Part shown: in pieces, positions 1 through 64,000 of the stretch
Layout: every line of letters begins with the position of its first letter
How positions within the stretch are numbered: position 1 is the stretch's first letter
Assembly (NCBI RefSeq): GCF_022201045.2
Contig: NC_068562.1
Span: 6,678,001-6,742,000, forward strand
DNA: 64,000 bases
Direction of reading: 5' to 3'
Source: Citrus sinensis
Taxonomy: Eukaryota; Streptophyta; Magnoliopsida; Sapindales; Rutaceae
Made by a program: the position numbers and the translations under genes
Notes under the pieces: model-generated
Database searches by the model: none
The model's input: only the letters and a program-made list of their open reading frames with translations
What the model was told of the DNA's origin: nothing

Positions 1-398
1 AACCCAAATATCCTGTTTCCACTACACAGAAACAATAGAAACCCAACAAGTACCAAACTTTACACTCAATTGAACAAAATTTAGATAACAATCCTCTCAT
101 CAACTCAAAAACATTCCAATAATCAAGTATATAATAACAAAAACGCTAATTTCACGTGCATACCTAAACAAAGGCGATGACTAAAAAATTGATTTCTGAA
201 TTAATTATTTCCTCCCACAAATTATAGAAAAAGAAGAAACCGGACCTAACAAGAGGGGTTAGATTATAAATTAGGGGTATTGTCAGGGGCTTGATCGATA
301 TTTTGCAAAAAAAAAAAGGAGAAAACAGAAAAGTAGTTGGTATTGTAATATGTTTTCCTCTGGTTTCAGGCGGTTTTGGTGAAGAAGAATTATTTACA
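1..398. repeat. Left edge of duplication unit A
   Basis: This stretch is nearly identical to 15887-16288, the matching part of unit B, down to shared runs such as the A-run near 308. The match stops where the 399-3605 element is inserted and resumes at 3606. In unit B this sequence lies next to a decayed coding fragment (15480-15705), so the window probably opens inside or beside the unit A version of that gene. I see no complete gene here. The 74-codon ORF at 291-515 crosses the insertion junction and is not a gene. Confidence 0.85.
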
Positions 399-1255
399 GG
401 GATTTGTCCCCGCTATACCCTAAAGGTTAGGTATTTATCCAACTATACCTTTATAATTCAAAATTTTTTTTATATACCTTTTTCAATGTGCAATTATAAA
501 ATTACCCCAATTTAATTCTTCAAATTTCAAAATCTGCCTTCACGAGCTACCATACACAACGCTTGTCCTGCTGCTGCAAGTTCATGCTCCTGCTGCTGCA
601 AGTTCATCCACCATATTAAAGGCTACAAAATCACCGAATTAAAGGCTGGAAATTCACCGAACTAAAGGTCATTAACCACATTTACACTTATTTTTTACTT
701 TATAAAGAGAATTTATGGTGCATAATTGTTAGGGTTATATGCAATAGGGTTTTAAAAAACAAATTACCCACATGATTTTGGTCATTATCTTGCTTATTTA
801 CTGATAATCTTTCTTGCTGGTAATGTAATGAAGCTTCTTTAACTTGTGAATTTAAAATTGAAGAGAGTGAATTCATAGCTCTTTAATAATGGTTGTGGGA
901 GTTCCTAATTAAATATTATCCTTATGAATTTTCGGTTATGGCTACACTAGTTTATGCATTAGATCTTTATATAATTTTACTTATTGTTTGTAGTTGAACT
1001 TCATCCATGGGAATTATATATCAATTTTCTTCAACTGCGTATGCATTCATTATGCTACAATCTGGGTTTTCTCTATTATTTGTTGTAGAACCTTTATTTT
1101 ACAATTCTAATTTATTAACAATTTGCTATTTGTTTTAGCATAAAACTATTGATAGTATACTATTAATAAATCAACTGCAAGTAGATAAAAACAGTTACAA
1201 CATTTCGTAGATATATTTGCCGTTACTTGTTAAGAATATTGTCTGTATTTCGTAG

Positions 1256-1671
1256 GTGTATTTGCCAATATTCATGAATGATCATTGGGTTCTCGGTGTG
1301 GTCGATATACTTGGGGGCAAGATTTCTATTTATGACTCCATGATAGACTTAACAAAGGATTTAGTTTTGGTGAGACAATTGCTGCCTGTTGCAGACATGA
1401 TACCTCTAGTACTTCAGAAGATAGCATATCACGAAACACATCCAGACTGTAGTGAGGTTATTTCGAAAATTCCTTGGCCCATCGTGCGAGTGCGTGACAT
1501 CCCGCAACAAAAATCAGGGTATGTACTATATATATAATGTGTTTTGAACATAATAATAAGAATGATGATTTTTAACAATTGATTTATATGAATTTTTTTA
1601 GTGGTGAATGTGGAGCATTTTTGTTGCGGTACTTGGAGGTCCTAGTCCATGGACTTGATGTCAATTCATAA
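1256..1671 (+). pseudogene. Ulp1/SENP-type (C48) cysteine protease fragment
   Basis: Two plausible exons, 1256-1518 and 1602-1671, join through an AG acceptor at 1255, a GT donor at 1519 and an AG acceptor at 1601. The joined frame carries the C48 catalytic pattern: His in DHWVLGVVD, Asp in ISIYDSM, and Gln six residues before Cys in PQQKSGGECGAFLL. It stops at 1669-1671 just after the Cys helix. Only the catalytic core of about 110 residues is left. No N-terminal exons with a start codon could be assembled upstream. Ulp1-like domains carried by plant Mutator-like elements (KI-MULE, CUMULE) are established; that this is such a passenger is inferred from its location inside the 399-3605 insertion. 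Confidence 0.7.
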
Positions 1672-1924
1672 TGCCAACAAAATCATGTTACATAATTTCG
1701 ACAAGCCTTGGTTGTAAAATTATTTGGGCATAGGTCATGGAAAAAAACTTTGTAGTGTCATTTTTTGGATTAGGAGATGTAATAGTTGTAATGAGGATGT
1801 TATTGATATTTGATGTCATTAAAGACAATTGACAGCATTAATATATTTTATTTCTTTGTTATTTATATTAATGATAGATAAGATAGTTTGCACAATATAT
1901 ACACAAGGAATACACTGTAAGAGA

Positions 1925-2500
1925 ATACATGACTGCAGTCAGGTATTTGCACAAATACACGACTGCGGTCGGGTATTTGGAAATAAACATAATACGCTCT
2001 GTGACAAAATACTCGACTGCAGTCGGGTATTTGCACAGATACACGACTGTGGTCGGGTATTTAAAAATAAACATAATAAGCTGTGACAAAATACTCGACT
2101 GCAGTCGAGTATTTACACAGATACACGACTGCGGTCGGGTATTTGGAAATAAACATAATAAGTCGAGTATTTTGTCACAGATACACGACTGAGGTCGGGT
2201 ATTTGGAAATAAACATAATAAGCTCTGTGACAAAATACTCGACTGCAGTTGGGTATTTGCACAGATACACGACTGTAGTTGGGTATTTACAAATAAAAAT
2301 AACAAGCTCTCTGTGACAAAATACTTGACTGTAGTCGAGTATTTGCATAGATACACGACTATGGTCGAGTATTTAGAAATAAATATGACAAACTCTCTGT
2401 GATAATCGAGTATTTGCATAGATACACGACTGTAGTCGAGTATTTAGAAATAAACATGACTAGTTTTGTAACAGCCAAAATACACGATTGTACTCGGGTA
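1925..2500. repeat. Palindrome-rich tandem repeat (minisatellite)
   Basis: About six degenerate repeats of roughly 80-90 bases. Each is built from two half-units: one has a core like CGACTGCAGTCG and GGTATTTGCACAGATACA, the other ACGACTGYGGTCGGGTATTTGGAAATAAACATAATA-type sequence cut by CTCTGTGACAAAATA. The core is itself a near-perfect palindrome around a PstI-like CTGCAG. Because of the unit length several frames on both strands stay open, so the ORFs here are by-products. Isolated copies of the palindrome (ACGACTACAGTCGTGT and CGACTGCTGTCGTGT) recur at about 2890-2975 and 3078-3130 in the same element. Confidence 0.9.
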
Positions 2501-3605
2501 TGTGCACAGAATAAAAATTCTTTTCAATCATTCATTATATTGATGACACAATCAATATAGATTTTAAACATATCAAACTTCAAATAAATGAAACTAACTA
2601 TAGTTCGATTGCCTATCAAATAACACAAATCCAATAATTATTGAAATCGTAAATAAGTCGTAATATAATAGAAGTTATTTAACATTCATCATAAATTTTT
2701 GGCATATTCAACCCAAACACTCAGTCCATATTTTATAAGTCTCTGGTCGCCTCCCTTCAATACTTGTTCTTAGAAAGTCACACAAACATGTTTATTCATC
2801 TGCGAAACAAAAAGGTAAAAATTTATCACTAAATATGAAAGATATTAAAAAAATTAAAACAACAAAAAATAACAAGTATATAAGGTTCATAGTAGTCGTG
2901 TAACTTATTAACAATTATAGTATGTAAGTTTATACGTACATGTTAGTAGTCGTGTAACTTATTCACACACACGACTATAGTATAGTAATAGTAAAAGGAT
3001 ATATATAGTGAAAAATATATATTTTTTAAACCAATAGAATAATAAGGTGTCATAATAATTGAAATTTTTTGCACATTTTCACGACTACAGTCGTGTAAAT
3101 ACATACATACACGACTGCTGTCGTGTATGTCGGGTGCAGAAAAAAATTTGACAACAACTTCAGATTTTAACGAATGTAGTTATAAAATCCATCAAATAAC
3201 AGTCATATGATGCAAATGTAATGAAAATATGAGTTGCTTTAGTGTTTATCACAAACCAAACAAAACCCTAAAAATAATATAATGTCAACAAATTGAATAG
3301 ATAGCCCAAAATAAAATAAAAAAAGTTTCAAATACCTTATTCATGGGATGAATAATACACCCAACTGCAAACAAACTCAGTGCATTAGCTGTTTGTGAGT
3401 GATTTTGAGTGTGGTGTGAGTTTTTGTATAGATGATAAATACGTGAGAAGCAAAGAGTGTTGTGAGTTGTGTGTGTGTTTTATATTTTTCTTTAGGGATA
3501 TTTTAGACAATGTACCACATAAAAAGACATACTTAGATAATTTTCAAACATGTGGTATATTTAACTAAATACACTACTTTTAAGGCATATTTAATTAAAA
3601 ACCCC

Positions 3606-5464
3606 ATTTAGTACAAGTAATAGTGGTTCGTTCTGCTGTCACTAAACGACGTCGTTTGTTTTTACACCAAAGGAAAATTATCCCCACTCCACCTTTATTT
3701 TGTCATATAACCATTACGAAATTTTAATATGTTTTATAAATCACTTTTATTTCTAAATTTATATTAATTAACTATTTTGATATTAAAAATTTAAATAAAA
3801 TAATTATTCTACCCTTAAATAAATTAAAAAATTATTTTACCTTACAAAATTTTTTAAAATAAAAAATTTTATTATAAGAATACCTTTGAATTTATTAAAA
3901 CAAATAAATCTCAAAATTTAAGATTTTTATTTTTTAATTATAATTTGAAATGATAATTTTTGTAATTATATTTTTTTATTATTCAAATTTGCTCTACACT
4001 ATTATTATTTAGTGATTAATTTAAACAATGAAATGGTTTGATAATTGTGATAGTATGATTACGAAAAAAAAATATTTGAGATGAGAATTACGCATTTTTT
4101 AGGTCAAAAGGATTAAAAAATTAATAATATTTTATCAATTAATTAAAAGGTACTCACACATTTTAATTTTTTAAGAATATTTTATCAATTAATTAAATGG
4201 TAATTATAATTCTTTTATTTTCAAAAAATTTCTAGAATAAATTTTGTTAAATTTATCTAGGGTCAGAATAATCATTTTATTTAAAATTTTAATATTTTTG
4301 AAGTAGTTGTTTGATACAAATTTAAAATAAAGGTAATGTAAAAATCATTTTCCTTTAAAAAAAAATTATCCATACAGTCTCAAAAAGATTCTGAGTAATT
4401 GGGTCCGATTAAAGCCCAAAATTTGCGGGTTCAATGCCTTTTTAATGCCAATTCTTGCTGGTTCCCTCCCTGTATAAAATTTTGTGTTACTAATTATTAA
4501 TACCTAGATTATATTTCATTTTCTACACTTATTTGACATATCACAGATCATATTCTATAATTCATACCATAATTAATTTTATGTTAGCTTAGACGAGATT
4601 TTATTACGTGGGTATTCAAAATTAAAGAAAAATTGAGTACAAAGACCGTCGATGAAAAATAATAATCGTATGCTAATAATCGTAAATGTATTTCTTGAGG
4701 ACGATTGATTCACGAGGACTTTGTCAATTGTGTTAATAATATTAAAAACGATAACGACGATATGCAATAATTGCGACGATCGATACTTTGCTTTAACATC
4801 TCTCCGTTAATCCAGTTTTTTCATTTTCTTGAAATGTTTGAATGAAACTGCTGCCGAGTGCTGAAGTCTTCATTTCAATTTTCAATTAAATGGTTTTAAT
4901 TGCAATACACATGTAAGCATACCTCGTGTATCATATGTTGTAATAATTAATTGTTAAATCCAAGTTGCAATTGCTTCGCGTAACAAAGAATTGGGTGGTT
5001 ACGAAATTTTGAAAAAAAACATATGAAAAATATTAAACTCTAGTAGTCTAAGTAGTTATAAACAAACAATTTGCAATGAAGTTAAGAAGGACGTATTAGT
5101 CTTTTCATATATTTTGTCAAAATTTTATAGCTAAATTTTGTGTCAAAGCAGCATTATTGTTGTTTTGTATATTCTCTTTTTATAACCTGAGGCAATTAAA
5201 TGTCATGATTAAACTAGTCATCAATGAAATGTATTATTTTTGAGCATGTATACTTTTTTTTCTTTCTATTTATTCGATTAGTAAAACGTAAAATATAAAA
5301 AAATTATAGAAGACACAAAAAATTTACGTGGTTCGGTCTTTTTGACCTACGTCCACGGGCAATATTGGCCATAAATTTATATTAATAATAAATGAAATTA
5401 ACAAGAAAAAAAAATATTTTTTAAATTCTTCCAATTACACAAATAATAAACCTTCTCGAAAGTT
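3606..5464. repeat. Duplicated AT-rich intergenic DNA, unit A
   Basis: Aligns with 16284-18271 in unit B with many small indels and substitutions. No gene is seen. It contains the perfect 14-base palindrome AAACGACGTCGTTT at 3644-3657 (also at 16320-16333 in unit B). Near 5325-5365 is a short conserved block, TACGTGGTTCGG-like then CCTACGTCCACGGG, also in unit B at about 18127-18165. That block resembles fragments common in plant retroelement ends, but I could not assign it. Confidence 0.75.
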
Positions 5465-5480
5465 AAAAGAAGAAGAAGTT

Positions 5481-5811
5481 TTTTTTTTTTTTTTAGACTG
5501 ATTAATCATCAGATTACTGCATTACACAGATATTTACAACAACTGCTTATTGTAGCAGAGGTATTACACTGATATTTACAATCAGATATACATGATTGGG
5601 ACTTACATTATTACAATGAATTCTATGAAGTACATGCCCAATACAAATAACCCCTCACAGGAGAGGATGTCCATACTCCACTTGCATTTCGCAAGGGAGA
5701 AGGATATAAAGAACATTTAGCCCCCACAATGCTTTTGTGGGGGCTAGAACCGCTGCCCTCACAATGCTTGTGAGGGCAGCAGCCCACCACTTCGGCCAAG
5801 GCCGAAGTGGC
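5481..5811 (-). mobile_element. Short non-LTR retroposon (SINE-like) with three 5' hairpins
   Basis: Absent from the matching site in unit B (18272). It is flanked by a perfect 16 bp target-site duplication, AAAAGAAGAAGAAGTT, at 5465-5480 and 5812-5827. A T-run at 5481-5494 is the poly(A) tail of a minus-strand insert. Read on minus, the 5' end carries three consecutive near-perfect hairpins: CCACTTCGGCC/GGCCGAAGTGG, GCTGCCCTCACAA/TTGTGAGGGCAGC and TAGCCCCCACAA/TTGTGGGGGCTA. A GGTTCTAGCC stretch between the last two is only loosely like a pol III B box. Long duplication plus poly(A) points to target-primed reverse transcription. Whether it is a true SINE or a retrocopied transcript piece is open. 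No coding capacity. Confidence 0.82.
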
Positions 5812-6494
5812 AAAAGAAGAAGAAGTTACTCCTGTACGCTAGTAGCATTCTCCATATGCATGTATATCCTGAAATCAAAAGAACTGTTTAATTAGTATGC
5901 TTTAAATTAGAACAAGTAGAAAATTAGAACAAGATCATATGAGAAACATGGGCTTTATAACGAATATCTAAAACTAACCCGAAACATGTCATCAGCCAAG
6001 AACATATTGATGTTGAACGTAAATATGTAATGTAGTATCCCCCTTCTGCTTCTGCAAAATGCAATCAACATTAATTTAGAATTCATAATAATTAAACACT
6101 ACTCATAACATATGCTGTGATTTAGTACTAGTTATATATTAATAATAAGTTACCACCAACCAATCTCAATTGCACAACACATTCAGCTTCTTTTTTTAAG
6201 TTTGCTTTTAGTTTGGCTAGATGTACATATACAATCTGCGTAGTGGCCTTTTCTTTTAGTTTAACAGATCATAATAAATAAATAATGTGGCAGATACATT
6301 TAAAGCATGATTGCAAGGAAAGAGAAATTAAAAAAAAAACTTCAAGACTGATTTACATATTATGTAACTTATTATTAATAGACATTAATTTCTGACCAAT
6401 CTTGAACCAACTTATTCACAGACGTACATATATAATTAATAAACGAGATGATATGGTTTAGAAATTACCTGAAGATTGTTTGATTCGAGGATCT

Positions 6495-9452
6495 TTACAA
6501 ACTTCCCTGTGCAGCTGGACCATGAAGAGTAAAACTAATGTTGGGAACGTGAGAAATTTTTGGCCACTCTGGTCCTGTCTCCATGTTGTATCGATTGTTA
6601 AGATGACGAGAATAATATATTAACAACTTATCTAGTGATGTTGATCCGAGAATGTAGTCTGGCAGTGCCTTTAATTCGGGGGACCAACAAATCGACAAGT
6701 GACGAAGACGTGGCATAATTGTTTTTCCTCCGGCAATCTCGCAATCATCCCACTCTTCCCATTTTTCCATATCCAAGAATTCGAGTGTTTCTAACCTGGG
6801 AAAGGCGGTGTCCCTAATAATTGATGATGCTGTCTCAGCTTGATCAGCTCGAGCTTGGTGGTCTTCTGCTATTCCCAAAAATCCATTACCAAGTCTTTTT
6901 ACACTTGACATACCCTCTAAAACGAGTGTTTCAAGACAAGGCAACTTTCCCAAAGGAGGCAGACATTCACACTCGTTGCAAAAACGTAAAGTCAGCACCC
7001 TCAGCTTGGCTAATGAGAGCATCCAATCCGAGGTCGGGGATATGGTGTCACCTGCATATCCATAAATTCCTAATTTCTCTAAACTTGGAGGCGGCTGCAA
7101 GCATTCAAGAACTACTCGATGATCCTTTGTTTTCGTCGTAGAATCAAACCGTAAATGCAGATCAACCAATTTCATCTTGCTCTTGAGATCTACTTTCTCA
7201 TCATCATTATCATCACCAAGATCTCTCTCATTTCCCAACCCTCTTAATGTAAGAGACCCCTCAAGGTGTTTCAACTTGTTCAGGCTTTTAAGACTACTAC
7301 ATGCTTTGCTGCTCTTGCCTCCACTTGCCGCGAATGCCCCTAACGTTCGAAGACCAGTCAATCTCTCCATTCCCCTGGGCATGTAACTTAATCTACTCCA
7401 TTCCTCTTTAGAGTTCATTAAATGCCTCAAGTTGATTAACTGTCCGATTCTTTCAGGTAATCTTTTTAGATAGTGACAAAGACTCACATCTAAGGTTTGT
7501 AAATTGCATAATTCACACAATGCCTCTGGCAATTCTTTTATCCATGGATTCTCACCCAAAGCAAGATACCTCAAATGTATCAACTTCTTTATTCCTTTTG
7601 GAATTTGTCCAACTGGTAGACCATCAATCGACCTCAGACAAGTCAGCCGATCAAATAACTTTGAAAGAGCTATTCTCGGCTTAAAACTTAGCCGTTGATC
7701 AAGCACAAGACTACGTAATTTTGTTTCATCATAAACCATGGAAGGAAACGGCACCATTTCAGACCTCGTTTCCCCTGTAATCATTAAATGTCGAGCTTTC
7801 CAACTAGGAAGTTGTAATCGGGACTTATTAACATCTAGAGCACTACATTCAGTTTTTGTGAGAAACTGACTGAAATCATGCACCATATCGTGCATCTGGC
7901 AACTTATTATCTTGCCACCATCATGTTCACTTCTCTCAAAATCTTGAAATAACGAACGCATAGCTAAGTTCTCAAAATATCCTTCACCAACTACCATATC
8001 TTCTCTTCCTTTTACTTTAAGATAATCTTGAGCCATCCACAATCTGATCAACTTATCTTTTTCTAACCTCGAGTCTTTTGGAAAAATAGCACAATACGAA
8101 AAGCATTTTTTCAATGGAGGAGGCAAATCGAGATAGCTTAACAACAAGGGCCCTAAAAGCCCTTCATCTAGCTCTTCTAATTCCCACAATTCATTCTCCA
8201 AGACTCTTTGCCATTCTTCAATTTTTCCTTTAAAACGCAAGAGACTCCCTAAAGTCTTGACTGCAAGAGGCAAGCCTTTGCACTTACTTACAATTTGTCT
8301 ACCAATATTTTCAAATTTTTCACACTCTTCAATATCTAACCTTCTAGAAAGTGCAAGTTGACTAAAAATTGACCAACAATCCTCATCAGATAATAATTCT
8401 ATTGGAATTATGTTGAACTTAGTGGTTCCGATGGCAATAGCAGCCTTTTCATTACGTGTGGTTACTAAAATTCTACTTTCTTTAGAACCACATCTAAGAC
8501 AACCCAATAATTGCTCCCAATTTTGTGGTTCTTCAGTCCACACATCATCAAGGACAAGAAAAAATTTCTTGCCCTCAATAGATTCGCGTAGTTGCTTTAA
8601 CACAGTTTCTGATTCAACCGCATTAGTGGCAGAGCCTTTTAAAGACTCAAGAATTGCCTTTGCAATTCTAATATCGTCAAAAGGCTCAGAGACACAAACC
8701 CATATCTTTTCATTGAAATGGTTCCTCACTTCATTATCATTGAAAATTAGTTTAGCAAGAGTGGTCTTTCCGATTCCACCCATACCTGTAATTGAAATTA
8801 TTGTAGGGCGCTGGGTAGGCACTTGACTAGAACTAGCAGCACTAGCAGTACTGCTCTCACTCCCACTCATTAACAAGCTTGCTACCTTATTCTGGAGGTG
8901 GTTTCTTCCACGTATCTCATAAGATTCATCAAGAAAAGAGGTAGTGCTTGGTCGAGATGCTACCTTCCCGGATCCCAGCTCCCTCGAGATAATAAACCCG
9001 TAGGCATTTATATCCCTAACAATATTGTCTAGCTTCTTATCTACATTCTTTATCTTGGTAGCAATGTTATGCCGCTGGACTAGTTGCCCAGGAGAAAACC
9101 AGTAAGAAGGGATGATGAAGGAAGGACGTACCGTTCTCATAGGCTGAGAAACATTTGCATCTCCAGATGATCTCTTCATTTGCAGCTTCCGGATAGCAGT
9201 GTTCCACTCATCCAACACATCTTCCATGTCGTAGGATGCGTGCTTAAGATCATCCAACCAAACTCTCACTGCAGTCTCCTTCATTTGTCTTTTTTCTGCA
9301 TCTTCAACAACAGCTTTAATCAAATGGAAACGGCGGTGGAGATTTTCGACTTCCTCCTCGGCGCCAGCAATTAGTCTGACCCCTGCAGCTGTTTGTTCAA
9401 CAAGGATTAAAGCCAGTTGCTCCAAGATTGTGGAGACAATAGCTTCAGCCAT
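6495..9452 (-). CDS. CC-NBS-LRR disease resistance protein, copy A
   Basis: Intracellular immune receptor of the plant NLR class (RGA2/RGA3-like). Such proteins bind ATP/ADP and trigger defence on sensing a pathogen effector. The coding region is a single exon of 985 aa. I start at 9452 (MAEAIVSTILEQL), because the extra codons upstream begin with TTG. An N-terminal coiled coil with MEDVLDEW is at about residues 76-83. The P-loop GMGGIGKTT is at about 223, kinase-2 LVLDDVW at about 299, RNBS-B SRILVTT at about 326, GLPL at about 393 and MHD at about 520. Leucine-rich repeats of the LxxLxxL type run from about 570 to the end. All key residues are present, so it looks functional. After the stop the 3' UTR has two likely introns (6052-6468 and 5869-5978), kept in copy B. 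A TATA box lies about 100 bases upstream. Confidence 0.95.
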   Translation of the reverse strand: MAEAIVSTILEQLALILVEQTAAGVRLIAGAEEEVENLHRRFHLIKAVVEDAEKRQMKETAVRVWLDDLKHASYDMEDVLDEWNTAIRKLQMKRSSGDANVSQPMRTVRPSFIIPSYWFSPGQLVQRHNIATKIKNVDKKLDNIVRDINAYGFIISRELGSGKVASRPSTTSFLDESYEIRGRNHLQNKVASLLMSGSESSTASAASSSQVPTQRPTIISITGMGGIGKTTLAKLIFNDNEVRNHFNEKIWVCVSEPFDDIRIAKAILESLKGSATNAVESETVLKQLRESIEGKKFFLVLDDVWTEEPQNWEQLLGCLRCGSKESRILVTTRNEKAAIAIGTTKFNIIPIELLSDEDCWSIFSQLALSRRLDIEECEKFENIGRQIVSKCKGLPLAVKTLGSLLRFKGKIEEWQRVLENELWELEELDEGLLGPLLLSYLDLPPPLKKCFSYCAIFPKDSRLEKDKLIRLWMAQDYLKVKGREDMVVGEGYFENLAMRSLFQDFERSEHDGGKIISCQMHDMVHDFSQFLTKTECSALDVNKSRLQLPSWKARHLMITGETRSEMVPFPSMVYDETKLRSLVLDQRLSFKPRIALSKLFDRLTCLRSIDGLPVGQIPKGIKKLIHLRYLALGENPWIKELPEALCELCNLQTLDVSLCHYLKRLPERIGQLINLRHLMNSKEEWSRLSYMPRGMERLTGLRTLGAFAASGGKSSKACSSLKSLNKLKHLEGSLTLRGLGNERDLGDDNDDEKVDLKSKMKLVDLHLRFDSTTKTKDHRVVLECLQPPPSLEKLGIYGYAGDTISPTSDWMLSLAKLRVLTLRFCNECECLPPLGKLPCLETLVLEGMSSVKRLGNGFLGIAEDHQARADQAETASSIIRDTAFPRLETLEFLDMEKWEEWDDCEIAGGKTIMPRLRHLSICWSPELKALPDYILGSTSLDKLLIYYSRHLNNRYNMETGPEWPKISHVPNISFTLHGPAAQGSL

Positions 9453-9559
9453 GGTCAAAGATGGTTATTGAATTTGATCTAAGCAAGTAGGTAGTTTCAA
9501 GTCTTTGTTTTGGTTTGCTTTGGCTGTGATAATTCTGCACATGAACTTCCATTTGGGGG

Positions 9560-9567
9560 TATTTATA
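9560..9567 (-). promoter_or_regulatory. TATA box of NLR copy A
   Basis: TATAAATA on the minus strand, about 108 bases upstream of the ATG at 9452. The same box sits at the same place upstream of copy B. Sequence similarity between the two units ends just upstream, after CAGTAAT on the plus strand, so the two genes share a core promoter but not distal promoter sequence. Confidence 0.6.
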
Positions 9568-10306
9568 GACAGGGCAGTAATGTTTGTCAGCTTATCTTCT
9601 ACACTGTTATAATATACACGTAATTTTTTGATATTGCAAAATGGCAGTATATTAGCACTTAATCTTTTGATAAAACCAAGTTTTGGATCAGTATGAATTT
9701 ATATTAATTCTTTTTCCCCTCTTTTGTCATGTCTTTCAAATTTTTCCAAGTCCATTGAAATCGACGGTTTGGATTATTTTTCCTATTTATAATTAGTGGA
9801 TACTGGAAAAGTAATCACCAAATCATATAGAACAAAATTATAATGACAAAGTCTCTTCTCTTCTTCTAGAAAGTGATTATCTCATTGCAACCAAAAAAAA
9901 AAAAAAAATCATATGGTTAATCAGTAATTAATGCAAGAACTATTATTAATTTAAAGTGTAGAATTAAATTAACCAAACGCGACTTCTTGAGTAAGTGCTT
10001 GCGAAATCAAATACTAAAACCTCCAAAATCTCACGAGATCATGATTTCAGAAAGATGAATGTGGCTGTATTATGATTTGTTTAAAACCTTCATTATATAT
10101 TATGATTTGTTTAAAATTAAGAAATACCCAAAAAGTAGAATGCATGAACCAAATATTGCAAGTCACAATACTTCAAGAATGAGCTGTTCTTATGTAGTAG
10201 ATATACATAATCAGAACTTGTTGAGCATGTGCATGCATGTGGCTAAATTTAGCAAGTGGCCGACAAGAATCAGCTGTTAATATTTCGTAGATATATCAAT
10301 CCGTAC
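9568..10306. other. Upstream intergenic DNA of NLR copy A
   Basis: No gene seen. From about 9838 it again aligns with unit B (about 23979-24295). The blocks around 10170-10254 and 10267-10345 are a local direct duplication carrying TTGTTGAGCATGTGCATGCA and GTGGCTAAATTTAGC. Unit B has only one undivided version of the flanking sequence and lacks that motif. Confidence 0.6.
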
Positions 10307-13300
10307 TTGTTGAGCATGTGCATGCATGTGGCTAAATTTAGCTAGTACATAAATTTGGCTAAATTTATTTTAATTAAAAGATAATTACATAAATATTTAA
10401 AATAGAGTAATTATTTTAAAAAAAATTACCCTTCTCTTAATTAAATTAATGAAATATCTCAATAGTATGAATGTGTACTAATGGCTATTTAAACTATTGG
10501 GGTGGAGTAACAAATATTAATTTATTTAAGTGTGTAATTAAATTTATTTTTTTATTTTAAGAACAAAAACTCAATTAAAAATACAAATTTATTGTTCAAA
10601 ATTCAACTAAAAATACAAAATTATTGTTCAAACAAACAAAAATTATTTTACAAATTTATAAACTAACACTTTATTATTATTAGTAAATTAACATATTTTT
10701 ACTACATAATTAAATAATTGATAGTATGTTAAATACATCTTATGTTACCAAAAACAACATTAATTACTAGAATATCAAATTAAATTTATTTTTTAATTTT
10801 GCACATTACATTTACTTGAGAGTAAAATCTCTTGTATTGGAATAAAAGAGATTATGGAATTTGAACATTGGTCATATAGATGAGGGAAAATTAATTGTCG
10901 TTATGTTAAATTAAAAAAATAATATTTATATTTATCATTAATTATAATTCGTAAATAATATACATAGTTTAATTATATAATAAAATAATTAATTTTTTAA
11001 TTAATAAATAAATTTATTTATTTAAATAGATATTAATAAATGTAAGAATAAGTCATTTAATTAAAAATTTAATTTAATAATTAAAAAAATTATGAATTTT
11101 TATGTCATAATTTTAAAATTTTTAATTTTTCTTATTTTACATCAACCTTTTAATGTTAATAATCTCAAATCACATATAACCATTATACGTTACATCAATT
11201 TGAAAAAGACAAGACATGGGGCACTAAACCCGAGAAACAACGTAACGGTACCCTAAACTTTGAGCTTGTGGCAGACAATGGCATGTGAAAAGCGAAGCTT
11301 GTGGCCTACATTGAACGTAGGCTTGCAATTATTATAGAGCGCTGCTATATGCCCCGGAAGTTTAACTCCGAATTTGACAAAACAGTGCGTTTTAAAACGG
11401 TCACTTTTATTTTTTTTATTTCACGTGATTGAGAAGATCGGAGCTGTCTCCATATACGTATTTCTCTTCCTTTTTAATTGCACGTGTTTGAGAAGACCGT
11501 GTTCCTCTTCGTTTCAACCCAACACTCAACTACTCAATAATAACTGCAGGCTTCTTGGAATTGGAATTGGAATTACGATCCAGTCCTTCGCTGTCAGATT
11601 TATTTACGTTTACGCCCACGGTAAACGCCGCCTGCTTCTATCCCCAGCTCCACTGCCACTGCCGCCGACTCCAACCAATTTTTTTTCCACAAATAATTTT
11701 ACATAAATTCAAACTTCCGAATTTCGTTAACGAAATTAACTCATGATTAATAATATATAATAATTGTCAATTTCTACAACATATAAATTCGTTAAGAACG
11801 TACCAGTTTTTCACATAACTTGTCTGCGGAATGCTCCCGAGTTACCAATTTGCCATCCCTTTTTTAATTTCTTAAACTCTTAACGATTCTTCTCTTGTTT
11901 AAAAAAATTCAACTTTGAATTATAATAACGAATTAATGATCCAAGTCGGGGAAATAACTTTGAGGGACCACCAATAAGAAATGATCACGTAATCAAATAT
12001 TTTGGCTAGCAAGTATTGTCGATTCTTTTGCTAAAGAGATCGTCAAAAACAAAGGTTAAACGAGGTTAAATGAGAGAGATTTTGCGGGTGCGTGAGAGAC
12101 TGAGAGATAGATTTTGTACAGAGAGATCGTCAAAAGCAAAGGTTAAACGGTGCGTTTTCAATTCGCCAAAACGGTGCGGTTCAGTTCGGGGTGTAATTTG
12201 GGGTTTAAAATCGGGAGAAATAGCTTTTTCCATTATTAAAACAGAATGAAGAGAAGAAGCTCCACAATAAATATCAGGCAATCTCTGAGTTGTGTTTAAC
12301 GTAACATACTGTCCAGCTTATATTAAACCGTTAGATATTTTTAGTTTGAATCCAACGAATATTGTCAAATTTATGCAAAAATAGTAATAAATGGCAAACC
12401 AACTGAATTTGTTAATTCAAGTGATGGGCTAGATGAAACGGTTTGAAGATGGTTGTCAAACAAAAAATGTTCAAAATGAAGAGGGAATGATATAGGATTC
12501 TAGATAAATGAAATCGAACTTGATTGGAAATGAAATATATCAACCCAAAGTTTTTATTCCAATTTTGAAAAGAGCTTGGCATATACCCATTGATGATTGA
12601 TTGTTGTACTGCCGTTGAATTACAGAAAATGGCCACGAAAGCCAAAGAAGATGAGAAGAGTGGGAGGGGGATGCAAGTACAAGGGTGCAAAGTAGAAGGA
12701 TTGTCGACAGCAGGGCACGAGACTTGCATTATTTTCCCCTCTATCGATTTAGCATCGATATTGGATGATGCCCTTATCGATTTAGCATCGCTTGAGTGAT
12801 TATATCTTCCACTGCTGACTCCTCGTCTGTGTCTGAGAAGTTTCCAAAATCTGCCATTATTAGCGTTGCTAATTGTGACAGTAATTTTCATTAAGTTTTG
12901 TGATGAATTGAGTTTAAAGTGTGGTTCAACGACTAACTCATGTTTCTGGCGTTCTATTCTTCATACTCATAAGCTGCCAAAATGGGTTTGAAATATGTGT
13001 TGCTGGAATTCGATGGTGGAGGTTGTCTCGAGAAGAAACTCCTTTTGTGTTCTCAATTTGATGGTTAAAACGGCGTCGTTACGTTTCTCACAACCGGTTA
13101 TAAACGGGAGTCTCTTGCGTTAAGTTTTTTAGTGACTAGCTGCTAACCGTTAAACAAATTCCATTTAATTGCTGTCATGCTCACCTAAGCATGAATTTAT
13201 TGGTTAGGTAGTCATATCACGAACTGTAAGTTACAGTAAAGTAACGATAACCGTAACTTAGAGAGGTCCATAATACCAATGCATTCCTTCGATCACATCA

Positions 13301-13582
13301 TTCCAAAATTGAGAAAATAATTTAAGTGAAGAATTGTTTAGTGAGTACGTAAGTGGAAAGAGAGAATAATTGAGAAGTTTTTTTTTTAAGTGTGTAAAAA
13401 TATATTGAATGTATTTAAATTTTAAGATGTGAGATTTTTTTATTTAAATATTGTATTTAAATAAATATTAGTAATATAATCATTTTTTCTTAATCATGTG
13501 GAGGTAAGTACAATTATTGAACCACACTTTTATTTTTTTTATAATTATTTAGTGTGCATATTACGCATTCCGCGCACAAGAA
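10307..13582. mobile_element. Unclassified 3.3 kb insertion specific to unit A
   Basis: Unit B reads straight from ATATATCAATCAGTAC into CTTCATCATTGGACC (about 24280-24312). In unit A the same two half-sites are 3.3 kb apart. TACTT occurs at both junctions and may be a short target duplication. No terminal inverted repeats, LTRs or transposon protein could be found. The left two thirds are very AT-rich. At 11220-11720 and 12050-13140 the composition changes to gene-like sequence with promoter-style motifs such as CGTTTTAAAACGG, AAACGGTGCGTTTT and AACGGCGTCGTT, and short ORFs I cannot recognise. It could be a degraded transposon carrying host promoter pieces, or the ancestral state lost from unit B. 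Confidence 0.5.
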
Positions 13583-14367
13583 TACTTTCATCATTGGACC
13601 ATTTATGGATGAAGCTTCACTGGCAAAAAGATTGTGGACCTCCTTCAAAATAATGCGACTCCAAATTTTTTTTGTCCATCATTATCAAAATTGTGAATTG
13701 CTTGTTAATTTTAATTGAATTCCACATTCGAATAATCTACATTAAAACTTGTCTTCACTCACCTTTTATAATTTTTTTTCCCTATTTTACCCTAATAATG
13801 AATCACTAATATCACTTTTGGTAGATCAATGGACAATCGTGATTAATATTGTGGCTTAATAGTTGCGGCTATCATAAACTTGAGGAAGACAAAACATGAA
13901 ACTTGTAAAATTGAAGGGCCAAAATGTAAAATTTATGTAAAATTAAATAGATATAATTTCAATTAAATCCCCATCTTTCCCTTATATAAGTCGACCTCAA
14001 CATATATATCTTTAAAACATGTATTATATATTACGTTTCTCTCTGATCAAAGTTAAAATGTATGAATTTCGAAATCAATTCGTATTTATGGTATTTTACT
14101 TATCATCATAATAAACAAAAGACTATCTTTTTTTTTAATGAAAAAGAAAGTTAGAAAGTAGAAAGTTGCACCAATGGTTATCTTATTACAAATTGTTTTA
14201 AAATAATATTTTCATGCTAAAAAAAGGGAAAAGAAAAGGAGGAGATCGTAATTAGAATTAATTATGGGAGATTTTGATCAAAGAGTGATAATAATAATAA
14301 TAGTAATAATAATGATAATTATTAATTGTTGGGTCCAAATAAAAAAAAAATATACTACAATTGCTAT

Positions 14368-15067
14368 TGGGGATCACAATGAAGTGGGGTAGGTTGGGGG
14401 TGGGGAGGCCAACCCCATTCCTCACTCCATTAAAAATTTTACTTTCATTCCCCACCCCACTCCTTCATAAATTTAGTGGGGTGGAGATAACGAATCTCCA
14501 CTTGAGGAATAACTTTTCCGTCCCCACTTAATTCCATATTTATTTATTTTATAGTAAATATAAATACATGATTTCAATAAATTAAAAATTAAAAATTAAA
14601 ATAAAATCATTACTAGATTGTAAAGTATTTAAATAATTTAAAAAAATCTTCAAACGTTTTAAACAATATCTTGAAATGATATCAAAATTGAAAAACATTT
14701 GAAAAGAGCAACATCCTAAGAAAGAAAAAAAAATTACAATGTTTTAAAGTTGAATAAAAATTATATTGTAGAGTTTTCTTTTACTTATAACCCATTTATA
14801 TCAAGTAAAAATAAATAAATAACATTATTAACTAACACTGTAATAGTATAATTGATAAAATAAAAATTATTAAATAAAAATTAAAAAATATTTATATATA
14901 ATGGGGATTGGGGGTGGGGGTGGAGTGAGGAGTACAAAACTAAACTCCATCCCATTAAGAATTTAAGAATTATTTTTCTTTCATTCCCTAAAAATTATTC
15001 AAAATTCACCCCATTTAAAATAGAGTCCCATGAAGCCTTAAATTTATGGTGGATTTTGCCATCTCTA
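14368..15067. mobile_element. hAT-type MITE
   Basis: A 700 bp block missing from the matching unit B site (near 25700). The left end starts TGGGGATCACAATG. The reverse complement of the right end starts TAGAGATGGCAAAA, an imperfect inverted pair with the RGNGATGNCAA look of hAT ends. Flanks are an 8 bp direct repeat with one mismatch, ATTGCTAT (14360-14367) and ATTACTAT (15068-15075). The inside is AT-rich with GGGGTGGGG-type runs near both ends and no ORF. An 8 bp duplication fits the hAT superfamily. Confidence 0.75.
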
Positions 15068-15133
15068 ATTACTATATGTACAATAACCTGTGACGCCCCA
15101 AGCCCATAGAAGATTTTGCTGAGGAAAATAACT

Positions 15134-15356
15134 AGACTATACCGTCAATTGCCGAAGAGCAGCAGGCTAATTCGAGAGATATTTTACAGCAAGAGTCATA
15201 AGAAGAGGCACGGAATCCTTCCCTGAAATCATCATATCAATCATATTATCCGCTATTAAATCATCCGTTAATGGTTGATAACTTGCATTGTTCATCATTA
15301 ACACATCGATAACATCTTTTGGTACGTTAACGTTAATATCAAGACAAAACTCAGAC
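15134..15356 (-). pseudogene. CYP90D1 exon 4 fragment, first copy
   Basis: Closely matches exon 4 of the intact gene (27828-28085) plus a few bases of its donor-side intron, so it came from genomic DNA, not an mRNA copy. On minus it still encodes the [13 protein letters not shown]-like core. A TAG at 15167-15169 replaces the TAC (Tyr) of the SDYPA motif, and the flanking exons are missing. It sits where duplication unit A runs out, so it marks the breakpoint of the tandem duplication or a later deletion in the unit A copy of the P450 gene. Confidence 0.85.
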
Positions 15357-15466
15357 TAGATCCTCCCCTGGAATCATCATATCAATCATATTATCTGCTA
15401 TTAAATCATCCGTTAGCGATAGCATCTTTTGGTACATTAGTAATATCAAGACAAAACTCAGACTAG
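15357..15466 (-). pseudogene. CYP90D1 exon 4 fragment, second tandem copy
   Basis: A 110 bp partial repeat of the preceding fragment. Both end in the same AATATCAAGACAAAACTCAG stretch, which is absent from the intact gene, so one was copied from the other after that tail was acquired. It encodes [19 protein letters not shown] and has lost an internal segment after CATCCGTTA. Its first 50 bases are closer to the functional exon than those of the first copy, which suggests later exchange with the intact gene or slower decay. Confidence 0.8.
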
Positions 15467-15479
15467 AAACAACTAATAC

Positions 15480-15705
15480 CAAGAATACACAAAATATTTT
15501 AACATTGATGAAGTTTTCTAGAAATACATTAATATGATCACTGGGAGGAATCACAGGGTCCCATCGATCAAGGTAAGTTAAAGTTATTGCACCCAATACA
15601 AAATTTGCAACCTTCCCATTCCACTGGGTATCTATTAGAAAAAATTTCCATCTGGAGTAACAAAAGCCTCAACTTCCATCACATGCCCAGAGAGCATCAC
15701 CTACA
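15480..15705 (-). pseudogene. Unidentified coding fragment with a frameshift
   Basis: Minus-strand reading after an AG acceptor near 15705 gives VMLSGHVMEVEAFVTPDGN, then stops at tandem TAA and TAG. Shifting by one base at the T-run near 15645 restores FLIDTQWNGKVANFVLGAI and then TLTYLDRWDPVIPPSDHI. The residue pattern reads like real protein with a one-base deletion. I do not recognise the family. The 1-398 segment is homologous to DNA immediately to its right (15887 onward), so an intact version may lie just left of this window. Confidence 0.5.
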
Positions 15706-15886
15706 AAATTCCATACCTTCAATTCTTGTTTCAACTAGTAGCAACAAAAAAAATAAAATACATAAAATATTGTTCTATTAGATAATCAAACAAAATCACG
15801 AACCCATCATTTTTATTTAACTTTCTATTTTTTCAAAAGTCAACTCAAACCCACCCAAAAAATTCACAAAACAAACTTACATAAAC

Positions 15887-18271
15887 CCAAATATCCTGTT
15901 TCCGCTGCACAGAAACAATAGAAGCCCAACAAGTACCGAACTTTACACTCAATTGAACAAAATTTAGATAACAATCCTCTCATCAACTCAAAGACATTCC
16001 AATAATCAAGTATATAATAACAAAAACGCTAATTTCACGTGCATACCTAAACAAAGGCGATGACTAAAAAATTGATTTCTGAATTAATTATTTCCCCCCA
16101 CAAATTATAGAAAAAGAAGAAACCGGACCTAACAAGAGGGGTTAGATTATAAATTAGGGGTCTTGTCAGGGGCTTGATCGATATTTTGAAAAAAAAAAAA
16201 AGAGGAGAAAACAGAAAAGTAGTTGGTATTGTAATATGTTTTCCTCTGGTTTCAGGCGGTTTTGGTGAAGAAGAATTATTTACACAGTACAAGTAATAGT
16301 GGTTCGTTCTGCTGTCACTAAACGACGTCGTTTGTTTTTTCACCAAAGGAAAATTATCCCCGCTCCACCTTTATTTTGTCATATAACCACTACGAAATTT
16401 TGATATGTTTTATAAATCACTTTTATTTCTAAATTTATATTAATTAACTATTTTACCCTTAAATAGTTATTTTACCCTTAAATAAATTAAAAAATTATTT
16501 TATGTTACAAAATTTTTTAAAATAAAAATTTTTTATTATAAGAATACCTTTGAATTTATTAAAACAAATAAATCTCAAAATTTAAGATTTTTATTTTTAT
16601 AATTATAATTTTAAATGATAATTTTTGTAATTATATTTTTTATTATTCAAATTTGCTTTACACTATTATTATTTAGTGATTAATTTAAACAATGAAATGG
16701 TTTGATAATTGTGATAGTATGATTACGAAAAAAAAAAAAAAATATTTGAGATGAGTATTACGCATTTTTTAGGTCAAAAGGATTAAAAAATTAATAATAT
16801 TTTATCAATTAATTAAAAGGTACTCACACATTTAATTTTTTAATAATATTTTATCAATTAATTAAATGATAATTATAATTCTTTTATTTTCAAAATTTTA
16901 AATTTATCTAGGGTCAGAATAATCATTTTATTTAAAATTTTAATATTTTTAAAATAGTTGATTGATACAAATTTTAAAATAAAGGTAATGTAAAAATTAT
17001 TTTCCTTTTAAAAAAAATAATCCATACTGTCTCAAAAAGATTCTGAGTAATTGGGTCCGATTAAAGCCCAAAATTTGCGGGTTCAATGCCTTTTTAATGC
17101 CAATTCTTGCTTGTTCCCTCCCTGTATAAAATTTTGTGTTACTAATTATTAATACCTAGATTATATTTCATTTTCTACACTTATTTGACATATCACAGAT
17201 CATATTCTATAATTCATACTATAATTAATTTTATGTTAGCTTAGACGAGATTTTACTACGTGGGTATTCAAAATTAAAGAAAAATTGAGTACAAAGACCG
17301 TCGATGAAAAATAATAATCGTAAATGTATTTCTCTTGAGGACGATTGATTCACGAGGACTTTGCCAATTGTGTTAATAATATTAAAAACGATAACGACGA
17401 TATGCAATAATTGCGACGATCGATACTTTGCTTTAACATCTCTCCGTTAATCCAGTTTTTCATTTTCTTGAAATGTTTGAATGAAACTGCTGCTGAGTGC
17501 TGAGTCTTCATTTCAATTTTCAATGAAATAGTTTTAATTGCAATACACATGTAAGCATACCTCGTATATCATATGTTGTAATAATTAATTGTTAAATCCA
17601 AGTTGCAATTGCTTGGCGTAACAAAAAAATTGGGTTGCGAAATTTTGAAAAAAAACATATGAAAAATATTAAACTCTAGTCTAAGTAGTTATAAACAAAC
17701 TATTTGCAATGAAGTTAAGGACGTATTAGTCTTTTCATATATTTTATCAAAATTTTATAGCTAAATTTTGTGTCAAAGTAGCATTATTGATGTTTTGTAT
17801 ATCCTCTTTTCATAACCTGAGGCAATTAAATGTCATGATTAAACTAGTCGTGAGTGAGATGTATTGTTTTTGAGCATGTATAATTTTTTTTCTTTCTATT
17901 TATTCGATTAGTAAACGTAAAATATAAAAAAAATTATAAAAGACACAAAATATTAACATGGATTGTCTGCTCATGGGTTATCTGCTCATGGATCGTCTGC
18001 TCGTGGATTGTCTGCTCATGGAACATCTGCTCATATATTTTTGCGCATGTATATATATTTTTTATTTCTATTTATTCGATTAGTAAAACGTAAAATATAA
18101 AAAAATTATAAAAGACACAAAAAAATTACGTGGTTCGGTCTTTTTGACCTACGTCCACGGGCAATATTGGCCATAAATTTATATTAATAATAAATGAATT
18201 TAACCAGAAAAAAAGAAAAATATTTTTTAAATTCTTCCAATTACACACATAATAAACCTTCTCGAAAGTTA
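15887..18271. repeat. Duplicated intergenic DNA, unit B
   Basis: Collinear with 1-398 followed by 3606-5480 of unit A, but without the 3.2 kb Mutator-like insertion (junction near 16285) or the retroposon (junction at 18272). No gene recognised. The short ORFs here are shared AT-rich noise. AAACGACGTCGTTT recurs at 16320-16333. This segment is the empty-site reference for the two unit A insertions. Confidence 0.85.
17880..18125. repeat. Small minisatellite inside a local duplication
   Basis: About five copies of a 17-base motif close to GGATTGTCTGCTCATG at 17955-18035. It is bracketed by two copies of the same flank (TTTCTATTTATTCGATTAG then CGTAAAATATAAAAA and AAGACACAAAA) at about 17895-17950 and 18064-18121. 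Unit A has only one copy of the flank and no minisatellite, so both arose in unit B after the duplication. Confidence 0.75.
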
Positions 18272-18961
18272 AAAAGAAGAAGAAGTTACTCCTGTACGCT
18301 AGTAGCATTCTCCATATGCATGTATATCCTGAAATCAAAAGAACTGTTTAATTAGTATGCTTTAAATTAGAACAAGTAGAAAATTAGAACAAGATCATAT
18401 GAGAAACATGGGCTTTATAACGAATATCTAAAACTAACCCGAAACATGTCATCAGCCAAGAACATATTGATGTTGAACGTAAATATGTAATGTAGTATCC
18501 CCCTTCTGCTTCTGCAAAATGCAATCAACATTAATTTAGAATTCATAATAATTAAACACTACTCATAACATATGCAGTGATTTAGTACTAGTTATATATT
18601 AATAATAAGTTACCACGAACCAATATCAATTGCACAACACATTCAGCTTCTTTTTTTAAGTTTGCTTTTAGTTTTTGCTAAATGTACATATACAATCTGC
18701 CTAGTGGCCTTTTCTTTTAGTTTAACAGATCACAATAAGTAATGTGGCAGATACATTTTCCATGATTGCAAGGAAAGAGAAATTTTTTTTTAAAAAAAAA
18801 AAACTTGAAGACTGATTTACATATTATGTAACTTATTATTATTAATAGAAATTAATTTCTGACCAATCTTGAACCAACTTATTCACAGACGTACATATAT
18901 AAGTAATAAAGGAGACGATATGGTTTAGAAATTACCTGAAGATTGTTTGATTCGAGGATCT

Positions 18962-21913
18962 TTACAAACTTCCCTGTGCAGCTGGACCAGGAGGAGTAAA
19001 ACTAATGTTGGGAACGTGAGAAATTTTTGGCCACTCTGGTCCTGTCTCCATGTTGTATCGATTGTTAAGATGACGAGAATAATATATTAACAACTTATCT
19101 AGTGATGTTGATCCGAGAATGTAGTCTGGCAGTGCCTTTAATTCGGGGGACCAACAAATCGACAAGTGACGAAGACGTGGCATAATTGTTTTTCCTCCGG
19201 CAATCTCGCAATCATCCCACTCTTCCCAATTTGTCATAAGCAAGAATATGAGTGTTTCTAACCTGGGAAAGGCGGTGTCCCTAATAATTGATGATGCTGT
19301 CTCAGCTTGATCACCTCGAGCTTGGTCGTCTTCTGCTATTCCCAAAAATTCATTACCAAGTCTTTTTACACTTGTCATACCCTCTAAAGTGAGTGTTTCA
19401 AGACAAGGCAACTTTCCCAAACAGGGCAGACATTCACACAGGAAGCAATGACGTAAAGTCAGCACCCTCAGCTTGGTTAATGAGAGCATCCAATTCGAGG
19501 TCGGGGGTATGGTGTCACCTTCATATGCCAAAATTTCTAATTTCTCTAAACTTCGAGGCGGCTGTAAGCATTCAAGAACTACTCGATGACCCTTTGTTTC
19601 CGTTGTACGATCAAACCATAAATTCAGTTCAACCAACCTCATCTTGCTCTTGAGATCTACTTTCTCATCATCATTATCATCACCAAGATCTCTCTCATTT
19701 CCCAACCTTCTTAATGTAAGAGACCCCTCAAGGTGTTTCAACTTGTTCAGGCTTTTAAGCCTACTACATGCTTTGCTGCTCTTCCCCCGACTCGCCACGA
19801 ATGAGCCCAACGTTCGAAGACTAGTCAATCTCTCCATTCCCCTAGGCATGTAACTTGAATCATCCTGCCGACTGTTCATTAAATGCCTCAAGTTGATTAA
19901 CTCTCCGATTCTTTCAGGTAATCTTTTTAGATTGTCACAACCACTCACATCTAAGGTTTGTAAATTGCATAATTCACACAATGCCTCTGGCAATTCTTTT
20001 ATCCATGGATTCCAACCCAAAGCAAGATACCTCAAATGTATCAACTTTTTTATTCCTTTTGGAATTTTTCGAACTGGTGGACCATCGATCGACCTCAGAC
20101 AAGTCAACCGATCAAATAATTTCGAAGAAGCTATTGTCCGCTTATAATATAGCCTCCTCGGAACCGCAAGACTACGTAATTTTGTTTCATTATAAACAAA
20201 GGAAGGAAACGGCACCTCTTTAGACATTTCCCCCATAATCATTAAATGTCGAGCTTTCCAACAAGGAAGTTGTAATCGGGACTTATTAACATCTAGAGCA
20301 CTACATTCAGTTTTTGTGAGAAACTGACTGAAATCATGCACTATATCGTGCATCTTGCACCTTATTATCTTGCGACCATCGTGTTCACTTCTCTCAAAAT
20401 CTTGAAATAACGAATGCATGGCTAAGCTCTCAAAATATTCTTCACCAACTACTTCCATATCTTCTCTTCCTTTTACTTTAAGATAATCTTGAGCCATCCA
20501 CAATCTAATCAACTTATCTTTTTCTAACATCGAGTCTTTTGGAAAAATAGCACAATACAAAAAGCATTTTTTCAACGGAGGAGGCAAATCTCTATAGCTT
20601 AGCAACAAGGGCCCTAAAAGCCCTTTATCTACTTCTTCTAATTCCCACAATTCACTCTCCAAAACTCTTTGCCATTCTTCAATTTTCCGTTTAAAACGCA
20701 AGAGACTACCTAAAGTCTTGACTGCAAGAGGCAAGCCTTTGCACTTACCTATAATCTGTCTACCAATATTTTCAAATTTTTTGTACTCTTCAATATCTGA
20801 CCTTATAGAAAGTGCAACTTGACTAAAAATTGACCAACAATCCTCATCAGATAATAATTCTATTGGAATTATGTTGGACTTGGTGGTTCCGATGGCAATA
20901 GCAACCTTTACCTTACGTGTGGTTACTAAAATTCTACTTCCTTTTGAACCACATCTAAGACAACCCCATAATCGCTCCCAATTTTGTGGTTCTTCGGTCC
21001 ACACATCATCGAGGACAAGAAAAAATTTCTTGCCCTCAATAGATTCGTGTAGTTGCATTAGCACATTTTGTGATTCAACTACATCAGGGGCTTTGCCTTC
21101 TAAAGACTCAAGAATTGCCTTTGCAATTCTAATATCGTCAAAAGGCTCAGAGACACAAACCCATATCTTTTTATCGAAATGGGCACTCACTACATTATCA
21201 TTGAAAATTAGTCTAGCAAGAGTGGTCTTTCCGATTCCACCCATTCCTGTAATCGAAATTATTATAGGGAGCTGGGTAGGCACTTGACTAGAACCACCAG
21301 TACTAACTGTATTGCTCTCACTACCACTCATTAGCAAGTTTGCTACCTTAATCTGGAGGTGCTCTCTTCCACGTACCTCATAAGATTCATCAAGAAAAGA
21401 GGTAGTGCTTGGTCGAAGCGCGACCTCCCCGGATCCCTGCTCCCTCGAGATAATAAACCCGTAGGCATTTATATCCCTAACAATATTGTCTACCTTCTTA
21501 TCTACATTCTTTATCTTGGTAGCAATGTCATGCCGCCGGACTAGTTGCCCAGGAGAAAACCAGTAAGAAGGGATGATGAAGGAAGGACGTACCGTTCTCA
21601 CAGGCTGAGAAGCATTTGTATCTCTAGATGATCTCTTCATTTGCAGCTTCCGGATAGCAGTGTTCCACTCATCCAACACATCTTCCATGTCGTAGGATGC
21701 GTGCTTAAGATCATCCAACCAAACTCTCACTGCATTCTCCTTCATTTGTCTTTTTTCTGCATCTTCAACAACAGCTTTAATCAAATGGAAACGGCGGTGG
21801 AGATTTTCGACTTCCTCCTCGGCACCCGAAATTAGTCTGACCTCTGCAGCTGTTTGTTCAACAAGGATTGAAGCCAGTTGCTCCAAGATTGTGGAGACGA
21901 TAACTTCAGCCAT
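18962..21913 (-). CDS. CC-NBS-LRR disease resistance protein, copy B
   Basis: Paralogue of the gene at 6495-9452, a single-exon coding region of 983 aa starting at MAEVIVSTILEQL. The coiled coil with MEDVLDEW, P-loop GMGGIGKTT, LVLDDVW, SRILVTT, GLPL and MHD motifs are all intact, so it should be functional. It has one extra residue before the MHD region (DMEVVGEEYF against DMVVGEGYF). Substitutions concentrate in the NB-ARC middle and the LRR part, for example LYYKRTIASSKLF against LSFKPRIALSKLF, while the first 100 residues and the last 80 are almost unchanged. The last 235 coding-strand bases before the divergent tip (18994-19228) are identical to copy A. The spliced 3' UTR and TATA box are conserved. 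Confidence 0.95.
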   Translation of the reverse strand: MAEVIVSTILEQLASILVEQTAAEVRLISGAEEEVENLHRRFHLIKAVVEDAEKRQMKENAVRVWLDDLKHASYDMEDVLDEWNTAIRKLQMKRSSRDTNASQPVRTVRPSFIIPSYWFSPGQLVRRHDIATKIKNVDKKVDNIVRDINAYGFIISREQGSGEVALRPSTTSFLDESYEVRGREHLQIKVANLLMSGSESNTVSTGGSSQVPTQLPIIISITGMGGIGKTTLARLIFNDNVVSAHFDKKIWVCVSEPFDDIRIAKAILESLEGKAPDVVESQNVLMQLHESIEGKKFFLVLDDVWTEEPQNWERLWGCLRCGSKGSRILVTTRKVKVAIAIGTTKSNIIPIELLSDEDCWSIFSQVALSIRSDIEEYKKFENIGRQIIGKCKGLPLAVKTLGSLLRFKRKIEEWQRVLESELWELEEVDKGLLGPLLLSYRDLPPPLKKCFLYCAIFPKDSMLEKDKLIRLWMAQDYLKVKGREDMEVVGEEYFESLAMHSLFQDFERSEHDGRKIIRCKMHDIVHDFSQFLTKTECSALDVNKSRLQLPCWKARHLMIMGEMSKEVPFPSFVYNETKLRSLAVPRRLYYKRTIASSKLFDRLTCLRSIDGPPVRKIPKGIKKLIHLRYLALGWNPWIKELPEALCELCNLQTLDVSGCDNLKRLPERIGELINLRHLMNSRQDDSSYMPRGMERLTSLRTLGSFVASRGKSSKACSRLKSLNKLKHLEGSLTLRRLGNERDLGDDNDDEKVDLKSKMRLVELNLWFDRTTETKGHRVVLECLQPPRSLEKLEILAYEGDTIPPTSNWMLSLTKLRVLTLRHCFLCECLPCLGKLPCLETLTLEGMTSVKRLGNEFLGIAEDDQARGDQAETASSIIRDTAFPRLETLIFLLMTNWEEWDDCEIAGGKTIMPRLRHLSICWSPELKALPDYILGSTSLDKLLIYYSRHLNNRYNMETGPEWPKISHVPNISFTPPGPAAQGSL

Positions 21914-22020
21914 GGTCAAAGATGGTTATTGAATTTGATCTAAGCAAAAGTTGGTAATTTCAAGTATTTGTTGTGGTTTGCTTTGGTTGTGATAATTCTA
22001 AACATGATCTTCCATCTGGC

Positions 22021-22028
22021 TATTTATA
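22021..22028 (-). promoter_or_regulatory. TATA box of NLR copy B
   Basis: TATAAATA on the minus strand, 108 bases upstream of the ATG at 21913, matching the box of copy A. Beyond it the upstream DNA of the two genes is unrelated until about 23979, so they may be expressed differently. Confidence 0.6.
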
Positions 22029-24652
22029 GACAGGACAGTAATTAAGAAATTAAGGAATCCTTTAATTACTTGAAGGGCTTGATGGAAGCAATATATTGCT
22101 TTGATGCTAGTCATGGTATCTGCTTTCCTCTGACTGATTCCAAGATTCATTATTACTTTGTGCAAAATTCTGTTTCTAACGAAGATATCTGTGGTTTCCT
22201 TCAAGCAATTCCATGTACTTTTTCTTTCCAAATCTCATTTTCGCTGATCCAATCTTTTATTTCTGCAAATTAACATCTTCTTTGCTGTTACGCATAGTAT
22301 ATATTCATTTTGTTTTGGGATGTTTCCTCTTCAAAATTATTGTTCGAATCCAAGAAGCCACGCATCCTCAAGAATCTTAGGTGGCTATTTCCCTCGAGTC
22401 TCCGGTCGATGCATTCCCATATTCCTTATCTTTACTTCCAGCAAAATTTTGCTTTGATGCTACTTTTAGTTCATATATATTCTTGCAATATTGCTTTTAA
22501 CTTATGATCTCAAACTCAAGTATTTGAAAGGTAAAGAAAATTCTTTTAATTTAATAAATCATGAAAATGTTAAACATTACTTGTTGCCTACTTGATTCCA
22601 ATGGCGGCAAACGTCTTAGAAGAGTAATACCCTGCAATTCAAATTGCCAGTTGAGTTCTTTCACAGAAAAAAAGAAAAAGAAAAAGAAAAAAAATTGTCC
22701 GTTGACTATAAATGATGAAGTGTTGTCTTAATATTGAATATTAATAATTTAGGAGTGCGAAAATCCTACTCAAAAGGATAAATTATAATAAAGTTCTAGT
22801 TGTTTTTTTAAAAAATCAAACAAACCAATTGTTTTTACAGTTAACCCATTAGTTAAATTCACTTGAATTTCTTTTTTTTTTTTGGGATAAATTTAATTTA
22901 TTCAAAGATTGATAATCAAATAGATAAAGCAGTACCAATAACTCATACTCTTTGCCTACTGTTTTTCAATATTGTTGAAGCAATGTTACTGTGACTTGAT
23001 GAATATTACGGAAAGTACAAGAAATACATAGAAAAGGAAGCTAAGATAATTTTTAAGAGTACTGTTAGATATTTTAATATCTCACCTAAGATGATGTGTT
23101 GTTCATTAATACATTTAGAAATTTTTAAAATTTATTTGTCACTTGAAAAATAGACACGTCACGCATCATCTAATATAAAATTTGAGATGTTTGTCGTAAC
23201 CACCAACAGCTTTGCAAAAACAAAAGTGGGATGCCAAAATAAATGTCCCAACTTCCCCCCGGTACGGTGGGGTTTGAACTCTGAAGAGGCCGATCCACTA
23301 TCGCCTTTAGCCCATAACTTCGGAGCTCAAACGTTTTATCCAAATTGTATTCGGGCTGGGCTTAGTCAGTTGGTTCAATCTAGCCAGCATGCAATTAACT
23401 GAGCCCTACATACAAGCTTTTTATGTTTTCCTGCCTGTTTCCCTATTAAATTGTTTAGAGTTATTAATCCCTTGATCATAGTTTATCACAGTTGATTTTT
23501 TTTTAATACTTATTTGAGATTCGTTGCTTCTAATTATCAATTTAATTTCTTATGGATTGATATATTTTATGAAATACGAACCTTCTAAATGATTTGCAAA
23601 TAAACAAGGAGGCAGAAGATTACAAAATACAGACACTCAAACCCAAGAAAAACCAAATATATATATACTTTGAACAATATCTAACTGATTATATCTTCCA
23701 ATATGTACAAAATTCTAATTGATTAAAAATAAATTTGTTATGTTAATTTATCATGCCCTTGTAGATGTAGACGCGATAACAAAGATAAGATTGATTATCT
23801 CTCTAATTGAAGACAATTAATGGCGATCGTTGTTGCATTAAAAACAATAATGACAATTAACAATAGTCATGATAGTCGATAAGGATGTCAACAGTTTTGT
23901 TTCATCATCTCTGGATTAATTAATCAATAGTATGTCATTGTCGAGAAATGTTTGGCAGCTTAATTATCTTCAATACTCTTATAATGACAAATTCCATCCT
24001 CTTCTTCTAGAAAGTGATTTATATAACTAATCAGTAACTAATACGAGAATTATTATAATCTAAAGTGTAGAATTAAATTAACCAAACACGACTCCTTGTA
24101 TGAGTGCTTACGTAATCAAATACTGGAACTTCCAAAATCCCACGAAATTCATGATTTCAGAAAGATGGCATTGATTATATATTATGATTTGTTTGAAATT
24201 AAGAAATACCCAAAAAGTAGAATGCATGAACCAAATATTGCAAGTCACAATACTTCAAGAATGAGCTGTTCATATTTCGTAGATATATCAATCAGTACCT
24301 TCATCATTGGACCATTTATGGATGAAGCTTCACTGGCAAAAAGATTGTGGACCTCCTTCAAAATAATGCGACTCCAAATTTTTTTCTATCCATCATTATC
24401 AAAATTGTGAATTGCTTGTTAATTTTAATTGAATTCCACATTCGAATAATCTACATTAAAACTTGTCTTTACTCACCTTTTATAATTATTTTTCCCTTTT
24501 TTTCCCTAATAATGAATCACTAATATCACTTTTGGTAGATCAATGGACAATCATGATTAATATTGTGGTTTAATAATTGGGGCTATCATAAACGTGAGGA
24601 AGACAAAACATGAAGCTTGTAAAACTGAAGGACCAAAATGTATAATTTATGT
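22029..24652. other. Upstream intergenic DNA of NLR copy B
   Basis: 22029-23975 has no counterpart in unit A, and I see no gene in it. ORFs of 60-77 codons on both strands around 22000-22500 and 23187-23402 show no recognisable motif. From about 23979 the sequence is collinear with unit A again (9838-10300, then 13583-13960), which defines the insertion points of the flanking elements. Confidence 0.55.
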
Positions 24653-24661
24653 ATAATTAAA

Positions 24662-25385
24662 GAGTGATGATATCTCCAGTCTCCACCCCACATTTTTTTT
24701 GTGAATCCACCCCATTTTCAAAAAATAATTATAAAAGTTGCACATTATTTTTAAAATTCTCAAATCAAGAAGAGCTTTAAGAATTAAGTAATTAAATCTA
24801 TCTTAACTGTTAACTCATTTTTTGCGACTTAGATTTTTTTATTATATTTGATTTTAAAGATTGCTTTGTAAAATTATGAAGAATTTGCTTTAACTTCAAT
24901 ATTTTTTCTAATTTGTACCAAACTCATTGTTTCTAATACTACTTTATTAGTATGATTATTATTATTTAATTAAATTAACATAGTGTTTTTATAGCACAAT
25001 TCTCATGTAAATCATTAGACTATCAAATTTATGCCATTTACACGCAAGGATAGTAAAATAATAATTAGCTTTCATTTAAAAATATTAGATTATAAGTCGC
25101 AAAATTAAATACCTAAATTATTAGATATAATAACTCATATTTTATGAGGGTAATTTTGCTTTTTATATCATAATAATAAAACAGTAAAATAAAAGTTATA
25201 TTAAAATTTATCATTAAAGATGGTCAAAGAACCTAAGAAAAAAAAATTAATAAAAGGATTTAATTGATTAATTGTATAAAACTTTTATTAATTTATATTT
25301 TTTAAGAATATTGTGAACCAATTGTAATTATTTTCTAGAAGTTGAGTGGATTTACAAAAATAGTGGGGTGGAAATATCCCCATCC
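24662..25385. mobile_element. Mutator-type MITE with 9 bp target duplication
   Basis: A 724 bp insertion absent from unit A (site near 13948). Flanks are a perfect 9 bp direct repeat ATAATTAAA (24653-24661 and 25386-25394). Ends are inverted: left TCTCCACCCCAC then TTTTTGTGAATCCAC, right (reverse complement) TTTCCACCCCAC then TATTTTTGTAAATCCAC. The left end has a short extra AGTCTCC repeat. The inside is AT-rich with no ORF. Nine-base duplications are characteristic of the Mutator superfamily. Confidence 0.82.
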
Positions 25386-25913
25386 ATAATTAAATAGGCA
25401 TAATTTCAATTAAGTCCCTATCTTTCCCTTGTGGCATTTTACCGATTATCATAATCAACAAAAGACTGTATCTTTTGTTTTTAATGAAAAAGAAAATTAG
25501 AAAGTTGAAAGTTGCTCCCATGGTTATCTTATTACAAATTGTTTTAAAATAAAATTTTCATGTTAAAAAGGTTTAAAAAAAGAGGAAAAGGAGGAGATCG
25601 TAATTAGAATCAATTATGGAAAATTTCGATCAAAGAGTGATAATAATAATGATATTATTTAATTATTGGGTCCCAATAAAAAATATATATACTACAATTG
25701 CTATTTGTGCAATAACCTATAAAATATGAAAAGAGGACAAAGTAGACGTGTCAGCTTCTGATGCCGCCACACGTGTGCACTAGGACCAAAACCCTAGTTC
25801 TTGTTGTCTTTTATTTGGTCTCTTCCTGTTGGTTTGCTTTTTGATGCATCATTTTATGGAAGTTTCTTTGGACGCTGGCCAAAGTAATTTGACTCATCAA
25901 GTGGCTCAATGAT

Positions 25914-27139
25914 CTAAGTCAATTTATAATCTTCTCTCTTTTTGACCCAAATTGGCATCCTTCTCTTCATTCTTACAGTGGGAAAGTTGACAACTGTATC
26001 TTCCTCAGCCACCCACCTGCATTTCAATTAACAAAAATCAAACCATGTAATCTTCGCCATATTGAATTGTCAACATTTAAAAAAAAAAGCAGTCAAATAA
26101 TGAGGGTTTGACCAATCAGATAATTTTTTTTCTGAAACCCTAGCATACCCTAATTTTCTATATTATTAATGGTATAGGGCTAATCTATATAATATATAAT
26201 AACCCTAGCCTAGCTGGTTTTATAATGGATTTTGACCAGTCAAGGTTCCTTGAACATGCCAGTTTAATCGACAGGTGAACTACAAATTAGATGGCACACA
26301 ATGAATATATACACAGGGAACCATTCAATATGCTGTCAATGATAAGATTATAATATGAGGTACACATCACTCGTTAAGTATACTAATAATTAAAGCAATA
26401 AATAGAAAGGATCTTTTTATGACTGGGTCTGAATTTTTCACTTACAAGCTGAAAGTGGGTAACATTTGGTGTGTGTTGCTAGGATTTGGCATTTTCTCAC
26501 ATACACATAAGAGTAGTTGACCCACTTGGAAAATGAAATACAGAGGAAAATGTGAAATCTACAGCTCTTGCTAGCAAGTTTATAGGTCACATGTGTCATT
26601 AATATTGAGGAAGGTGCACGTTTGGAAGCAAGTATTGAGACATCTTTCATGTGAAATATATATAAGTTAGTTAATTTGGTTACCTGAATTGAGTAACAAG
26701 GTGGTGCAGGAAGATGGAAGCTTCGAGCCTGGCCAAGTCAAGACCAGGGCATAGTCTTTGTCCACCTCCAAATGGAGTAAAGCTGCTGTTGCTTATGTCT
26801 TTATTGTCCTGTGAGTTCCACAAATTAATCCAAAATTTAAGTAGAATCTCAAATTAAAACAACCCGAAAAATAAAGAGGGTTAAATTCTGGCTACTTACT
26901 TGCCACCTCCATGGATTGAATTGGTAAGGCCAGTCGTAGTTACTTTCATCAAGATGAACAGATCTAAAATATGCAAAAAAGCACCATCCTTTTGGTATTA
27001 GATACCCTTTTATCTCAATGTCTCTCATGGCCTTTCTCATCACACCAATTATAATATTTCCCATTCTTAGAGTTTCTGTAATCACCTGTTTAAAAATCAA
27101 TGTTATATATACGTACAATAATTAACATGAGGTAATTAA

Positions 27140-27188
<49 letters not shown>

Positions 27189-29530
27189 CTTACATTTTGT
27201 GTAAAAGGTAAAGATAAGTAATCACTCCAAGCTAATGGCTCTCCAAGCTGAGCTTTGAGTTCTTTTAACTTGATGTTCTCATCCTGATGAGATCATATAA
27301 AGAATGGAAAATGAATGGTTAATAATTAATGGATAATAGTACAACAATGAATAATGATAGCCACACATGATATTACATAGTAAGAGCAACAATAAGGATC
27401 AAAATATGAATAGGTCATCTTGCCCCAAAATTGAAAACTATACATTTTTTGTTGACAAATAGGCCCCGCTTATATTGTACTGTTCTAGTTTTCTTTGATG
27501 AGGTATACTATAGCTTTCCGCTGTGGCTATACTAAAAAAGGAGGGCAAAACCTAGAAATTGAATGCTTATCTCACTGTTCTACTCACGTGTAAAATGACA
27601 AGAAAACCAACAATGACATAATGATAGTAAATGCAAACAAAAGCAAAACATTTAGTAAATGTTTGGCCGCAAAAAAATCCACGTAGCTAGCTGAGTCCAA
27701 TCACGGCATCAAATATGAAGCTTCTTACTTATAATCAATGACACATTGACACTGACATTTAAAAAAAAAAACTATAATTCTGCCGATTAATAATAATAAG
27801 TCCAAAAAGAAAAGAACAAGACTATACCGTCAATTGCTGAAGAGCAGCAGGGTAATCGGAGAGATATTTTACAGCAAGAGTCATCAGAACAGGCACTGAA
27901 TCCTCCCCTGGAATCATCATATCAATCATATTATCTGCTATTAAATCATCCGTTAATGGCTGATCACTTGCATTGTTCATCATCAACACATCGATAACAT
28001 CTTTAGGTACATTAATATTAGACATGCCACCATCCCTCTTAGATTGAATAATCTCTTGTATCAACCTAGCCATCTTCTTCTTTGCCTGAAAATCAAAATA
28101 AAAATTTTCAACCCATATGCGTGCATATGGCCGCCCATATTAGTTAATTTAATTTCCATTTAATTTGACTTGCCTGTAATGACCTATAAAGTTGGCTACC
28201 AGGAATATTAACAGGTAAAGACATGAGGCCAGAGATAAATTCTTGGAACTGTTTTTTGAGAATCTCCATTTGTTCACCTGGATCCAAGTTAATCAATGCT
28301 TTGACAAGTACTTGAAATGCAATCTGCAGAGGCACAAAAAGAGTATTTTTCTTTTCTCAGTAACTTTTGAAAAGTACTATGTGACATAATTATTATGGAT
28401 CAAAATTTCCCAGACAACATGATTCATGCAAAATTATTATGAACCCCATAGACAACTGCCTTTGTTTTACTTAACCCAAAAAAAAAAGGAAGAAAATAAA
28501 ATAGCAAATAAAACCTAAGTAGAAGCCAGAGATAAAATTCAAACTTCAATGACTTCTTTTCACAAGATGGGGGGCCTGGGGAAAAAAGAGATGAAAAGAG
28601 AGAGAGTTGTCGTTTATCTTTTGTCTATATGGGGACTTTTAATTTACTTTCCCATAAAACTTAGAATGAAAAAGAAGAAGCCAAAGAAAGAGTTGACACA
28701 TATTTTGTTTTATCATCCGATCGTACTCTACAGCGGAATCTAAGATAGAACAATTTCAAACTTCAAGAATTATATTAGAGTTGAATATCTTCAAATTTCA
28801 AATACTAATAATAATAATAATAAGAGTAGAGAGATTTTTACATTTTTGGATTCATCCTGAATGTAAATGGGCTGATCTTGCATCCAGTTCTCCATTGATT
28901 TGTGAATATATTTCTCCATGTCTCTAGTGATTTGAGCTTTGAGGTCAGCGGATTTGAAGAAAGATCCTATTAGTCCATGGATTCTCCTTTGCAAGCCTCC
29001 ATTGATGAGCAAAATAGAGGACTTTCCCATTAACTCAGTGAGTGATTTTGGATAAAATGGCACAAAAGCCTTTGCATCACTTTGTAGAACAAATTTGCTC
29101 ACTTCTGCATCTGTTGATACTATAGTTGGTGTCCCAAAAATATGTGACTTGAACACCTTACCATACCTAATAATTTAAAAACCACATATTATTTATCAAA
29201 ATATGGGGGAAAAAAACTAAGAAGAAGAGAAAAACAAAATCAACATATGGTGTGTTTATGTTAATTCACTTACATGCAACGGCGCTTGTCCATGAAACTT
29301 TCAGGGCGGTCAGTTAAAGCACAAGAAATGAACTCTAAGGATTCTCCAACGATGGGCCAACCAAGAGTGCCTAAAGGAAGCTGCCCATGGCCATGGCTAT
29401 GGCTTTGGCTTGTGAATGATCTTCTTCTTGATCTTGATGATGATGGTGATGATGATCTGAGATATAGAATTAAAGTGGAGAAAAAGCTTGCTGCCGCTGT
29501 TAGGAACAAAATCAGCAATAAATTGTCCAT
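25914..29530 (-). CDS. CYP90D1: Cytochrome P450 CYP90D1-like, brassinosteroid C-23 hydroxylase
   Basis: Endoplasmic reticulum P450 of the CYP90 family. CYP90D1 and its sister CYP90C1 hydroxylate C-23 of 22-hydroxylated sterol intermediates in brassinosteroid synthesis. Eight exons joined in phase: 29530-29274, 29166-28842, 28323-28174, 28085-27828, 27283-27194, 27085-26900, 26808-26684, 26016-25914, giving 497 aa. It has an N-terminal membrane anchor ([17 protein letters not shown]), a proline-rich hinge ([13 protein letters not shown]), an I-helix region around [14 protein letters not shown], the ExxR in TETLRMG, and the haem loop [11 protein letters not shown]. The sequence fits CYP90D1 better than CYP90C1 (for example [11 protein letters not shown] and [21 protein letters not shown]). 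Intron 3 appears to use a GC donor (CAG/GCAAGT). Intron 5 holds a TA microsatellite. A broken copy of exon 4 lies at 15134-15466. Confidence 0.93.
27143..27187. repeat. TA microsatellite in CYP90D1 intron 5
   Basis: About 22 uninterrupted TA units directly upstream, in plus coordinates, of the exon 5 donor. Similar but shorter TA runs occur at about 38817-38840 (RH20 intron 8) and 52799-52823 (upstream of the TFIIIC gene). Confidence 0.9.
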
Positions 29531-30269
29531 TATAATTAATTGGCTAAATTCACTAATCTTAAACTGCCTGTCCGCACGCACGCACGGCCTCTTTCTTTGT
29601 TCACTCTTATAGATGCTTAATCAAAATCAATCACGCATCATAAGTACTGACTATGGCCATGACGACAAAGCTTTCTTTTCTTTTTATATATGAATGTGCA
29701 TGTGTACGTGCACGCGTGGGTATGGAGAGAAAGAAAGAGAGAAGATGATTTTATAAAGTTTTGGAGTTAGTTTATGTGTTATTTATAATGAGAAAGAGAG
29801 AATGTTTATTTATTGTACGGGCGGAGTGGCATGATTAAAAGCATAAATTATATAATTAATGTCTTGGTTTTTATGGCCATTATTTGAGTTACTTACAGCT
29901 TACACGGCAAAGAAGTTTTTCACCTTGCCTTTACGCCCAAAAAATGATTAGGTTTAAAAGGGTAATTTTAGAAATGTACTTAGTTAAAGCCGAAAAATGG
30001 GCCGCTTTGATACATAAAGAACAACACGATTGTAACCCACCAATTTCAAGTTCTAATGGAATTGAGGCGATGTGGTTTGAAGCTATTAACGGTAAAATAA
30101 ACAATAAATGAATGTTTAGCGTTCAAATTTTTTAAGTTGTATAAAAACGAATTATTAAGGATAATGTAAATTTTTCATGAAATAGTTAGTACTTAAATTA
30201 ATTTAACTTTTCAAGTATAATTTTGCACGCACTTGATGAACAACAAATTTTTTATCAATAAATCTTAAT
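29531..30269. other. CYP90D1 promoter region
   Basis: About 740 bases upstream of the P450 start, no gene. It has GCACGCACGCACGG (29574-29587) close to the start, then a GTGCATGTGTACGTGCACGCGTGG purine-pyrimidine stretch near 29697-29719, and G/A-rich GAGAGAAAGAAAGAGAGAAG next to it. I could not name a TATA box with confidence. Confidence 0.45.
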
Positions 30270-31016
30270 TAGGCCTAGGCATTGGATATGATTTGAATAG
30301 ATCTGAATCATTCGATCCAATTCAATCCATACAAATTAGGATCGGATTTGGATTTTGCTTCAAATTTGAGTGGATATGATTTGTGTCGTCTAATCAAATT
30401 TGATCAAATTCGGGTCGATCTGAATAATCCGATCATAGTTACACCAGTGCTATTAAAAAAGAAAAAAGAACATATAAAAGCATAAAGCCACAAACGTAAA
30501 AATTCCTAATTTCATATAGTTCTAAACCAGCATTAGCCATTAACCCACGTAAAGTTTTCACCTTCTTCATCATTATCACCCACTTCTCTGTTTCGTTTTC
30601 GCCTTGAAAAGCCACCAACTGGGCTTTCCTATTCTTTCTTTGCTGCTTGTTCTTCGTCCTCCTCCTCGTTCGAGGATAGTGTCTTAGCAGCTAACGATAT
30701 TGAAGAGAAAGATGCCGGCTAAGCTGGGTACTCCACTGGCTTCAATGAGTTTTGTCTCAAAGAGAGGTGAAAAGAGATGAGGTCGAAAATGTGAGAGATG
30801 GCTTTTATCCAAAATTTGAACTCATCTGAACCGATTTGAATTTGAATTTATCTAAAATATTCATCCGATCTAAATTTGATATAATTCAGATAAGATCAGA
30901 TTGAATTAGATTTGAGGTTCGAATTGGAATCATATGGATTTTTTCCTAATCTGAATTATATGAAATCCAATCGGATTCTTCTGAATCCGATTATAATATG
31001 AACTTACACAACCCTA
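30270..31016. mobile_element. hAT-like non-autonomous element
   Basis: Ends are an imperfect inverted pair: left TAGGCCTAGGCATTGGATA, right reverse complement TAGGGTTGTGTAAGTTCA. Flanks are 8 bp repeats with one mismatch, ATCTTAAT (30262-30269) and ATTTTAAT (31017-31024). Both subterminal regions, of roughly 180 bases, are dense in GATTTGAAT, CGGATT and AATCCGAT-type words in opposite orientations, as in hAT transposase-binding arrays. The centre (about 30480-30800) is different, less repetitive sequence, possibly captured host DNA, with no recognisable protein. Confidence 0.7.
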
Positions 31017-33094
31017 ATTTTAATGTATTAGAAGTAGTATTCAAATTATTATTATCTTTTTTAAGAGCCTTGTTGTCAAGGTATATTTTTGGTGCAACCA
31101 ATATCTTGACACCAAAGGTATCATATTTTCTTTTGAAACGTATACACAAGTGGATAATGTCTAAATCAATTGTAATAATATATAAATCAGTTTTAACTTC
31201 CTATCTTGTCGAGAATTTGAACTCGAATACTTAACTAAAGAAAACTTCATGAAAATCACTTAGTTGAGCTCGTGGAGGTAAACATGAATCTAGTCATTAA
31301 CATAAGAAATAAAAAAAAATGAAAAGAAAAGTATTGTTTATAGTAACATGAACCAAATAATTGTAACAAAGAAGTAGAAAATTATTATGGTGTTTATGAT
31401 AAGCCTGTTATCTTTTGCATATAATTTTATATACATTTTCAGAGGAGAGATCAATGAAACCCCCACAAGTCCATGATTGATGATTGTATCATGTCACATT
31501 AGCTTTGAGGAGTCCCCCCACCCCATTGCAGCAGATGTAGCTGTTGTGGCCTCGTGCATTCACGTGATACTCAATAAATCCAACAACAATTCTCCATCAT
31601 CATCTTCATCTCTCTGCCCGCGCCTTTGTCCCTCTCTCTCTTTCCACTCAAATTATGATCCAATCCACACATGCAATTTCTCTAGTAACATACATAGAAA
31701 ATATTAAACACTAAGCCAACCTCTCATGTTACTTTCATTCCCCATCCTCTCTCATTTTATATACAAGACTCCACATGGCTTCATCTCTCTTTAACCAAAA
31801 ATACTCTTAATTTATACAAACCTCTACTTGACCAAATGGGTTGTCATAATTGTCAAAATTTATTGCATTTCACTTTGTTAAGATAAAAGGAGACTTGAAA
31901 AAAAAAAGTATTTTTTAGCTTCAAAATAAAAGAAAACCAAAAATTGATTCTTTGACTGTTGTCACCAAAATAATATGTAAATCTCACAAGTGGTCCATTT
32001 TTCTTGATTGCCCAAATGTATTCTATTGTTTAGTTCCATTCACTTAGCTCTCCTTTTTGCTCTTTGTTCAAACTACCTAACTTATGATTAAGCATCTCAT
32101 TATAAAATTTTGATAATTTAATGAAATATCATCATTGCATCAAATTATTCGGCTGATCACCTTTTGGCTCTCTCTTGTATAGTATTTAAGAATCCAAGAG
32201 GATATTCTGGATATAGTTCCATATATAATCTTTCAAAAGCTTTGATTTTGGAGATCTCGGAGTGTCTATATATTATATGTTGTTAAATTTTAGTATAATA
32301 AGGAGATTTTTGAGGGACATGAAACACAATTGGGGATTGGAATAGCACCCTTTCGGTACTTCAGATTATAAGTTGGATTTTAAGACCCTCCGAGTTGTAT
32401 GTGGACTGTATTTAAGTAATATTTGGGTGTCCACATCCTTTTTGGAAATTGTGCACGTTTCCCCAAGGATCATGTGAAAGTCAGAATATATTCATTTTAG
32501 AATTTTATAAAATTGGCCTGCAAACGAAGAAGGAAGTTCTCTTCCAATGAAAATGATGTTAGAGAAAGGAACAAAACTTATGGAAAAAAACAAATATCAT
32601 ATTCAAACCCCATGTGCATTGAGGGAATACTAAAGATGAAAGGCAACCTCATGGCTTTTTGTTTTCTACTTCCTGGTATAGAAGAAAACCTAATGCTGCT
32701 GTTTCTTGTTAAATTGTATCAAGTGAATGTTCGGTTTGGCCATTCTGTCAGATATTTTGTTCTCACTTTGGCCATTTCAAATGGCTCCCGCAACCATGAT
32801 GAAACAACTTCAAATTTCCTAAAGGGGTATACATATATGACCTCTTATTAACTTTATTGAAGATCATCAAAATTTAGGCTGATGCCAAGAACACTACCAT
32901 CATACCAAAATTGAAGCAACAACGAATTATAAAACTTCTTAAGCAGATGATAGACGTGAATAATTCCATCTAGAAGGCAGATATTATGTATTGCAAAACT
33001 GAATTTGATGTTCAGAAACAGGAGAAGCATACTGTTTCATCAACATATGAGCAATCCACTCCTGGTATCCCTAAGTTAGTAAACATGCAATCAG
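31017..33094. other. Intergenic DNA, no gene recognised
   Basis: About 2 kb between the hAT-like element and the 3' end of the membrane-protein gene. The longest ORF (32513-32851, plus) has no codon pattern or motif I trust. A pyrimidine-rich stretch lies at 31585-31645. I see no RNA gene. Confidence 0.5.
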
Positions 33095-36000
33095 TTAGAT
33101 GCTTGGAACAGATTTTGCTCGGATAAATTGTTTAAGAATGGCTTTCTCTTCGTCAATGTGCTTCTTCTCTTCAGGATCTTTTGGTTTGACCTTTCTTTTC
33201 TCTTCCAATATCCACTTGAAAAGTTCACGCTGCTGATTCACAGGAATTGGTTCGTGCAACTTTGCAGCCTCTGTAATGGGTGGTGAGGGTAATGGTTTCT
33301 CAGTGACTGGAGCAGTTGTAGCAGTGGTAGCTGAAACTGAAGTTGTGGTGACATCTGTCTCTTCTTCCTCTGTTATGCTTGTATCTTTTCCCTTCGTCCT
33401 CATAAAAAAGTAAGCTGCAGAAATTTTAAACAAAACTCAGTCATAGCACATAAACATTCTTATTACCTATATTTCAAGCAAATACATTGAAACCTTCTAC
33501 ATGAATCATTCTATAAGTTTTAACAATTGCAAAATTTAACAATTCCTCATAAAAATCAAAAAGCAAAAGTTGGACGCTAGGACCACAAAATGAAAAACCT
33601 CCATTATAAAGCTAAAACAGGTCAATATATCCACATGGCAATAAACAAACAAATTAAGTCCAGGTGCTGGATGCTTGGACCACAAAACAAAGAATGATTA
33701 CTTCTATTACAGCATAAAGACATAAAAAGTTAAGATCTAGATACATTGATAAAGCACCCCGCAACTATTTATTATCACCGGCTCTCTAGGTACATTGATA
33801 AAGCACCGCAACTAGTTATTATTACTGGGTCTTTTTGGTAATTATCAAAGGAAGACACCAACACGACTATTCAAGATGTGCTCATCAACAACACAGCACA
33901 GAAAAAATTTACCTTATCCACTACTGCTGATTCAACTCCTCAATCAATGTAATGCAATCGATAAACATGTCCACTTCCAGTGAACTTATCTCTCACCTCA
34001 TTGAATATGAATAGAATAATTTCACAGCTCAATACTGTACGATCATGCTATGTGAAACTAGGCAAAATTTGCGTTAGTGATGAACTGGGGACCAATAAAG
34101 GAGATATCCACTCAACACTATTATTATGTTCCAAGAACACTGGAGTAATACTCTATAATACTACTGAAGATAACCTAGCATAAAAATTAAATCAAACACT
34201 ATTATAAAAAACCCCCCACCTTCCTCATCTTTCCCTCCCCTTTTCCCTCCTCTTGAAGAAACATGAAGAAGAAGAAGAGGAGGAGGGAAAAAAAGAATAA
34301 GACTCAACTGTAGGCTCAGCTAATTCACTAAAATCTGTTTTATTTCACTATTATCTGAGAACTCATAGCGAAAACAAATACGCCTGAGACAGAAAAGGAT
34401 TTTCGACAGCTTGTAAGAATTTTCAGTGGGTTCTCACATACTTTACATGAACTCATGAATCCATTTAGATACAAGTCAGAGTGCCACATATCATGTGAGT
34501 ATCGAGTTATTTTTATTACTATTGTTATTATTACTGTTTATTACTATTATAAGAATCACATGACCATAGTTCATCATGATTCGTGAATAGTACTTAATAA
34601 TAATAAAATCATTCTAAACAGGGTTTCATGGGTCAACTAGTGCAGATGTGCACATGTGATAGGAATATTTTTAGTGACTTCCATATTACCATGTTCATGG
34701 AACAAGGTAAAAGATATTGATAATAATTACCAAAATAACTGTAATTATGGCCTGAACAAAGCCATTTAAGGATTCATGAACCCACCCCCAACCTGTTTGG
34801 ATTGACACTTAGTTGAATTTTGCTGCAGTTCTCATAATGAAAAAATTTTCCTTTTAGCCTCATGTAGATGGATCAGATTTCAATTTAAGACACATCCTAA
34901 CCACTCCTACTAAAGCTAAAGCTGAAAAGAAAAAGATAAAAGAGAGAGAGAGAGAAATCAGATCCCTTTTCTTGTTCATTATGCCTGACTTTAGTTGATG
35001 TCCATGTTTTTCATATCTCAAACAACTTAAATAAAGAAGAAAACTAAAAGCAAGAAAATGGAATATGAATTCCAACAGCAGCTACAAATAGGAGAGAAAG
35101 TCAGCTCCAACAAGAAAGTGGAAACGGGACCTGAAGTTTCAAGGAGCTGCTCTAAATAGAGAATTATTGCACAGCATGTCAACAGCCAGTAGAATATTGC
35201 TGAAATTAAGGCTGAGTAAATCTGAGTTGTACAAGAATCTATATAAGAAAGGCAACATGCATAGTTGTATACATCTGTACTTGTTTCACGTACTGGAGAT
35301 GAATTAGAGGGATATGCCCTTGTATACATCCAAACCCGAACCTTAGCACCAAAGTTAACAGAACTCTAATAATATGTTAATCATTTGCTTTAAAACTATG
35401 AAGCAGTAGACGTGCATACATGGCACAGTATGTCGGACATAAGTACAGTTTAATACTATTACATACATGCAAGAATTATGTATCTAGGAATGTATTTAAC
35501 TCCAATTTAACTGATAATATGCTCTCCCTGGTAGACATATTGATTATATATACTCAAAAGAAGGCTTATCACACATATATACGGGCCACTAGAAAGATCT
35601 CTAGATGTTAATTCTTGGTTTAAATATGAAATTAAGTAAAGTCAGAGCACAGGAATGACACATGGTCAAGAAACAAATGTAATCGTGTAGATTAGTTAAT
35701 CAACCCTGGGTATCTAAGTCAGCCACAAAGAGTGCTAGTTCGAAGGAGTAGACACAAGGGGAAAGCAATTCTTACATATTTCTGCCAGTTTAATTTCAAA
35801 ATTGGCAAGAATATGCATTCCTGTAAGCAGAAAGTTTTGTTGTCTGCTCTATTCCCCATAGAGAAGACAACAAATCGTTCAATTTTTAATATTTCCCCGA
35901 TGGCGAATGGATCCTTCACGAAATGTTTTAAGTCATGCAGATGTAATATAGAGAGTAACGACCTGCTAAACTATCTCTCCACTAATATTCCTATGACTCA

Positions 36001-36816
36001 TGATAAAGTCATCAGCACAACACTTGCGCTCCCATCAAAATAACCAACTTTGAATGAGCAAAAGCAAACACTATCCAGAAGGAAAATGTAAGATATTAAC
36101 TAAAATCAACATGACAACTATAAACAAATTAAGTGGGGTTTTTACCTTCTATTCAATCCCATTTGAAATAAGCCTAGTTCCAAAAATTGCAAAGGATTTA
36201 ACTACAACTGAACTCCATTCTATAAACAAATCAACAACCTACCACAGCATCAACAAAAGCACACAACAGCAAGAGCATCACTCTTCAAGCCAAGATTGAA
36301 TAAGCCCCTTTCAGTATAAACAAGCACACACGCAAATGCAAAAACAAATTAAATGCAATAAAGACAGAAAATGACCTCCAACAGCAAGATTGGCAGTCAA
36401 GAGAAGGGGCCAAAGGAACTTGTAACGCCTAGCAAATGACTCCTTTGGTGGCTGAGGTGGCGGAGCTGAAGAGCCGGACCCCATTTTGTATGATGCTGCT
36501 GCTGCTTCAGCTGATGATGCTGATGCCCCTGGTGGTGTTGACGAAGCAAAGTCCTTCCCTTTCAGCTGTTCTAGAACTTGCTTCATCTGAGCTGTTAACA
36601 AAAGATAAAGAAATGATTAAAGATCAATAATTTCAATGATTGAATCCAAGAAATATATAAAATACGAATGAAAGATTCTTGCGTTGCTGTACAAGAAAGG
36701 ATGGTTCTTTTTTTTTTTTTCAGAAATCAACCCGAAAACAGGAGGGGTTTTGTTTATGAGTTGGATATTTTACCTTTCTTGGGTTTGTTGGTGTAGAGCT
36801 TTGGAGCTTCGCTCAT
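33095..36816 (-). CDS. Small single-pass membrane protein of unknown function
   Basis: Three exons joined in phase: 36816-36774, 36591-36376 and 33414-33095, giving 192 aa. The middle intron is nearly 3 kb. The N-terminus (MSEAPKLYTNKPKK) is basic, followed by an Ala/Ser/Pro-rich segment. One hydrophobic helix (FLWPLLLTANLAVGAYFFM) spans the exon 2-3 junction at about residues 80-98. After it comes a Thr/Glu/Pro-rich linker, then a charged helical C-terminus (QRELFKWILEEKRKVKP and DEEKAILKQFIRAKSVPSI). I do not recognise a named family. The layout suggests a plant-conserved tail-type protein of an organelle or secretory membrane, but that is a guess. Canonical GT-AG splice sites and phase continuity support the model. 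Confidence 0.78.
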
Positions 36817-38072
36817 TGTTGACGATCTCGTTGTGACTACTCTTTCAAAGTTCTCTGTTTCTACTTAACAGTAGTGAAGCAGCACAAGTTGTTGTAATTA
36901 TACCGCTCCAAGTAGACCTGCCACAGGAACGATTGGATGGACGTTATTCCAATTCTCTTAGATTCAGCTATCGACATGGAGGCAGCTGCCTTATATTGAT
37001 TATCATTTTGTTTTTTTTTTTTTTATGTATTAAATTATCTGGTATTTAAGAATAGCTAATTTAAGTTGGATAAGGTCACTAGGGTAACATTTCTCTAATT
37101 AAAAAATAAATATTTTATTTACAACTTTGTGAGCATCTCTAAAAGCTCTAAATTAAAATTTTATTACTTATTTTAAGAGGTATATAAGTATTTAAGATTC
37201 TAAAAAATATTTTAATTAAAAAATTTTAAATAAGAAATAATTTTATCTCTTCATTTTTGTAGAGTTACTTTCTACCTCTTTAATTTATATTTTATTATTT
37301 TTTATTAGAGAGAGATAAGTATTTTAATTACTATTTATTTTTTCTTTAAAAAATATTTATTTAATTAAAATAATATTAACTTATTTTCATTTGAAAAGTT
37401 ATTTGGAGAAAAAAAATTTTTTTTACTCTTTTTTTTTATCACATAGACAAACAAATAGATATTTAAAGAGTAAAATTAATCTTTTAAAAACATTACAGTT
37501 TTTTAGAATTTTTATTCAAAACTATAATTCTTATTTTTAACAAAAAAAAAAAAACTGTAATGTTTTCTCTATTTAAATTCGGCTAGTGTATAAGTATTCT
37601 TGATTATTTGTCGATTCAATTTTCAATGAATTGGACTTTTGGACTGAAAAACACTCCGTACAAATTCAATCAACCATGTGGATCCTCCAATAGGATGGAT
37701 TATCAAGTGAAAATGATTTTATTTGTTTCTTTTTTCTTGTTGAATAAAACATGATAAAACACTCTCCTTATCCAGAGAAATGCCTTTTCTTTTCCCAAAC
37801 ATACTGTATACAAAGTAATGGATGTTAACAATTTGACAAGTTTATATTACAGAATCTAATAGGAACACTAGTTGCCAATGATTCTTCAAGGCAGTTTTAC
37901 CAGTCAACAGGAAATGGAACAGGAAAAAGGAAAAAGGAAACAGAAAAGGTCAAATTAGAAAAACAACTCCTAAAATCTATCCTCAAATTATACAAAGTTT
38001 TCCCTAATGTGTGAGCTGAGATGCTGTCGGTTTTGTCGCTCAGCCGTCAAGCTCAGAGTTATCATTCATCAA
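36817..38072. other. Intergenic DNA with a strong inverted repeat
   Basis: No gene. 37000-37565 is very AT-rich and may be an old MITE. It includes GAGCATCTCTAAAAG at about 37131, like many plant MITE ends, but no matching partner end was found. A perfect 17-base inverted repeat lies at 37488-37504 and 37549-37565 (AAACATTACAGTTTTTT and its complement). Confidence 0.5.
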
Positions 38073-42300
<4,228 letters not shown>

Positions 42301-42776
42301 GGCGGCAGTGCTGTCACTGTCCTACACAGGATGAGGTTATTAGAGCTCTGTTCTAGTAATGATTTTGAAAATGACTAATTTGGCTTCCCTTTTGGAGAAA
42401 TTTTTCTTGAGTGAGGGAGAGAGAGAGAGCTTTGTATCTCTGAAGAAGAGACAGTAATCAATGGGAAGAAGAACGAACGTGATGGTCTAGGGTGCGCGGG
42501 ATTGTGTAGAATAGATACGAACGTCCACTGCGAATTTGACACGTGTAAATTTCCAGCCGTATTTTTTGGATGATGGTCAAAATTTTTACGTCAAATATAG
42601 ACGACAAATCGTCTAAAAGAGAAAAATATAAACGACTGTCGTTTGTCCACGCGGCGTAAAACTTTTACGACGCGTCGTCTACATAGGGATATTAACCAAC
42701 GCAGCCCATCTTCCTTGCGGAAAGCCCATTACCTCCAAATAATAGCAGCTTTCTCTTCCTCGTCATTCCTGAGAAA
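42301..42776. promoter_or_regulatory. Bidirectional promoter between RH20 and mini-RNase III
   Basis: 476 bases separate the two divergent start codons. Two AGCCCAT (site II type) elements at 42703-42709 and 42723-42729 lie 50-75 bases before the plus-strand ATG. Such elements are common in promoters of housekeeping and organelle-protein genes. Upstream is a cluster of CG-rich palindromic words, including the perfect ACGACGCGTCGT at 42667-42678, ACGACTGTCGT around 42632 and GACGACAAATCGTC around 42600. A GA-rich run (42409-42432) lies in the likely 5' UTR of RH20. I see no clear TATA box on either side. Confidence 0.6.
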
Positions 42777-45328
42777 ATGCCTGCGACTACTTGTACCAGT
42801 TGTCTATACTTGCCACTTTCATTATCTTCGTCAAGAGTAAGAGCTTCATTCGACACCCAACAAAGACTTTCTTATAATCCAAACGCCCCGAGGAAAATTA
42901 AAAAGCCAACCCTTAATCTTAATACCAACAGTAACAGTAACAAAAGTGACGTTGCAATTGCTAAACCTCCAACATCAACCGTCACCCCAACCAGCACAGA
43001 CCAGTCAGTTTTCGACCTCCTCAAGCACCCAACTCAAGGTATTCACTTAAAGTTCTTTTGTTTGATTGAAAATGAAACGTAAAGCAAGGGAATTTATGAA
43101 TGTTTTACATTTTTTTTTAATTGAAAATGAAATGATAAGCAAGAGAATTTAGGAGAGTTCTTTTTTTTTTATTAAAAATGAAATGAAAAGCATGAGAATT
43201 TAAGTAAAGATGTTATCTTTTTTTTCTTTTTTTTGTGATATCGATAGTGTGAATTCTGTTCGTTTGAGATGAGTTTAGTGTACTGGGAAGTGTTCTCATG
43301 TTGTTTATGGTATCTTTTGTGTGGTTTTAGCTCTGTTTGGTGTTTGGGAAGGTTTTAGAAAGTGAAAAGGAAAATGGGTTTGAGTTCTATGGTTTATGTT
43401 GTCTTTTTTATAAGCTTGACATAATTCAGCTCATAGCTAAGAAAATAATTGAAAATTTTGACAAAGTTAGGGTCTTACTTGGTTAATAGTTCAGTGGAAC
43501 TTAAAGCTAATGCAAAAGATAATGATTCAATTTTGATTGGAATTTGATGCAGGGGTGGTTGCAAATTTGGATGAATCTTATATGGGATATGAGAGGTGGC
43601 TGCCAAATCCACCAAAAGTGGGGAAACCTCGATCGGTATTCAATGCAGCATCACTAGCATATATCGGTGATTGCATTTACGAGGTATGTTTTCTGTTGAT
43701 TATTTCATTTGATCAATGCTTGTTGAAATTGTGCTTAATCTACATAATGTAATTGGTCTTTTGTCATCAAACCTTTTGTTGGGATCCATGATGCTGGACT
43801 GTTTTTGCATTTTTTTTTTGGAGGGGGGGGGGGGGGGCTAAGGCACCAATTCATTGTTTTTGTTCTGCTTGATGCCTTCCTTAGAAAGTCAATCCACCTT
43901 TTCACTTTTCACGGGCTCTTTTTGCAAGCTACAAGGCACATAAGACTGTTTTTGTTAAGTGGTGCTAACATGAATATTCCTTTTTATTGTCTCTTTTTGC
44001 GAATGTAACCTTCATGCTTATCTTACAAGGGTTTTCTCGTACTATGCAGCTATATGCTCGCAGGCACTTTTTGTTTCCTCCACTGAGTATTGAAGAATAC
44101 AACAATCGAGTAATGGCAGTAGTACGCTGTGAAACACAGGTATCATAGTTTATGTTATGTTGATTTTTGGTTTCTTGTTATAGGAAAATATAGTATGTCT
44201 AATTAAGAACTCCAGTCTCACCAGTTATTTGTTAATCTCAACTCATTTTTCACATTTTGTGGCATTCCATTGTGTTTTTAGCAATTGAATTCAAGATTTA
44301 TTGCTTCAAAATTATTTCTTAGTGATTTTGCACCATGTTTCAGTTTTTTTTTTTCCTTTTTTGACCTTACCATTTTTCAGGATTTTAAAATACTTTGCAT
44401 TGTATTTTCCAGCTCTAGGGTTAGTTTCTCTGTCCATAATCTACTCATGTAATTTTTACATACCTATTAAAATGAAAATACTGATTGATAAATCTTTTCG
44501 CATAAGTTTCTTCGTAAGTCCACTTTAGCGTAAGGCCAGTTTTTGTGCCAATGAGAGTTCTAGATTCATAGTGAAAATTCTAACATTTGTATTTGCCGCA
44601 TTCAGGATGCATTGCTCCAGAAACTTCTAAATGACAGTTACTTATCAGCGGAGGAAAGGTTAGTAACAGATATAATGCCCTTTGTAAGCTTTCTCTACTT
44701 TTGGAATGGGTGACCTGCCTTTAAAGAATTCAGATATGTAGAAGGATATGAAAAAATTCACTTTTAGCTATATCTTCTTGCTGCTAATGCATGTTTTTTA
44801 AAAATGAGAAATATGACACTAAAATGGTATTCATTTGTTTATAGGAATTGCGATCTAACTCATTGCATTTGATTTAATTACTGCAGGGATGTTGTACGCT
44901 GGGGAAAAAATGTTGGTTCAGCTAATACACGAACAAAAAGACGTGCTGGTGCTGCAGTTTATAATAGAGCCTCGTCATTAGAAACACTAGTCAGTATCCT
45001 TGTACCTTGTTTTTCCTTCATTTCTTGTCAGATTGCTAAATGCATTATGATTTACTCTGGGGGTTGTACTAATGGTAAATTAATCAAGGGAAGGAAAACC
45101 TTGTTATTCTCCGTACACCAGTCTCCACTGTTTGCTTACTTTTATCTGGTCATAGCTTCTTCTTCACTGCTTGTCTTAACCTATTGACCAATTATGCTGT
45201 AGGCTGGTTATCTCTACCTAACAAATGCCAATCGTCTGGAAGATGTAATGTCCAAGCTGGGATTTACAAACGGTTCTTCTACGCAGATGATTTTGGAGGA
45301 AGCAAATAGCAAGTTAACAACCGTCTAG
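42777..45328 (+). CDS. Plastid mini-ribonuclease III (RNC3/RNC4-like)
   Basis: Double-strand-specific RNase made of an RNase III catalytic domain without a dsRNA-binding domain. Plant members act in chloroplasts on rRNA maturation and intron turnover. Six exons in phase: 42777-43038, 43553-43683, 44050-44139, 44606-44658, 44887-44989, 45203-45328, giving 254 aa. The first 80 or so residues are Ser/Thr/Arg-rich with few acidic residues, as a transit peptide should be. The mature part has the RNase III signature NAASLAYIGDCIYELYARRHF, then VRWGKNVG and TRTKRRAGAAVYNRASSLETLAGYLYL, typical of MrnC-type enzymes, including the catalytic Asp in GDC and the Glu in the following helix. The site II motifs upstream fit a nuclear gene for an organelle protein. 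Confidence 0.93.
43823..43837 (+). repeat. G15 homopolymer in intron 2 of mini-RNase III
   Basis: An uninterrupted run of 15 G, preceded by a T-run (43811-43819), inside intron 2. It is prone to length error in sequencing and might form a quadruplex. It has no coding effect. Confidence 0.9.
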
Positions 45329-46059
45329 AACGTGATTGATTTTTATCTGTCTGTCAGTAGAATTCCTGTTGAACTTGCCAGTGGAGACACTATGTCATGG
45401 ATAGTCATCCACTGATATGTCATGCATCGTGGCTACTGGACACTGATTTTCTGCACCAGATATGGAAGTTTTGCTCTATAATTTAGGCCTGGAAGTAGAG
45501 ATTTTCTCCCTGCGTGTTTATATCTGTATAATACAACCATTTGAGTCTACACAGGACATCAGTTTTGAAATTTAAACAATATGATCATATATATAATTAG
45601 ATTATCTCCTCCAAGATAATGAGCCAAATGCGACCGGTAAGGTTCAAGGTTTGTATATTTCTTGTTCAAGTGCCTGGTACTTACCATCCAAAAGATTAGT
45701 GGGATGGCTGTCGCTTAAAAAGTCAGGTCGATGTCTTAAATGAACCAACATTTCAAACAAAGTTCTTTGATCATCTTAAATGATGAAATTGGATTTTCAA
45801 ATATTGTGTTTAAAATGCTGTGAATGGATGGCTTAGATTATTTGAGATTCTCTTCGTTGATAAAGAGTTTCTTTAGAATGAAAATATGTTCTCTTCTGAA
45901 CAGAACAACGCCATTGTTCAATCACAGCCAGTGCAAGCTTATAAATTATCAGAACAAGTTATTAAAATATTTTTGTGAATCTATTGAAGGTCAGTTCAAT
46001 AACAAGTTTACTTATTATCTTCGGTAAAATGCTTCTATAAAAATTTTCAAAAACAACAG
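45329..46059. other. Convergent intergenic region
   Basis: 731 bases between the 3' ends of the mini-RNase III gene (plus) and the DUF866-like gene (minus). They should hold both 3' UTRs. The ORF at 45824-46027 shows no motif. Nothing else seen. Confidence 0.5.
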
Positions 46060-47048
46060 CTAATTCTCAAACAGCAAGAAAGAAGCCTTGGGGGACATGA
46101 TGAGCACAGGGCGCTCTAACTTTGCTTCTTCACCATCTTGAAGATTCACATTAACATCCAAAAGATCAACACCTTGAAATGTTCTGCTAACGGTACCACC
46201 AACCTAATCAAACTTATAACGCAGTGAGTAATCAATTTAAATATATTTTTACATGCTCCCTCGTAATGTATAAACAGAAGCTAGCTGATGAGAATTGTTA
46301 GATGATTAAATATGTTACCATGTCAACTTGCCAACCTCCACCCATTTGGTAATTGATAGGTTCAGCTCCACCAACATCAAAGCCACCATTGTAGTAGTTA
46401 AGCTCATAACTTATACCAGGGTCTATATCCGGAGTTTCATCATCTTGCTTTGGTACCTTAAGTGGTGAACCATAACCAAGCTTCATGATCACCCACATGA
46501 TGTTACCACATTCACACTGAAAAAGATTCAAACAAAGCATGTATCAGTAGCAAGTGTAAATTAAACATGAGCTGCCGTGCATAGAATTAGAAGCAGTAAC
46601 TAGTTGAAGACACTCTTTACCGAATGTGAAAAGTGAACGTTAGGGATGTTTTTACATAATATGTTTATAAGTTCCTTGCGCTCAAGTTTCTCTGCTTCAT
46701 ATTCATCTTCATCAAACGAGCTGTCAGAGTTGTACTCTTCAAATGAGTCAGAATCATCATCCTCATTAAGGGGAAATGGAACCCAACTATCATATGCCAC
46801 ATTAGCTTTCACCTTTCGTCTACAACTCCGCCTCTCACAGACCAACTATATGATGCATCATGAAAAAATAGTTAGTACGTAGAAGTAAGAAATAAATAAA
46901 GTATATTTTGTGAAAAAAAATAATTGAAAAACAAGAAACTCATTACTTCAAAGTGATAATGATGAGAGGGATGATCGAAGCCATTTTCAAGCTGCAAGTT
47001 GGTGCAATTGACCAAAGTTGCTTCGAGTTGGAGCAAATAGAGGACCAT
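46060..47048 (-). CDS. Divergent DUF866 (CXXC zinc-binding protein, UPF0587) family member
   Basis: Four exons join in phase with canonical GT-AG sites: 47048-46947, 46845-46621, 46516-46319 and 46203-46060, giving 222 aa. The start MVLYLLQLEATLVNCTNLQ, the HYHFELVCE stretch, and the end GGGWQVDMVGGTVSRTFQGV, DLLDVNVNLQDGEEAKLE and RPVLIMSP follow the layout of DUF866 proteins, whose usual form is about 160 aa with two CxxC zinc pairs. Here the first pair is CERRSC (Cx4C) and the second is CEC (CxC), and an acidic insert (NEDDDSDSFEEYNSDSSFDEDE) of about 35 residues splits the middle. It is therefore probably a fast-evolving paralogue, unlikely to bind zinc in the normal way. The function of the family is poorly known. 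The open frame and clean splicing argue against a plain pseudogene. Confidence 0.72.
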
Positions 47049-47623
47049 AATCTTTTCTTTGAAAATTTCTCAAATCTCTTTTCTCCTTTGAGGAGTATGT
47101 GTTTTTTTTTTTTTTCTCACTTATTTTTGTTTGGGACATAAAAACAGCTACTAATTTGTATAATGTAGCTACTAATGTGTACAATGTATGACTCCCTGCC
47201 TATGCAACTTTATATAACTGCGTGAACTTGGCAAAACTCTCTATTTGCATGCATATATAATATTTCTCATGTGCATATATATTTGCATTTTACAAATTTC
47301 GAACTTAACAAATAAAGTAGCCACATATAAAGCCACAATTAATTCGTTTGTTAGGGAGCCATCCTTGACAAATATGCCAGTGTCAAGCACCGAGTATTTT
47401 TTTCACTTATTAACATTCTCCACACGCACATTTTTCTACGTTTCAATTATATAATTCTCTCCAAGTAAGCCAAAATATATAAATTTATCAAAAAACGAAA
47501 AGAGAAAAACCTTGATCATTATGCATTATCAAAGCCGGTTAATGAATTTAAAATTGATATAAATAAAATAAAATACACTATCATCATATACAAGCTATTG
47601 ATGTCATTGTGAAAAATAATTAA
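47049..47623. other. Intergenic DNA between DUF866-like and TFIIIC genes
   Basis: 575 AT-rich bases that must contain the DUF866-like promoter and the TFIIIC 3' UTR. A T-run lies at 47103-47115. No further gene seen. Confidence 0.5.
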
Positions 47624-50600
47624 TCAGAAAGTGCAATGGTCTCTCAAGACCTGCCTGGCAAGATCAACAGCCCCTGATTTTTTGTAAATTAAGTGCAAAT
47701 TATAAGCTGCTTCCCTGCGAAGGTCAGAGTGACCTGGTTTCCAATCCTCCATGTGGTCTGGAAATCCAGGGATGATGCAATCCTTCTGATACATAGCAAG
47801 CACCTTCTCATAATATGATGCAGCAAGAGATACAAGTCCAACATGATGATATGCACGAGCAATATTGTATAATGCCTCCTGCATAAAGTTTTAACAGCAG
47901 AAGTTATTGTTACATAAAACATATGAGCATGGTTCAAATATGGTTTTTGCAATTAACCAAACGCTTGTATTGAGTTAACATCTGTGCTTGTAATGGCATT
48001 AATATTCAGGTTACCAAACAAACATGACATCTATACAGATGCCACAATGTGTCAATGACAATAAAATGAAATGAAGTGCGCGGGAAAATGGAATAGCAAA
48101 CCTGGCTATTTTCAGCAAGCCGCAAATTATTATAGAGGAATGCCAAGCCCTGTGCAACACATTGATGCTTGTTTTGAAGTCTAACTCCAAGTGCTAAGTT
48201 AATCAAGGCAGTTCCTGTAGGAGAAAATAGAAATTAGAAGGATTTTTTTTTTCTTTTTTTAGTTTCTTTGTTAACTATCAAATATTTTTAATTGGAAAAC
48301 ATACCCACGCAGAGATTAATCAAAGGATTTTCGAGCAATAGCTTATATGCTTCAAGGTATTCTCTAGCAGCATCTTGATGATGACTGATCATAGTAAACT
48401 AATGTCCAGAAATGATAATGGGTGGTACGCAATCTCTGTATTTGGCTCGCACATTACGCAGAAGCTTGGCATGCTTCGAAAAGATTTTCTCAAATCTAAA
48501 ATATCATAAGAAAACTCATCACTGAGTACTTAGATGTCCAAACCAAATTACACATTTAAAAATTTTTAAAGAGGCTTCTGTTTGGTTCTCACAAAATTCT
48601 CCCTCCCATGATTGATTTAAAACAGTTAAAGCTTAGATTTCACAAGTGCTTTCTACTGTTTGCAAGACATATTGTGGCAAGTGATAGGAGGCCATTTTTC
48701 ACTCTTTGTAATGCAAAAATAGTAAGGAGCATTACCTTGATACTAATTTGTAATAGCGGTTCCAGGTAGTGAGGCGGTGGGGATGCAGCTTCACCATGAA
48801 TCTTACACCATCAAACCAAAGCTTAGGATCCGTAGTGTTGCGTGGAATTTCTGTGCAATTGGAGGAAAAATATGACTTTGCTCAGTAATGCCTCAAAAGT
48901 CAGCGTATTTTATCCTTTCTAGAGAAGCAAATATTTAATCTGTTTTAAGATAGAGAAGTCTCTTTGGAAATATGAAAATGGTAAAAAAGCTTGAGCGAAG
49001 CATGTTTAGAAACAAGCTAACAAGGAAATATTATTCTCCAAGTTCAAAACTTACGAGCTCCAAGAAAATTCAGCTCCTCCTTCTCAACTGGAAATTTTCC
49101 GTACCCCAATTTCAGAATGAGATTAATAATCTTTATTGCATCCTCATATCTATGCAAGGATGTCAATGTCTTACACAACTATTAACAAAAAAAAAATTAC
49201 AAGTCAGGACCATAACTAAGTGAAACAAGAAGAGAATTTAGAAAAAATCACACAAAAAGATTAAATTCTTTAAGAATGAAAATATCATCCCGAACTTCAG
49301 CAAAACAAAACAAGAAAATCAGAAGTTAAAAACCTAAACCAAGATGGTAAAAGAATAAGGACGTAAAAGAACCAAATTAGAGGAAGGGAAAAGTAAAAAC
49401 ATCTATAATAAGCAGACGGTGCTCTTCATGGTTGAATGTTTCTTCTTGATGACTTGATTCACAAACCAAGGGCAAGAGCATATCAACAAAGCCCTCAATC
49501 ATCCCTTTTGCTTTATATATGCGGCAAAGCTTGATCTTAATTCTTATGTTCAGCCACCAAGCATGAGTTTTATCAGAGTTCACATATTTATTCTCTGTAC
49601 ATATAAGCCACAAGAGAATGTCAAAAATCAAAATGATAATATTGAGCACGGTGGAATATGTTGAACAATTCAGCATAAGGGAAAAATTAGCAGAATAAAT
49701 TTACCTAAACTCATAGGGGAAGTTAACAAGGAAATTGCTTCCTCGTCCTTAGCATCTTCAAGGAGCAGTGAAGCCAAAGTTAATCGAGCATCAATGTTGT
49801 CCTCAAGTGTTTGCAAAGCTGAATTGAAACTTTACTCAGACATTTAACGATAAGTTAACCATCTAAATTGCAAGTTAAAGATCAAAAGCACCTTGAAAAA
49901 TCAAATTCATTTCATCAGTATGGTTTCTCAACAAAAAAAGCCAGGAAGACCATTCCCATATTTCTGTTGGAAGATTTTCATCAGATAATGTTCTGTATCT
50001 TTTCTCGTTTTAAAAATTAGCATATTGAAATTAATACAGTTGAAAACTCTTAATGTTTAGAGTTTCCATTACCTTTATAGAAGTAGATTATTGCTTTGTC
50101 TCTTTCTTTCAAGGCCAAGGAACACTCGGCAATTTTCAAATGTAAACAGCCATCCTGCAGCCAAAAAGATAACAAACATATCAGAATGGACGTAATTTGT
50201 TTAATTTTTGGAACATTTTTAACAGTAATCAGTCAATTTTGGTTATTTCATTGGTTCTTCTTAAGATTAAAATATGATTTAAGCTTGGTATAAAATATAA
50301 CAAGTCAAATATCAAGATCAAGAGCATGAGAACTTCTTTGCAGTTCTCCTTACATTGTGAACTCCAGCATTTGCCTCCAACATATGATAGTACTTTAATG
50401 CAGTGCTATAAAGCTCGCGATTCTTAAATAAGTCAGCAATTTCATTAATCGACTCAGCATGATCTGAGACATTCTCCCAATGAATTGCAGTTAAAAGAAT
50501 CTGGAAGTCAAGTGAAAAGATTTACAAGAAGTTAAATCCAAAATATAAACAAGTGACTTCATGCATGCTTACAGAATCCAGAAAAAGTTCGAGGTAGGTT

Positions 50601-52739
50601 ATATACGCAAATTCTTATACAATCCCAAATTAGGGGAAGGACACAAACAAACCTCTGCCTTATCCGTATTCCCAAGTTGAATGTGGCAGATTCCTGCTTT
50701 GATTTTCAAAGCCAAAAGTAGCTCTTTACCAGAATAGTAGACCAAGTCAACCAGCTCAATATGTTTAAGCACTCTATCATATGCATTCATTTGCACAAGC
50801 ATGGATGCTAGCAAATCAATCACACCAAAGTCAGCTTCAGTTGGATGACCTTTAAGATAATCCTCCAAAATGTCAACAGAACTTTCAATCTGACCACTTT
50901 TTTGGTACAACTGAAACAGAAAGGATATATTAAATGCCTACTGCATGCAAACATATGAAAAAAGAAATCTCCAGACAGATGAGAATGATATCTGAGTACT
51001 TAAAAGTGCTTGAAACATTTAGTGGACAACGCTGTATTGAAATAAGACTGAAATTTTGTGGCACTGGATCAGAGTCTAATTCAGCTAAATATCCAATTTA
51101 CTCAAAAACTATCCAAGATTAATACACTAAAAATAAGAAAACACATACAACCATAATCATCTTAATCATAATAAGAAAACCCTTGCCAATGGAAGCAGGA
51201 AAGCCGTGAAAGAAGCTCTTTGCATGCAGAAGGCACTACCATCCTAAGGATGTACTCTGTCTTGCTTAATAGTGAAGTAAATTCATAAAATCAAATCAGG
51301 CTTTTAACAGATAAAGAAAAAGGTAAAACCTTTGCCCCCATCTTCAATGCTTCAATATTCTCGGGACAGAGCTGCACCATTTGTCTATATACATCAGCAG
51401 CTCTCTGAAAATTTCCAAGCTCAACATATAGAGATGCAAGATGAAACTTCAGCTTAAAGTCATTAGGATCTGCTTTTACAGCTTCAGAAAGGCAACTCAT
51501 TGCCCAAGTTGTGTCTCCTTGTTCTCTGTACGGATAAATTCATTAATTAACTCACTCATTCCATTCAATGATTAACTTTAGAAGCCGTAAGCTGAATTCA
51601 ACATTTGTACCGGCACTTTTCCAACCCGTTCAAAATATTTAAATGATGGCTTCATTTATGAGGTATATTGTCCACGGTGAAAGGAGAGTTTCAATATGAG
51701 AAAAAGGGCAAAAGTAAATTCTTCTGTCATTCTTCTAGCAATTTGGTCACACTAAGAAAATTACTATGGTCTAAAGCACAGGTGCAGAGATCACAAACAA
51801 ATAAAATATTTGCAGGCCTGAATTATTGTTGACATCAATTTATAGGAGTTAGTGTCTCTGATTTCTATATGAATAGGAACCAGAATAGTTCTAAACCTTG
51901 TGAGCTTGGCCAGTTCAATTACCAACTCAATCCTGAAAGACCTTGATCCTGATGCATCCCATTGTGCATTAAATATGATAACTTCTCATTAGCATGGTAC
52001 TAGAACAGAACATTCCCATTTCACAATACGTATCATCATGCATTAAATGATAACGTCATCAACCATGAGAATACTTACATGAGCCAGGGGAAAATGAGTT
52101 TCCACAAAGATGAATCTTTTTGTTTATAGCATGCGGCAAGCCAGTAGCAGCCCATGGCTTTTGCAGTATTACCAAGTGCATCGTGGACGAGTCCAAGTAT
52201 ATGATATGAATTAGGCAATTCCTCTTCTAGCCTAATGACTTCATGCAATACAGATATGGCCTGCAACCAAAACCAAGAGGAGTCAGCACATGAACTCTCG
52301 GCAACAACTCCCTTCAAAAATAAGAAAACAAAAAAAAAAAGTTCACCTCTTCATAACGACCAAGAGCATAATGAAGTGAAGCATCACCGAGCATCCGTCT
52401 AATTTCAGGGCAAACCTTCTTCTTTGATCCCTCTGGCCTCCCTCTTTTCTTAAGCTGCATGATTTCAAAATATATTTCTTTCTATATAAGAATTTACTGT
52501 ATATTTAACCATGAGAAAACAGAGGGGTATTTCTTGCTTGCCTCTCTTGATCTTTTCCGGGAGCCAAACCCAAAAATTATGGCTTCAAATCGCCGCCGTT
52601 CATCATCATTGTCTTGTGATTCCATAGCCATCTTCTTCTTCTTCGCTTCCCCTTCAGTGCAGTCATTGTGATTTTGCAGTGCTGCTTTTCGTTTTCTTTC
52701 AGCCAAAGCTTCGTACTCGAGACACTCCTCGTCCTCCAT
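47624..52739 (-). pseudogene. TFIIIC subunit 3 (GTF3C3/Tfc4-like) TPR protein, interrupted by a stop
   Basis: TFIIIC recruits RNA polymerase III to tRNA and 5S genes, and this subunit is its TPR scaffold. Fourteen exons stay in phase: 52739-52542, 52454-52347, 52260-52079, 51525-51330, 50910-50653, 50500-50354, 50154-50073, 49818-49705, 49594-49401, 49178-49055, 48850-48736, 48495-48305, 48214-48102, 47878-47624. Read through, they encode 758 aa ending DLARQVLRDHCTF, as in plant GTF3C3. TPR motifs start at MLGDASLHYALGRYEEAISVL. Codon 605 (48399-48401) is TAG between ISGH and FTMISHHQDAAREY, where homologues have Gln (CAG), so one C-to-T change removes the last fifth. The acidic N-terminus of about 100-150 residues in full-length family members is also missing. 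Intron 1 seems to use a GC donor (GAG/GCAAGC), or a weak GT downstream. It is either a pseudogene or a truncated TPR paralogue. Confidence 0.85.
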
Positions 52740-54724
52740 TCTTACAGCATCATCAATACGGCAGCACTTTTGTTTTCCAGGGAAGCAAACGCGGGATTTA
52801 TATATATATATATATATATATATAGACAGTAGACACAGACACACAAATTCAGCAACGTGAATGTTGTCCCAGTTGCATTCGGAAAAGATTACGACATGTC
52901 GTTTCGTTGTGATAAACAGAAAAAAGCTTTGTTTTATTTTCAGTACTACCGTCGTTAGGAAAAACTAGTGGGTGCTGCTGATGTGGTGCTTCCCCAATAA
53001 AAATTTGACACATATTGATGTTAATTTCCTTTTTCTTTTATTAAAAGAAAATCACCCCTTTTCATTTAATCTCTTTTTATTGTTCCATTCAAAATATGTT
53101 TCTCTAAAAATCGTTTTCAAATTCAAAACTCATTTCTCAATTTTAGAATAAATATAAGTTCCCCTAAAAATCTTCTCATCCAAACACTATAAATTCTTAA
53201 CCGAAATTTCTCTAATCCGAAATCAACATATTCATTTCTCAAATTTATGTCACAATGCCAATTTCAATATTCTAAAAACTTTCAATAATGAAAGTGTGCT
53301 CAAACATATATATACAGCTAGACATATGAGTGGTTTCCAATAAGGGATCCGTCATATTAAAGTCGATGTTGAGTTACAAGATCAAAAATTATATATTTTA
53401 ATACACTACATGATAAAATATACTGTATTGGAATTAACTGATTTTAGTATAGATAGAAATCCCTGATTAGAACATTCCCATTAGAACATATACAAAAGCT
53501 TTGAATAAAAGGGATAATAAGTCGTGAGTCAGCCAAACCTCACTTTCATTTTGTGTAAAGCTCTCGAGATTGAAAATAGACGACTGTACTCAATTTTTCT
53601 TCAAAACAATAGCCTCCTTGGCGCTCATGTCTACATTGATATGTGTTTTAAGTATTAACAGCTCCCGACAATAATAACTTAATAAAATTAAGGTATTCAT
53701 CTAAATTAAGTCTGAGCACATTCTTAAGTGTTGACGGAAGGCTTTTGTTTACCCGTTCATAATAAACTCTAATATATGTTAGCACTGTGCGTTCGTAGTA
53801 AACTTTAATATATATGTTGGCACTACTCAATTTCTACTACTTGATATATCTTGATTTTTTATCATGGTGGCTGTATGGCTGATTTGTGCCCTGCTCTAGT
53901 CCGTCAGTCATAGCTTCCCGACTTTATTTTTCTTTAGGTTTATTTCATTCTTAATTAATATTGGCCGCAAATAAACTTGTGGGTTTGGTGTCGGGAAGAG
54001 ATTACGCAAATGTCAATAATTAGATTGAATATTAACACTCACAAACTTCTTGGCGCAGGGGAAAGAATGGTAGACCCAAATGTCAATCCGCTCAACGGGC
54101 ATGTCGGTGCAAGTAAGAATGGGCGTGCCTTTGATCAGCCCATTAGGATTAGACCCACTAGTCTAGCTGTCAAGGCCCTAGGGATGTCCAAAATGTTTAG
54201 CCCGGTCAGGTTTTGGATTTTGCAGGCCGATCCGGGTCCAAATGGTGGAACGAGCGAAGCTTAAAGGTGATTAGTTTAGTTTAGTTCCCCCGACTTCAAG
54301 CGCTTGCAGCTGGATGCTGATCCACCTGCAGAAGAAACACCTATCAATAGCATTGATTATTTTAACAACTATCAGTGACCAACTGATGATTTTTACCTAG
54401 CAAACTGATAAGAAATTATGTGTACCTAATAAATATTAATCGTCTAAGTAACGGTTAATGCACTATTCAATCAACTTTTTTTATTATAACTCAACACGTC
54501 CATTGTTATTTTAATTTCTCCTCACCCTAATCACTCATAGACAAACTTCCATGCGTCCCAAATTTATTATATGTATATACTCTAATCGATCACTTAAGCT
54601 TGTAGTCCAATAATATTCATGAATTCGAACCGTAAGAATAGATTTCTTCACGTGTATTAGTGGAAGTAAATTAACTTTAAAAAAAAAAAGGTCTTACACT
54701 CCACCCCAAAACCATTTAAAATTA
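52740..54724. other. Intergenic DNA between the TFIIIC gene and the Ulp1 element
   Basis: No gene recognised. Two direct copies of a 37-39 base unit (GTTCATAATAAACTCTAATAT-like, ending TGTTAGCACT or TGTTGGCACT) lie at about 53755-53825. The block 54040-54260 is richer in G and C than its surroundings, with an ORF (53977-54264) of no known motif, perhaps a degraded repeat. TA repeats at 52799-52823 lie just upstream of the TFIIIC start. Confidence 0.5.
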
Positions 54725-54762
54725 GGGTCATCCTGTGGTGCCACAGTGACACGGTGCCACAG
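54725..54762 (+). repeat. Candidate left terminal inverted repeat
   Basis: CCTGTGGTGCCACAGTGACA followed by CGGTGCCACAG, aligning with the inverted 63946-63982 segment through TCC.GTGGTRCC, then CAC.GTR. It also has internal near-palindromes (GGTGCCAC twice). Confidence 0.5.
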
Positions 54763-55848
54763 TTTTTTTGTCTTTATTCTGTGAAGCCATTGGATGGTTA
54801 CTCGTTCAATCCAACGGTTTAAATTAATTATTGGAGAAAGGCCGCGAGAACTGACAACCTTTGTAGCCGGTTTTGGGTGAGTGTAATACCATCTAATAGT
54901 GAGCGTGCATTTCAGGATCTTTGATCTACGACATACCGTTTCAGCGATTTCATTTGAAAATCAATCTGTAGACAAAAAGTGAACACACGAAATTGGTATT
55001 CCTGGATCGCAATTATTGGTGGAATATTAGCAAACGGTTGATGTGTACATGAATATGTCCGCGCAGTTGTAGGGAGGCGATGGTGAAATAAAAAAAAAAA
55101 ATTCCCGGCATGTGCATTCGAAGGAATTTCTGATTCTGAAAGTGTGGGCATATCGAATGATCCAACGTAGTAGGTAATTCGATATAAACTTGCAATTTGT
55201 TTTAGTTGGAATATTTATAAAAGACGTTTTTAGGGTTAGTTGAATAGTTGGTGGAAGAGTTCAGTAAACGAGTGGTAATGGGGAAAATTTTCGATTAAGT
55301 ATGTAAACAGGGGTCGTCAAAGAATGTGATGTTACTAGGGAGGACTGATTTGAGGAATCTCACTGCACTAATTGCCGGTTTGAAGGCACAAGAGGGACTT
55401 AAAAGTGTTCGACGATGAATTGAAATTTGTTAGTAAGTAAATATCTTTTGTAAGTATCAATTAGTTATATGGGTAATTGATGAGGACATACATTTATGGC
55501 ATGTTCTTATAATGAAATTGTTAACTTTGTTTTATCTTCTGGTCACCAATAATGTATGGATGAGATGTTAGTGTTCAATTGTTAATTTGATTGTTGGAAT
55601 CAATTAGCATGAATGTGTTTCTTAGAAAATCAAGAATGTTGATGGGCATTTAATGTGTGAAGCCCCTCGAAATGAGTCTATGAAAATGATTGATTAACAT
55701 TGTAGACGGTGGCATGGTTGTTACAGATAAGTCTGTTTATAGACTGTGATCTTATTGTTGTGGTTTTACACATACCCTGTAATTAAATTCTGTAAAATCA
55801 GAATGGCGCAGTTCGTTAGAAGCACTCATTTATAATTTCAGTGCAGCA

Positions 55849-58800
55849 ATGAAGGTAGGGGAGGTTCGCAAGCGAAAATGTAGGGACGTAAACAGCTTGA
55901 ACGAAGATATGGAAGGCAATCGAACAATAGAACGTAATACCCATTATGGATTCATCAGCTATTTGTAAGTATGTTTACTATCCGAATAACTAAATTTTAT
56001 CAATGACGAGTGGATTGGAAATGATTTGAGTTACTTTCAGTGGTGCAACTGTGCGTAAAATGAAGGCAACAGATGCAAACACCAGCATTACAAGAGAGGT
56101 GCGTTAAATGGAAATAAAATTTAGTGTACCGCAACACCTTTTTAATTGGCAATAAGGTGTATGTCTGTGTGTTTCTATTAACTGCAGGTTCGAAGGGAAA
56201 TTGCGACGTCATTTAAAAATTTACCACCAAAGATGAAATGGAAGTACAAAGTCCGAGTCGAACAAGCAGTCAAAGGGGAAGCAACTAACACATATTTTAC
56301 ACGATGTGCACCAGACAGATTGGCAGCAGCTGTTACAAATCTATCTGATGAACAAAGAGCAGCTGTATGTGAAATGGGTATGGGGAGCGTGCTTGAGTTG
56401 AATAGTGGTAGGCTGAAAAGGAAGCTTTGTGGTTGGTTGGTAGATAGGATTGATGTATGTAGGCGCGTTGTAGTTTTGAATGGTAATGAGGTAGAGCTCA
56501 GTGCTAATAGCTTTGGTCATGTCATGGGATTAATAGATGGGGGCATGCCTTTAAGATTACAGGGTGACATCAAAGAAGTTGAATCATATGTAAAGATGTT
56601 CAGTGCATCATCTACAGGAATCAACATCAAGAAATTGGCAGAAATGTTGAGTAATTCGACGGCAGCCGATGATAGGTTCAAAGTCACATTTATGTTGTTT
56701 ACTCTATATACTGTTCTATGTCCCCCTGGTGGAGTACACATAAGTTGTAATTTCTTATTTTCTTTGAAAGATGTGAACTGTATCCAGAAGAGGAATTGGG
56801 CCACATTTTGTTTTCATAAATTTCTTGAAGGCATTACTAGGTACAAGGAAGAGAAATTGGCATACATAGGCGGCTGTCTTTTGTACTTAGAGGTGATATC
56901 GCATCTTGGAATGATATAGTGTCAATATTTTCCTTCACTTTGTTCAGTTGAGTAACTGACTATAATTTGCATTGTTGTTTTTGTTTATTCCAGATGCTTT
57001 ATTTTAATTCTATAGTGTATGGAAAAGTACAAAGAGACAGGTCTATGTGTCCCCTGGCCTTGTGGAACGTAGATGAGATAAAGCGGTTGATGAAATGGAT
57101 AGAGAATAAAGGTGGTTATAGTAGCGATGAGGTAATCTGAAAAAGGAATTGTAAATTTGTGGGATTCTATGAAAGCAAATAATATGCTTACAATGAAAAA
57201 CGTGCGATCCATGAATACTGCTTTTCAATATGTCCTTGCTTTACATTTATTGTAGTTGGATGTTACATATATATTTGGTTCAGCACTTTACTTATAACTT
57301 CGTACTTGTAAAATTGTTTTACTAGATACGAGTCTGTGCTGCATCTGTAATAAAGGCGAACTCAAGGTCAGATGGATGCAGTATGGCTGTGGAAGAAGAT
57401 TTTAGAGACTCGGATGTTAGACAGATGACAACAGCCCCGGGAATGACGAAAATAAAGTCAGTTAGTCAATTGGATAAGGCAGTAGTGATATCAAGTAGGC
57501 CATCAGGATATGTTGAAAATTTAAAGACGGATGGATCGTGCCGCAGTAACCATGGCAATAACGATAAGGGGAAGGACTGGAGTGATGCAACCAAAGGAGA
57601 GGGAGTTTGCACCAACTGTGAGAGTAAGCAATTGTACAAAAGTGCAGCAAGTGGCAGTATGTACCAGAATAATGAAATCAAGGAAAAAGATGTTTGTGAA
57701 GATGCACAACATATGGATTTAATTGATGTAGCAGATTTTGTCATGGAGACTCAGACGTCCCCACCATGCAGTGAAAGCTTGCATAGTAACATAAGGATTG
57801 AGGTTATCTGTAACTAATAAAAGTTAAATCTGAAATTTGCATCTTCTTTTAGTTGTTTTTGGTTAACCGAATGTAATTTATGTTTTATAATTTTGTAATT
57901 ATTATGAGGAAAATATGTTGCAGGAGCCTGCTGTGGTGCAGAAGTGTTCAGAACCGAATAAAAAGACTGGGAATGTAGTCCATCCAAAGTCACCACTTAA
58001 TCAGATAGGTGCTGGCAGAGCACGTTATCGGGTTGGACCATATGTGATGCAAAGACCTTTGAGTACTGATGACGAGATGTTGATTAACTTCTGCATGGAT
58101 GAAAATTTGAATAAGGGGTAACGTATTACTTATGTCGTTGAATTAGTACTGGCATTCATATAAAAAGTTACTTGATTGTGTTTGAGCTTCGAATAAACGG
58201 ACTTAATTGTAGGAAATCAATAATTATGGCAAAAATGTCTGCATGATAGATTTTCCGTTGCAGGGAAATAGTTTTTAAGACGAACTTCAATTGCATCAGC
58301 AGACATGATATTATGTGTCTCTCTCCTAGAAGTACAATCAATGTGAAGGTACAACCACCTTCTGTCAAGTGCTGTACTTGTATGAATAATACATACACAT
58401 TTTATAATGATTGCTCTTGGAATTTAATGGGGCTTGACGTTTTTGTTATTTGTTTATATGTTGAATGAAGTGAATACCCCTTACATGCAAGTGTTAATAC
58501 TCGTACTTTTCAGATTGTTTCTGCTGTCTCAGAATTGTTATCTGCGAATGCGAGTGTAAACGTGGGAAACAGTAATTTCAGCCTTTTTCTGCCAGCGTAT
58601 TCTGCTGTAAGGACTTTGTGTTATATTGCAATATTAAAATTTTATCCCCTAAGGGACAGTTTAACATAAAATTTCGTGTGTTCATTCAATATGGTGCATC
58701 TGTTTACTATGCATGTAAGTTGAGATATTGTTCTTGTAATTACATTTAACTAGAGCATTACAAATATTTGTTATTCAAGTTTGGCAACCCACTATTTCCA

Positions 58801-59873
58801 TTGCCTATAATTTTAGTTTCGGCTGTGATAGCGTTGATGTTCTATAAACTGTACAGTTGCACGATAACATCAGTGGGGACCCCACAGACCTTACTTTTGG
58901 TATTAAACAATTTATCAGTGGTGATTTATACCTGGCGAATATTGGTTCGTGTAAGCAAGTAAGCATTTTTTACTTAAGCAATCAGCAAACCTCGTTTTTA
59001 GTTAATTTTGATGTTATCTGTCAGTTTATTTCACCCTGGTATTGCAATCATCAATAGATTTTTGTCCCGGTGAACCATGGTTTTACACACTGGTACTTAT
59101 TGGTTGTATTAATATACGAAATGCGGGTGGAGATATGGGATCCACTGCCCACTGCAATGAAGTCACAAATGTTCGTTGTTGAATGCAAACGAGCGGTGAG
59201 TTACCAATGTAGATGCCAATCGAGTGTACTTTGTTGCCAAAAAAAATTACTTATAAATGAACCATTGTTGTTGTAAATAATCCTCCTTTGTTTTAAAAGG
59301 AAGTGTCAAATATTACTATTGTTATTACTGCAATCTATCGATTGACGGATGTTCCTGCAGCTACAATTCATTGAGATGGCGTTGCAACATTGTGGCTCAA
59401 ATTGTTTATCGGGAAGGTTAAACATGAGCGAGTTCGTAATCCAGCTTTGTACCAGGCAGGCCAGTATACGTAACGAATCTGATTGTGCACTATATGTTAT
59501 GTTGATGATGGAGAGACATAAAATGTGGTCATGCCTTTCGGAGGCAGAGGTGCGTAACATTTTTAACTGTTCAATGCTATAACCCAGGCCGTTAATATTA
59601 ATTATGTATCCATTCAATTTTTGCTGCCTTGTACTTATTGTGTTTGTTCATTTCATTCAGATAAAGTTTGATTCAGATAGTGAGAGGGCACGCATTCTGA
59701 TAGATCTCATGACATACAGTTTCAACTGTTTGAAGGACAATGTTCGTTTGAAGGCTGAGAAGCATCGATCGCGTGTTGACGATGAAGCCCATTCAATTTA
59801 TGAAGCGATTGAAAAGAAGCGCGTACGACAGCTTCGGAGTGCGAGCCAAATGGGGCATGGTCGCCGCCATTAG
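55849..59873 (+). CDS. Transposon-borne Ulp1/SENP-like cysteine protease
   Basis: Twelve exons with GT-AG junctions and unbroken phase: 55849-55964, 56041-56098, 56188-56892, 56994-57131, 57326-57802, 57924-58117, 58264-58348, 58514-58606, 58857-58958, 59058-59195, 59361-59549, 59661-59873, giving 835 aa. Residues 1-60 are basic. Residues about 75-290 form a helical plant-mobile-element region (DUF1985-like), seen with RLAAAVTNLSDEQRAAVCEMG and CGWLVDRIDVCRRVVVLNG. A polar linker (about 305-510) follows, then the C48 peptidase domain: His667 in THWYLLV, Asp684 in EIWDPLP, Cys744 in NESDCALYVM. The oxyanion Gln, normally six residues before Cys, appears to be Ile738. Ulp1 enzymes remove SUMO or related modifiers. 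The role of transposon versions is unknown. Confidence 0.82.
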
Positions 59874-60480
59874 CTGCATTTGATTTGACGTTCTATTGTA
59901 TAAGTGCATCCATGCTTTCCGAAAAGAAAAAATTACTGGGTTTGACAGTTGCAGTTCATCATTCCAAAAAGCACAATCAACCACTGACAATTGTGAGTGA
60001 TAAACAACTTATGTTTTGTTGCTGGCATATAACAATAAAGTTTCCATCGTGGATGCCGCAGTGTCTCACTACTGAACTTAATCATTTATGAGTTTACATT
60101 GCCGTCAATTTTTAATTTGTCAAGACGGCTGTTCCTGGAGTATTATATCAGTACATGCTGTTAGCTGAAATAACATCTTCTCTGAATTCTGCATATTATA
60201 TGATACTGATACTTTGGCCTGGCCAAGTTACTGAAATATTCATTTTATGTTGTAGTCCTGAGGAAGATGCTTTATGTAGTAATTGAACTCAACGAGGGAT
60301 TGAATGAAGTTACGCAAGTTGTGCTTATTTAAGCTTGGCATAGGTATAAAAATTGTTTCTCAACTGCCTCTTAAATATTCTTTTTTTTTGTTGCAAAATT
60401 AACGGATACAGTGGGAGCAAAAAAATAGTTGTATTAAATCCCCAACCTCTAGATCTTTTTGGAGTAGCGCCAATATTCTT

Positions 60481-63117
60481 TTACAAATTCCAAATGTGGG
60501 CGTAGTTAGTTGGTGTAGAAGATGAGGTTGCAATGCAGTTGGATACACTTGCAAAGGCACTTGTGTTTAGAGTTGGGTCGGTTGATTGACTTGCTGTACT
60601 GGCTGAAAATTGCTGGAACCATGACTCTGATGTAGGAGAAAATTGTCTACCATTTTCTCCTATTTGCTGCCGCGACATAACGTTAAGGTATCGTGTGGGT
60701 TGTTGCGGCGCCTGGTTTGTGTCTGCTGCGTCTGTCGCATTTGGTCCCATTACATTACTACCACAAAAAAATTGCATGCAATGGCTTGAACAGTCATCCA
60801 GCTGCTGTCTTGTCCCTCCTCGTTTTTTGCACTTTCTAACATTGTGCCCTCGCTGACCACATCTGCTACATTTTCGTTGTTGTGGTTGTCCCATCTTCGT
60901 TTTTTTAACTGAACCTTTGGTAAGAACAACTTCCGGATCTTGTACTACTGTGTCTCTCCTCGCTAAAGGTTGCCTTGCTGGTTCTTCGGTGTGAGACATT
61001 GCCTGCAACTTCAAAGTCAACTGGTGAATATCTGTAATTGCCACATTGTATGCGGCCAAACTTAATCCAGCGAATCTTAGCAAACTTCGACATGCTGCAT
61101 ATATTTGGCCAATACGAGCCTGCTCCGTCATGTAATGTGATTTATTACAACTTATATCGGACGAAGTGTGAGCTTTTATCTTTGCAGCTTTACTCCATCG
61201 AGAAAGAATCATCGAACTTGGAATTTCTGTCATATTCTGAGCCTTGCACACAACAAATGAATGCGAGCATGGAATTCCAATTGTCTCAAGCAACTTGCAG
61301 GTGCAGGATAAGGTTTTGCTGGTCTCATTAATCACTACTTTCACCTCTTTTCCAACCGATCCAAACCGCCTAACCCTGTACGTTGTTGACATTATATCCC
61401 GGTCACACATTTCTGTAGTTAACAACGCTTCCTTGTCGATTTCTTCTCGTACGAGGCGAAACATGGCCCTTGTGAACTTTTCAGCTGCTTGCTGCTCATA
61501 CATCTTTAAATGTGTAACCAAAACAGGACGTCCATCAGAACTGTTAAAGTCATCCTTCCCCTCTGCTTCCCTTTGTCGATCCATTAGTCGGTCCATCTGT
61601 TTAACAAATTCTATCAATCGGAGCCTTCTATTCACGTAATGGTTTAGATACGCATTCATTCCTTCTGACCTTTGAGTGCTTCGCATTCCCCCAAAAAACT
61701 TTCCACGCAAATAAGCCTCAGCCCACATATGTCTATCTTCAAACATCTTAACAACCCATTCATTTGCGGCAACATTATGGTTATCCACCATCAATTTCCA
61801 TTTTCGGTCAAATTCTTCTTTTGTGTAAGCGTTCATCATGCAGCGGCGGAATTCCGTTGTAAATTCAGGGTTTTGAATATTTGTTTGAGCATTTCGGACC
61901 AAATGCCAGCAACACAACCTGTGTGAAGCTTCTGGAAATGTCTTGCTTATTGCATTTCGCATTGCTTTGTCCCCGTCGGTTACAACTGTCCTCGGATGCT
62001 TGTTGTTCATTGCTGTCATCAATGTCTCTAACAACCATGTGTACGTGTGTTCTGTCTCATCTGACAACAGAGCAAACCCGAATACAATTGTTCGCCGATG
62101 GTGATTTATCCCCAAAATAACCACGAAAGGCTTCCGATATGCATTGGTCTTGTAAGTTGCATCGAATGCAATAACATCACCAAATAATGCATAATCTGCG
62201 CATGATCCGCCATCGCACCAAAACAAGTCCCCAAGTCGATTGGAACTAGTGATTGTGAAGTCATAAAAGAATGACGGATCCGAGCTTTTTCTTCCATCAA
62301 GATATGATAGGCATGTCTCAGCGTCTGATTCTTTCAACGATGCATGCCTCGTGGCAGCCAGCCTATTTTCAACATCCCTCCTATTATACCCAACCTTGTC
62401 GTAACCTCCTGATCTGTCAACCATAAACTCGTGAATTTGAGATGGCTTCACGCCCACTTTATGTAATGATAAAGCTGCTGACAAGTCGGGACCCGTCACT
62501 CCTCTGTGAGACCTAATGTGGTGCACTAGCTGAGGCGGTGTTAAGTTGTGATTGTGGACGCGTTGAAGAAAACTACACGCCCATCGGCCAGTATCTTCAT
62601 TGTAAATAACTCGAAATTGTGCTCTGCATCCCGTCCTTGTAACAGCCTTGGCTTCTCGCCCTCTGCATCTGTTTTCCATGTGCTTTGCAGCCCTGAATCC
62701 CTGTCGGCTGCAAACCCACGTTCTGCCAGTGATATTCCCCTTCACATTTCTGCGTTTATTGTGTTTCCGAATGCCGAAGCCAACTGTCCTTGCATATTCT
62801 TGGTAGCATATGCCAGCCTCCTCTTCACTTGCGAATTCTTTTGCTAACATTTCCGGAAGCGCACTCTCAGCCTCACTACAATCTTCAGTACACTGCTGTT
62901 GTTGAGTATCGTTCTCCAACTGACCACTTCCTCCACGGTTGTCGCCTTCGATGTTCAACTGCGGTTCAGCCACCATTCCTGCCCCTTCATTGTCTGTCTC
63001 CACTTCATTGTGAGCTGATGCATCTGAGCTGCGTTCATCGTCGGAAGTTACATTAATCTGGTACTGCATATCATCTCCGTCATACAATCCTTCGTCTGAA
63101 TCAGTCATTGTGGTCAT
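60481..63117 (-). CDS. MULE transposase, FAR1/FRS-like (MURA family)
   Basis: Single-exon 878 aa protein. I start at the first ATG (MTTMTDSDEG), as the codons before it begin with TTG. An acidic N-terminus (1-90) precedes a FAR1-type WRKY-GCM1 zinc-finger DNA-binding region, about residues 94-192 (AKEFASEEEAGICYQEYART through WACSFLQRVHNHNL). The MULE DDE domain has Asp319 in AFDATYKTN, Asp381 in VVTDGDKAM and Glu485 in QRSEGMNAY. It has a CCWHL motif after the second Asp. A SWIM zinc finger (SCTCKLLETIGIPCSHSF) is at about 605-620, and a CCHC knuckle (CSRCGQRGHNVRKC) at 750-763. No stop or frameshift interrupts it and every catalytic residue is present, so it could be active. Domesticated FRS genes look similar, but location beside an Ulp1 gene and the end repeats favour a transposon. 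Confidence 0.88.
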   Translation of the reverse strand: MTTMTDSDEGLYDGDDMQYQINVTSDDERSSDASAHNEVETDNEGAGMVAEPQLNIEGDNRGGSGQLENDTQQQQCTEDCSEAESALPEMLAKEFASEEEAGICYQEYARTVGFGIRKHNKRRNVKGNITGRTWVCSRQGFRAAKHMENRCRGREAKAVTRTGCRAQFRVIYNEDTGRWACSFLQRVHNHNLTPPQLVHHIRSHRGVTGPDLSAALSLHKVGVKPSQIHEFMVDRSGGYDKVGYNRRDVENRLAATRHASLKESDAETCLSYLDGRKSSDPSFFYDFTITSSNRLGDLFWCDGGSCADYALFGDVIAFDATYKTNAYRKPFVVILGINHHRRTIVFGFALLSDETEHTYTWLLETLMTAMNNKHPRTVVTDGDKAMRNAISKTFPEASHRLCCWHLVRNAQTNIQNPEFTTEFRRCMMNAYTKEEFDRKWKLMVDNHNVAANEWVVKMFEDRHMWAEAYLRGKFFGGMRSTQRSEGMNAYLNHYVNRRLRLIEFVKQMDRLMDRQREAEGKDDFNSSDGRPVLVTHLKMYEQQAAEKFTRAMFRLVREEIDKEALLTTEMCDRDIMSTTYRVRRFGSVGKEVKVVINETSKTLSCTCKLLETIGIPCSHSFVVCKAQNMTEIPSSMILSRWSKAAKIKAHTSSDISCNKSHYMTEQARIGQIYAACRSLLRFAGLSLAAYNVAITDIHQLTLKLQAMSHTEEPARQPLARRDTVVQDPEVVLTKGSVKKTKMGQPQQRKCSRCGQRGHNVRKCKKRGGTRQQLDDCSSHCMQFFCGSNVMGPNATDAADTNQAPQQPTRYLNVMSRQQIGENGRQFSPTSESWFQQFSASTASQSTDPTLNTSAFASVSNCIATSSSTPTNYAHIWNL

Positions 63118-63945
63118 AGGTTCACCATCAGATAACGTCAAATTTCAGGTGGTTGAGATATTTTCTTCCTCTGTTAAAATATGTTTTGTCCGCAAGTTTA
63201 TTCTTCTGCTTTCAGTACCTTCTACGAAACTTCTTTCAATAGGGTAGGCGGCACAAAGAAGCTTCAAGTTGGTGTCTTTTCCCGCGTGCAAGGATTTTTA
63301 AAACGCGAGGGAGCCCTTCACTTACCGCAGCCCAGCAGTTCAGCCCCGTCCCTTGGCCACTAAGACACGTGATATCATTCCCGAAGAAAATAATAAACTG
63401 GGTTATTTTTATAAACTTCCCCTGAGGTTTGAGGATGTTGCTAGTAGATGGGGAAACTTATTTTAATTTTAAAAGACCCCGTACCATAATTTATCTGGGG
63501 TTTTTATTTTTATTGACTAACTGTTCACTTTGATAAGACAATATTACCCGTAATAATAATTTATAGACTGACACAACTAAAGTACAAGGGCTGAAGCTTA
63601 TGATGCGTAAATCACTGACTTTATTAACATTTTCGTCCTTTACAAGTACAAATATTCACAATTTTATAAGTAAATAAAACAATTATGTTCACCATGATCA
63701 AGTTTTTTATCTTTCCTTACAATATTAAAAAAAAAATTACATATGTGCAAATTTATCAAAATTATGCTAGTATTTTTCTAATAAATTTTCTGGTTTTTCT
63801 CAGTCAATTCGCTGTGATTTTGTGTATGGCGCTTGCCGGAAAACGGTAACGAAACATTTTGAATGGGTAATGACGGGGATTGATAGTAAAAGTTTGTATT
63901 TCTTAAATTTTTTTACATTTGACAACTCACTAATTCATGTGGGGT

Positions 63946-63982
63946 CTGCCTACCGTGCAACAGGGTACCACGGAATTTTGTC
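63946..63982 (-). repeat. Candidate right terminal inverted repeat
   Basis: Inverted partner of 54725-54762, read on minus: GACAAAATTCCGTGGTACC and CTGTTGCACGGTAGGCAG. The host junction beyond it is only 18 bases long in this window, too short to test for a target duplication. Confidence 0.45.
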
Positions 63983-64000
63983 TTTTTCCAACAATTACAC

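Follow-up and report, generated by a model that had tools for sequence, protein, structure and literature searches.

The locus examined here lies in the window, a 64,000-nt stretch of Citrus sinensis DNA, and raises the question of how far its Mutator-like element (MULE) extends and why a transposon should keep a gene for a Ulp1-like protein of the SUMO pathway next to its transposase. The original prediction was a two-gene element at 54725-63982, with both genes intact and convergent. The convergent arrangement is found as described, whereas the element proved to hold at least six genes. Its ends are positions 54725 and 90026 (C7:6768026), with identical 9-bp target site duplications (TSDs) immediately outside them, and its length is 35,302 bp. 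The window contains the left quarter (54725..64000, + strand), and the remainder lies beyond it up to 90026. The element belongs to the Mutator superfamily of DNA transposons, which move by cut and paste, and within it to the FAR1-type transposase lineage. Its features, in window coordinates, are as follows.

54716..54724, no strand: left 9-bp TSD, TTAAAATTA; right copy at 90027-90035, outside the window
54725..54872, + strand: left terminal inverted repeat (TIR), imperfect; local alignment reaches base 148
55849..59873, + strand: Ulp1-like gene (ULP), 12 exons, 835 aa; peptidase C48 with H667, D684 and C744
ULP exons 1-4: 55849-55964, 56041-56098, 56188-56892, 56994-57131
ULP exons 5-8: 57326-57802, 57924-58117, 58264-58348, 58514-58606
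ULP exons 9-12: 58857-58958, 59058-59195, 59361-59549, 59661-59873
60481..63117, - strand: FAR1-type MULE transposase, 878 aa; FAR1 and MULE domains by Pfam
67996-68367 and 69218-70243, - strand: F-box/LRR/FBD gene, the FBD-bearing ORF and the F-box ORF, respectively
73579-74154, - strand: M3, 191-aa ORF; CCHC-like end by eye
77537-78103, + strand: GRF-like ORF, named by eye
83958-86408 (C7:6761958-6764408), + strand: M2, MuDR-type MULE transposase-like, 816 aa open; DBD_Tnp_Mut, MULE and SWIM
89877-90026: right TIR, outside the window

The gene structure predicted for ULP was confirmed, with 11 of 11 introns of the GT-AG type and the frame kept throughout. The protein matches the peptidase C48 profile of Pfam (PF02902, E 1.1e-9) and contains the complete His-Asp-Cys triad, of which His and Cys align to SENP7. 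Similarity to DUF1985 is sub-threshold, with 18.6 and 20.7 bits versus a Pfam cut-off of 35.1 (E values of 0.0019 for the whole protein and 0.00044 for exon 3, likewise below the cut-off), and is weak or absent in the exons of four relatives. The dN/dS values versus the C8 relative, computed exon by exon, are 0.20 for the N-terminal part, 0.69 for the middle and 0.26 for the peptidase, a layout in which the two outer parts, the N-terminal one and the Ulp1 peptidase, are conserved and enclose a fast-evolving middle. ULP-bearing MULEs are already known, and Ulp1-bearing genes of this kind have been named KIU (PMC13317346); VANC is described as combining conserved domains with variable regions, binding motifs and removing methylation (PMC5735166). 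By analogy, an anti-silencing role of the KIU/VANC type would be the best available explanation for ULP. As the counterpart of these genes in the Citrus element, ULP would most likely reverse silencing at the element's own chromatin, perhaps via SUMO removal from silencing proteins.

Rather unlikely, in our judgment, is a pseudo-protease whose Ulp1 fold is retained as a module for binding SUMO or a partner and not for cleavage. Such a state would fit the replacement of the catalytic His at loci L012, L013 and L015 and of the Cys at L016, together with a peptidase dN/dS of 0.26-0.29 versus C7. At L017 both His and Asp are replaced; the peptidase is thus not retained by every relative, though L015, L016 and L017 additionally carry stops in ULP. 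Against a pseudo-protease stand the intact triad of the window copy and the seven more distant ULPs read, all of which keep His and Asp (Cys in a D-C-G/A motif in four of the seven).

The neighboring transposase is, as predicted, an 878-aa ORF free of stops. SWIM-like, CCHC and DDE motifs are recognized by eye (FDATYK 318, TDGDKAM 380, CCWH 402, RSEGMNA 483), and the MULE and Transposase_mut profiles are matched with E values of 1.1e-31 (PF10551) and 1.1e-8 (PF00872). The D, D and E motif residues are retained in all four aligned FAR1-type sequences, and dN/dS versus the C8 relative is 0.17. This DDE transposase would be the protein that cuts at the TIRs, which are about 78% identical, and generates the 9-bp duplications.

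The second transposase, M2, keeps a constant side and strand at 18 of the 19 loci in this clade (three of them the near-identical copies), down to 34-45% amino acid identity. Since its position is conserved across the clade, the data support M2 as a long-kept component of the element and not a late nested insertion. Among the best 55 of 706 M2 candidates none is in the expected place at the 45 FAR1-type loci of ≤50% identity. The M2 core shows a dN/dS of 0.19 versus the C8 relative; its AlphaFold model has a mean pLDDT of 46.7, too low to support a fold search. Both catalytic Asp residues are kept, with Glu at the third position in four of six sequences, so M2 may have retained catalysis. As this third acid varies, M2 may have been repurposed, and judged from its sequence it is probably an accessory that binds DNA and not the cutting enzyme.

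For M3 and the GRF-like ORF no Pfam match was obtained up to E 10. They are found at 13 and 9 of the 19 clade loci, respectively, again including the three near-identical copies, and the order and orientation of M2, M3 and GRF are mostly constant. Their dN/dS values versus the C8 relative are 0.35 (M3) and 0.12 (GRF), so that five genes fall within 0.12-0.35 versus this one relative, but the ULP middle reaches 0.69. Elsewhere in the genome, 12 of 35 other loci with a MuDR-type transposase likewise have a GRF-like gene beside it. In a small tree, the F-box genes of different elements do not group as one clade, and their orientation varies; a contribution of the F-box gene to the turnover of a host defence protein is conceivable.

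These observations bear on the alternative that a 9-kb MULE received unrelated elements shortly before its last burst, the extra genes, including a MuDR-type MULE, being passengers. Between 63.4 and 67.4 kb, patches of inverted repeats and AT-rich sequence do resemble nested insertions, and the separate tree positions and varying orientation of the F-box genes would fit as well. The recurrence of M2, M3 and GRF in mostly constant order, and their dN/dS below 1, argue against it; passenger status of these three genes is unlikely, the F-box gene may be a passenger, and the nested arrangement as a whole is given little credence.

The extent of the element is fixed by its copies. The search of the genome yielded three near-identical full-span copies (C7, i.e. 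the window copy, C3 and C4) and one older, deleted copy of 15.3 kb (C5). Identity to the window copy is about 99.6% for C3 and C4 and about 94-96% for C5. All four have perfect 9-bp TSDs, each different: TTAAAATTA (C7), AAATTGTTG (C3), CAAAACGAA (C4) and TTTAAAATG (C5). The TIRs are 78% identical across 128 bp (left end versus 90019-89894), and a search with either end recovers the left and right ends of these four copies, together with those of a derivative of 1,354 bp that has its own 9-bp TSD; among the 22 matches listed for the left end, 10 are the ends of these five sequences and 12 are weaker others. The left end had been predicted exactly, and the copies coincide there. At 63982, proposed as the other inverted end, they do not: C3 and C4 continue straight through and share the sequence up to 90026, where it finishes in the matching TIR and TSD. 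A plain MULE of about 9.3 kb with two genes, the DNA right of 63982 being flank, is therefore refuted by the matching duplications at both outer ends and has next to no probability left, even if the genome does hold ULP plus FAR1-type loci with no M2 found nearby (compare the 45 FAR1-type loci mentioned above).

C7 and C4 align across 35.3 kb and differ there by 81 substitutions and 11 gaps, and the three near-identical copies differ in a star-like manner by 23, 21 and 24 unique substitutions per 18,572 bp, about 0.12% each. This low divergence, together with the differing perfect TSDs, supports a Mutator-like element that has moved recently and whose Ulp1-like gene is apparently intact, in agreement with the predicted recent activity. 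Intactness applies to every gene examined in the window copy. It does not extend to C4, where ULP, the FAR1-type gene, the F-box exon and M2 (the four genes compared) each carry one stop while the M3 and GRF frames are open, nor to C3, where one base is deleted from ULP and M2 carries a stop. Transposases of this kind gave rise to the FAR1/FHY3-type host genes, yet domestication of the genes as host genes, in a single syntenic copy, is refuted at this locus, since several near-identical copies lie on different chromosomes and are flanked by different TSDs, and can be set aside almost entirely.

On balance we favor, with some reserve, a 35,302-bp FAR1-lineage MULE in which ULP would act against silencing and M2 would be a kept accessory. 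Only tentatively can this be widened to a giant-MULE lineage that arose when a ULP plus FAR1-type MULE gained a MuDR-type transposase and GRF, kept both since and turned the second transposase into an accessory, while counter-defence genes keep the 35-kb element mobile. If true, the counter-defence set would consist of the Ulp1-like gene on the SUMO side and an F-box gene, acquired more than once, on the ubiquitin side. These genes would be concrete candidates for how a transposon resists host silencing that depends on SUMO and ubiquitin, and the presence of two transposases raises the question of a division of labour between the proteins.

Of the known systems, the Kaonashi (KI/KIU) MULEs of Arabidopsis likewise carry a gene with an Ulp1 domain that runs opposite to the transposase, but are described as non-TIR MULEs with three genes (PMC13317346, PMC2528002, PMC6117577), whereas the Citrus element has a FAR1-type transposase, recognizable TIRs, 35 kb and six or more genes, a second transposase among them. 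Because of its imperfect TIRs it is called similar to, and not a member of, the Arabidopsis KIU group. VANDAL/Hiun elements (VANA, VANB, VANC) share the combination of a transposase with a gene of conserved and variable regions and degenerate TIRs (PMC5735166, PMC10398659); in contrast, DUF1985, which along with DUF287 marks VANC anti-silencing proteins, is only weakly detectable in the Citrus element, and 9-base word enrichment in its non-coding DNA revealed no convincing VANC-like target motif array. The sole strongly enriched word, GGAGTGGGA/TCCCACTCC (10 occurrences versus 0.14 expected in 26.3 kb of non-coding DNA), is clustered at 65.9-66.8 kb, apart from a single outlier at 83.5 kb, and was rejected as such an array since it lies mostly inside an AT-rich inverted-repeat patch. 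Tandem repeats in the element are solely AT-rich or short-period arrays.

CitMule from citrus resembles the element in its FAR1-domain transposase with SWIM, 9-bp TSDs, degenerate TIRs and near-identical copies, but is 6.9 kb long with one 5-exon transcript, the transposase in exon 1, and as described is without an Ulp1, F-box or second transposase gene (PMC4334395). Abermu has a MuDR-type transposase with extra ORFs, a 9-bp TSD and TIRs of 138-145 bp; it differs in having one transposase gene and 8.2 kb, termed much larger than other MULEs, and its description names neither GRF nor Ulp1 among the extra ORFs (PMC9168764). Pack-MULEs also hold captured genes within MULE TIRs, but are mobilized in trans, measure ≤7 kb in the cited set and contain mostly gene fragments (PMC6431247), unlike the 35-kb Citrus element, which has a transposase of its own and complete genes. 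Our literature search found no description of a MULE of such a size, or of one with two transposase genes.

Related loci were surveyed among candidates scored genome-wide (M2, best 55 of 706; FAR1, best 64 of 953; ULP, best 150 of 204; F-box, best 118 of 139). The neighbour count took 64 of 67 rows for FAR1 and 54 of 57 for M2, the others being second pieces of listed loci, and 71 of at least 153 ULP matches, weak or fragment rows being omitted. The gene-order table comprises 19 FAR1 loci at ≥51%, 13 ULP rows, 17 of 18 M3 rows, all 70 GRF rows and 16 F-box entries that represent 19 of 104 rows, since two fragments were joined in each of three entries. A convergent ULP lies ≤15 kb from the FAR1-type gene at no fewer than 38 of the 64 loci, a lower bound because the DUF1985-exon search missed some ULP partners, as at L012 and L013, where ULP peptidase exons are present. 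At 18 of the 64 loci M2 lies no more than 50 kb away with the expected side and strand, compared with a chance expectation of about 0.0045 per locus.

The 35.3 kb described here form one mobile unit, present in four copies flanked by target-site duplications (TSDs), one of them deleted, with a conserved gene order and dN/dS below 1. Alignment of the copies and end searches, covering the 299.7-Mb genome in 11 contigs, place this giant MULE between 54725 of the window and coordinate 90026, counted onward past the window's end (35,302 bp). In the first genome search, chromosomes C3 and C4 each yielded a near-identical copy and C5 a match of 96%, and the left boundary fell by alignment at 54722 (C3), 54724 (C4) and 54714 (C5). 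The original prediction of an element spanning 54725..63982 is borne out on the left but not on the right: similarity to the C3 and C4 copies continues past 63982, on C3 to 73343, where that copy harbors an LTR retrotransposon, and on C4 to 86313, the limit of the sequence compared there. A genome search with the left end located the inverted right end at C7:6767894-6768019, with counterparts on C4, C3 and C5. The terminal inverted repeats are 78% identical over 128 bp. Alignment of the copies fixed the ends and the 9-bp TSDs, which are perfect in all four copies (a short derivative is listed last):

C7, the window's own copy: TSD TTAAAATTA
C3:23763696-23811678: TSD AAATTGTTG
C4 copy, 35,296 bp: TSD CAAAACGAA
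C5 copy, 15,307 bp, deleted: TSD TTTAAAATG
C7:3075633-3076986, non-autonomous derivative (L038), 1,354 bp, both ends present: TSD TATTATTGA

The right-end search gave 11 matches, namely both ends of the four copies, both ends of the derivative and one weak place. Another 12 places listed by the left-end search resemble that end less closely (70-83%), e.g. C5:31203811, C7:14706468 and C5:18660378; they are perhaps ends of other, related elements. An AT-rich patch at 63400-67400 contains crossing inverted repeats (63400-63738 with 66903-67243, and 63942-64022 with 67273-67358); it may be what was formerly taken for the right end and perhaps represents relics of nested insertions.

Both genes originally predicted are complete, while the proposed two-gene content is superseded by the additional genes to the right of 63982, all of which lie beyond the window:

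55849-59873: Ulp1-like peptidase gene (ULP), 12 exons, all introns GT-AG, 835 aa
60481-63117, minus strand: FAR1-type transposase ORF, 878 aa
67996-68367, minus strand: FBD (Pfam)
69218-70243, minus strand: F-box and LRR_At5g56370 (Pfam)
73579-74154: M3, 191-aa ORF with a CCHC-like end (by eye)
77537-78103: GRF-like ORF (by eye)
83958-86408: M2, second, MuDR-type transposase-like gene with DBD_Tnp_Mut, MULE and SWIM domains, 816-aa open frame (Pfam)

M3 and the GRF-like ORF have no Pfam match up to E 10; both are found again in relatives. In order to compare gene order, 64 FAR1-type loci (the best-scoring of a longer list) were inspected, 19 of them with at least 51% identity. All of these except the deleted C5 copy, hence 18 of 19, have M2 within 50 kb on the side and strand expected; as the window's element and its C3, C4 and C5 copies are counted among the 19, the independent cases are fewer. 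By chance, about 0.0045 per locus would be expected. At none of the 45 other loci does any of the best 55 of 706 M2 candidates occupy this place, though weak M2-like genes may be present there; two of the 45 have a 27% M2-like match in a different arrangement. Conversely, all 19 M2 matches of at least 34% among those listed reside inside such elements, 18 beside FAR1-type genes and one (C9:17.42M) beside ULP. Of the 19 FAR1-type loci, 13 have M3, 9 have GRF and 9 have an F-box gene, usually in the order ULP> FAR1< [F-box] M3< GRF> M2>; three loci differ by a reversed F-box gene, and one on C9 is rearranged. Given this recurring order and placement, M2, M3 and GRF appear to be old components of the element.

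Of 35 loci with MuDR-type genes that are 23-30% identical to M2, 12 have a GRF-like match next to the gene in convergent orientation, where about 0.1 would be expected. This suggests that a MuDR-type MULE was the joint source of M2 and GRF. Examples, with the GRF-like gene 1.3-2.4 kb away, are C9:3457923, C2:6260436 and C9:15629438. The arrangement differs in the giant element, where both genes share one strand. In a small tree of seven sequences with one weak node, the F-box genes carried by these elements do not cluster together, the nearest to the C7 gene being C9:27.80M (56%) and then C5:29.10M (44%). Repeated capture, which the tree does not prove, would agree with the reversed orientation at three loci.

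The FAR1-type motifs FDATY, TDGDK, CCWH and RSEGMNA are common to the window's copy and the related loci L012 (C4:8.84M) and L013 (C5:9.23M); in the FAR1-type fragment of the related C8 element D, D and E are kept and the motifs read TDGDR and RLEGMNA. The ULP triad comprises H667, D684 and C744, of which His and Cys align to SENP7 (whole match E 0.0017). His and Asp are present in all seven ULPs examined from farther relatives, at least four of which (L045, L046, L048, L050) also show a D-C-G/A motif. In the closest relatives the catalytic His is replaced by Arg (L012, L013), Cys (L015) or Gln (L017, Asp also lost), and in L016 the catalytic Cys by Gly. Within the DNA examined around L012 and L013 only the peptidase exons of ULP are found; their FAR1-type genes are open. 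In M2, all five sequences compared keep D391 and D455. At what we take, from MULE motifs, to be the third-acid position, Glu is found in four of six sequences and another residue in C9 and C6; the His of CxxH is variable too. The AlphaFold model of M2 is poor (mean pLDDT 46.7), its better part placing D391 within a strand and D455 at a strand end.

Relative to the C8 element, dN/dS is 0.31 for ULP as a whole (0.20 in the N-terminal part, 0.69 in the middle and 0.26 in the peptidase part), 0.17 for FAR1, 0.25 for M2 (core 0.19), 0.35 for M3 and 0.12 for GRF; with synonymous distances of about 0.75 to 1.7 these ratios are rough. Stops occur in the C8 element's own ULP, FAR1, M2 and GRF. When M2 is compared with four relatives farther away, synonymous sites are at or close to saturation, and the F-box comparison is limited to near-identical copies. 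Higher ULP ratios between C7 and C5 (0.72 and 0.61) are expected if the C5 copy is decaying.

Divergence of the C7, C4 and C3 copies is star-like, about 0.12% each (23, 21 and 24 private substitutions in 18,572 aligned bases), which at 2-7e-9 substitutions per site per year very roughly gives 0.2-0.6 million years. Of the 21 substitutions private to C4, 17 are C>T or G>A changes, the kind that methylated DNA is expected to accumulate. No lesion was found in any gene examined of the window's copy. The C4 copy has a stop in each of four genes compared, with M3 and GRF open; in C3, ULP has a 1-base deletion and M2 a stop, the FAR1-type gene and F-box ORF being open. The C5 copy has stops in ULP and FAR1, and genome searches for M3, GRF and M2 did not find them there. 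The retrotransposon in the C3 copy, inserted after the position matching 73343, measures 12,524 bp, with TG...CA ends, a repeated end of ~1.4 kb and the 5-bp TSD TGGCG.

The FAR1-type protein would cut and join the element ends. In poleroviruses the F-box protein P0 removes a host silencing protein, and by analogy, speculatively, the element's F-box protein might do likewise. ULP probably acts as an anti-silencing factor, comparable to the MULE-borne VANC proteins, which are reported to combine conserved with variable regions and to bind non-coding DNA motifs (PMC5735166). Its fast-evolving middle fits such a role; against it count a DUF1985 similarity under the Pfam cut-off and a word search of the giant element's non-coding DNA that found no target motif array. 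Ulp1-bearing genes of this kind have been named KIU (PMC13317346), and ULP-bearing MULEs are described from Arabidopsis, grapevine, melon and rice (PMC13317346, PMC2528002). A citrus FAR1-type MULE of 6.9 kb has 9-bp TSDs (PMC4334395), and a different MULE, 8.2 kb long, has been described as far exceeding others in size (PMC9168764). Among the matches listed by keyword searches of titles and abstract beginnings, most subscription papers lying outside their scope, none describes a MULE of about 35 kb or one that carries two transposase genes.

Other families with ULP and FAR1-type genes, 41-42% identical to the window's transposase and each with several mostly open copies, are perhaps also recent (C5:25816017, C5:25882421, C1:16235310, C2:9699080; and C1:19704595, C2:27892750, C4:26103548).
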